Assembly (NCBI GenBank): GCA_017455605.1
Contig: JAFSZO010000028.1
Coordinates: 1 to 39,904 of the forward strand
From: Clostridia bacterium
GTDB lineage: Bacteria > Bacillota > Clostridia > Christensenellales > CAG-1252
Reading direction: 5' to 3'
Length of the DNA stretch: 39,904 bases
Shown piece after piece: positions 1 to 39,904 of the stretch. The stretch's first letter is position 1. Each line of letters begins with the position of its first letter. A program made the translations under genes and the position numbers. The notes beneath the pieces are model-generated. The model made no database searches and was not told the DNA's origin. It was given only the letters and a program-made list of their open reading frames with translations.

Positions 1-214
1 CACTCTCGAACCCATCGATCAAAATAAAGAATTTATCCAAGTGCTTTACGAGGGAGAGATCCGCTACGTACTGTCCGCGAATCTCGGGCAGGGCGGTCTG
101 TCCGGAGGGCAGATCCTCGCCATCGTGTTGTCGGTGGTGGCTGTGGTCGGCAGCGTGCTGACTATCCTGATCCTGCGCGCGAACAAAAGGCACAAGAGAT
201 ATCACAAGGAGTAA
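1..214 (+). CDS. C-terminal end of a membrane-anchored protein (5'-truncated)
   Basis: The reading frame is open from the window edge to a TAA at 212-214, giving about 70 residues. After about 35 polar residues comes one hydrophobic segment (about residues 38-58, from ILAIVLSVV to LTILIL), then a short basic tail (RANKRHKRYHKE). This is the pattern of a C-terminal transmembrane anchor with a cytoplasmic tail, so most of the protein is probably extracytoplasmic and lies outside the window. The next gene starts 3 bp after the stop, suggesting cotranscription. The family cannot be recognised from this fragment. Confidence 0.7.
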   Translation, partial: TLEPIDQNKEFIQVLYEGEIRYVLSANLGQGGLSGGQILAIVLSVVAVVGSVLTILILRANKRHKRYHKE

Positions 215-217
215 ACA

Positions 218-1249
218 ATGGGCAAAAACAACAACAGACATTGGCACAAAAAGCCGCAACGTCCCGCTTCGGACTACACCCCTCCCTATTCGGCGGAGGT
301 GCTCGCGATGGCGGTCGAGGGACTGAATCTGTCCGTCGAGACGCTCGACATCCTGCAAAAGGGCGGCATCAAGACGGTCGGAGACATCGTTTCCCGCCGC
401 AAACACGAGATGTATCGCGTGCAATCTTTCAACAAAAAGAAACTCTTTGAGGTCGTGAATGCGATCGCGCCGCTCGGCGTGGACTTCCGTCCCGACGAAC
501 AGCGCGCAGACGCTCCCGCACAGGACGGAGAGAGGAACGCGGCTCGTCAAAACGGCAAAACGCGCGAGGAGAGAGACCGGTCTCGCCGTGATGCCCAAGA
601 GGGTCGCGGTGAACGCAACGAACGAATCGACAGAAACGACCGCAACGCTCGAAAAGAGGAGCCGCGTCAGGGAGACCGCAAACGAGACGACAGGCAGGAG
701 CGCGGCAGAGAGGGCAGACGGGAGGACCGTCACAACGACAGACAGGATCGCGACGCGAACGGCAACAGGAAACAGGGGAAGAGACGGGAGGACAATTCCG
801 TCGATTTCTCCAAGATCTTCCCGCGGGAAAAGCTCGTGCATTCGCCGCGCATCGAACCCGTCAAGGATCGCTTCTCCAAGTTTCAGCGCGCGGGGAAATG
901 GGGATACAAGGATGAAAACGGCAGGGAAGTGATCCCGCCCATCTACACCGAAGCGTTGAACTTCAAGGAGGATATGGCGGCGGTGGAGATGAACGGGCTC
1001 TTCGGCTACATCAATCGCGAGAACGTACTCGTGATCCCCTACAAGTACGACACCGCAGGCAGCTTCTCGGAAGGTTGGGCGAACGTCTCGCTCGGCGAGA
1101 AGTGCGGCTACGTCGATACGACCGGCAAAGAGACCGTTCCCTTTATTTACGATGCGGCGACCCCCTTTACGGGCGAAGGTTACGCGCGCGTCAAGAAGGA
1201 CGGCAGATGGGGCAATATCACCAAAAACGGCGAGGTCAGTTGGCAGTGA
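218..1249 (+). CDS. RpoA-CTD-like domain / charged linker / WG-repeat protein
   Basis: This 343-aa protein has three parts. Residues about 25-92 resemble the C-terminal domain of the RNA polymerase alpha subunit: LNLSVETLDIL, GGIKTVGDIV and FNKKKLFEVV follow the helix-hairpin-helix pattern of alpha-CTD. Residues about 95-200 are very rich in Arg, Asp, Glu and Asn, low in hydrophobics, and probably disordered. Residues about 222-343 hold four WG-type repeats (KWGYKDENG, LFGYINRE, KCGYVDTTG, RWGNITKNG). Alpha-CTD binds DNA and activators; WG repeats are common in Firmicutes but functionally obscure. No signal peptide is seen, so a cytoplasmic role is likely. Whether it touches RNA polymerase or DNA is inference. 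The ATG lies 3 bp after the upstream stop, with AAGGAG overlapping that stop. Confidence 0.8.
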   Translation: MGKNNNRHWHKKPQRPASDYTPPYSAEVLAMAVEGLNLSVETLDILQKGGIKTVGDIVSRRKHEMYRVQSFNKKKLFEVVNAIAPLGVDFRPDEQRADAPAQDGERNAARQNGKTREERDRSRRDAQEGRGERNERIDRNDRNARKEEPRQGDRKRDDRQERGREGRREDRHNDRQDRDANGNRKQGKRREDNSVDFSKIFPREKLVHSPRIEPVKDRFSKFQRAGKWGYKDENGREVIPPIYTEALNFKEDMAAVEMNGLFGYINRENVLVIPYKYDTAGSFSEGWANVSLGEKCGYVDTTGKETVPFIYDAATPFTGEGYARVKKDGRWGNITKNGEVSWQ

Positions 1250-1260
1250 CCTCGCTGCAT
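1230..1260 (+). terminator. Intrinsic-terminator-like hairpin overlapping the stop codon
   Basis: A perfect 9-bp stem (GCGAGGTCA at 1230-1238, TGACCTCGC at 1247-1255) with an 8-nt loop is followed by TGCATTTTA. The stop TGA of the upstream gene lies inside the right arm. The T-run is short, so termination may be partial. Confidence 0.5.
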
Positions 1261-1268
1261 TTTATAAT
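1240..1268 (+). promoter_or_regulatory. Sigma-A-type promoter for the ABC/Ig-like operon
   Basis: TTGGCA (1240-1245), a 17-bp spacer and TATAAT (1263-1268) form a near-consensus promoter. The -35 box lies in the loop and right-arm boundary of the terminator-like hairpin that ends the previous gene. The predicted start near 1275 leaves a leader of about 35 nt before the ATG at 1310, which has an AAGGAAG ribosome binding site. Confidence 0.65.
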
Positions 1269-1309
1269 ACGATAAAAAGCACTCTTCGGAGCGCTGAAAA
1301 GGAAGAATT

Positions 1310-2101
1310 ATGGAAGAAAAAATGATCATTTCGGAAAGCACGGAACCCACGATGAAGGAAGAGAACGCGGAGAGCACGCTGATCATCAGCCATCTGAAGA
1401 AGCGCTATCTCAACAGCAAGCGCTACTCGATCAATGATCTGACCCTCGACCTGAAAGCAGGCGAGATCTTCGGATTTTTGGGACAAAACGGCGCAGGAAA
1501 GTCCACGACGATCAAGTGTGTCACGGGCATCCATCCCTACGACGAAGGACAGATCGTCGTGTGCGGGCACGATATGAAGAAGGACCCGATCGGCGCCAAG
1601 AAGAACATCGGCTACGTCCCCGACAACCACTCGGTCTACGAAAAGCTGACGGGCAGGGAGTACGTGAACTATATCGCCGATTTGTACGGCGTCCCCCTCG
1701 CCGAGCGCGAAGAGCGGATGAACCGCTACCTCAAGATGTTCAAGATCACCTTTGCCGTCGATCGTCAGATCAAGGGCTACTCACACGGTATGAAGCAGAA
1801 GATATGTATCATTGCCGCGCTCATCCACGCCCCGCGTCTGTGGGTGCTCGACGAGCCGATGGTCGGTCTGGACCCGCAGTCTATGTTCGACATCATCGAC
1901 GAGATGAAGGCGCATACCGCCGCGGGCAACACGGTCTTTTTCTCCTCGCACAACATTGACCTCGTTTCCAAGCTGTGCGACCGCGTCGCGATCATCCACG
2001 ACGGCGAGCTCAAGGCGCTCATCGACCTGCACGAAGAGGGCAAGCGCGAGAGTCTGGAGTCGGTCTTCCGCGGGCTGACGATGGCGGAGAACAAGGCATG
2101 A
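1310..2101 (+). CDS. ABC transporter ATP-binding protein
   Basis: This is a 263-aa nucleotide-binding subunit of an ABC transporter that should power the permease encoded next to it. The P-loop GQNGAGKS is at about residues 57-64, the signature region reads YSHGMKQK (about 156-163) in place of canonical LSGGQ, Walker B is LWVLDEP (about 177-183), followed by MVGLDP, and the switch histidine is in SSHN (about 211-214). About 20 extra acidic residues precede the domain. Length and layout match ATPases of ABC-2-type exporters. The TGA overlaps the permease ATG (ATGA), so the two are translationally coupled. The substrate cannot be inferred from this subunit. Confidence 0.93.
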   Translation: MEEKMIISESTEPTMKEENAESTLIISHLKKRYLNSKRYSINDLTLDLKAGEIFGFLGQNGAGKSTTIKCVTGIHPYDEGQIVVCGHDMKKDPIGAKKNIGYVPDNHSVYEKLTGREYVNYIADLYGVPLAEREERMNRYLKMFKITFAVDRQIKGYSHGMKQKICIIAALIHAPRLWVLDEPMVGLDPQSMFDIIDEMKAHTAAGNTVFFSSHNIDLVSKLCDRVAIIHDGELKALIDLHEEGKRESLESVFRGLTMAENKA

Positions 2102-3711
2102 AAGAACTAAAGACTCTTTTTAGGCTCGAACTCAAATCGAGGTTCGGCAACCGAGGCACAGCCCACCCCGTGCGCTCGGTCATCAAGACCATCGTCTTCG
2201 TTGCGCTCGTCCTGCTCGTCTACGCCGCGTATATCTTCGGCGTGAAGCAGCTGGTGTCGATGTTCCACCTGTACGAGATGAGCAAGGAGTTCCTCGTGCT
2301 GTTTATCGCGGTCTCCCAGTTGATCCTCGTCTTTTTCGGGATCAGTTCGGTCATCAAGAACCTCTTCAGGAGCGGTGATAACGAGCTGTTGATGCGCTTC
2401 CCCGTCAGTTCCTCGGCAGTCTTCGTCTCCAAGATCTCGATCTTCGTCCTGTATCAGGTGGTCTTCACCCTCGTCGTGGAGCTGCCCGTCTTCATCATTT
2501 TCGGGATCACGACGGGGCAGGGATGGAGCTATTACGCCCTTTTGCCCGTCGTCCTGATCTTCTCGATCGTGATGCCCCTTTCCATTGCGAATCTGCTCGC
2601 CATCCCCGTGATGCAGATCAGTTCGCGCACCAAGAATATGTTCACGCTCTCCCTCCTCGTGTCGGTCGTGATGGTGGCGGTGGGATTCGCTCTGTATATG
2701 AGCGTCATTCAGGGCATCGTCGACTATATGAAGGAGGAGGCGATGAGCTTCTTCAGCAAGGAGACGATGGGCATCGTCGCGGAGGCGGCGAAGTATATCT
2801 ATCCCTCTAACTGGTTCGCCTATATGCTGATCGGCGAATGGCGGGTCGGCGCGAGCCTGCTCTCGCTGCTCGTGGTCTCCCTCTTTGCGGGCGGCGCGAT
2901 CCTTCTCAATAAGAAGCTCTATCTCAATACCATCCTGCGCGACATCGAAGGGAGCGGCGCGACCTTCACCAAGGTCACTAAGAATCGGGTGCATTCTCCC
3001 GCCGCGGCGACCTTCCGTCGAGAGTTCCTCGAAATCTTTCGCAGCAGCAACTACAGCTTCCAATACCTCTGTATGGCGGTGGCGGCTCCCGTGATGGTCT
3101 ACAACTGCAACAAACTCGCCGCCAGTATGGGTGAGAACTCGATCGGCGCGGTCATCGTGCCGGCGCTCGCTCTGATGGTGATGCTGGTCTTCTGCGCGAT
3201 CATCTTGTCCTTCGCCGCCTCTTCGGTCTCGCGCGAGGGAGAAAACTTCTATCTGACCAAGATAGCGCCCGTGTCTTATCGCACGCAGATCCTCATCAAA
3301 CTCGCCCTCTATCTCTCCGTTTCGACGATCTCGATCCTCGTGACCACCATCATGATCTGGGTCACGGGGCAGGTCAAGGTGGAGTTCGCGTTCAGCGCGG
3401 CGGGCATCGCCTTCCTCGTGTCGGTCGCCGTGACCTGTTTTGCGGTCAAGCTCGACGTCAATCGTCCTCAATTCGCGGTGGGCGGCGACGGCGAACTCTC
3501 GGTGGGTAACCTGTCCACCTTCGTGACGCTGTTCGTCGGCTTTGCGATCTCGGTCCTGTACGGACTGTTCGGTATGGTCGGCGTCTTCCTGTGGGGGATG
3601 ACGATGGCGTTCTGTATCCTCGCAGGGGTCTCTCTGTTGCTGGCGGTCGGAGCCGCTCTGTGGCTCTTGATCGGGCTGGAAAAGAGGTACGAAAAGATCG
3701 AGCAAAAATAA
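2098..3711 (+). CDS. ABC transporter permease (ABC-2-like exporter)
   Basis: A 537-aa integral membrane protein. The reading frame is open upstream to 1975, but the start at 2098 (MKELKTLFRLEL) overlaps the ATPase stop and begins like other exporter permeases, so it is preferred. About ten to twelve hydrophobic segments are visible, among them VIKTIVFVALVLLVYAAY near the N-terminus, FLVLFIAVSQLILVFFG, and a cluster of four or five toward the C-terminus. A hydrophilic stretch around residues 315-340 resembles the central cytoplasmic loop of two-halved exporters. With the preceding ATPase it forms a complete transporter. The following gene starts 1 bp after its TAA. Confidence 0.88.
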   Translation: MKELKTLFRLELKSRFGNRGTAHPVRSVIKTIVFVALVLLVYAAYIFGVKQLVSMFHLYEMSKEFLVLFIAVSQLILVFFGISSVIKNLFRSGDNELLMRFPVSSSAVFVSKISIFVLYQVVFTLVVELPVFIIFGITTGQGWSYYALLPVVLIFSIVMPLSIANLLAIPVMQISSRTKNMFTLSLLVSVVMVAVGFALYMSVIQGIVDYMKEEAMSFFSKETMGIVAEAAKYIYPSNWFAYMLIGEWRVGASLLSLLVVSLFAGGAILLNKKLYLNTILRDIEGSGATFTKVTKNRVHSPAAATFRREFLEIFRSSNYSFQYLCMAVAAPVMVYNCNKLAASMGENSIGAVIVPALALMVMLVFCAIILSFAASSVSREGENFYLTKIAPVSYRTQILIKLALYLSVSTISILVTTIMIWVTGQVKVEFAFSAAGIAFLVSVAVTCFAVKLDVNRPQFAVGGDGELSVGNLSTFVTLFVGFAISVLYGLFGMVGVFLWGMTMAFCILAGVSLLLAVGAALWLLIGLEKRYEKIEQK

Positions 3712-3712
3712 T

Positions 3713-6406
3713 ATGAAGAAGTTCATTATCGTATTGCTCCTATTGATCCCCTTGATCGTGATCTTCACGATCTCGGCGTCCGGAAAGATCATTTCGGCGG
3801 AGGTCTCCATCGGTGTGGAAAACATCGAGCTTTGGCATAAGGGAGAGCCCGTTACCGAGGCGACGATCAATTACGGAGAATACCATAAGAAAAAGCTGAA
3901 ATATCAGCTCATTCCCCGCTACTTCCCCGGTGTGGCTGCCGTCAGCGGGTTTCGATGGTACAGCGACAACGAGAGCGTCGCTACGGTGGACGAGGACGGC
4001 ATCGTGACCTTCCGCGACGTCGGATTCGCCAAGGTCACCGCGCAGAGTCTGGACGCCGCCTCGGTGCGCGCTTCGTGCGCCTTTTTCGTCGAGGATGACT
4101 CCGTCCACGAATTGGCGCTGTATTCCTACGAGACGGACGAGCAGGTGCGTGCGATCACGACGTCGGTCTACGAGCAAAGTCTGTATCGCGTCGAGATCAC
4201 GCCCTACAGCGCGCTCGTCGGCGACGTGACCTATCGTTCTTCGGACGAGAGCGTCTTTACGGTCGCTTCGTCCGGCGTCTTGACCGCGAAGAAGGAAGGA
4301 ACGGCAACCTTGTCCGTCACGGTGAAGGATAAAAAGAAAAAGACCAAGACCGAGGAGATCCCCGTCACCGTGTCGGGCGTCAGCCCCGTCAAGCGCAAGC
4401 AGGTCTGCGCCTACGGCGGCGTGCTCGATCTATCTCCCTATCTGGCGGAAGGCGCGGTCGCGAAGGGCGGCGCGTCCATCGAGATGACGAGTCTCGATTA
4501 CGGTGAGAGCCGTGAGGTAGAGGTCAGGTTGGGCGACAAACGCGAGACTCTGACGGTGACTCGCCTCGAATACGAAAAGTCCCTCGGCATCGCCGAACTG
4601 GACCTTTTCCGCGACACGATGTGGACGCAGGGCGTCTTCCTCGCGGCGGAACGGGCAACCACCTTGACGCCCATCGATCTCGCTACCCGGGAGATTTTGT
4701 CGGACGTCGTCGTCACCTCGAGCGCTCCCGACGTGCTCGCCGTGGACGGTTACACCCTAAAGACGGTCGGCGTCGGCACGGCGACGGTCCGCTTTGAGAA
4801 GGCGGACTATCAAGCCGTTACCCTCGAGGTCACGGTCGCGACGCCCTTGTCCTACTTCACTCTCAATCTCGACGAAGACGAAGACATCGTCGGACTCGGA
4901 TCGGAGCGCGTGTACGGCACGATGAGCGTCTACGACGGCGCGATCGTGGACGGGATCCGCGTGACCCCCGAGCAGATCTATCCCGCGACGGCGGGCGCCT
5001 TGAACAGCTTCGTGTACTCGGTAGAAGAGGAATATGCCTCTGTGGACAAGACGGGTCTCGTCACCTTCCGCGAAGAGGCAGTCGGAAAGACGGTCACCGT
5101 GACGGTGAAGAGCACCTTCTCCACCAACGGTATGGCTAGGCTCTACACTTTCCGCAATATCGTGAAGGGGGTCAACGTCGGTTTCGGCTACGGCGCGAAT
5201 CCCTGCGATCCGGACAAGAACGTCATTCCCTCCTTCGAGCCGTATTACGACGCGGTCTCCACGATGTACGAGCCGCGCGACGAGGCTCTCGTCTTCCAGA
5301 CCAACGTCTACCTGCCCACGCACGAGGAGGTCGACGCGATCGAGGGCGAATACCAAAAGATCTCCTTTATCCGCGATATGTACGGCAACGGCTACAAGCT
5401 GGACGGTCAGTTCTTCCAGTATAATTTCGAGAGCATGCTATTTGCGGAGGGGAAAGACGAACAACTCGAAGGATACGACGACCAGAAGGGCATCAAGATC
5501 ACAGACCTTTTCGTCAATTCCTACGCGCCGCTCGGCAGCGATTCCAAGGAGACGTTCAAGCTCCTGATGAAGCTGGGCGGCACGCCGGTGCGCACTTATT
5601 ACTCAAAGCGGACGGATTTCGCGATCGACTTCAAGTTCTGCGTCTTTCAGTATTCCTACTCGCACGCGATCACGATCGGCGGCACCGTGAGCTTTGACGG
5701 CTGCATCTTCCGCAACAGCGCGGGCGTCGCGATCCTCGTGGAGTCGCTGCACGGGCAGGAGAACTATATCACGGTCAATAACTGCATTTTCTCCAACTCG
5801 ATCTCGATGACGGGGCTGGTCTCCAACGGGACTTTCCCGCTCGGCAAGAACGAGGTCGTGCGCTACAATACCTTCCGTTGGACGGGCGTGAACTACGTCT
5901 ACAACTGGAAAAAGACGGAGGAGGTGCGGCTGGATATCATCCCGACGGGGGTGATGAAGAACGAGGCGTTGGACGCCGTGCTGGATAAGGTCAACGACAA
6001 GCTCTCCGAATGCGCCCGCCTCAGCTTCAAGATGGGTAACAATGCCGATTTCGTCGTCCTTCAGGACAAGGACAAGTACGTCAATATGGGCGTGATGTTT
6101 ATGAACTTCTGGGTGGAGGACGGCTGGACGGCGGAGAAGAATATGTTCGTGAATCGCCCGCGCGAGCAGGTCACGGACGGGTTACAGATCCTGTTTGACG
6201 AGGAGTACGCCTCCTTGCTCTCGCTCGAGATGGAGACCGCGCCTCTCGGCGCGCTCGAATTGGCGGCAAGCAAATTCCTCGAACTCGAAAACCCGCTGTA
6301 TATGTTGACGGACAGGACCGCGGAGGGAGAGTACGTCACCGCTCCGGGTGAAACCTACAAATTGGACGAGAAGACCTACGCAAAGTTGCGCGGAAAGAGA
6401 GACTGA
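3713..6406 (+). CDS. Exported Ig-like (BIG2-type) and beta-helix protein, copy 1
   Basis: An 897-aa protein with an N-terminal hydrophobic segment (KFIIVLLLLIPLIVIFTI) acting as signal or membrane anchor. No clear signal-peptidase site follows; the segment runs into an ASGK motif. Residues about 30-480 contain several bacterial Ig-like repeats, recognisable from WYSDNESVATVD, GIVTF and GTATLSVTV. From about residue 555, YGNGYKLDGQFF marks the entry to a right-handed beta-helix region with rungs such as FDGCIFRNS and VNNCIFSNS. The C-terminus reads APGETYKLDEKTYAKLRG. It is probably displayed at the cell surface. No catalytic motif was recognised, so binding or adhesion is only a guess. It is paralogous to the next gene, 2 bp downstream. 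Confidence 0.85.
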   Translation: MKKFIIVLLLLIPLIVIFTISASGKIISAEVSIGVENIELWHKGEPVTEATINYGEYHKKKLKYQLIPRYFPGVAAVSGFRWYSDNESVATVDEDGIVTFRDVGFAKVTAQSLDAASVRASCAFFVEDDSVHELALYSYETDEQVRAITTSVYEQSLYRVEITPYSALVGDVTYRSSDESVFTVASSGVLTAKKEGTATLSVTVKDKKKKTKTEEIPVTVSGVSPVKRKQVCAYGGVLDLSPYLAEGAVAKGGASIEMTSLDYGESREVEVRLGDKRETLTVTRLEYEKSLGIAELDLFRDTMWTQGVFLAAERATTLTPIDLATREILSDVVVTSSAPDVLAVDGYTLKTVGVGTATVRFEKADYQAVTLEVTVATPLSYFTLNLDEDEDIVGLGSERVYGTMSVYDGAIVDGIRVTPEQIYPATAGALNSFVYSVEEEYASVDKTGLVTFREEAVGKTVTVTVKSTFSTNGMARLYTFRNIVKGVNVGFGYGANPCDPDKNVIPSFEPYYDAVSTMYEPRDEALVFQTNVYLPTHEEVDAIEGEYQKISFIRDMYGNGYKLDGQFFQYNFESMLFAEGKDEQLEGYDDQKGIKITDLFVNSYAPLGSDSKETFKLLMKLGGTPVRTYYSKRTDFAIDFKFCVFQYSYSHAITIGGTVSFDGCIFRNSAGVAILVESLHGQENYITVNNCIFSNSISMTGLVSNGTFPLGKNEVVRYNTFRWTGVNYVYNWKKTEEVRLDIIPTGVMKNEALDAVLDKVNDKLSECARLSFKMGNNADFVVLQDKDKYVNMGVMFMNFWVEDGWTAEKNMFVNRPREQVTDGLQILFDEEYASLLSLEMETAPLGALELAASKFLELENPLYMLTDRTAEGEYVTAPGETYKLDEKTYAKLRGKRD

Positions 6407-6408
6407 AG

Positions 6409-9192
6409 ATGAAGAAAGTGATATTGTGTTTGCTATTATTGATCCCGATCCTCGTGATCCTGACCATCGACGCGAGCGGCAAGCTGATCGCCACCGCCCT
6501 CGTGGATATTCCCGTCGAATCGGTGCGTATCAAGCATGGCGGCGGCGTCTTGGAGAGCGCGGAGATCTATCTCGAAGAGTACAAGGAAACGGAGAAAAAA
6601 TTCACGGTATTCTGTGAGGTCTACCCCGGGATCGCCACGGACAAAATGCTGTGGGAGAGTTCCGATCCCTCGATCGCGGAAGTCCTGCCCGACGAGAAGA
6701 GGGCAGACTCCGCCAACGTGGTCTTTCACGATTACGGCAGCGTGGATATCCTCTGCACTTCCGAGAAAAACTCCTCGATCACGGCTCGTGCGACGCTGTA
6801 TATCGGGGGCGCGATCCCCGGCGTACTCGACATCGGAGACTACGAAGGGAATTATGCAGACGAGATCGAACTGCCGCGTTACGCCGTCAAGAGCCTGCTC
6901 GCTTCGGTCAAGCCCGCGAGGAGCGTGAAGGAGGAGAAGGTCACTTGGAGGAGCGCGAACGAAGCGATCGTGAAGGTGGACAACAACGGCGTCGTCACCG
7001 CCGTCGCCGAGGGCTCGACTACGATCACCGCATCGGTTACGGCGCAGGACGTCACGATCGAGGACACCGTGCGCGTGACGGTCTCTGGCGCCGCCATCGT
7101 CAAACGTCCCGAGGTATACGTGGCGGGCGATACGATCGACCTCACGCCTTATCTCGCGGAGGGCGCGTCGGTGCAGGGCGGCAACGTCGTGACGACGCAG
7201 GAACTCGCCGCCTTTGAGAGCAAGACCGTGACCGTCACGAAAGACGGCGTGACGGCGGAGGTTCGCGTCGTGAAGGTGAGCGGCGTCAAGACCCTCGTCG
7301 TGGAGAATTATTTCGCCCTGACCGAGGGTGCGCTCTCCGCCTATCTCGCGCTCGGCACCTCCAACGTCGAGCTGAACGCCTACGCGCTGGACGCCTCCCA
7401 TCCGAATATCGTTTGGAGGTCCTCCGACGAGTCGGTCCTCCTCGTGAGGAACGGGCGGGTCTACGCGGTCGGCAGCGGCACGGCGTACGTTTATCCCTAT
7501 GCGGAAGGCTACGAGGGACAGCGCGTCCGGATCAGCGTGACCGCCGCCGTCGAGGATTTCAGACTCTTCGACACCGCCTTTAACGACAAGGTCGGACTGT
7601 TGCAGGAGAGGGTCTACGGCAACGTGACCTATCTGAACGGCGTATACACCAATCGCTATCCGATGCGCATCACGTCGATCTATCCCGCGAGCGCCTCGAT
7701 CGAGTCCTTTACCTTCGAGAGCGCGGATACCGAGATCGCGACGGTGAACGAGCACGGCGTCGTGACCTTCGGAGAGGAAGTGGACGGCAAGAGCGTCACG
7801 ATCACCGCGACGGCATACAACCAAGAGGGACTGCCCATCAGACAAAACTACACTTTCCACCTCGTGAAGGGAGTGAACGTCGGCTACGGGGAGGAAAACG
7901 ACTTTTTCGATAAGAGCAAGGGCGAGAAGCCGAGCTTCGCCTCGTACGACGATTTCAAGGTCGTTGCGGCGAACCGAAACGCGGGCGCTGTCGTGCTGCT
8001 CGCGGATGTATACTACCGCGCGAAGTCGGAGGGCGGCGTCACGATCAAGAATACCGCTTGCTCGATCTACGGCAACGGCAAAAAGCTCGACGGACAATTC
8101 TTTACGGATTCGGTCGAGGACGGCGAAAAACTGTTGCTTTGGGACTTCGCCGATTATACGGATATGCCGAGATCGCTGAATATTCGCATCGTCAATACCA
8201 ACCTGCAATCCACCCAACCCACGAGCGACGACGCCGAAGAGGCGTTCACCGAGCTGAGTCGCAAGGGCGGCGGCGCGATCGGCGTCAGACACGCCTATCC
8301 GACCGAGGAGCATTCCTTCTCCCTCAACGTGAAAGGGTGCCTCTTTCAATACGCTTACGGACACGTCAACGTCGCGATCGGCGACAACGTCTTCGACGGC
8401 TGTATCTTCCGCAATAATTCCGCTTCCGCGATCGTGCTCCAACAGTCCAGCTACGGCGTAGCCAACGCGAAGATCAGGAATTGCATCTTCAGCAATACCA
8501 TCGCCCCCGTCGGCATCGCGTGCGGCAATTTCGACGACATTCTCGCTCGTTTCGGCAACAAGAATAAGGGGGGGGATATCCAATCTCGCTTCGGCAGCTT
8601 GGAGCTCGAAGGGACGAACTATATCTACAACTGGAAGCTGCTCAAAGAGGTGCAGATGAATCTCTTGCCGCAAAACCTCGAGAACGACACCGCCGCGGAA
8701 TGGGTCGGCATCTTTAACGATTTGCTCGGCAACGTCATTCAGGACGCCTTCGAGATGTCCGACATCAATAATCTGTACGTCGAGAACATCGACGAGTATC
8801 GTTCGCTGACCAGACTGCTCGACAGGAAAGACTATCTCGAGAATCACGCTTGGCTGAACTTCAGCTTCCTGATGATCGGCATTTGGGACGACATCGACCC
8901 GTCGGTCAACGGCAAGCCCGCCGTCGAGGATAAGGAGGGCAAGGGAATCAAGGTCGTCTACGATGAGGAGTCCTATCAGACGGTCGAGGTCAGGGCGCAG
9001 GACGCGCCTTCGGTCAGCGGGTTCATGGGGCTCGCCAAGAGGATCGGCGTCGACCTCGAGGTCAATCGGACCTTCCACGTCGTGTGCAGGGACAAGAGCG
9101 GTCTGTTCAATACGATGCCCGGGGAGACCTACGTGATCGGCCCCGAGACCTACGCGAGACTGCGAGGCGAACGCACGCAAGAGAGCGCCTAA
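6409..9192 (+). CDS. Exported Ig-like (BIG2-type) and beta-helix protein, copy 2
   Basis: A 927-aa paralogue of the preceding gene, collinear along its whole length. It has the same N-terminal anchor followed by DASGK, Ig-like repeats (WESSDPSIAEV, WRSANEAIVKVD, WRSSDESVLLV), the beta-helix entry YGNGKKLDGQFF, rungs FDGCIFRNN and IRNCIFSNT, and the C-terminal motif PGETYVIGPETYARLRG. The two proteins have diverged in most of the sequence, so the duplication is not recent. Spacing of 2 bp from copy 1 and the single promoter before the ABC genes argue for one operon. A dedicated pairing between the transporter and these surface proteins is inference from this arrangement. Confidence 0.85.
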   Translation: MKKVILCLLLLIPILVILTIDASGKLIATALVDIPVESVRIKHGGGVLESAEIYLEEYKETEKKFTVFCEVYPGIATDKMLWESSDPSIAEVLPDEKRADSANVVFHDYGSVDILCTSEKNSSITARATLYIGGAIPGVLDIGDYEGNYADEIELPRYAVKSLLASVKPARSVKEEKVTWRSANEAIVKVDNNGVVTAVAEGSTTITASVTAQDVTIEDTVRVTVSGAAIVKRPEVYVAGDTIDLTPYLAEGASVQGGNVVTTQELAAFESKTVTVTKDGVTAEVRVVKVSGVKTLVVENYFALTEGALSAYLALGTSNVELNAYALDASHPNIVWRSSDESVLLVRNGRVYAVGSGTAYVYPYAEGYEGQRVRISVTAAVEDFRLFDTAFNDKVGLLQERVYGNVTYLNGVYTNRYPMRITSIYPASASIESFTFESADTEIATVNEHGVVTFGEEVDGKSVTITATAYNQEGLPIRQNYTFHLVKGVNVGYGEENDFFDKSKGEKPSFASYDDFKVVAANRNAGAVVLLADVYYRAKSEGGVTIKNTACSIYGNGKKLDGQFFTDSVEDGEKLLLWDFADYTDMPRSLNIRIVNTNLQSTQPTSDDAEEAFTELSRKGGGAIGVRHAYPTEEHSFSLNVKGCLFQYAYGHVNVAIGDNVFDGCIFRNNSASAIVLQQSSYGVANAKIRNCIFSNTIAPVGIACGNFDDILARFGNKNKGGDIQSRFGSLELEGTNYIYNWKLLKEVQMNLLPQNLENDTAAEWVGIFNDLLGNVIQDAFEMSDINNLYVENIDEYRSLTRLLDRKDYLENHAWLNFSFLMIGIWDDIDPSVNGKPAVEDKEGKGIKVVYDEESYQTVEVRAQDAPSVSGFMGLAKRIGVDLEVNRTFHVVCRDKSGLFNTMPGETYVIGPETYARLRGERTQESA

Positions 9193-9261
9193 GCGGAGTA
9201 GGCGGGTCCGGCGGTCCGTCCGCGTAGCCTTCGAGGCGCTTTGTCAATGAAAACAACGAAG

Positions 9262-9286
9262 AAGCGAGGGACGTCCCTCGCTTTTT
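9262..9286 (+). terminator. Intrinsic terminator of the ABC/Ig-like operon
   Basis: AAGCGAGGG and CCCTCGCTT form a perfect 9-bp stem around the 4-nt loop ACGT, followed by a T-tract. It lies 70 bp after the last gene of the operon. Confidence 0.85.
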
Positions 9287-9296
9287 CCTTGACCGA

Positions 9297-9337
9297 TAAA
9301 CGACGGCGGATCGGAGCGGCGCTCGTTTCCGCCGTCG
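9297..9337 (-). terminator. Probable terminator of the cysteine-rich microprotein gene
   Basis: On the minus strand, CGACGGCGG (9329-9337) pairs with CCGCCGTCG (9301-9309), a 9-bp stem, followed by TTTA. The loop contains a further small hairpin (GAGCGcc/GGCGCTC type). It lies 19 bp beyond the stop of the minus-strand gene. Confidence 0.55.
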
Positions 9338-9355
9338 AGGGCAAGAGGAGATCCC

Positions 9356-9541
9356 TTACTTGCAGCCGAAGCCGAAGTTCGGGTGATCCTTGCAGGCACA
9401 GCCTCCGCAGCCGCCGCAGCAGCACAGGATCAGATAGATCCACAGGATGGAGTCGAGGCCGCACCCGCCGCACTTATTGCCGCCGCAGCAGAATAAGAGG
9501 AGCAGGAGCCATAAGCAATCGTTACCGCAGAAATTATTCAT
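9356..9541 (-). CDS. Cysteine/glycine-rich small membrane protein
   Basis: This 61-aa protein starts at the ATG whose A is at 9541, because GGAGGT lies 7 nt upstream; an ATG 24 bp further upstream lacks a good site. It alternates hydrophobic stretches ([22 protein letters not shown]) with Cys/Gly-rich turns ([18 protein letters not shown]), with 14 cysteines in all. Short proteins of this make-up occur in Clostridia and are often annotated as 'chorion class high-cysteine' proteins; the name reflects composition only. Spore-coat or membrane association is possible but unproven. It is transcribed divergently from the glycyl-tRNA synthetase gene and has its own downstream hairpin. Confidence 0.75.
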
Positions 9542-9624
9542 AATATGTACCTCCGTATTTCCCAAGTATTTTTGGTTCCTACCTCATCATACGCGGCGTT
9601 TTTCTCTTTTGACACTCTTCTCGC

Positions 9625-9653
9625 TTGACTTTTTCGCGCGCGCATTTTATCAT
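9625..9653 (+). promoter_or_regulatory. Promoter of glycyl-tRNA synthetase
   Basis: TTGACT (9625-9630), 17 bp, TATCAT (9648-9653). The start would be near 9660, giving a leader of about 27 nt. That is too short for a T-box riboswitch, which often precedes aminoacyl-tRNA synthetase genes in Firmicutes. Confidence 0.65.
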
Positions 9654-9686
9654 TTATTTATTCCTAATAGAAATGCGGAGGCTCTT

Positions 9687-11075
9687 ATGGCAAAACTCAC
9701 GATGGACAAACTCACGGCGCTCGCGAAAGGTCGCGGCTTCGTTTATCCCGGCAGCGAGATCTACGGCGGACTCGCCAATACTTGGGACTACGGTCCCCTC
9801 GGCGTGGAACTCAAGAATAATATCAAGAAGGCTTGGTGGCAGAAGTTCGTCACCGAGAACCCGCTGAACGTCGGCTTGGACTGCGCGATCTTGATGAACC
9901 CCAACGTGTGGGTCGCTTCGGGACACGTGGGCGGCTTCTCCGATCCTTTGATGGACTGCAAGAGCTGCAAGGCGCGTCATCGTGCGGACAATTTGATCGA
10001 GGACTACAACAAGAAGAACGGCATCGAGATGAACATCGCCTCTTGGTCGCACGCCGAGATGGAGGCGTATATCAAGGAGCACGAGATCAAGTGCCCGATC
10101 TGCGGCAAGGCGGACTTTACCGGCATTCGCCAATTCAACTTGATGTTCAAGACCTTCCAGGGCGTGACCGAAGACACGGTCAGCACCCTCTATCTCCGTC
10201 CCGAGACGGCGCAGGGCATCTTCGTGAACTTCCTGAACGTGCAGAGGACCTCTCGTATGAAGGTGCCTTTCGGCATCGGTCAGATCGGCAAGTCCTTCCG
10301 CAACGAGATCACCCCGGGCAACTTCATCTTCCGCGTCAGAGAGTTCGAGCAGATGGAGCTTGAGTTCTTCTGCGAGCCGGGCACCGACCTCGAATGGTTC
10401 GCCTACTGGAAGGAATTCTGCAAGAATTGGCTGCTTGGCCTCGGCATCAAGGAGGAGAACCTCAAGCTCCGCGATCATGACAAGGAGGAGCTGTGCTTCT
10501 ACTCCAACGCGACCACCGACTTCGAGTACAAGTTCCCCTTCGTCTGGGGCGAGCTGTGGGGCGTGGCGGATCGCACCGACTACGACCTCAAGGCGCATAT
10601 GAAGGTGTCGGGCAAGGATCTGTCCTACCTCGATCCCATCACGAACGAGAAATACGTTCCCTACGTCATCGAGCCCTCGCTCGGTGTGGAGAGAATGGTG
10701 CTCACCGTCCTGTGCGACGCCTACGACGAGGAGGAGCTGGAGGGCGGCGACGTGCGCGTCGTGATGCACTTCCATCCCGCGATCGCTCCCTACAAGGTGG
10801 CGGTCCTGCCTCTCCAAAAGAAGGCGCTCGGGGACAAGGCGACCGAGATCTATCATTCCCTCGCGAAGAAGTTCTCCGCGACCTACGACGAAGCCGGTTC
10901 GATCGGCAAGAGGTATCGCCGTCAGGACGAGATCGGCACGCCCTTCTGCGTGACGGTGGACTTCGACACCCTCGAGCAGGGCACCGTAACGGTGCGCGAC
11001 CGCGATACGATGGCGCAGGATAGGGTCTCCCTCGACGAGCTCGAGAGCTACATCGCGGAGCGGATCAAGTACTAA
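9687..11075 (+). CDS. glyQS: Glycyl-tRNA synthetase, dimeric (eukaryote/archaeal-like) type
   Basis: Charges tRNA-Gly with glycine in the cytoplasm. The frame is open far upstream, but the ATG at 9687 has CGGAGG 7 nt before it and gives the family N-terminus ([23 protein letters not shown]). The 462-aa product is the single-chain class II enzyme rather than the alpha/beta heterotetramer. Class II features visible are motif 2 around [22 protein letters not shown] and motif 3 around [12 protein letters not shown] CxxC pair (CKSC and CPIC) in the insertion suggests a zinc site. The last 110 residues are the anticodon-binding domain ([36 protein letters not shown]). It has its own promoter and terminator. 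Confidence 0.97.
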
Positions 11076-11113
11076 TCGCCAAAACTCTCGTCGCTTAGAC
11101 ATATTTATCGGAA

Positions 11114-11156
11114 AAAGAAGGATACTCTCCCTTTGGGGAGCGGTATCCTTTTTCTT
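11114..11156 (+). terminator. Intrinsic terminator of glyQS, abutting the minD start
   Basis: An AAGGATAC/GTATCCTT stem (11118-11125, 11143-11150), extended by wobble and A-T pairs, encloses an inner CTCCC/GGGAG stem with the tetraloop TTTG, followed by a T-rich run to 11156. The next base is the A of the minD ATG. Confidence 0.85.
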
Positions 11157-11939
11157 ATGGGAAGAGTAATCGTGGTGACTTCGGGCAAAGGGGGCGTTGG
11201 AAAGAGTACGATCACCGCCACGCTCGGAATGGCGATCGCGGAAGCGGGCGCGAGGGTCGCGCTCGTGGATGCGGACGTCGGGCTGAATAACCTCGACCTC
11301 GTCCTCGGACTGGAGGGCGCCGTCGTCTACGACGTCTCCGACGTGGAGAAGGGCAGATGTCGTTTGACCGAGGCGTTGGTCGCGCATCCATTCGAGGAGA
11401 ATCTCTTTTTGCTGAGTTCGCGTGCTCTCGTAAACGGGAGCATCACGGAGCGGGGATTCTCCGCCGTGATCGCTGCCCTTCGTCGTGGGTTCGATTACGT
11501 GCTCATCGACTGTCCCGCAGGCATCGACGACGGATTTCATCGCGCGGTATCCTCGGCGGACGAGGCGATCGTCGTGACCACCCCCATCCCCGCGAGCGTC
11601 AGGGACGCCGACAAGGTCTCCGACCTGCTCGCGGGGTATCGGCTTCGTCGCGTCGAGGTCGTGGTGAACAGGGTCAGAGGTGATCTCGTGATGAAGGGGG
11701 AGGCGCTCGGCGTCGCGGACGTCAGGAAGGTCCTGCGCCTGCCTGTGGTCGGCAGCGTGCCCGAGGACGACGAGGTGCTGCTGTCGCAGACGGTGGGGCG
11801 GATCGCCTCGCCGACGAGCGCGCAGTATCGCGCCGTACTCCTCGTTGCGAGCCACGTGATGATGGGGACGAACACGCTGTACGACTGTACGGCGAAATAC
11901 CGTGGGATCTTTGGATTTTTCCGAAAAATAGCGAGGTGA
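11157..11939 (+). CDS. minD: Septum site-determining ATPase MinD
   Basis: A ParA/MinD-family ATPase that binds the membrane and, with MinC and MinE, keeps the division septum away from the poles. The deviant Walker A GKGGVGKST is at residues 9-17, preceded by the typical RVIVVTS start. DADVGLNNLD and DCPAGID follow. The C-terminus GIFGFFRKIAR is a good candidate for the amphipathic membrane-targeting helix. The 260-aa product fits the family. The ATG has no Shine-Dalgarno and directly follows the T-run of the glyQS terminator; a TTG at 11133 inside that hairpin is the only upstream in-frame alternative. No minC is in the window. minE follows 1 bp after the stop. Confidence 0.93.
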   Translation: MGRVIVVTSGKGGVGKSTITATLGMAIAEAGARVALVDADVGLNNLDLVLGLEGAVVYDVSDVEKGRCRLTEALVAHPFEENLFLLSSRALVNGSITERGFSAVIAALRRGFDYVLIDCPAGIDDGFHRAVSSADEAIVVTTPIPASVRDADKVSDLLAGYRLRRVEVVVNRVRGDLVMKGEALGVADVRKVLRLPVVGSVPEDDEVLLSQTVGRIASPTSAQYRAVLLVASHVMMGTNTLYDCTAKYRGIFGFFRKIAR

Positions 11940-11940
11940 T

Positions 11941-12180
11941 ATGAAAGGGGCGAAGGTAGGACTCGAGCGCATAAGGAAGGTGCTGCTCAAGGACAAGACG
12001 GGCACACGGGAGGACGTCGGCGCCGTGCTCAAGAGCGACGCGTACGATCTGCTCGACAACTATTTCGAGGTGGAGCCGCAGTCGGTCTCCGCCTCGGTCG
12101 AGGTGGACGAAATGGGATATTACGAAGTGCGGATCACGGCGCGTGCTTACCGCGTGCGTGGGATCGGGCGGGGAGGATAG
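11941..12180 (+). CDS. minE: Cell division topological specificity factor MinE
   Basis: A 79-aa protein. GLERIRKVLL corresponds to the MinD-binding helix, and LKSDAYDLLDNYFEVEPQSVS matches the conserved beta/alpha core of MinE (compare [20 protein letters not shown] in E. coli). MinE stimulates the MinD ATPase and releases it from the membrane. It starts 1 bp after the minD stop. It is the only intact gene in the window that ends in TAG, and the frame stays open after that TAG to 12417. Confidence 0.88.
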   Translation: MKGAKVGLERIRKVLLKDKTGTREDVGAVLKSDAYDLLDNYFEVEPQSVSASVEVDEMGYYEVRITARAYRVRGIGRGG

Positions 12181-12213
12181 TCTATTTTGCGCCTATGCGG
12201 CATAGGATCTCGT

Positions 12214-12417
12214 ATGGAGCGATACGGTGTGCGGCGGATCAGCGGAAAGGGATATGAGAACAGAAACGTGATCGTCAGGAGGCGGAGGGGCAAGGATCTT
12301 CCCTTCCTCTTCTTTTTGATCCCGTTCGGCGGGACGGTGTATCTCGTCGCCGCCTCGATCTTTCGCTTCGCCGCCTTGCCCGATCCTATCGCCGCGGCGG
12401 TGTCGCTGCTCTTTTGA
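12214..12417 (+). CDS. Small basic membrane protein in the SpoIVFA position
   Basis: A 67-aa ORF from ATG 12214 (AGGATC about 5 nt upstream; an in-frame TTG at 12187 is an alternative). A basic N-terminus (RRISGKGYENRNVIVRRRRGK) precedes one or two hydrophobic segments (LPFLFFLIPFGGTVYLVAASIF). In Firmicutes spoIVFA often sits between the min genes and spoIVFB; it encodes a basic N-terminus, one membrane span and an M23-like domain. Here only the first two parts could be present, so a drastically shortened SpoIVFA equivalent is possible, but sequence identity is too weak to claim it. Its TGA overlaps the TTG start of the protease. It is in the same frame as minE across the TAG. Confidence 0.55.
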   Translation: MERYGVRRISGKGYENRNVIVRRRRGKDLPFLFFLIPFGGTVYLVAASIFRFAALPDPIAAAVSLLF

Positions 12418-13175
12418 AGTTTCGCATTCATCCGCTTTGCTTCGTCGCGCTCTTTGCCTATACGCTCGTCGGAGGTTTGCGGGCATATCTCGTTGCCTTT
12501 CTCGCCGTGTTGATCCACGAATCCTCTCACGCTTCGGTCGCCCGTTTCGCAGGGGCGGAGGATCTCGCGATCACCCTCACCCCTTACGGCGCGATGATGA
12601 CCTCGACGGGGGAGATCCCCCGCTTCGGCGCCGTACTCGTGGCGGGACCGCTGTCCAACCTGCTCGTCGCCTCCGTCGCGCTCTCTGTCTGTTGGCTCCT
12701 ACCTGAGCTGTATGGGACTCTCAAGGGATTCCTTAGGGCGAACGTACTCATCGCCTCGGTCAATCTGCTCCCTGCATACCCCTTGGACGGCGGCAGGCTG
12801 CTGAGGCTCCTGTTCCCCGTGAAAGGGGTGCGGGTCGTGACCTCCGTCGGTACACTCGCGGTCGCCGTCCTCGCTCTCCTCTCCTTCGCCTTGACCCGCA
12901 ACCTCGCCTTGCTTCTTTTCGGCGGTTTTATGCTGTCTTACTTCTTTGCGTTCTGCCTGCCGCGTGTGACCCGTTGTGAGACCGATGAGCCTCTCTATAC
13001 GCTTGCGCGCACGGACGAGGAAGGACGCCTCCGTCCCGCCGTCGTGCGGGAAAAGGGAAAGGTCGTCCGTCGACTCTCTCCTCGTGAGATCACCTCTCTT
13101 TGTCTGACCTATCCGACCGATACCCCGATCGGACGGGCGCTTAACGGGGGGAATCTCACCGCAAGATATAAATAA
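12414..13175 (+). CDS. spoIVFB: Site-2 protease SpoIVFB-like (M50 family)
   Basis: An intramembrane metalloprotease of the S2P/M50B family; in Bacillus, SpoIVFB cleaves pro-sigma-K in the mother cell. The zinc motif HESSH is at residues 38-42 within a transmembrane segment (FLAVLIHESSHA), and the second motif is NLLPAYPLDGGR (about 119-130), supplying the third ligand Asp. IHP near the N-terminus also matches Bacillus SpoIVFB. Four to six membrane segments are visible. The 253-aa length fits the short SpoIVFB type; the C-terminal 80 residues are soluble and lack recognisable CBS domains. TTG 12414 is the start because it overlaps the upstream TGA and gives the family N-terminus. No pro-sigma-K gene is in the window. 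Confidence 0.88.
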   Translation: MKFRIHPLCFVALFAYTLVGGLRAYLVAFLAVLIHESSHASVARFAGAEDLAITLTPYGAMMTSTGEIPRFGAVLVAGPLSNLLVASVALSVCWLLPELYGTLKGFLRANVLIASVNLLPAYPLDGGRLLRLLFPVKGVRVVTSVGTLAVAVLALLSFALTRNLALLLFGGFMLSYFFAFCLPRVTRCETDEPLYTLARTDEEGRLRPAVVREKGKVVRRLSPREITSLCLTYPTDTPIGRALNGGNLTARYK

Positions 13176-13177
13176 AC

Positions 13178-13207
13178 TTGTTATTTATATCGGCTTTATG
13201 GTATAAT
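13178..13207 (+). promoter_or_regulatory. Putative promoter of the radical SAM pair
   Basis: TTGTTA (13178-13183), 18 bp, TATAAT (13202-13207), in an AT-rich stretch just after the spoIVFB stop. The start would fall near 13214, leaving only about 10 nt, including GAGG, before the ATG at 13225. Confidence 0.5.
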
Positions 13208-13224
13208 TGACCGAAGAGGACCCA

Positions 13225-14991
13225 ATGACCTTCGAAGAGATACTGTTGAAAGCCGAGAAGCCCGCCCGTTACAGCGGGGGCGAGTACAATACGCCCGACA
13301 TGGATAAGCCGTGTGACGTTCGTTTTTGCATCTGTATGCCCGACCTCTACGAAGTCGGGATGTCCAATCTCGGTCTCAAGATCCTGTATCACGTTTTAAA
13401 CAATCAAGAGGGCGTCGTTTGCGAACGCTGTTTCGCGCCGGCGCTCGATTTTCGCGCTTTGCTGAAGGAAAGCGGGCTCCCACTCGCGAGCCTCGAGACG
13501 AGGAAGCCGCTCCGCGACTTCGATATGCTCGGGTTTTCGGTGCAGTACGAGATGCTCTATACGGGCGTCCTCTACGTGATGGAGGCGGCGGGAATCCCCT
13601 TTTACGCCAAGGATCGCGACGACACTTATCCGATCGTGTGCGGCGGCGGTCCGTCGGCGATCAATCCCGAACCGCTCGCGGATTTTTTCGACCTCTTTAT
13701 GGTCGGCGAGGGGGAGGAGACCATCGTCGCCTTGACCGCGCTGTGGCGCAAGTGCAAGGCGAAGGGGAAAGGGAAGAAAGAGTTCCTGCGTCTCGCGCAG
13801 AAGATCGAGGGGGTCTACGTTCCCTCGCTCAACACGCCCGCCCACCGCACGACGGTGAAGAAGGCGGTCATTCGTGACTTCGACGCCTGCTACTATCCGA
13901 CGGCGCAACTGATGCCCACCCTCGAGGTCGTGCACGACAGGGCGATGCTCGAGCTGTATCGCGGGTGTCAGAACGGGTGCCGTTTTTGTCAGGCGGGGTA
14001 CTATTATCGCCCGATCCGCTACCGCAAAGAGAATACTCTCAAATGTCTCGCCGAGCGTTTGATCCGAGAGACCGGATTCGACGAGATCTCTTTGGGCTCG
14101 CTGTCCACGGGCGATTATCCGTGGCTGGAGGAGCTACTGTCCGATATCGGACCCATCGCCGAGGAATCGCGCGTGCACCTCGCTCTTCCGTCTCTGCGCC
14201 TCAGTTCCTTTAAGAAAGAGTTCGCGGAGAACAGCCGCAAGAGTTCGCTCACCTTCGCCCCCGAGGCGGGGACGCAGCGCCTCCGCGACGTCATCAATAA
14301 GAACGTGACCGAGGAGGAGATCCGCGAGGGGCTGTCCGCGGCGTTCGATCAAGGCTATACGAGCGTAAAGCTCTATTTTATGCTCGGGCTCCCGACCGAG
14401 ACGGACGAGGACCTCTTGGGCATCGTGGAGCTGGTGCGTTCGATCCGTCGACTCTTTTACGAGAAGCATAAGGGCGGCGTCAATATCACCGTCAGCTGCT
14501 CGGTCTTCATCCCCAAGCCCGGCACTCCCTTCCAATGGGAGGCGCAGATCTCCCGTGAGGAGATGGCGCGGCGCCAATTCCTGCTCAAGGATGAACTGCG
14601 CAAGGTGAAGGGCGCTTCCTTCCACTATCACGACCGCGAGACCAGTGAGCTCGAGGCGATCTTTGCCCGTGGGGACAGAGCGCTCGCTCCGCTGATCGTT
14701 CGCGCCTACGAGAAGGGCGCGATGTTCGACAGCTGGACGGAGCACTTCCACTACGAGATCTGGGAAGAAGCGATGGCGGAGCTCGGCATCGACAAGGAGA
14801 AATACCTCGGCGCACAGCCCCTCGACGAGCCGCTCCCGTGGGAGTTCATCGACATCGGTGTGTCTCGATCCTTCCTTTTGCGCGAGCGGGAACGCGCCTA
14901 TCGCGCGGAATGCACGCCCGGGTGCGACAAGGGTTGCCAAGGGTGCGGCGCGGCGCGCTTTGCGCCCTGTGACGAGGTGAAGAAGAAATGA
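13225..14991 (+). CDS. B12-binding-like radical SAM protein (TIGR03960 type)
   Basis: A 588-aa protein of the radical SAM family known as TIGR03960. The N-terminal KAEKPARYSGGEYNTP is characteristic. Residues about 30-190 resemble the cobalamin-binding-like domain of B12-dependent radical SAM proteins, followed by the 4Fe-4S motif CQNGCRFC (Cys 248, 252, 255) and TFAPEAGTQRLRDVINKN, typical of this group. The C-terminus carries a Cys cluster (CTPGCDKGCQGCG) that could hold a second cluster. The biochemical role is unknown; the family always sits next to the DUF2344 protein that follows here, overlapping by ATGA. ATG 13225 is chosen for its GAGG site. Confidence 0.9.
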   Translation: MTFEEILLKAEKPARYSGGEYNTPDMDKPCDVRFCICMPDLYEVGMSNLGLKILYHVLNNQEGVVCERCFAPALDFRALLKESGLPLASLETRKPLRDFDMLGFSVQYEMLYTGVLYVMEAAGIPFYAKDRDDTYPIVCGGGPSAINPEPLADFFDLFMVGEGEETIVALTALWRKCKAKGKGKKEFLRLAQKIEGVYVPSLNTPAHRTTVKKAVIRDFDACYYPTAQLMPTLEVVHDRAMLELYRGCQNGCRFCQAGYYYRPIRYRKENTLKCLAERLIRETGFDEISLGSLSTGDYPWLEELLSDIGPIAEESRVHLALPSLRLSSFKKEFAENSRKSSLTFAPEAGTQRLRDVINKNVTEEEIREGLSAAFDQGYTSVKLYFMLGLPTETDEDLLGIVELVRSIRRLFYEKHKGGVNITVSCSVFIPKPGTPFQWEAQISREEMARRQFLLKDELRKVKGASFHYHDRETSELEAIFARGDRALAPLIVRAYEKGAMFDSWTEHFHYEIWEEAMAELGIDKEKYLGAQPLDEPLPWEFIDIGVSRSFLLRERERAYRAECTPGCDKGCQGCGAARFAPCDEVKKK

Positions 14992-15671
14992 TCCTCGTCC
15001 TCAAACACTACAAGCGCGGACCGATGATCTACGTCTCGCACATCGACCTCCTCAGACACTTCACGCGCACCTTCCGCCGCGCGGGATTCAAGATCGACTT
15101 CTCGAACGGGTTCAACCCGCATATGCTCGTGAACCTCGGCACGCCGCTCCCGATCGGCATCAGCTCTTCCTCGGAGTATCTGACAGTCTCGACCGATACG
15201 CCGAAAGAGGAGTTTTTGGAGAGATACAACGCCGTGGCGCCGCAGGGGCTCGAGGGGATCGCCGTCTTCGCCCCTACGCGCAATCCGAACGTGGCGGGAC
15301 GCACCGTCGCCGCCGACTATTCGGTGAAGCACCTCGGCGCGGAGCAGGTGAGACGAGAGGTCGAAGGGGTGGTGAATCTGCTGTCCCTCATGATGCCGGT
15401 CACCAAGAAAGGGGAGACCGCGATGAAGGAGGTCGCGTCCCTCGTGAACGGGATCCGCGTCTATCCGAATAGTATCAACCTCTGTCTGGCGGCGGGCAAT
15501 ACGACGCTTCGTCCGGACAAGTTCGCCCTCTTCCTCGCGGAACGATACGGCTTCGAGGCACAAGTCACGGACACCTGGAAATACGAACAATACGTCCGTG
15601 GCGAGAACGGCGCGCTGCTGGAGATGGACGAGTACCTCACCTCGCTCGAAGAACCGCCGACGGATGCGTGA
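14988..15671 (+). CDS. DUF2344 / TIGR03936 radical SAM-linked protein
   Basis: A 227-aa partner of the preceding radical SAM protein, translationally coupled by a 4-bp overlap. Family hallmarks are YVSHIDLLRHFTRTFRRAGF, FSNGFNPHM and PLPIGISSSSEYL. It is sometimes fused to the radical SAM protein in other species. In many Clostridia this pair is followed by RNase G and ribosomal protein L21 genes; here the operon ends and repeat-rich DNA follows, so synteny is broken at this point. Confidence 0.9.
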   Translation: MILVLKHYKRGPMIYVSHIDLLRHFTRTFRRAGFKIDFSNGFNPHMLVNLGTPLPIGISSSSEYLTVSTDTPKEEFLERYNAVAPQGLEGIAVFAPTRNPNVAGRTVAADYSVKHLGAEQVRREVEGVVNLLSLMMPVTKKGETAMKEVASLVNGIRVYPNSINLCLAAGNTTLRPDKFALFLAERYGFEAQVTDTWKYEQYVRGENGALLEMDEYLTSLEEPPTDA

Positions 15672-15778
15672 GAATGCGGAATTCGGAATGCGGAATGCGG
15701 AATTGCGGACGCCAAAGGCGGGAGCAAAAAGAATGAACGGAAACCATTCCAATTAGGAATTAGGAATTAGGAATTAGG
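15672..15778. repeat. Heptamer tandem repeats (GAATGCG-type and AATTAGG-type)
   Basis: Right after the stop at 15671, 15672-15708 is built of heptamers GAATGCG, GAATTCG, GAATGCG, GAATGCG and a variant. At 15751-15778 there are four perfect copies of AATTAGG. Both tracts share the 7-bp period and a GAAT/AATT core. A similar GAATGCG tract occurs at 18364-18395. Confidence 0.9.
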
Positions 15779-15822
15779 TATGAAGGGTCGCCTACGGCTC
15801 CGAAAGAGAAACAACGTACGTT

Positions 15823-16089
15823 GATCGCGGAGAATGGTAAAATACAAACACAAGAGCCCGCAGAAGGGTTGCAGCAGCAATGCTCGGCAAAATGATATAC
15901 ATATCGATCGCGGAGAATGGTGTAAAGAAAGAACACAAGAGTCTGCAGATGGACCACGGGCACGAAGCTCTGCAAAAAATATACGTGTCGATCGCGGAGA
16001 ATGGTAAAATACAAACACAAGAGCCCGCAGAAGGGCCATCGATGCGAGGCTCGGCAAAAATGATATACATATCGATCGCGGAGAATGGT
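15823..16089. repeat. 84-bp tandem repeat array
   Basis: The 16-mer GATCGCGGAGAATGGT occurs at 15823, 15906, 15990 and 16074, with spacings of 83, 84 and 84 bp. Units 1 and 3 are nearly identical between the 16-mers (AAAATACAAACACAAGAGC, then CCGCAGAAGGG), while unit 2 is a diverged version. The last 16-mer is also the end of the 125-bp inverted-repeat element. The spacers are related to each other, unlike CRISPR spacers. This region (15672-16210) has no convincing gene; the minus-strand ORFs across it merely translate the repeat. Confidence 0.88.
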
Positions 16090-16196
16090 GTCGAGACGAG
16101 CGCTCTTCGAGGAGGCGGGCAGGCGCGTACTTCGTGTACGTAACTGCTCGACGAGGAGATAGTTAGCGAAGTATCAACGCCGTTATACGCGATCGA
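16072..16196 (-). repeat. 125-bp inverted-repeat element, copy C
   Basis: Bounded by TCGATCGCG (16072-16080) and CGCGATCGA (16188-16196), a perfect 9-bp terminal inverted repeat. The central hairpin CGTAC-ttcgt-GTACG is at 16126-16140. On the minus strand it lies 56 nt from the start and 54 nt from the end, as in the other copies. The element ends 15 bp before the MFS start codon, immediately before its ribosome binding site. Confidence 0.8.
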
Positions 16197-16210
16197 AGAA
16201 AGGAGAAAGG

Positions 16211-18028
16211 ATGAAACTGAATTACAAAAAGACTATTAAGGTCGGTCTCGCATTTGGGATCATTATGCTGTTCTGGACAGCGTACGATTTCGTCGTACCT
16301 CTCCTCCTGGAGCGGGCGTTCGGTCTCTCGAACAGCCTGCGCGGCGTGGTCATGGGCATCGACAACATCCTGTCTCTCTTCCTCCTGCCCATCTTCGGCA
16401 AGTGGTCTGACAACGTCAACTCCCGTCGAGGCAAGCGCACCCCCTTCGTCTTCTTCGGGACGATCCTGTCGGTCGTCATTATGATCTTCGTGCCCATCAC
16501 GGCGTCCTCTCAGCTAAAGGACGCGACGGCTCTCCGGAATGAGATCTACGCGGTGGAGAGCACGGCGGATTTTACTTACACGGCGTCGGACGGTAGGGCC
16601 TATGAATCCTCGGAGCAGTTCTATCGTATGATGTACGAGACCCCCGCGGCGTCGGGCGTCGGCTATGCTTACTCCGATCACGACTATCTGAAACTCAACG
16701 ATAAGAACTCCTTGGAGGCGTATCTCGCCGTCGCGAATTACGGCGTGACCGAGATCGAGAAGGACGGCGGCAAGTATTACCGCATCGAGACCGTCGTCTC
16801 GGATGGGACGCGCATCTCGGACAAGGTGGAGATCACCGAAGAGGAATACGACGAGATCAAGGTACATAACGAAGAGTATCAAAAGTTCGTCGAGCCGGGC
16901 ATCGCGGTCTTTGCGAGCGAGGAAGTGAACGTGAAGATCACCAAGGTGCATCCCGAACGCATCGGCGTCTATCTCGCGGTGCTCTTCCTTGTGTTGGTCG
17001 CGATGGCGAGCTTCCGTTCGCCCGCGGTCGCCCTGATGCCCGACGTGACTCCCAAGCCGCTCCGCTCCCAAGCCAACGCGATGATCAACCTGATGGGCGG
17101 CATTGGCGGCGCGCTCGCCTTCGTGATCTACACCGTCGGATTCCTCTTGGCGGAGAATCCCTTCGTGCAGATCTTTGCGGCGGTGGCTGCGGGTATGGTC
17201 GCCTTGCTCGTGGCGTTCCTCTTGCTCGTCAACGAGCCGAAGTACGTCGAGGAATGCCGCGAAGAGTGCGCCAAATACGGCATCAGTAACGACGACGAAG
17301 CGGTGGAGATCCACAGCGAGAAACAGCATACGGACAATCAGGAAGAGCAGGGCGCGGAGCCCCTCTCCGCCGAGGAGATCGCCCTCGCGAAAAAGAAGCA
17401 CGAGCGCGCCTTCAAGCGCAGTTTCTTCTTCATCCTCGCGTCGACCTTTATGTGGTTCATGGGCTACAACGCGATCTCGAGCAACCTGTCCGTCTACTGC
17501 ACCAAGGTGCTGAATCAGTCGGCGGCGGTCGCCTCCGTGATCTCGGGCGTGTCGATGGCGGTCTCGGCGATCGCCTTCATCCCCGTCGGGATGCTCGCCG
17601 TGAAGATCGGCAGGCGCAAGAGCGTGTTGCTCGGCTTCGGGCTGTCCGTCGTGTCCTTCGTGTTGGTCTTCCTCTTCGTGAAGCCGGACAACCTCGCAAA
17701 GTACCTCTTCGCCATCTTTTACCTGATCTCGGGCTTCGGGCTCATCATCACCAACGTGAACACCTTCCCGATGGTACTGGAGCTGTCCTCCTCGTCGAGC
17801 GTGGGCAAATACACGGGCTACTACTACATCTCCACGATGAGCGCGCAAGCCATCACCCCCTTCATCTCGGGCTTGGTGATGGACTACTTCGAGGATCAAT
17901 ATCTGTTCCTCTATTCCGCCGTCTGCGTGGTGATCGCCTTCGTGTTTATGTTCTTCACGAGGTACGGTGATTCCAAACCCGTGCCTGCGGCGTCGGCGCT
18001 GGAATACCTCGGCGCGGGCGACGATTGA
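16211..18028 (+). CDS. MFS transporter (GPH/SLC45-like) with large outer loop
   Basis: A 605-aa secondary transporter with about twelve membrane segments. The N-terminal half has the pattern of the sugar-cation symporter (GPH) and SLC45 branches: FWTAYDFVVPLLLE, VMGIDNILSLFLLPIFGKWSD and the cytoplasmic loop RRGKRTPF between helices 2 and 3. The substrate is unknown, with a glycoside or sugar a reasonable guess. An insert of about 155 residues (roughly residues 98-252) lies between helices 3 and 4, on the outer face if the topology is standard; it is hydrophilic and Tyr/Glu-rich (YTASDGRAYESSEQF, EITEEEYDEIKVHNEEYQKF). The central cytoplasmic loop (about 345-400) is charged. It stands alone between repeat elements; AAGGAG lies 6 nt before the ATG. 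Confidence 0.88.
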   Translation: MKLNYKKTIKVGLAFGIIMLFWTAYDFVVPLLLERAFGLSNSLRGVVMGIDNILSLFLLPIFGKWSDNVNSRRGKRTPFVFFGTILSVVIMIFVPITASSQLKDATALRNEIYAVESTADFTYTASDGRAYESSEQFYRMMYETPAASGVGYAYSDHDYLKLNDKNSLEAYLAVANYGVTEIEKDGGKYYRIETVVSDGTRISDKVEITEEEYDEIKVHNEEYQKFVEPGIAVFASEEVNVKITKVHPERIGVYLAVLFLVLVAMASFRSPAVALMPDVTPKPLRSQANAMINLMGGIGGALAFVIYTVGFLLAENPFVQIFAAVAAGMVALLVAFLLLVNEPKYVEECREECAKYGISNDDEAVEIHSEKQHTDNQEEQGAEPLSAEEIALAKKKHERAFKRSFFFILASTFMWFMGYNAISSNLSVYCTKVLNQSAAVASVISGVSMAVSAIAFIPVGMLAVKIGRRKSVLLGFGLSVVSFVLVFLFVKPDNLAKYLFAIFYLISGFGLIITNVNTFPMVLELSSSSSVGKYTGYYYISTMSAQAITPFISGLVMDYFEDQYLFLYSAVCVVIAFVFMFFTRYGDSKPVPAASALEYLGAGDD

Positions 18029-18157
18029 CGTGGGCTTCGTATATCGCGCAACTTCTTCGTTGCTTGACTTCGCGTCGGCGAAATCACGTACAAGGAGTAC
18101 GCTCATTCGTCGCCGCTCGTCGTGCCTCGAATTTGCATCAATCTCCGAAGCCCACGT
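18028..18157 (+). repeat. 125-bp inverted-repeat element, copy A
   Basis: ACGTGGGCTTCG (18028-18039) and CGAAGCCCACGT (18146-18157) form a perfect 12-bp terminal inverted repeat; the first base is the last base of the MFS stop codon. The core hairpin CGTAC-aagga-GTACG is at 18087-18101, and an outer CGGCGA/TCGCCG stem can surround it. Trimmed to the 126 bp that align with copy B, the core offsets are 57 and 54 nt. No T-run follows, so it does not look like a simple terminator. Confidence 0.82.
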
Positions 18158-18210
18158 GGGTGGGGATAGAGTGATTGCCTGATGAGCACCGCTCTCCGCA
18201 CTCTCGACAG

Positions 18211-18335
18211 ATGGACTTTGCATATTGCGCAATGGCTGTGTTCCTGTCTGCGGGTTTGCGACATCACGTACAAGGAGTACGCTCAATCGCAACCCCTTGC
18301 CGAGCCTTGCCCTTGCATCAATCTGCAAAGTCCAT
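18211..18335 (+). repeat. 125-bp inverted-repeat element, copy B
   Basis: ATGGACTTTGCA (18211-18222) and TGCAAAGTCCAT (18324-18335) form a perfect 12-bp terminal inverted repeat. The core hairpin CGTAC-aagga-GTACG is at 18267-18281, enclosed by GGGTTTGCGA/TCGCAACCC pairing with one bulge. The stretches CATATTGCGCAA and TTGCATCAATCT align with TATATCGCGCAA and TTGCATCAATCT of copy A, while both pairs of stems differ in sequence but remain complementary. Confidence 0.82.
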
Positions 18336-18363
18336 TGGACGTAATGGGAAAAACGATTCCGTC

Positions 18364-18395
18364 TAATGCGGAATGCAGAATGCGGAATGCGGAAT
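18364..18395. repeat. GAATGCG heptamer tract
   Basis: Heptamers GAATGCA, GAATGCG and GAATGCG preceded by TAATGCG, the same repeat as at 15672. It is followed by GGGTCGCGTCGCTCCGAAA, which matches GGGTCGCCTACGGCTCCGAAA at 15784-15804. The two intergenic regions therefore share the order heptamers, box, repeat units, 125-bp element, gene. Confidence 0.85.
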
Positions 18396-18442
18396 AGAGG
18401 GTCGCGTCGCTCCGAAAAAACAGAAAGGCATTCCCGCAGGTC

Positions 18443-18533
18443 GATTGCGGAGAATGGTGTAAAGAACAAACCGAAGAGCCCGCAGGGTTCCGAATATGAA
18501 AAAAATATATCATCACACCATCCTATCAAACAG
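18443..18533. repeat. Single unit of the 84-bp repeat family
   Basis: GATTGCGGAGAATGGT at 18443-18458 is followed by GTAAAGAACAAACCGAAGAGC and CCGCAGGG, matching the units at 15823-16089. The next 16-mer starts at 18537, so this unit is 94 bp. The interval 18029-18670 contains no gene; it holds copies A and B, the heptamer tract, this unit and copy D. Confidence 0.8.
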
Positions 18534-18660
18534 GTCGATTGCGGAGAATGGTGTGGAGACAAGCGCTCTTTGACGAAACGAGCAGGCGCGTACTCCTTGT
18601 ACGTAACTGCGAGGCGAGGAGATAGTTAGCGCAGGATACGCGCCGTTATACGCGATCGAC
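18534..18660 (-). repeat. 125-bp inverted-repeat element, copy D
   Basis: GTCGATTGCG (18534-18543) pairs with CGCGATCGAC (18651-18660) over 10 bp with one G-U wobble. The core hairpin CGTAC-tcctt-GTACG is at 18589-18603. Taken as 18535-18659 (125 bp), the core offsets are again 56 and 54 nt on the minus strand. It is about 80% identical to copy C by eye and ends 10 bp before the next start codon, against its AGGAGG site. Confidence 0.82.
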
Positions 18661-18670
18661 AGGAGGGAAT

Positions 18671-19495
18671 ATGGGTTTTGATTGTGAATTAGTCGGCAAA
18701 GTCGGCTCAATGGCGCTCATCGACAAAAAGCGCAACGCGCTCAGCTACGACACCGTCGCGCGAATTTCGCAGGACCTGCGTCCCGGTGACATTTGGGTCA
18801 CGTCGGGCGCGGTGGAGGTCGGCAGGCTCGACTACGTGAAGCGAAACGGATGCGAGATCGAGGGGGACGACGAATCGGTGAAGACCGATTACAGCGCGCA
18901 GGGACAGACCGTGCTGATGAACACCTATCGGCAGTTCATCGACCCGAAGTACAGCGTGCGGCAGATCCTCGTGGAGCATCAACACTTCAACGATCCCGAG
19001 AAGCGGGAGCACCTGCACGGGCTGCTCGTGCGTTCGATGAAGCAGGGCGCGATCCCCATCATCAATTACAACGACGCGGTCAGCTGTGAGGAGACGCGCA
19101 ACCTCGAGATCCGCAACCTCAAGCTGAAGTCGGCGCACGTCGTTCAATGCGTGGACAACGACGAGACAGCCTCCCAAATCGCCTGTCTGATGAAGGCGGA
19201 GACGCTGCTCATCATGACCTCGACCGAGGGCATCTATCTCGACAGCAAGGACAAGTCCACCCTCGTCCCCGTGATCGGCGGCAAGGATATCTACGAGCTC
19301 ATCAAGAACGTCGAATACCATCAGACCCTCTGCGAGGGCGCGAGCCGCAAGGGGGCGAACGGCGCCTACGCCAAGCTCGAGTACATCAAAGAGCCCCTGA
19401 AAAACGGCACGACCGTCATCATCGGTAGCTCCTTCTATACGATCCGCGAGCTACTCTCCGGCGCCGCGCCGCGGACGATCATCAAGGTGAACTGA
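18671..19495 (+). CDS. Amino-acid kinase family protein, glutamate 5-kinase-like
   Basis: A 274-aa cytoplasmic kinase of the amino-acid kinase fold. KVGSMAL, VTSGAVEVGR, AQGQ, NYNDAVS, VDNDETASQIACLM and TSTEGIYL correspond in order to the conserved blocks of glutamate 5-kinase (ProB), which makes gamma-glutamyl phosphate for proline synthesis. It lacks the C-terminal PUA domain of many ProB proteins and no proA is in the window, so another acyl-phosphate-forming substrate is possible. It starts at an ATG with AGGAGGG 3 nt upstream, directly after element D, and ends at an intrinsic terminator. It is a single-gene unit. Confidence 0.78.
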   Translation: MGFDCELVGKVGSMALIDKKRNALSYDTVARISQDLRPGDIWVTSGAVEVGRLDYVKRNGCEIEGDDESVKTDYSAQGQTVLMNTYRQFIDPKYSVRQILVEHQHFNDPEKREHLHGLLVRSMKQGAIPIINYNDAVSCEETRNLEIRNLKLKSAHVVQCVDNDETASQIACLMKAETLLIMTSTEGIYLDSKDKSTLVPVIGGKDIYELIKNVEYHQTLCEGASRKGANGAYAKLEYIKEPLKNGTTVIIGSSFYTIRELLSGAAPRTIIKVN

Positions 19496-19514
19496 ATATT
19501 CGTGACTCCCGAGC

Positions 19515-19552
19515 AAGGATCCCGATCGGTCGATTAGGATCCTTATTTTTTT
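19515..19552 (+). terminator. Intrinsic terminator after the amino-acid kinase gene
   Basis: AAGGATCC (19515-19522) and GGATCCTT (19537-19544) form an 8-bp stem followed by ATTTTTTT. Confidence 0.85.
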
Positions 19553-19575
19553 GCATACTACCTCTCGGAGGTACT

Positions 19576-20094
19576 ATGAAAGCAACGGGAATACTGAGAA
19601 GGATAGACGAACTGGGCAGGGTGGTGATCCCCAAGGAGATCCGCAAGACGATGAAGATGCGGGAAGGGGAAGAGCTGGAGATCTACACGACCGCGGAAGA
19701 GGTGGTGCTGAAGAAGTACAGCGAACTCTCCGCGATGGAGACCTTCGCGCGGTCCCTCGTGACGGCGATCAAGAAGGTGACGGGGCGCTCCGCCGCGGTG
19801 ACGGACGGGGACGTGGTGATCGCCTCGGTCGGCACGATGGCGCCGCCCGTAGGCAGCGCGATCGGCGACGACCTCAGGAAGATCCTCGCGGGACGGCGCA
19901 CCGTCGTGCTCTCGGAGGAGAAATGCCTGCCCCTCGGGGAGAAGGGCGCGCGGGGAGAGGTGATCCGACCGATCCTGTCGGCGGGTGACCTGTTCGGCGC
20001 GTTGATCCTCGCCTCGGACGAGCCGCTCACCAAGGCGGACGAGACCGTCGCGGCGATGGGGGCGAGCCTCTTTGAACAGCAGATCGACCGATAA
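19576..20094 (+). CDS. spoVT: Stage V sporulation protein T (AbrB-family regulator)
   Basis: A 172-aa transcription regulator. Residues 1-50 are an AbrB/SpoVT swapped-hairpin DNA-binding domain with the near-invariant start MKATGILRRIDELGRVVIPKEIRK; VVLKKYSELS then leads into a C-terminal GAF-like sensor domain ending with the helix that contains AMGASLFEQQI. Length and sequence fit SpoVT, which tunes sigma-G-dependent genes in the forespore. A GGAGGT site lies 4 nt before the ATG. The gene order spoVT, flippase, mazG matches the spoVT-yabM-yabN order of Bacillus, which strengthens the call. Confidence 0.95.
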   Translation: MKATGILRRIDELGRVVIPKEIRKTMKMREGEELEIYTTAEEVVLKKYSELSAMETFARSLVTAIKKVTGRSAAVTDGDVVIASVGTMAPPVGSAIGDDLRKILAGRRTVVLSEEKCLPLGEKGARGEVIRPILSAGDLFGALILASDEPLTKADETVAAMGASLFEQQIDR

Positions 20095-21619
20095 TCGGTA
20101 TGCCCGTCGCGCGGGCGCGCTGACCGTGGTCGGCTTGCTTGCGAAGGTGGTGGGCGCGCTGTACCGCATCCCGCTCACCAATATCATCGGCGCGGAGGGG
20201 GTCGGGCTGTATCAGCTGATCTTCAGCATCTATGCCCTCGGTATCGCGCTGACTTCGGCGTTTTCCGCCACCTTGATCTCGCGGCAGGTCTCTGCCTGTC
20301 TCGCGGTCGGGGACGAGTGCGGTGCGAAAGGATATTTCGTGACGGCGACGGCGGAGAGCGTCCTGTCCGCCCTTGTGATCGCGGCGGCGATGTTTTTCTT
20401 CGGTAGCAGGATCGCGGCGGCGCAGGGCACCGCGGAAGGGGCGCTCGGCTATCGGGTGATCGCTCCCGCCGTGGCGTTCGTCGCGCTGTTGTCCGCGATC
20501 AAGGGCTGGTTCAACGGCAATATGGATCTGCGCCCCACCGCCTGGTCGATGCTGATCGAGCAGGCGGTGAAGCTCGGCGCGGGACTGCTACTCGCCACCC
20601 TTTTGCGTGACAGAGGGGTCGGCGTCGCCTGCGCCGCCGCGCTCGCGGGGGTAACCCTCGCGGAACTGACGGCGACCGTGACCCTCTCGATCCTTTATAT
20701 GAAAAGGCGTGCGGACACGCCGCTTGCGCGCGTCTCTTTTCGGCGGGTGCTCGCAGACGGGTTGCCTCTTCGGCTGAACGGACTGATCCTGCCTGCCGCC
20801 GCCTTTATCGACGGACTCTTGATCGTGCGTTTGCTCTCCCTTTACGGGATGTCGCAGGGGGAGGGGGTCGCCGCCTACGGCATTTACGCGGGTGCGATCA
20901 ATTCCGTCGTGAACTTCCCCGTCGTCGTGGTGATCTCGCTCGCCATCGCCGTGATCCCTCTGATATCGAGGAGCAAAGCGACGCGCGATATAGGGACTCT
21001 CAAGGGAAAATCGACCTTGACCGTGAAGCTCGCGATCGTGGTCTCGTTGCCCGCCGCCCTCGCGCTGATCCTCCTCGCGCCGCAGGTCGTGGACGTGCTG
21101 TATCCCGTCTTTTCGGCGGAGGAGAGGGCGGTCGCGGCGCGCCTCCTCGCCGTGGGGGCGGGGAGCGTGCTTTTTCTCTCCCTCACGCAGATCTATTCCT
21201 CCCTCTTGCAGGCGATCGACCGAGCTGCCGACGCGGCGTCCGCGCTCGCTCTCTCGATGCTGGTTCGGGTGATCCTGACCATCCTGTTCGTCCCGCGCAT
21301 CGGCATCCTCGGTATCGCGGTCGCGACCCTCGTCTCCTACGCGCTCGCCACCGCCTTGGACCTCGTGAAATGGCTCGCGTATACGGGCAAAGCCGAAAAC
21401 GCTTTCAAAACCCTTGCCACCGTGACCGCTTCGGGTGGTATAATGGTAACGGCGATCCTCGCCCCCGTGCTGTTGATCGGCAGTCCGATCCTGTCCCTCG
21501 TCGTATCCGCGGCGGTGGGATCGGCGGTCTATCTCGTCGCGGTGTTGAAACTGAAGGTGTTTTCCATCGGGGAGTTGCGCTCTTTGCCGCTTTCCTCATT
21601 GACGACGAAAAGGAGATGA
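20072..21619 (+). CDS. SpoVB/YabM-type polysaccharide flippase (MOP superfamily)
   Basis: A 515-aa membrane protein with about 14 transmembrane segments. The start AGALTVVGLLAKVVGALYRIPLT followed by GAEGVGLYQ is typical of the SpoVB/MurJ-like lipid-linked oligosaccharide flippases of Firmicutes. It probably moves cell-wall or spore-cortex precursors across the membrane. The start is a TTG at 20072, overlapping spoVT by 23 bp; the ATG at 20100 is out of frame, and no other in-frame ATG precedes the first helix. It is equivalent in position to yabM of Bacillus. The AAGGAG of the next gene overlaps its stop. Confidence 0.88.
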   Translation: MNSRSTDNRYARRAGALTVVGLLAKVVGALYRIPLTNIIGAEGVGLYQLIFSIYALGIALTSAFSATLISRQVSACLAVGDECGAKGYFVTATAESVLSALVIAAAMFFFGSRIAAAQGTAEGALGYRVIAPAVAFVALLSAIKGWFNGNMDLRPTAWSMLIEQAVKLGAGLLLATLLRDRGVGVACAAALAGVTLAELTATVTLSILYMKRRADTPLARVSFRRVLADGLPLRLNGLILPAAAFIDGLLIVRLLSLYGMSQGEGVAAYGIYAGAINSVVNFPVVVVISLAIAVIPLISRSKATRDIGTLKGKSTLTVKLAIVVSLPAALALILLAPQVVDVLYPVFSAEERAVAARLLAVGAGSVLFLSLTQIYSSLLQAIDRAADAASALALSMLVRVILTILFVPRIGILGIAVATLVSYALATALDLVKWLAYTGKAENAFKTLATVTASGGIMVTAILAPVLLIGSPILSLVVSAAVGSAVYLVAVLKLKVFSIGELRSLPLSSLTTKRR

Positions 21620-21621
21620 CT

Positions 21622-22632
21622 ATGGACAGATATATCGTATCGGCGGGTTCTCTGCTCGCCAACAGAGCGTTTTCGGCGCCCGTCGGCGCCACCCTCGAAG
21701 TGACGGATGTCACGCCCGACCTCTTCGAGCGGGTCAAAGCCAAACTCTTACATATCCTCGGGGACGAAGTCTGTACCGTGAAGGGCAGGACGGCGCGCCT
21801 CTCCGAGCAGACCGCGGCGGAGGGCTCGTTCGGCCTCTGTTTCCCCCCGCGCGATTTTTTGAAAAAGACCCGTTTCGATTTTAACGATCTCATCTACGTC
21901 ATCCATCGTCTCAGGGACGAGGACGGTTGCGAATGGGACAAGGTGCAGACGCACGAGAGCATTCGCGAGAATGCCGTCGAAGAAGCTTACGAGCTCGTGG
22001 AGGCGATCAACAACCGCGACCTCGATAATATGCGCGAGGAGACGGGAGACGTCCTCTTGCAGGGCGCCTTTCACGCCGTGATCGCGGAGGACGGCGGGGA
22101 GTACGACGTTTCGGACGGGATGAGCGAGCTTTGCGCGAAGCTGATCTTCCGCCATCCGCACGTGTTCGGCGAGATCAAGGCGAAGAATCAGGAAGAAGCG
22201 CTCGCCGCGTGGGAACAGGCGAAAATGAAGGAAAAGAAGCAAAAGAGCGCCTCCGAACGGATGACGCACGTCGCGGGGACGCTCCCCCAACCGATGCGCG
22301 CCGCCAAGGTGCAGAAGTACGCCGCCTCGGTCGGATTCGATTTCCCGACGGCGGAAGAAGCCGCGACCAAGGTCACGGAGGAGCTCGCGGAGCTACTTGC
22401 CGCGGGCGAGAAGGACAAGGAGATGGAAGGGGGCGACCTCTTGTTTGCGGCGATCAACGTCTTGAGACTCAGAAAGATCAATCCCGAGATGGCGCTCCTC
22501 CGCTCGACGGATAAATTCGTGCGCCGTTTCACCGCGGTGGAGCGTCGCGTCGAGGCGATGGGAGCGGATATCCGCACGCTCGGGCTCGCAAAGCTCGACG
22601 AGATATATAACCAAGTCAAGAATGAAGAGTGA
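21622..22632 (+). CDS. mazG: MazG-family NTP pyrophosphohydrolase (YabN-like, short N-terminus)
   Basis: A 336-aa protein with two MazG domains. The first is at about residues 90-185 (IHRLRDEDGCEWDKVQTHESI, EEAYELVEAI, EETGDVLLQ) and the second at about 235-320 (KVTEELAELLAAG, MEGGDLLFA). MazG hydrolyses nucleoside triphosphates to monophosphates. In Bacillus YabN a tetrapyrrole-methylase domain of over 200 residues comes first; here only about 80 residues precede MazG, with no methylase motifs. The ATG at 21622 is preferred over that at 21616 because AAGGAG lies 6 nt before it. It overlaps the following dihydrouridine synthase gene by 11 bp. Confidence 0.9.
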   Translation: MDRYIVSAGSLLANRAFSAPVGATLEVTDVTPDLFERVKAKLLHILGDEVCTVKGRTARLSEQTAAEGSFGLCFPPRDFLKKTRFDFNDLIYVIHRLRDEDGCEWDKVQTHESIRENAVEEAYELVEAINNRDLDNMREETGDVLLQGAFHAVIAEDGGEYDVSDGMSELCAKLIFRHPHVFGEIKAKNQEEALAAWEQAKMKEKKQKSASERMTHVAGTLPQPMRAAKVQKYAASVGFDFPTAEEAATKVTEELAELLAAGEKDKEMEGGDLLFAAINVLRLRKINPEMALLRSTDKFVRRFTAVERRVEAMGADIRTLGLAKLDEIYNQVKNEE

Positions 22633-23575
22633 CGCCCTCAGGATCGGGAAGATCGAGCTGTGCTCTCGCGCATTGTTCGCGCCGATGGCGGGTTATTCCG
22701 ACCTCGGGGCTCGCTATCTCGCGCGCTTGTACGGGGCGGGGCTGACGACCTCCGAGATGGTCAGCGCGAAGGGGCTGTGTTATCACAACCGTGAGACCGA
22801 AGCGCTCCTCGCCAAGACCGAGATCGAGACGCCCTTTGCGGCGCAACTCTTTTCCGCATCGCCCGAATACACGGCGAAGGCGGTCGCCTTGCTGCCCGAG
22901 GGGATCGATATCGTGGACATCAATATGGGGTGTCCCGCGCCCAAGATCGTGAAAAACGGGGAGGGGAGCGCGCTCCTCAAGGATCCCGTCCTTGCGGGGG
23001 AGCTCGTGGCGGCGGCAGTAGCGGCGAGCCGGAGACCCGTCACGGTCAAGATGCGTCTCGGCTACGAGATGGGGGCGTTTTCGGCGGACAAGGTCGCAAG
23101 ATCGGTGGAGGCGGCGGGTGCTTCCGCCGTCACCGTGCACGGCAGATACCGCGACCAAATGTATGCCGGGAGCGTGGACCTCGCCGCGATCAAGCGAGTG
23201 CGCGACGCAGTGGCTGTCCCCCTTGTCGCCAACGGAGACGTGCGTTCCCTGCGCGATTACGAGCGGATGCTCCGCGAGACCGAAGCCGACGGGGTGATGA
23301 TCGGCAGAGGGGCGCTTGGCAATTACCGCCTCTTCGCGGAGATCGCGGGCAAGACGGTGGCGCGCACCGAAAGGGAGGACATCCTCTTGCAGATAGAGTT
23401 TTTAAAAAAGCAATACTCGGAGCGGATCGTCGTGAATCTGATGAAGCATCACGTCTGCGCTTACGCCTCGGGTAAGGCGGGCGTCGCGAAGGAGATCCGC
23501 GATCGCGTGCATCACGCGACGGATTACGCCGAGCTCTACGCCCTCGTGGACGAGTATTTCGGAGGTGGGAGATGA
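22622..23575 (+). CDS. dus: tRNA-dihydrouridine synthase (DusB-like)
   Basis: A 317-aa FMN-dependent enzyme that reduces uridines in the tRNA D-loop. APMAGYSD (about residues 20-27) starts the TIM-barrel, NMGCPAPKIVKNGEGSALL holds the catalytic Cys104, VTVKMRLGYE and VHGRYRDQMY contribute to flavin and RNA binding, and VANGDVRS and MIGRGALGN form the phosphate site. About 70 C-terminal residues form the helical RNA-binding domain. The start overlaps mazG by 11 bp and the stop overlaps the next gene (ATGA), so it belongs to the spoVT-to-cotH chain. Confidence 0.94.
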   Translation: MKSDALRIGKIELCSRALFAPMAGYSDLGARYLARLYGAGLTTSEMVSAKGLCYHNRETEALLAKTEIETPFAAQLFSASPEYTAKAVALLPEGIDIVDINMGCPAPKIVKNGEGSALLKDPVLAGELVAAAVAASRRPVTVKMRLGYEMGAFSADKVARSVEAAGASAVTVHGRYRDQMYAGSVDLAAIKRVRDAVAVPLVANGDVRSLRDYERMLRETEADGVMIGRGALGNYRLFAEIAGKTVARTEREDILLQIEFLKKQYSERIVVNLMKHHVCAYASGKAGVAKEIRDRVHHATDYAELYALVDEYFGGGR

Positions 23576-25008
23576 AGAAGCGGCTGTTCGTGCTGATCAC
23601 GATCGCGCTTTGCGCGTTGTTTCTCGCGTCTTGCGGCGATGGGAAGAATACCCTCGAACCATCGACGAAGGATCCCTGCGTTCACGAATGGTCGTTGACC
23701 TCTTTCGTAACGGAGGAGACCGAGATGCCGTTTGCGGCGCGCTATACTTGTTCAAAATGCGGCGAAATCGTGGTGAAGTCGTTTACCTACGATGAGATCG
23801 AGATCCCTCTCGTCTCGGTCACGGGAGATCTGTCGGGTTTTGTCTCGGAGTCGGGAGATATCGACAGAGAGATCAAGATCCCCGTCGCGTTATCCTATCA
23901 AAGCACATCGATCACCTTGGACTGTGCCGCCACCTTGAAACTGCAAGGGAAGAGCAGCCGTAGCGAACCCAAAAAGAACTTTTCCGTTAACTTGCTCGAT
24001 GCGGAGTCGGGAGAGAAGAAGGACGTCGCCTTCGACGAGGCTTGGGGCGAAGGGAACAAGTACGTTCTGAAAGCGAATTATTCCGAGCCGTCCGCCGTGA
24101 GAAACGTCGCGTTGTCTGCGCTCTACGGGCAGATGGCGCACGGAAGGGACCTCTCGGATCATTATACCGATCTCGTGAATTGCGGCGCCGTGGACGGATA
24201 CCCCGTTCTTTTCTATGTGAACGGTCAGTATCATGGGCTCTATAATTGGGTCATTCGCAAGGATAAATGGCTCTTCGGAATGGGGGATGAGAACGCCGGT
24301 GAGGCGGTGCTTGAGGGCTCCGACGTGGATGTTTTGAGAAGCGAAGAGGGGGTCGTCATGCTCCCCGACGGAATGCGCTCCGACAAGAGCTGGGAAGAGG
24401 AATACGTCAACGAGAATTACGATGAGGAAGGATGGGCGGAAGAGTCGTTCAACGAGATGCTCTTTGCCATCCGTGATGCCGCCCCGAGTGTACTGCGTGA
24501 GACGATCACCGAATATGTTGAACTCGAGAGGACGCTTGACGTAATGTTGTTCAATTGCGTATTCGGTTATGACGACGGGATCGGTGGCAACCAGGTATGG
24601 TGCACCTTCGACGGCAAGAAATGGGCACCCATTGCGTACGATTTGGATCGTACGTTGGGAAGAAGCGGAAATTGCCCGATGGATCCGGATGAAGATATTG
24701 CTTCTTTGATCCCGCAAAACGTTCTATATGACAAGATCGTAAACGCTTATTTTGAAGAGATTGCCGCGAGGTATTCGTCATTGAGAAAGAGTGTATTTAC
24801 GACTGAAAACGTGTTGTCCGTTATCCGCGAGAAACTCCGCGGTGTGGATGACCGCTATTTTCTCGCAGAACTTGAAAAATGGCCGGACGCCCTCTGGCGA
24901 GAATGCGAGGGGAGCGAAGAGATCACGGGCTTTGCAGCGGAACTGGGATTCATCGAAGAGTATTTGGAGGCGCGCTTTGCCTGTTGCGACGCCTATTTCG
25001 TCGGCTGA
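23572..25008 (+). CDS. CotH-like protein kinase, lipoprotein
   Basis: A 478-aa exported lipoprotein: a basic start, a hydrophobic core and the lipobox LASC (Cys at residue 22). A small segment with CSKCG follows. From about residue 115 the CotH pattern is visible: LQGKSSRSEPKKNFSV, KYVLKANYSEPSAVRNVAL, VNGQYHGLYNWVI and WAPIAYDLDRTLG, whose Asp pair fits the metal-binding residues of CotH kinases. CotH phosphorylates spore-coat proteins in Bacillus; here a lipoprotein signal suggests action outside the membrane, so a coat role is uncertain. It overlaps the Dus gene by 4 bp. The second half of the gene is visibly less GC-rich than its neighbours. Confidence 0.82.
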   Translation: MKKRLFVLITIALCALFLASCGDGKNTLEPSTKDPCVHEWSLTSFVTEETEMPFAARYTCSKCGEIVVKSFTYDEIEIPLVSVTGDLSGFVSESGDIDREIKIPVALSYQSTSITLDCAATLKLQGKSSRSEPKKNFSVNLLDAESGEKKDVAFDEAWGEGNKYVLKANYSEPSAVRNVALSALYGQMAHGRDLSDHYTDLVNCGAVDGYPVLFYVNGQYHGLYNWVIRKDKWLFGMGDENAGEAVLEGSDVDVLRSEEGVVMLPDGMRSDKSWEEEYVNENYDEEGWAEESFNEMLFAIRDAAPSVLRETITEYVELERTLDVMLFNCVFGYDDGIGGNQVWCTFDGKKWAPIAYDLDRTLGRSGNCPMDPDEDIASLIPQNVLYDKIVNAYFEEIAARYSSLRKSVFTTENVLSVIREKLRGVDDRYFLAELEKWPDALWRECEGSEEITGFAAELGFIEEYLEARFACCDAYFVG

Positions 25009-25032
25009 TCCGAAAAAAACGGCATTCGAAGG

Positions 25033-25059
25033 AGCCTCTCGCGTTTTGAGAGGCTTTTT
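25033..25059 (+). terminator. Intrinsic terminator ending the spoVT-cotH unit
   Basis: AGCCTCTC and GAGAGGCT form an 8-bp stem with loop GCGTTTT, followed by TTTT. Confidence 0.88.
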
Positions 25060-25084
25060 GCGTGGGTAAAATGTGTGATTTCGT

Positions 25085-25114
25085 TTTACAATCGCGCGCG
25101 CGGAGGCGTATAAT
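25085..25114 (+). promoter_or_regulatory. Promoter of the pgk-tpiA-gpmI operon
   Basis: TTTACA (25085-25090), 18 bp, TATAAT (25109-25114). The predicted start near 25121 gives a leader of about 25 nt to the ATG at 25147, with GTGAGGTG as ribosome binding site. Confidence 0.7.
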
Positions 25115-25146
25115 AAAGGAAATAAAACTCTATGTGAGGTGTTTCT

Positions 25147-26460
25147 ATGGACAAACTTACCGTAAAAGACATTGACGTAAAAGGCAAGAGGTGCCTCGTT
25201 CGCGTGGATTTCAACGTCCCGATGAAGGACGGCGTGATCACCGACGAGAACCGTATCAACGGCGCGCTCCCCACGATCAAGTATCTCGTGGATCAGGGTG
25301 CGAAGGTCATCCTCTGCTCCCACATGGGCAAGCCGCACAACGTGCTGTCCGAGGGATGGGGACTGAATAAGAAGGAAAAGGCGAAGCTTGAGGCTCTGCC
25401 CGAGGCGGAGCGTCCCGCCGCCGAAGCGGAGATGATGGCAAAAGCCGCGAAGGACAGGACCAAGCTCTCCCTGAAGCCGGTCGCCGTCGCTCTGTCCGCC
25501 AAGCTCGGACAAGAGGTCAAGATGAGCGACGATTTCGTCGGTCCCTGCTCGGATAAGCTCGTCGCGGAGATCAAGGACGGCGAAGTGGTCCTCCTCGAGA
25601 ACACCCGTTTCGACAAGGGCGAGGAGAAGAGGGACGAAGCTCTCTGCAAAAAGCTCGCCTCGTACTGCGACGTGTACGTGAACGACGCGTTCGGCACCGC
25701 GCACCGCTCGCACGCGACCACCGCGGCGATCGTGGAGTACGGTTTCGTGAAGACCGCGGTCTGCGGCTTCCTGATCGAGAAGGAGCTGTCCGTGATGGCG
25801 GACACCCTCGAGCATCCCGCTCGTCCCTTCGTGGCGATCCTCGGCGGCGCCAAGGTCGCGGACAAGCTGAACGTCATCGACAACCTGCTCAACAAGTGCG
25901 ACACCCTGATCGTGGGCGGCGGCATGAGCTACACCTTCCTCAAGGCGATGGGCTACGAGGTCGGCACCTCCCTCCTCGACGAGACCAAGATCGACTACTG
26001 CAAGGAGATGCTCGCCAAGGCGGAGAAGCTCGGCAAGAAGTTCCTCCTGCCCGTGGACGTCGTGACGACGGCGGAATTCCCCGAGCCGATCGACGCGGAG
26101 ATCGAGACCAAGGTCTTCGATCGTGACAAGATCCCCGCGGACAGAATGGGCATGGACATCGGGCCCAAGACCCGCGCCCTCTATGCCGATGCGGTCGCCG
26201 GTGCGAAGTCGGTCATTTGGAACGGCCCGATGGGCGTCTTTGAGAATCCGATCCTCGCGGCGGGCACGATGAGCGTCGCCAAGGCGCTCGCGGACGCGAA
26301 GGACGCGATCACCATCATCGGCGGCGGCGACAGCGCGGCGGCGGTGGCGCAGCTCGGTTTCGCGGACAAGATGACCCACATCTCGACGGGCGGCGGCGCG
26401 AGCCTCGAGCTCTTCGAAGGTAAGGTGCTCCCGGGTATCGCCTGCCTGAACAACAAGTAA
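25147..26460 (+). CDS. pgk: Phosphoglycerate kinase
   Basis: Cytoplasmic glycolytic enzyme transferring phosphate from 1,3-bisphosphoglycerate to [11 protein letters not shown] and [11 protein letters not shown] near the N-terminus, [28 protein letters not shown] and the C-terminal GGGDSAAAV and STGGGASLE are all present. At 437 aa it is about 40 residues longer than usual. The excess lies after SHMGKP (about residues 65-105, including [20 protein letters not shown]), where the loop before the next conserved block is expanded with charged and Ala-rich residues. First gene of a three-gene glycolytic operon; gap and enolase are not in the window. Confidence 0.98.
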
Positions 26461-26496
26461 AAAACGGCTTTTGCCGAAAAAAGAGAGGTATAAAAG

Positions 26497-27243
26497 ATGA
26501 GAACTCCTATCATTGCGGGTAACTGGAAAATGAATAACACGATCGCGGCGACCAAGGCGCTCGTGACCGAGCTGATCCCCCTCGTGAAAGACGCGAAGGC
26601 GGAGGTCGTGATCTGCACCCCCTACACCGATCTCGCGACTGCGGTCGAACTGACCAAGGGCACGAACATCAAGGTCGGCGCGGAGAACGTGCACTGGGCG
26701 GAAAAGGGCGCTTTCACCGGCGAGATCTCCGCGGATATGCTGGTCGAGCTGGGCGTGACCTACGTCATCATCGGTCACAGCGAGCGCAGGCAGTACTTCG
26801 GCGAGACCGATCAGACGGTCAACGCCCGCGTCAAGGCTGCCCTCGCCAAAGGGCTGAAGCCCATCATCTGCGTGGGTGAGACCCTCGAGGAGCGCGAAGG
26901 CGGTTTGGTCGAGGAGGTCCTCGTCCGTCAGACCACCGAGGCGCTCAAGGACATCGCGAAGGAAGAACTCGCGAATATCGTCATCGCCTACGAGCCCGTT
27001 TGGGCGATCGGCACCGGCAAGACCGCGACCGCCGAAGTGGCGAACGACACCATCAAGATCATCCGCGACACCGTCGCGAAGCTGTACGACAAGGCGACCG
27101 CGGAGGCGCTCCGCATCCAGTACGGCGGCTCGATGAACCCGAAGAACGTCAAGGAACTCATGGCGATGCCCGAGATCGACGGCGGGCTCATCGGCGGCGC
27201 CAGCCTCAAGGCTCCCGACTTCAGCCTCGTCGTGAACTATTGA
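26497..27243 (+). CDS. tpiA: Triosephosphate isomerase
   Basis: Interconverts dihydroxyacetone phosphate and glyceraldehyde 3-phosphate. The 248-aa product has the catalytic Lys in GNWKMN, His94 in GHSERR and Glu166 in AYEPVWAIGTGKTA, plus the phosphate-gripping GGSMNPKN and GGLIGGASLK. AGAGAGGT lies 9 nt before the ATG. The 36-bp gap after pgk contains a small CGGC-tttt-GCCG hairpin without a T-run on this strand, which could be a processing or attenuation site. gpmI follows after 3 bp. Confidence 0.98.
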   Translation: MRTPIIAGNWKMNNTIAATKALVTELIPLVKDAKAEVVICTPYTDLATAVELTKGTNIKVGAENVHWAEKGAFTGEISADMLVELGVTYVIIGHSERRQYFGETDQTVNARVKAALAKGLKPIICVGETLEEREGGLVEEVLVRQTTEALKDIAKEELANIVIAYEPVWAIGTGKTATAEVANDTIKIIRDTVAKLYDKATAEALRIQYGGSMNPKNVKELMAMPEIDGGLIGGASLKAPDFSLVVNY

Positions 27244-27246
27244 TCT

Positions 27247-28794
27247 ATGGCGAAACTCCACGCGATCGTCATTATGGACGGCTTCGGGATCAATCCCGAA
27301 GTGAAAGGCAACGCGATCAAGCAGGCGGGTACCCCCTTCATCGACTATCTGATGAAGACCTACCCGACGACGCAGATCGGCGCGAGCGGACTGTCCGTAG
27401 GTCTCCCCGACGGGCAGATGGGCAACAGTGAAGTCGGACATACGAACATCGGCGCGGGCAGGGTGGTCTATCAGGAACTCACCCGCATCACCCTCGCCGT
27501 GCAGGACGGTTCGATCGGGAGTAATCCCGCCATCGTCGCCGCGATGGACAACGCGAAGGACGGCAAGGCTCTCCACTTGATGGGGCTCCTGTCGTCGGGC
27601 GGCGTGCACAGTCACATCGACCACCTCTTCGGACTCCTGAAGGCGGCGAAGGAACGCGGCGTAGAAAAGGTCTATCTTCATTGCTTTATGGACGGACGCG
27701 ACGTCTCCCCGACCAGCGGCGTAGGCTTTATGCAGGAGCTCGTCGACTATATCAAATCGATCGACAGCCCCGCGAAGGTCGCCACCATCACGGGCAGATT
27801 CTACGCGATGGACCGCGACAACGCTTGGGACAGGGTGCAGAAGGCGTACGATATGATGACCCTCGGCGAGGGCATCAAGGAGACCGATCCCGTCGCGGCG
27901 ATGCGGCATAGCTATGCGAACGACAAGACCGACGAATTCGTGCTGCCGACCGTTATCACCGATGCGGCGGGCGATCCCGTCGGCAAGGTCAAGGCAGGGG
28001 ACAGCATCGTCTTCTACAACTTCCGCCCCGACCGCGCGCGTCAGATCACGCAGGCATTCATCTATCCCGATTTCTCCTCTTTTGAGAGGAAGACGGGATT
28101 TCTCGCGCCGAAGTACGTCTCGATGACGAGCTACAAGGCGGAGTTCGAGCCCTATCTCGACGTGGCGTTCAAGCCCACGGGGCTCGAAAATACCTTCGGC
28201 GAGTATATCTCCAAACAGGGCTTCAAGCAGCTCCGCATTGCGGAGACGCAGAAGTACGCGCATGTGACCTTCTTCTTCAACGGCGGCAACGAGACTCCCT
28301 ACGCGGGAGAGGACAGGGTGCTGATCCCCTCGCCGAACGTCGAGACCTTCGACATGAAGCCGGAAATGAGCGCGCCCGAGATCACGGACAAGGCGATCGA
28401 GCTGATCCGCGAAAAGAAGTACGACGTGATGGTGCTGAACTACGCCAACTGCGATATGGTCGGACACACCGGCATTATGGATGCGGCGATGAAAGCGGTC
28501 ACCACGGTGGACGCCTCCGTCAAGCGCTTGATCGAGGCGATCCTCGAGGCGGGCGGCATGGCGATCGTCACCGCCGACCACGGAAATGCCGACGTCATGA
28601 TCGCGGAGGACGGCTCCCCGATGACGGCGCACTCCTTGAACCCCGTGCCCTTCATCTTGGTGGACGACCGCTACAAGGGCAGGTCGCTCGCCTCGGGCGG
28701 CGTGCTGGCGGATATCACCCCGACTTTGCTCGACGTGATGGGCGTGGCGCAACCTGCCGAAATGACGGGTCGCTCGCTGATCGAGAAAGCGTAA
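27247..28794 (+). CDS. gpmI: 2,3-bisphosphoglycerate-independent phosphoglycerate mutase
   Basis: A 515-aa manganese-dependent enzyme of the alkaline phosphatase superfamily converting 3- to 2-phosphoglycerate. IMDGFGI holds the first metal-binding Asp (residue 11), GNSEVGHTNIGAG carries the phosphorylated Ser (about 61), VYLHCFMDGRDVSP and YAMDRDNAWDR form the inserted phosphotransferase domain, and NYANCDMVGHTG and TADHGNAD supply the second metal site. It is the last gene of the glycolytic operon; the coding end runs into a copy of the CGTAC core hairpin. Confidence 0.98.
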   Translation: MAKLHAIVIMDGFGINPEVKGNAIKQAGTPFIDYLMKTYPTTQIGASGLSVGLPDGQMGNSEVGHTNIGAGRVVYQELTRITLAVQDGSIGSNPAIVAAMDNAKDGKALHLMGLLSSGGVHSHIDHLFGLLKAAKERGVEKVYLHCFMDGRDVSPTSGVGFMQELVDYIKSIDSPAKVATITGRFYAMDRDNAWDRVQKAYDMMTLGEGIKETDPVAAMRHSYANDKTDEFVLPTVITDAAGDPVGKVKAGDSIVFYNFRPDRARQITQAFIYPDFSSFERKTGFLAPKYVSMTSYKAEFEPYLDVAFKPTGLENTFGEYISKQGFKQLRIAETQKYAHVTFFFNGGNETPYAGEDRVLIPSPNVETFDMKPEMSAPEITDKAIELIREKKYDVMVLNYANCDMVGHTGIMDAAMKAVTTVDASVKRLIEAILEAGGMAIVTADHGNADVMIAEDGSPMTAHSLNPVPFILVDDRYKGRSLASGGVLADITPTLLDVMGVAQPAEMTGRSLIEKA

Positions 28795-28822
28795 GCAGCC
28801 CTATCCTTCACTACCACTACGA

Positions 28823-28861
28823 GGGGGAGCAGTTACGTACGCGGAGTACGCGCCTGCTCCC
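28823..28861 (+). repeat. Core hairpin of the 125-bp element family, copy E
   Basis: CGTAC-gcgga-GTACG at 28836-28850, enclosed by a perfect GGGAGCAG/CTGCTCCC stem. GTACGCGCCTGCTC is identical to copy D on its minus strand. CGATCGA occurs at 28903-28909, about where the family end is expected, but a full terminal inverted repeat would reach into gpmI and pairs poorly, so this copy is called only as a core. Confidence 0.65.
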
Positions 28862-28932
28862 TCTCTTCGAGAAGGGCGCGGCACCGCCCCGCCTACCTGC
28901 GGCGATCGACCGACACATTACAAAGGAGAAGC

Positions 28933-29619
28933 ATGAAGATCCTCTTTTTCGATCTGGAGAACGCCACCTCCAAGGGCGGCGCGAAGATCTGCGAATTCGG
29001 ATACGTCGTCACCGACGGATCTTTCTCCGTCACGGAGCGCGGAAACTATATCATCAATCCGAACATTCGCCACGACGAATGGGATTGGTACGTCGTCAGG
29101 AAGGTGCTCACGAGGAAAAAGAACGAGTACACGAAGCAGCCGACTTTCAAGGATTTTTATCCGCAGATCAGGGACTTGATCCTTTCGGCGTACTACGTCG
29201 TCGGGCATTCTCTCGACGGCGACGCGAAGGCGATCAACGGCGAATGCACCCGTTACGATCTGCCCGCCATCGATTACGACTATCTCGACGAGCGAGACGT
29301 CTTCCTGCTCTTTACGGATACGAAACAGCAACGCTCGGTCGCGAATATCCTCGTGGACCTCGGGGTGGAGGGCGATACGACGGAGCACGACGCCGAAGCC
29401 GACGCCTACAATACCATGATCGGGTTTCGGGCGATGCTCGAGCGCAGCGGACTGTCCCTCGAGGACTTTTGTCGGCGGTACGCGGCGGCGAAGGGCAGGA
29501 GCGAAAACTATCGGGTGATCTTGCAGGGCAAGAAGAACAAGACGAGGAGGCACAGGAGCAGGGCGCATCACGGCGAGCGGACCGAGAAGCCTGCTTCCCC
29601 GAGAAACGGTAACGCCTGA
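28933..29619 (+). CDS. DEDDh-type 3'-5' exonuclease
   Basis: A 228-aa nuclease of the RNase T/DnaQ superfamily. Exo I is FFDLENAT (Asp7, Glu9), Exo II is VGHSLDGD with its Asp near residue 98, and Exo III is HDAEADAY with His at about residue 152 and the final Asp a few positions later, so the four acidic residues and the His are present. It removes nucleotides from 3' ends; whether DNA or RNA is its substrate cannot be told. The last 35 residues are strongly basic (KKNKTRRHRSRAHH) and could bind nucleic acid. AAAGGAG lies 6 nt before the ATG. It is a single-gene unit with its own terminator. Confidence 0.85.
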   Translation: MKILFFDLENATSKGGAKICEFGYVVTDGSFSVTERGNYIINPNIRHDEWDWYVVRKVLTRKKNEYTKQPTFKDFYPQIRDLILSAYYVVGHSLDGDAKAINGECTRYDLPAIDYDYLDERDVFLLFTDTKQQRSVANILVDLGVEGDTTEHDAEADAYNTMIGFRAMLERSGLSLEDFCRRYAAAKGRSENYRVILQGKKNKTRRHRSRAHHGERTEKPASPRNGNA

Positions 29620-29642
29620 GGTGGGATCCCCGCCTCTTTTTT
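29618..29642 (+). terminator. Intrinsic terminator of the exonuclease gene
   Basis: GAGGTGGG (29618-29625) and CCCGCCTC (29629-29636) form an 8-bp stem with one G-U pair and a 3-nt loop, followed by TTTTTT. It begins inside the stop codon. Confidence 0.85.
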
Positions 29643-29733
29643 ATCGCAAACGCGAAACGAAGCGCAACGAAAGAAGTATCCCGTCAAGGGACTGCGTAGG
29701 GAGAAATGCGGATGCGGAATAGGGAAACGAGAT

Positions 29734-29994
29734 TTACAAGGACTTAAAACCCGAATAGATAAAAGCCAATCCGAAACGGGCGATCAAGTAAGCGAAATAA
29801 ATCAAGGGGATCACGATAAAAACGATGATGGCAAATAGGAGCAGACACAGCGCAACGATGCGAAAGGTGTGTGCGCGGGGCGGACGAATGCCTCCTCTTT
29901 TTTTACTGCGGACAAACAAAACGATCGCCACGATGAGGGCAAGACCGGCAATGGGCATCAAGAATAGGCTGTCAACGAAGATCAAGGTTTCCAT
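29734..29994 (-). CDS. Small membrane protein, probably translated from a leaderless mRNA
   Basis: An 86-aa protein with two or three hydrophobic segments (LMPIAGLALIVAIVLFV, FRIVALCLLLFAIIVFIVIPLIYFAYL) separated by a basic loop (RSKKRGGIRPPRAH). No family recognised. The first ATG has no Shine-Dalgarno, but a near-consensus promoter ends 9 nt upstream, which fits a leaderless transcript. GC content is clearly lower than in the neighbours, partly explained by hydrophobic codons. The short interval 29643-29733 beyond its stop holds only a few degenerate GATGCG/GAATAG-like repeats. Confidence 0.62.
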   Translation of the reverse strand: METLIFVDSLFLMPIAGLALIVAIVLFVRSKKRGGIRPPRAHTFRIVALCLLLFAIIVFIVIPLIYFAYLIARFGLAFIYSGFKSL

Positions 29995-30003
29995 GTCGAT
30001 GGG

Positions 30004-30032
30004 ATTGTATCACGAAAACCACTTGATGTCAA
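30004..30032 (-). promoter_or_regulatory. Strong promoter for the small membrane protein
   Basis: On the minus strand, TTGACA (30032-30027), 17 bp and TACAAT (30009-30004) match the sigma-A consensus almost fully. Transcription should begin within about 2-4 nt of the ATG at 29994. Confidence 0.75.
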
Positions 30033-30068
30033 GGGTGGATCATCCTTATAACGGGGATCGGCATAATG

Positions 30069-30099
30069 AAAAACAGTCGAGCGTCGACTCGACTGTTTT
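30069..30099 (-). terminator. Intrinsic terminator of the SpoIIQ-like gene
   Basis: CAGTCGAG (30074-30081) and CTCGACTG (30088-30095) form an 8-bp stem with a 6-nt loop, flanked by A-runs on the left and T-runs on the right. It can therefore act in both directions. It lies 25 bp beyond the minus-strand stop at 30124. Confidence 0.85.
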
Positions 30100-30123
30100 C
30101 GTCCGAGATACTTTTTCCCGATA

Positions 30124-30798
30124 TCATTTATCCGTGCTCTCGAAGAAGAGGGTCGGGTCGACCTTTTCGCCTTCGGCGTTCCAGACCTCGAGGTGCAGGT
30201 GAGGTCCTTTGTGCTTCTCGAAGGTGCCCGTCTCGGCGATGTGCCCGATGACGTCTCCCTTCTTCACGTCTGCGCCGACCGATACCTTCACGTCGCTGCC
30301 GAGCAGACTGTAGACCGTCTTCATTCCGTTGCCGTGCAATACGACCACTTCGGTGCCTCGGAGGACGCTGGTCGTGATGCTCTCCACCTTGCCGTCATAG
30401 ACGCATTTCACCTCGGTGCCCGCCTCCGCCGCGACGTCGTAGGCTTCGTGCGTCGACCATTGGTTCAGCGTCGCGTTGTAGACCAAGGTGTCATTTGCAA
30501 AGACGCCCACTGTCTCCCCTTCGAGGGGCAGGTCAAAGAGCACTTCGTCGCTCGCAGTCGGCTCGTCTTTCGGTTCGTCGGTCGAGGTCGGCTTATCCGT
30601 CACATCCGTTTCGGTGTGCGACGGTTGCTCCTTCGCCGAGACGTCGATCGCGTTCTCGGTACCCTTTTGCCTGACGGCGTAGGTCACTGCGACCATCGTG
30701 GCGATGGCGATCACGCAGACGATCATAAGTATTAAGTAAAGATTCTTCTTGATAAATGCCGCGAATCTCGCGTTCTTGGGTTTGTTGGTTTTTTCCAT
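30124..30798 (-). CDS. spoIIQ: SpoIIQ-like M23 metallopeptidase, membrane-anchored
   Basis: A 224-aa protein; the start is the ATG at 30798 with GGAGG 8 nt upstream, not the more distant one at 30840. A basic N-terminus precedes one transmembrane segment (LYLILMIVCVIAIATMVAVTY, about residues 21-41 with flanks), then a Thr/Asp/Glu/Pro-rich linker and a C-terminal LytM domain. Zinc ligands are present: THEAYD supplies His and Asp, and GPHLHLE supplies the HxH. In Clostridia SpoIIQ keeps these ligands, while Bacillus SpoIIQ has lost one. SpoIIQ binds SpoIIIAH across the forespore membranes during engulfment. With no spoIIIA genes nearby, another M23 wall hydrolase is the alternative. Confidence 0.75.
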   Translation of the reverse strand: MEKTNKPKNARFAAFIKKNLYLILMIVCVIAIATMVAVTYAVRQKGTENAIDVSAKEQPSHTETDVTDKPTSTDEPKDEPTASDEVLFDLPLEGETVGVFANDTLVYNATLNQWSTHEAYDVAAEAGTEVKCVYDGKVESITTSVLRGTEVVVLHGNGMKTVYSLLGSDVKVSVGADVKKGDVIGHIAETGTFEKHKGPHLHLEVWNAEGEKVDPTLFFESTDK

Positions 30799-30901
30799 TT
30801 CTATACCTCCGTCACGGTAATTATGGACGGCGATCCGCAAGATATACGTCTGATCGAAAAAAGATTTTGCGCGGCGAGACGGTCGCTTTTCCCTAACTCT
30901 C

Positions 30902-30930
30902 TTGACTATATACTATAGATAAATTATAAT
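30902..30930 (+). promoter_or_regulatory. Promoter of the isomerase-shikimate operon
   Basis: TTGACT (30902-30907), 17 bp, TATAAT (30925-30930). The ATG at 30937 is only 6 nt beyond the -10 box, so the transcript should begin at or next to the A of the start codon. The 30841-30936 interval holds nothing else that I recognise. Confidence 0.78.
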
Positions 30931-30936
30931 AAATTC

Positions 30937-31815
30937 ATGAGAAAACTCAGTTTGTGCGGATACGGATATTATGATCGCGTGGGGGCGGAGAAGAGTTTTT
31001 CGCTCCTCGCCGAGACGGGGTTCGACGCGATGGACCTCTCGCTCTATCGCGGCAAGGAATTCCGCGACTTCGACCTCGGAGGGGACGGGAGCATCGAGAA
31101 GGAATGTGGGCGCATCCGTGCCTTGGCGGATCGCTACGGCGTCGAGATCGGACAGACGCACGCGCCTTTCGGCTATCGCGATCACGACTCGGACGTAGAG
31201 GAGATCCTCGAGACCTATCGCCGCTCGGCGATCGCGACTCGGACCCTCGGCGCGGACAAGATGGTCCTGCATCCGATCAAATTCAACGACTGCGTGGAGG
31301 GGCACCGTCAGCAAGAATGCTATGACCTCAACCTCCGCGTCTTCGAGCGGCTCGCCCCCATCCTGCGGGAATGCGGCGTCAAGGGTATGCTGGAGAATAT
31401 GTTCCTGAAGGTGGAGCGTCACGGCCTCCCCGTACTGCTTCCGACCATCTACTCGACGGCGGAGGAGCTGGTGCGCGCGGCGGACGCCCTCGGATAGGAT
31501 TACGGTTTTTGTTTGGACAGCGGGCACGCCTTGATCACGGGAGAGGATCTCCCGCAGATGGCGCGCGCGTTCGGCGATCGCCTCGGGGTCCTGCACCTGC
31601 ACGACAACGACGGCACGCGGGACGATCACCTGCCTCCCTATCTCGGCAAGCTCGACTTCGACGCGCTGATGCTTGCGCTGAAGGAGATCGGCTATGCGGG
31701 CAACCTGAATTTTGAGATCCATTTCGGCTACGTGCCGGAGGATCTCCTCGCGAGTCAGATGCGCTACGTCCGTGACGTCGGCGTACGGCTCCGCAAACTC
31801 TTGGACGGAGAATGA
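30937..31815 (+). pseudogene. Sugar phosphate isomerase/epimerase interrupted by an in-frame TAG
   Basis: Two parts in one frame make a complete xylose-isomerase-like TIM barrel (292 codons). Part one, 30937-31497, has GFDAMDLSLY, THAPFGY and KMVLHPIKFN. Part two, from 31498, continues with FCLDSGHALI, VLHLHDNDG and LNFEIHFGY, which carry the metal-binding residues of the family. A lone TAG at 31495-31497 separates them, between ADALG and DYGF, with no frameshift. Recent nonsense mutation, sequence error or readthrough are all possible. If terminated, part one lacks the metal site, so it would be inactive. The start has no Shine-Dalgarno and its promoter predicts a leaderless mRNA. The stop at 31815 is 1 bp before aroB. 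Confidence 0.8.
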
Positions 31816-31816
31816 T

Positions 31817-32863
31817 ATGAGAAGCGTTACCGTAAATGCGTCTACTCCCTACGAAGTCGTGATCGGCGCCGGATTGTCCGGCAAGATCGGCGAATACCTC
31901 GCACGGCTCGGCCGAAAGGGCAAGGTGATGATCGTGACGGACAGCCACGTCGCGCCGCTCTACGCCGAAGGGGTGGCGGACGAACTGGTCTATCGCGGGT
32001 TCGAGCCGAGCATCTACACCTTCGACGCGGGCGAAGAGTCGAAAACGTTGAAGACTTACGGAGAGATCCTCGCCTTCCTCGCGGAGGAGGAATTCTCGCG
32101 CACCGATACCGTGCTCGCCCTCGGCGGCGGGGTCACGGGGGACATGGCGGGGTTCGCCGCGGCGACCTATATGCGCGGCGTCGCCTTCGTCAATATGCCG
32201 ACGACCTTGCTCGCGGCGATCGATTCCTCGGTCGGGGGCAAGACCGCCGTAGACCTGCCGCAAGGCAAGAACCTCGTCGGCGCCTTTTACCAGCCCTCGC
32301 TCGTCCTCTTCGATACGGACTTTATGAAGACTTTGCCTTACGACGAGATCCGCAACGGGCTCGGCGAAGGGGTGAAATACGCGGTGCTGGAAGGGGGCGC
32401 GATCTTTGACATCCTGTCCGAGGGGTTGACCTCGGAGAACCTCGAGGATTTCATCTACCTCTGCGTGGACGCGAAGCGGCGCATCGTGGAGGCGGACGAA
32501 AAGGAGGGCGGCAAGCGCAAGCTCCTGAACCTCGGGCACACCGTCGCCCACGCGGTGGAGACCTTGACCGAGTTCGTCGTGCCGCACGGCGTGGCGGTCG
32601 CGTACGGAGTGCGCGTGATGGCGCGCCTCGCCTCGCAACGGGGCGAACTGCCGGAAGAAGAATTCTACAAGATCGAAGAGCTGTTGCTCTCCAACGACCT
32701 CGGGCTGGAGCTCAATCCGATCGAGGAACTGATCCCGCACTTCGTCGCGGATAAGAAGCGGGCGGGGGACCGATTGACCCTCGTCACCATCGCGGGCATC
32801 GGCGACTGTCGCCTGACCGAGATCCCCGTCGCGGAAGCGGGTGCGTATTTTATGGTGGAATAA
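31817..32863 (+). CDS. aroB: 3-dehydroquinate synthase
   Basis: NAD- and metal-dependent second enzyme of the shikimate pathway, 348 aa. The start is the ATG at 31817, 1 bp after the isomerase TGA, since it gives the family N-terminus (VNASTPYEVVIGAGL). GGGVTGDMAGFAAATYMRG binds NAD; PTTLLAAIDSSVGGKTAVD, KNLVGAFYQP and GEGVKYAVL are active-site blocks, and metal ligands include the His residues in LGHTVAHAVE and VPHGVAVAYG. Spacing places it in one transcript with the isomerase upstream and the aroE-aroK fusion immediately downstream. Confidence 0.97.
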   Translation: MRSVTVNASTPYEVVIGAGLSGKIGEYLARLGRKGKVMIVTDSHVAPLYAEGVADELVYRGFEPSIYTFDAGEESKTLKTYGEILAFLAEEEFSRTDTVLALGGGVTGDMAGFAAATYMRGVAFVNMPTTLLAAIDSSVGGKTAVDLPQGKNLVGAFYQPSLVLFDTDFMKTLPYDEIRNGLGEGVKYAVLEGGAIFDILSEGLTSENLEDFIYLCVDAKRRIVEADEKEGGKRKLLNLGHTVAHAVETLTEFVVPHGVAVAYGVRVMARLASQRGELPEEEFYKIEELLLSNDLGLELNPIEELIPHFVADKKRAGDRLTLVTIAGIGDCRLTEIPVAEAGAYFMVE

Positions 32864-34084
32864 ATGGCGGATTACTGTTTGATCGGCAAAAGGCTGGATT
32901 ACAGCTATTCCAAGGTCGTACACAACAAGCTGGGGTACGATTACGACCTGACCGAAGTCGCGGAGGCTGACCTCGGCGCTTTTATGCGGTCGCACCGCTA
33001 TAAGGCGTTCAACGTCACGATCCCCTACAAGCGGGCGGTGATCCCCTATCTCGACGAACTGTCCGAAGAGGCGGCGGCGCTCGGCGTCGTCAACCTCGTG
33101 AAGGAAGAGAACGGGCGGCTGAAGGGATACAATATGGACATCCGCGGGATGGAGTACGCCCTCGCGCGAACGGGCGTCTCGCTCGCGGGCAAGAAGGTCG
33201 TGATCCTCGGCACGGGCAACACCTCGGACACGGCGGCGTATCTCGCGAAGAATGCGGGCGCCGCGGCGGTGGTGAAGGTGTCGAGAAGCGGCGAGGAGAA
33301 TTATACCACCGCCTCCAGGCATAAGGACGCGGCATACCTCATCAATACGACCCCCGTCGGCACCTATCCCGCGAACGAGGACTCGATCATCGATCTGTCG
33401 ATCTTTCCCGCGCTCGAAGGCGTGCAGGAGGTCATCTATAACCCCTTCAAGACTCGTCTCGTTCTGCAGGCGGAGGACCGTGGGCTCGCGGTGGCGACCG
33501 GTCTCGACATGCTGGTGGGGCAGGCGGCGTATTCGGCGGAAGTGTTCCACGGCACATTGCCCCCTATGGAACGGGTGGACGAGATCGTGCGGGAGATCCT
33601 TTCGGAGGACAGGAATATCTGGCTCATCGGGATGCCCTCCTGCGGCAAGACCACGATCGGGCGAGCCTTGGCACTCCGACTCGGCAAACCCTTCATCGAC
33701 GTGGACGAGGAGATCGTGAAGGCGCACGGCAACATCCCCGACATCTTCAGGAGCGAAGGGGAAGCGGTTTTTCGCAGTTATGAGAGCGAAGCTCTCGCCG
33801 ACGTCGCCAAGGGACACGGTAGGGTGATCGCGACGGGAGGCGGCGCGATAGAGCGGGAGAGAAACCTGCTCAATATGCGACAGAACGGCGTGATCGTCTA
33901 TCTGACGCGCGAGCTGTCCTCGCTCTCCGACGAGGGCAGACCCCTCAGCCAAGGAGGCAGGATCGCGGCGCTTTACGAGCGGCGAGCGCCCTTGTACGAG
34001 CGGGCGGCAACCCTCATCGTATCCAACGACGGCACCAAAGAAGAGACGGTGGAGACCATCGTCAAAGAGGTGGAAAAACTATGA
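32864..34084 (+). CDS. aroE-aroK: Shikimate dehydrogenase - shikimate kinase fusion
   Basis: A 406-aa bifunctional protein. Residues 1 to about 245 are shikimate dehydrogenase: DYSYSKVVHN, FNVTIPYK with the catalytic Lys, the NADP loop VVILGTGNTSDTAA, and LINTTPVGTYP. The usual substrate motif TDxxG reads MDIRG here. Residues about 250-406 are shikimate kinase: P-loop GMPSCGKTTIG (about 255-265), DVDEEI, FRSEGEAVFR, GGGAI and the lid region RPLSQ. The two steps follow each other in the pathway. The start directly follows the aroB stop, and the stop overlaps aroQ by 4 bp. The fusion is in one frame with no sign of error. Confidence 0.95.
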   Translation: MADYCLIGKRLDYSYSKVVHNKLGYDYDLTEVAEADLGAFMRSHRYKAFNVTIPYKRAVIPYLDELSEEAAALGVVNLVKEENGRLKGYNMDIRGMEYALARTGVSLAGKKVVILGTGNTSDTAAYLAKNAGAAAVVKVSRSGEENYTTASRHKDAAYLINTTPVGTYPANEDSIIDLSIFPALEGVQEVIYNPFKTRLVLQAEDRGLAVATGLDMLVGQAAYSAEVFHGTLPPMERVDEIVREILSEDRNIWLIGMPSCGKTTIGRALALRLGKPFIDVDEEIVKAHGNIPDIFRSEGEAVFRSYESEALADVAKGHGRVIATGGGAIERERNLLNMRQNGVIVYLTRELSSLSDEGRPLSQGGRIAALYERRAPLYERAATLIVSNDGTKEETVETIVKEVEKL

Positions 34085-34512
34085 AATTACTCGTTATCAA
34101 CGGTGTGAATCTGAATATGCTCGGCGTGCGCGAGCCCGATCTGTACGGCAAGAAGGACTACGCCTCCCTCGTGCGGGAGATCAAAGGGCACGCGCGGGAG
34201 ATCGGCGTCAAAGTGCGCTGCGTGCAGTCCAACTGCGAGGGGCGCATCGTGACCTATATCCAACGTGCGCTCGGTCGTTGCGACGGCATCGTCATCAACC
34301 CCGGCGCCTACACCCATACCTCGGTCGCGATCCTCGACGCGCTCAAAGCGGTGATGATCCCGACCGTTGAGGTACATTTGACCGACGTCGACAATCGCGA
34401 GGACTATCGCAAGGTCAGCTACGTGTCCGAGTACGCCTTTCTGCGCGTGACGGGCAAGGGGTTCGCGGGCTATCTCGAGGCGATGGATGCCCTCAAAGAG
34501 AGGTCGAAATGA
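34081..34512 (+). CDS. aroQ: 3-dehydroquinate dehydratase, type II
   Basis: A 143-aa type II enzyme that converts 3-dehydroquinate to 3-dehydroshikimate, typically as a dodecamer. NGVNLNMLGVREPDLYG includes the catalytic Tyr and Arg region, QSNCEGRIVTYIQ, INPGAYTHTSVAILDAL and VEVHLTDVDNREDYR supply the substrate-binding Asn, His and Arg. Its ATG overlaps the fusion gene stop, and its stop overlaps the next start, so translation is coupled along the chain. With aroB and aroE-aroK it covers chorismate-pathway steps 2 to 5; the remaining genes are outside the window. Confidence 0.97.
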   Translation: MKLLVINGVNLNMLGVREPDLYGKKDYASLVREIKGHAREIGVKVRCVQSNCEGRIVTYIQRALGRCDGIVINPGAYTHTSVAILDALKAVMIPTVEVHLTDVDNREDYRKVSYVSEYAFLRVTGKGFAGYLEAMDALKERSK

Positions 34513-35045
34513 GGGTCGCGATCGCGTCGGACGTGCACGGCTCCCTCCCTGCCGCAAGGGCGTTTCTCGAACGGGCGGACACGCTCGGAGCGGACAAGAT
34601 CCTGCTCCTCGGCGACCTATATTATCACGGCGCGCGCAATCCGCTCCCCGACGGGTACGCGCCCAAAGAGGTGGCGGCGCTCCTGAACGGGAACAAGGAG
34701 CGGCTCCTCGCGATCCGCGGCAACTGCGACAGCGACGTGGACGTCACGGTCTCCGACTTTGATCTCCTGCCCGCCGCGGTCCTCTCGATCGGCGGCAAGA
34801 CCGTCTTCGCCTCGCACGGCGATCGCTATGATATCGACTGCCCGCCCAAAGGGGAATACGACCTCGTGCTGTACGGGCACTATCACACCTGTTTTATCCG
34901 CGAGAAGGAGGGCGTGATCTACGCGAATCCCGGCTCGCTTTCCCTGCCCAAAGAGGGCACGCCTCCCGCGTTCTTATTCCTCGACGAGGACAAACTCACG
35001 CTGTACGCCCTGACGGGCGCCGTGCTGGCGGAACGCGCGCTATGA
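34509..35045 (+). CDS. YfcE/MJ0936-type metallophosphodiesterase
   Basis: A 178-aa calcineurin-like phosphoesterase. Metal-binding motifs are present in order: ASDVHGS (residues 6-12), LGDLYYHG, GNCDSDVD (canonical GNCD), ASHGDRY and GHYHTCF. A proline-glycine turn NPGSLSLP near the end is typical of YfcE. Such enzymes hydrolyse phosphodiesters in vitro; the physiological substrate is unknown. It overlaps aroQ and the following gene by 4 bp each. Confidence 0.92.
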   Translation: MRVAIASDVHGSLPAARAFLERADTLGADKILLLGDLYYHGARNPLPDGYAPKEVAALLNGNKERLLAIRGNCDSDVDVTVSDFDLLPAAVLSIGGKTVFASHGDRYDIDCPPKGEYDLVLYGHYHTCFIREKEGVIYANPGSLSLPKEGTPPAFLFLDEDKLTLYALTGAVLAERAL

Positions 35046-35959
35046 TCGACCTGCACCTCCATCTCGACGGTTCGTTGACCCCGCGAGAGGTGATCGAGCT
35101 CGCACGACTGACGGGCGTGACCCTTCCGACGTATCGTGAGGAAGAACTCTTCTCCCTGCTCACCTTTGACGGGCGGGGAACGTTGAACGATTATCTGACC
35201 AAATTCGATCTGCCGCTCTCCGTCCTGCAGACGGCGGAGGGGGTGGAATATGCCGTCCGCGCCCTTTGTGAGCGGCTCGCCGAAAAGAAATACGAATATG
35301 CCGAGATCCGTTTTGCCCCGATGCTGCACACGCGAAGGGGGGCGAGTGCGGACGACATCGTGAAAGGGGCTGTCAAGGGACTCAGAGCTTCTCGCTTGGA
35401 GGCGGGGCTCCTGCTCTGCTGTATGCGCGGCGCGTCCAATGCGGAGAACCTCGGGACGGTGGAACTCGCCGCGAAGTACCGCGGAGAGGGCGTGGTCGGC
35501 GTCGATCTCGCGGGGGCGGAAGCCCTCTATCCGACCGAGAACTATCGCGAAGTGTTCGCGCTCGCCTCCCGCCTCGGGCTGAACGTCACGATCCACGCGG
35601 GCGAAGCGGCGGGGGCGGACAGCGTTCGCGCGGCGCTCGACTTCGGCGCGAGACGCATCGGTCACGGCGTGGCGGCGGCAGGGAGCGAAGAACTCTTGAA
35701 ACGCATCGTCGCGGAGAACGTCTTGATCGAGGTCTGTCCGACGAGCAATGTGCAGACGGGCGCGGTCCCCTCTCTCTCGGAGCATCCGATCGCCCGCTTC
35801 CTCGAGCGCGGCGTCCCTGTTGCCATTTGCTCGGACAATATGACGGTCTCCGACACCGACGCTCGGCTGGAGTGGACGAAGGTGCAAGCGGCTTGCCGCC
35901 TTCCCGATACCGCGTATGAAAAGATGCTCGCGGCGGCGCGGTTGCATCGCTTTTCTTGA
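35042..35959 (+). CDS. add: Adenosine deaminase family protein
   Basis: A 305-aa zinc-dependent deaminase of the amidohydrolase superfamily. DLHLHLDGSL (zinc His pair, residues 4 and 6 region), RFAPMLH, IHAGEAAG (third His and catalytic Glu), RIGHGVAA, CPTSNVQTGAV and ICSDNMTVSDTD (zinc Asp) are all present. It is shorter than the usual 330-350 aa, mainly in the N-terminal and C-terminal helices. Adenosine is the likely substrate; adenine or a modified nucleoside cannot be excluded. Last gene of the overlapping chain from the isomerase; no T-rich hairpin was found after it. Confidence 0.88.
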   Translation: MIDLHLHLDGSLTPREVIELARLTGVTLPTYREEELFSLLTFDGRGTLNDYLTKFDLPLSVLQTAEGVEYAVRALCERLAEKKYEYAEIRFAPMLHTRRGASADDIVKGAVKGLRASRLEAGLLLCCMRGASNAENLGTVELAAKYRGEGVVGVDLAGAEALYPTENYREVFALASRLGLNVTIHAGEAAGADSVRAALDFGARRIGHGVAAAGSEELLKRIVAENVLIEVCPTSNVQTGAVPSLSEHPIARFLERGVPVAICSDNMTVSDTDARLEWTKVQAACRLPDTAYEKMLAAARLHRFS

Positions 35960-35986
35960 TTTTTTGACCTACTCGGCATTTCGCCC

Positions 35987-36016
35987 TTGCTTTTTCGGAT
36001 AAAAATATCGTATAAT
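35987..36016 (+). promoter_or_regulatory. Promoter of the triple-repeat acidic protein gene
   Basis: TTGCTT (35987-35992), 18 bp, TATAAT (36011-36016). Start near 36023, leader of about 20 nt, GGTGG before the ATG at 36044. Confidence 0.65.
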
Positions 36017-36043
36017 ATTTTTATCATTTTTTCGGTGGTGGCT

Positions 36044-38356
36044 ATGGAGAACATTCCTTTCAAGACCGATGCGGTCGAGATCAAGAGCAAGACCAAGAGC
36101 GGCAAGGTCAAGGTCGTGAAATACGACCGCAGTTTCCTGTCGCGCATCATACAGAATCCCAAGGCGAAGGGTTTCTATTCCGATCTCAAAAACTACTTCC
36201 TTTCCTTTGAAAAGGTCAAATCCCGCATCGCTTGGGGTGCGGAGAATTTTATGGTGGGCAGCGAGGCGGTGGTCCGATTGGTCGTTCGCGGCGGCGCTCT
36301 CTGCGTGCTCCTCGCCCTCGACCCGAATGCCTACAACCAAAAGGATTATCCGCATTTGGATTATTCCGATGATAAGGATTATCACACCACGCCCTTCTTC
36401 CTACCCGTGCGCAACGCCGCGGAGTTCAAGCTCGCACGCAGAATGGCGGCGGAGGCTTTTACTGCGCGTTGCGTATATACGATGGAGTTCCCCGCGCGGA
36501 CCGATTACCTCGGTGCCCTCCCGATGCAGAAGGACGACGCCCTCGTGAAGAAGGGTTTCATCAAGAAGAGCGAGAGCGAGATGAGCGAAGCGGACGCGAA
36601 AAAGGCGATCGCCGCCGCGATCAAGGCGGAGGCGGACGAGGAGAAGGAACTGGAATTCTTCGACGTCAAGAAGCCGCCCAAGAAGAAGCCCGAACCGCAA
36701 CCCGAACCCGAGCCGCAACCCGAACCCGAACCGCAACCCGAGGCGCCCGTCGCGGAGGACGAGGAAGAGATCGAGCGGTCGGACGAGGAGGACGTCGTTT
36801 TCGAGATCGCGGATGACGGGGTGCTGTTGACCGTGTACTTTGACAGGAGCTTTACCTCGCGCATCATCCAAAACGAGAAGGCGAAAGAGTATTACGGCGA
36901 GATCAAGAATTACGCGCTGTCTTTCGGCGTGAAGTCCCGCATTTCTTGGCGCGCGGACCGCATCTATCGCGGGCGCGTTCCCTATCTCTTCGCGAAGGTC
37001 AGGGGCAAGACGCTGTGTCTGTATCTCGCGCTCGACCCTGCCGCGTACGAGACTCGCATCTATCACCAGATCGACGTGTCGGATAAGAAGTGTTACGCGA
37101 ATACCCCGATGATGATCCGCGTAAAGAGCGACCTCGGACTGAAGAAGGCGAAGAGATTGATCGAGGAGATGCTGACGGCGGCGGGCTATCAACGAAAAGA
37201 GATCGTCCCCGTGGACTATCCCGCTCTCTATCCCTACGAGGAGACCGACGCGCTGATCGAACGCAAGCTCATCAAGCGCATCGAGCGCAAGCCGTGGGAA
37301 TTGCCGAGCCGAGAGGATGGGCTCGAAGAGGTCGCTTTCGAGCCGGCGGACGATGAAGGAGTCGAGACGGAAAGGGCGGAGGACGCCTCCGTTGAGCCCG
37401 ACGAACCGTCGGAAACGGAGGAAACTCCCGCCTCGGACGAAGAGGTGACAAACGAACCCGAAGCAGTCGCGGAAGAACCGTCGGAAGTCTCCGAAGAAGT
37501 AATAGACAAACCTACAGAAGTAGTGGCAGACGATCCCATCGAGACGTCGGACGAGCCCGTTGCGGCGGCGGAAGAGCCTCTGCAAGAGAGCGAAGCAACA
37601 GAACCTCCCGCCTGCGAAGAGGAGACGGAGGAGGAGATCGAGGAAGTGGATTTCGAGCTCGCCGAAGAGGAGGACGACGCGGAAGAGGTCACCTTTGAAC
37701 TCGTCAGCGAGGAGGAAGAGGACGCGGACGACGCGGAAGAGGTCAGTTTCGAGTTGGTGGACGAATCCGCGGCGAAGGACGAGGTCGGAGCGATGGAGGC
37801 TTACGACACCGAAGGACAACAGGGCAGATACGTCACCTTGAAGAAATACGTTCGCGGGTTCGCCGCCAAGATGAAGCAGGGCGAAGGGGAGCGCAAAGAC
37901 TACTACGCCGAGATCAAGGCGAAGTTGCTCTCCTACCAAGGGGTGAAGGCGTCCGAGAGCTTTTCGGGCGACTCCTTTAAGAAGGGCTCGCGGCTCCTCC
38001 TGAAATCGCGCATCCGCGGCAAGACGCTGTGTCTCTTCTACGCGCTGAACGTGGACAATTATCGTCAGACCGTCTATCACCATCAGTACAAGGGCGACGT
38101 GAAGGCGTATGCCACGACCCCGATGATGATCCGTGTGAAGAGCGAGCAGGGACTCGCTCGGGCGCTACGTCTGATCGAGGAGATGGAACGCAACTATCTC
38201 CTTAGGCCGGGCGATCCCGTCTCGGCGCGAGAGGTCCGCAATACCTATGCTTTTGAGGAGACGCCTGTGCTGGTCGAGAAAGGGCTCGTCAAGACCCGCC
38301 TCGTGACGGTGACCGAGTACGAAGCGGAACGCTTGCTGAAGAAGACGATACGCTGA
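36044..38356 (+). CDS. Acidic protein with three copies of an uncharacterised domain
   Basis: A 770-aa protein. The ATG at 36044 is used, because upstream sequence in this frame is promoter. Three copies of a domain of about 140 residues begin near residues 27, 264 and 600. Each has YDRSF-like or YVRGF-like openings, YYGEIKN-type, LSYxGVKSR-type, RGKTLCLYLAL-type and TPMMIRVKS-type blocks, and a final LIEEM helix. Linkers are low complexity: PEPQPEPE repeats near residues 208-242 and a Glu/Asp/Ser/Val-rich stretch of about 175 residues (about 420-595) with internal repeats EEVSFELVDE-like. No signal peptide or membrane span. I have seen similar domains in Clostridia hypothetical proteins but know no function. 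Confidence 0.85.
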   Translation: MENIPFKTDAVEIKSKTKSGKVKVVKYDRSFLSRIIQNPKAKGFYSDLKNYFLSFEKVKSRIAWGAENFMVGSEAVVRLVVRGGALCVLLALDPNAYNQKDYPHLDYSDDKDYHTTPFFLPVRNAAEFKLARRMAAEAFTARCVYTMEFPARTDYLGALPMQKDDALVKKGFIKKSESEMSEADAKKAIAAAIKAEADEEKELEFFDVKKPPKKKPEPQPEPEPQPEPEPQPEAPVAEDEEEIERSDEEDVVFEIADDGVLLTVYFDRSFTSRIIQNEKAKEYYGEIKNYALSFGVKSRISWRADRIYRGRVPYLFAKVRGKTLCLYLALDPAAYETRIYHQIDVSDKKCYANTPMMIRVKSDLGLKKAKRLIEEMLTAAGYQRKEIVPVDYPALYPYEETDALIERKLIKRIERKPWELPSREDGLEEVAFEPADDEGVETERAEDASVEPDEPSETEETPASDEEVTNEPEAVAEEPSEVSEEVIDKPTEVVADDPIETSDEPVAAAEEPLQESEATEPPACEEETEEEIEEVDFELAEEEDDAEEVTFELVSEEEEDADDAEEVSFELVDESAAKDEVGAMEAYDTEGQQGRYVTLKKYVRGFAAKMKQGEGERKDYYAEIKAKLLSYQGVKASESFSGDSFKKGSRLLLKSRIRGKTLCLFYALNVDNYRQTVYHHQYKGDVKAYATTPMMIRVKSEQGLARALRLIEEMERNYLLRPGDPVSAREVRNTYAFEETPVLVEKGLVKTRLVTVTEYEAERLLKKTIR

Positions 38357-38440
38357 TAACGGTTGATAATAGGCTCGCTGCGATCCTTCCGACAGGGATG
38401 GATCGAAACGCAGTGACCATTCACTTTCATTTCCTTGATA

Positions 38441-38465
38441 AAATACGGGCGCAGTTCGCGCCCGT
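38441..38465. terminator. Bidirectional terminator between convergent genes
   Basis: ACGGGCGC (38445-38452) and GCGCCCGT (38458-38465) form a perfect 8-bp stem with loop AGTTC. A-rich sequence on the left serves spoIVA on the minus strand; TTTCGTT on the right serves the plus-strand gene. Confidence 0.75.
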
Positions 38466-38469
38466 TTCG

Positions 38470-39904
38470 TTATAGCAAGATACAGATCATTCCGCCCCGT
38501 CCTTCGTTCACCATCTTGCCGAGGGTACGGCGCACTTTGTTTTGCGCGTCGGCGGGGATGCCGGAGAGTTTGTTTTGGATCTCCTCCCGCACGAGGGTGT
38601 TGAGCGATTTGCCGAAGAGGTTGGTCTCCCAGATCCCTTTCTTGTCCGTCTCGAACTCGCTCATCAGATACTTGACCATCTCTTCCCCTTGTTGTTCCGA
38701 TCCGACGATCGGGTCGACCTCGGCGCCTACGTCTACCCGCATGATGTGCAGGGAGGGAGCGGAGGCTTTGAGGCGTACGCCGCATTTGCCCGATTGCTTG
38801 AAGATCTCGGGCTCCTCCAGCACCATTTCCTCGATCGTGGGAGCCACCACGCCGTAGCCCTTTTCCGCGACGTCGGCGAGGGCGCCTTTCAGCTTTTCGT
38901 AGGCTTTGCCCGCCTCGGACAGATAGCGCACGTAGGTCATCATTCCGTATTCGCCGTCGATCAGGGTGCCCGTCTCCTCGCTGATGACTTTGTAGAAGAG
39001 CCCTTCGGCAGGGGTCAGGGTGAGGGTCGCCTTGCCGCAGGAAGCGTCGGCGGCGTCGACGGTGCAGGCGGAGAAATGCTCGTCGCCATCCGTGAGGTCC
39101 GAGAGCGAGGCGAGGTCGCGCATCTTTTCGACGGTCTGCACTCGCTCGGCGATCCGCTCCGTCAGTCCCGTCAGTATGCTGTTGCCGTTCGAGAGGGCGC
39201 GCATCCAGTCGGGGATCACGAAGTCGAGGGTCTTGACGGGGAACTCCATCAGGACCTTTTCGAGCACGTCGCGGAAGTCTTCTTCGTCCATCTTGAGGAC
39301 GTCTTTCGCGAGGACGGTCACCCCGTAGCGTTCGGCGAGAGCGTCCGCGAGCTTTTGAGTGTCCTCGGCGCGCGGGTTCTTGGTGTTCAGGATCACGACG
39401 AAGGGCTTGCCGAGCTCCTTCATCTCGCGTACGACGCGCTCCTCCGCCCGTAGATAGGATCCGCGCGGGATGTCGGTCACGGAGCCGTCCTGCGTGACCA
39501 CCACGCCGATCGTGCTGTGGTCGCGGATCACCTTCTCGGTGCCGATCTCCGCCGCCCGCTCGAAGGGGATCTCCTCCTCCTGCCAAGGGGTGCGCACCAT
39601 TCTGGGCTTGCCGTCTTCTTTGTCTCCCTCGGCGCCCTCGACCATGTACCCGACGCAGTCGATCAGGCGCACCTTCGCGGTGACCTTGCCTCCCACCGTC
39701 AGCTTGATCGCATCCGCAGGGACGAACTTGGGTTGGGTGGTCATCACGATCCTGCCGCCCGCCGACTGGGGCATCTCGTCCGTCGCGCGCTTCTGCTCGC
39801 CGGCGTCCGCGATCTCGGGCAGGATCAGACTCTCCATAAATCGCTTGATGAAGGTGGATTTGCCCGTCCTCACGGGTCCGACTACGCCGATATAGAGGTC
39901 GCCC
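38470..39904 (-). CDS. spoIVA: Stage IV sporulation protein A (N-terminus cut by window end)
   Basis: Coat morphogenetic ATPase that polymerises on the forespore surface in the mother cell. The frame is open to the window edge; about 477 of an expected 490 residues are present. Just inside the edge is the Walker A GVVGPVRTGKSTFIKRF, followed by LPEIADAGEQKRATDEMPQ, IDCVGYMVEGAEG and DHSTIGVVVTQDGS, all diagnostic of SpoIVA. The C-terminus ending GRGGMICILL matches the region needed for SpoVM and membrane localisation. The gene converges on the triple-repeat gene at a shared terminator; its promoter is outside the window. Confidence 0.97.
   Translation of the reverse strand, partial: GDLYIGVVGPVRTGKSTFIKRFMESLILPEIADAGEQKRATDEMPQSAGGRIVMTTQPKFVPADAIKLTVGGKVTAKVRLIDCVGYMVEGAEGDKEDGKPRMVRTPWQEEEIPFERAAEIGTEKVIRDHSTIGVVVTQDGSVTDIPRGSYLRAEERVVREMKELGKPFVVILNTKNPRAEDTQKLADALAERYGVTVLAKDVLKMDEEDFRDVLEKVLMEFPVKTLDFVIPDWMRALSNGNSILTGLTERIAERVQTVEKMRDLASLSDLTDGDEHFSACTVDAADASCGKATLTLTPAEGLFYKVISEETGTLIDGEYGMMTYVRYLSEAGKAYEKLKGALADVAEKGYGVVAPTIEEMVLEEPEIFKQSGKCGVRLKASAPSLHIMRVDVGAEVDPIVGSEQQGEEMVKYLMSEFETDKKGIWETNLFGKSLNTLVREEIQNKLSGIPADAQNKVRRTLGKMVNEGRGGMICILL

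Follow-up and report, generated by a model that had tools for sequence, protein, structure and literature searches.

Four hairpin elements and partial copies in the window

The window, meaning the whole 39,904-nucleotide stretch that was analysed, carries four full-length elements of ~125 bp (A to D), which lie around an MFS gene and beside an amino-acid kinase gene (Table 1). These elements had been described in a first-pass annotation made from the sequence, and all four were recovered by a covariance model with limits that agree to within a few bp. A and B are oriented opposite to C and D. Truncated copies accompany the full ones, and among the tandem fragments on the C side three terminate in C's own arm (CGCGATCGA or a near match).

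Exact matches to the core, CGTAC-N5-GTACG, number five in the window: one in each of the four elements and one in a decayed copy at 28836. When up to one mismatch was allowed there were six matches against 0.84 expected, a number reached in none of 100 shuffles. The better-folding strands of the four copies gave folding z values of -4.6 to -6.2 against dinucleotide shuffles. A Pfam scan of 28 ORFs of the window supports the earlier remark that no transposase is present, and an Rfam scan of the window returned no family at gathering score.

Table 1. Positions of full elements, fragments and a decayed copy in the window
Feature	Coordinates	Strand	Remarks
Element A, full length	18028..18157	+	Covariance model 121.9 bits; left arm ACGTGGGCTTCG, starting inside the TGA that terminates the MFS gene (16211-18028)
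Element B, full length	18209..18337	+	119.2 bits; arms ATGGACTTTGCA / TGCAAAGTCCAT
Element C, full length	16069..16199	-	108.9 bits; left end 11 bp from the MFS start codon
Element D, full length	18532..18662	-	100.7 bits; left end adjoins the ribosome-binding site of the proB-like amino-acid kinase gene at 18671
Tandem right-end fragments downstream of C	15818..16068	-	Period ~84 bp
Right-end fragments downstream of D	18440..18531	-	End arm is that of the right end of D (CGCAATCGAC)
Right-end fragment between A and B	18186..18208	+	GAGCACCGCTCTCCGCACTCTCG, read from the sequence
Decayed fifth copy	28780..28901	+	42.5 bits; core CGTACGCGGAGTACG at 28836-28850

A large repeat family in Clostridia

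The window's own assembly (G000) comprises 1,262,483 bases in 125 contigs and is 74.66% complete. Element A, used as a DNA query, produced 46 matches in it, and a covariance model built from 27 copies (R1; 130 positions) found 89 in this 1.26-Mb MAG at E values up to 0.1. The 12 other genomes of the genus gave 3-65 R1 matches apiece, and 85 of 297 genomes (34 of 125 genera) of the order gave at least one. Public records that matched the core pattern were, by their titles, mostly from rumen and gut Clostridia, with 'Christensenella sp.' MAGs among them. Matches in four viral contigs (L274-L276, L280) covered the core only, at 20 bits each, and were taken as chance. No literature on such repeats in Christensenellales was found. 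The elements constitute a real and large family of ~125-bp hairpin DNA repeats in many gut Clostridia, one that is apparently undescribed in that class.

Structure, covariation and strand preference

Each element forms one long imperfect hairpin made up of terminal arms of ~10 bp, a TATA/TCTC internal loop, two inner stems and the core at its apex. The apex, which the annotation had taken as common to four elements, was almost invariant in 141 distinct copies (99.6% of its cells were paired). Across the structure 91.0% of cells were paired, compared with 71.2% after shuffling, although the percentage is inflated because the alignment was made with the model and fitted to the structure. The covariation score was 0.520, against 0.167 for shuffled alignments; none of 500 shuffles scored as high, and slid controls gave at most 0.098.

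The terminal stems covary as had been claimed, in that all 10 terminal pairs vary on both sides, but the arms are not wholly free in sequence and share the loose consensus NCGACNGCG. Counted outward from the inner arm end, Watson-Crick pairing was 0.91-0.97 at positions 1-7 and 0.83, 0.78 and 0.66 at positions 8-10, and beyond these it was at background level (0.33 at position 11 and 0.24 at position 12). Mismatched arm cells numbered 33 for G-T, 42 for A-C and 89 for other combinations, which correspond to 0.23, 0.28 and 0.23 of the shuffled numbers. G-U is thus tolerated in the arms no more than A-C, and the covariation is almost strictly Watson-Crick. This is not the pattern expected from base-by-base RNA compensation via G-U. 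Covariation alone is no hallmark of selection on RNA, and the earlier reading was too strong in this respect: G-T and A-C both stand at about a quarter of the shuffled level, the strand that folds better is antisense to the gene at whose stop codon the element lies, and a recent insertion of an E. coli look-alike brought its variable arms with it.

In the inner stems A-C cells, which are G-U on the opposite strand, were kept more often than G-T (0.45 versus 0.23 of shuffled), and some G-U wobbles are conserved on the bottom strand. In keeping with this, it is the bottom strand that folds better. It did so in 70 of 70 copies (mean -64.8 versus -52.6 kcal/mol; z -7.3 versus -5.1), and with DNA parameters it was the more stable strand in 136 of 141. 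If one strand works in folded form it is therefore the bottom one, be it as RNA or as DNA. Relative to the flanking gene, that strand is antisense in most copies and sense in others, including C and D.

Polarity at gene ends

Genomic context was examined in ~570 kb of G000, in stretches picked for bearing elements, with genes predicted by a simple codon model made for the analysis. Only two of the 67 full copies there overlapped a predicted gene (65 were free), and in most the left end lay beside the 3' end of a co-directional gene. When copies from several genomes were considered, an ORF of at least 60 codons ended nearby in 106 of 139; measured from the inner arm end, its stop codon ended at -7 to +13 in 92 of those 106. 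The stop is supplied by the element's own TATAA or TATAG in 25 copies, and most of the others lie directly before or inside the arm. Right ends adjoin a gene in a single case. The arms extend into stop codons and sometimes into coding sequence (TCAACTAAAGCGACCGAG / CTCGGTCGCTTTGGTTGA).

Elements from other families of the order were placed in the same way with respect to stop codons. C and D are exceptions, as their left ends face a start region instead. Inspection by eye revealed no conserved promoter in the flanks. A near-palindromic target does not account for the fixed polarity, in which the left end is towards the stop codon.

Filled sites, empty sites and right-half copies

The annotation had named non-autonomous mobile elements as one option, and this is the option that comparison between genomes favours, with filled and empty sites found between species of the genus and, for a look-alike in E. 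coli, between strains. The C site, between a DUF2344 gene and the MFS gene, carries the element in G000 and G004 and is empty in the sister genomes G001, G002, G006, G008 and G010, where the two genes are close together. At the A site, after the MFS stop codon, an element is present in most species, with differing arms and interiors. An element was also found at 23 of 44 other orthologous stop codons compared, a figure that is biased upwards because most of these loci were fetched for bearing the core. One site shared by two loci (L236 and L261) has arms that differ by one compensated pair, while the interiors belong to different subfamilies. Taken as a set, 139 Clostridial copies gave no clear signal of a flanking direct target repeat.

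Beside 66 full copies, the ~570 kb of G000 held 38 right-only and 8 left-only fragments. Many right-only fragments start near the apex or at an inner stem, and they are located downstream of a full copy. When their arms were paired with that of the local full copy, 42% of the 45 pairs agreed at 8 or more of 10 positions; against arms of other loci 8% did so, and the observed mean was not equalled in any of 5,000 permutations. Some of this likeness is plain tandem duplication, as at L148 (5980-6830).

Look-alikes outside Clostridia

The core pattern was also found in Arcobacter, Aliarcobacter, Magnetococcales and Cocleimonas genomes, each of which gave one end-to-end match to R1 of 24-41 bits, ~20 bits of it from the core. 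A match in IMG/VR led to copies in E. coli, Salmonella and a Yersinia phage; plasmids searched with two proteobacterial copies gave no match. Places similar to the copy at ucpA-cysP number a median of 5 per E. coli genome, and ucpA-cysP itself is filled in ~1,377 E. coli genomes.

A second E. coli site, hemE-nfi, is filled in at most 294 of 5,370 genomes, and its two states could be compared directly. The empty site reads CCGCTAAGGAG (at greater length, CACCGCTAAGGAG) and the filled site CCGCTAAG-[142 bp]-CTAAGGAG; the longer reading of the filled site is CACCGCTAAG, then AGCCTGGTCCATCAGGC...GCCTGTTGAACCAGGCT (142 bp), then CTAAGGAG. The unit is flanked by a 5-bp repeat, CTAAG, that includes the hemE stop codon. 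Comparison of the filled and empty sites shows that the variable arms belong to the moved unit. In the Salmonella and E. coli copies that follow yheS, dnaN and ffh, the stop codon is again where the element begins. The bottom strand was preferred in 11 of 13 such copies, as well as in three ERIC copies.

Profile HMMs tied the E. coli and Clostridial copies through the core only (E 0.002-0.02), and R1 scored 22.6 bits on the ucpA copy (E 1.5e-4). R1 and the family HMMs found no match in five ERIC loci. As the profiles connect only the E. coli copies, and these via the core, common descent with the Clostridial family is plausible for E. coli, an argument from sequence likeness that draws mainly on core and architecture, and it is unproven for ERIC. 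Convergence on a similar hairpin is a possible alternative. The E. coli/Salmonella repeat possibly corresponds to the RSA/BEE95 sequences, a name taken from the title of a reference in PMC3751351.

Likeness to known repeats and searches for a mobilising enzyme

The annotation recognised no named family. For Clostridia that is a fair statement, yet the elements are built like the ERIC-type repeats of enterobacteria. ERIC (enterobacterial repetitive intergenic consensus; IRU, RU-1; PMC2229807) is likewise one long imperfect hairpin (127 bp in the copies examined) that is intergenic and non-autonomous, has TA at its ends and folds ~10 kcal/mol better on the corresponding strand. Its central dyad, TCACTTAC-N-GTAAGCTC, resembles TCACGTAC-N5-GTACGCTC of the family. 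It differs in its apex (CTTAC/GTAAG rather than CGTAC-N5-GTACG) and in having terminal inverted repeats without variable, covarying arms. The GTAC-type repeat of E. coli and Salmonella shares with the family the core TCACGTAC-N-GTACGCTC, a single hairpin (~142 bp), variable paired arms and a left end at stop codons (hemE, yheS, dnaN, ffh), and is polymorphic between strains; it differs in having few copies per genome and an interior that cannot be aligned beyond the core. Correia/NEMIS, RUP and other bacterial MITEs are also short, non-autonomous, intergenic inverted-repeat elements, but their terminal repeats are conserved whereas those of the family covary.

REP/BIME sequences and REPINs with their RAYT are, like the family, long-persisting intergenic palindromes in high copy number, although they consist of two REPs rather than a single ~125-bp hairpin. 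Nine of the 13 genomes in the genus, G000 among them, lack a Y1 transposase (PF01797, RAYT), and the REP-like option offered by the annotation is therefore unsupported. Integron attC sites, for which complementary terminal arms of 9-11 nt are reported (PMC2727003), resemble the family in their bottom-strand hairpin, in the conservation of structure over sequence and in their position after a stop codon. The family differs in being dispersed, in the absence of an integrase and in the R boxes: no RYYYAAC or GTTRRRY box was seen in the alignment, from which the arms read as NCGACNGCG-like.

The enzyme searches covered Y1 transposases, reverse transcriptases (RVT_1) and integron integrases. RVT_1 was absent from 12 of 13 genomes of the genus, and no integron integrase (TIGR02249) scored above cut-off in 41 genomes. 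Any one such absence from an incomplete MAG is weak evidence, but the absences agree across the genus. As candidates for the mobilising enzyme, RAYT, integron integrase and reverse transcriptase are unsupported. No left and right end enclosing a transposase gene was noticed among the matches in the ~570 kb of G000; for most bacterial MITE-like repeats, ERIC included, no matching transposon ends have been identified (PMC2229807).

Interpretation

The family is probably short, non-autonomous mobile DNA of the MITE/ERIC kind, which forms a hairpin and sits between genes with its left end against coding sequence, in the usual case precisely at a stop codon. As the E. coli look-alikes were caught as recent insertions, the family is best read as mobile elements of this kind and not as a new RNA class; its own marks within ERIC-type mobile DNA are the covarying termini and the gene-end polarity. 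The Clostridial copies would have moved as the E. coli look-alikes did, as a single unit that includes the arms. The moving form may be the bottom strand, as folded single-stranded DNA, or have it as an intermediate, with recognition via the nearly invariant apex and the paired, sequence-tolerant arms, and mobilisation would occur in trans by an enzyme encoded elsewhere. The 5-bp duplicated target is no special sign of a single-stranded intermediate, and a DDE transposase would fit as well. Downstream right-half copies may be remnants of earlier copies or tandem duplications, with arms kept like those of the full copy by recombination or template switching. Any proposed enzyme would have to account for ~10-bp paired arms, a near-invariant apex, strand asymmetry and stop-codon polarity.

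A structured RNA, either a cis-acting 3'-UTR or leader hairpin or a bottom-strand antisense RNA selected for its structure, would account for the strong covariation, for the inner-stem G-U wobbles of the bottom strand with the greater retention of A-C than G-T, and for placement at stop codons and, for C and D, at ribosome-binding sites. We nevertheless consider it fairly unlikely. The arms show no preference for G-U and covary in Watson-Crick fashion only; the better-folding strand is mostly antisense to the flanking gene (sense for C and D), with no conserved promoter seen by eye; the ~90 copies, truncated arrays and presence or absence between species are repeat-like; the window has no Rfam match; and the E. 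coli unit inserts. This option, which the annotation had also raised, is disfavoured; an RNA role for individual copies is possible, but the pattern can be explained without one. The family is also a caution against taking strong covariation of intergenic repeats as proof of a functional RNA. Chances also seem slim that the elements are attC-like single-stranded sites, in which a tyrosine recombinase acts on the bottom-strand hairpin. Conservation of structure over sequence, the favoured bottom strand, complementary terminal arms and fixed orientation directly after a stop codon speak for such sites, but the genus yielded no integron integrase and the alignment no R'/R'' boxes, the copies are dispersed beside housekeeping genes and not in cassette arrays, and the E. 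coli insertion leaves a 5-bp repeat.

The two other explanations concern the arms. Fold-back or template switching (quasipalindrome correction) during or after insertion could have copied them from host sequence, so that pairing is a mutational by-product and not a selected feature. Arms that run into stop codons and sometimes coding sequence, right-half copies that carry the local arm and the scarcity of mismatched intermediates make this attractive for Clostridia. As a general source of arms it is contradicted by the one clean filled/empty pair, E. coli hemE-nfi, in which the arms arrived with the element; moreover, the TATA/TCTC mismatch beside the arms remains and the arms have their own loose consensus, and we regard the explanation as improbable. 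The elements might instead have inserted into, or originated from, intrinsic terminators, the arms being the stem of the earlier terminator, as their overlap with stop codons and a T-rich stretch after the right arm in 30 of 119 copies could suggest. However, the T stretch is missing in three quarters of copies, the element is closely followed by a distinct canonical terminator at L236/L261 and L196/L215, and at L208 and L211, orthologous gene ends without an element, there is an ordinary terminator with an unrelated stem. Because of the downstream terminators and the low frequency of T stretches, pre-existing terminators were rejected as the target, and we rate this origin as very improbable indeed.

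Beyond the reading as ERIC-kind mobile DNA, it is conceivable, if rather unlikely, that the Clostridial, Campylobacterota and proteobacterial repeats, ERIC included, form one ancient hairpin superfamily that moves as a folded bottom strand and is recognised by its almost invariant GTAC/GTAAG apex, with arms that need only be complementary and with stop-codon polarity. Such a superfamily would represent a single-strand transposition mode unlike those of IS200/IS605, RAYT/REP or integrons. With about a hundred copies per genome that persist across the order, and look-alikes still polymorphic in E. coli, the repeats provide a comparative handle.

At two gene ends, the terminal codons resemble an older left arm followed by TATAA, and a new full element lies immediately after them. 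This arrangement suggests that the same point was hit by insertion more than once and that the C-termini of the encoded proteins derive from the element.

The E. coli ucpA-cysP intergenic site, where the look-alike element resides, occurs without it in two distinct forms (stretches L329 and L330). One of these forms has the appearance of a deletion between TCTT direct repeats, and in the second the target carries several changes, with CCCGG in place of CTAAG.

Other repeats were also observed. The C site, 5' of the MFS gene, is occupied by a different tandem repeat, AACTTCACTG..., in two sister species (L121 of genome G005 and L124 of G012). Short simple repeats flanking the window's element arrays are present again in sister genomes (L121, L124 and L132), and right-half modules contain or adjoin a second palindromic repeat, CGCCGCCAACACCCCACAAAATC...GATTTTGCGTGGACCCCAACGGCGG.

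Positions of repeats and possible stacked insertions
Feature	Stretch	Position
Gene end followed by new element	L144	6783
Gene end followed by new element	L150	17740
GGAATGC / GGAATTA repeats	window	15680-15779
GGAATGC / GGAATTA repeats	window	18370-18398
Second palindromic repeat	L157	6080-6730
Second palindromic repeat	L145	10540-11420
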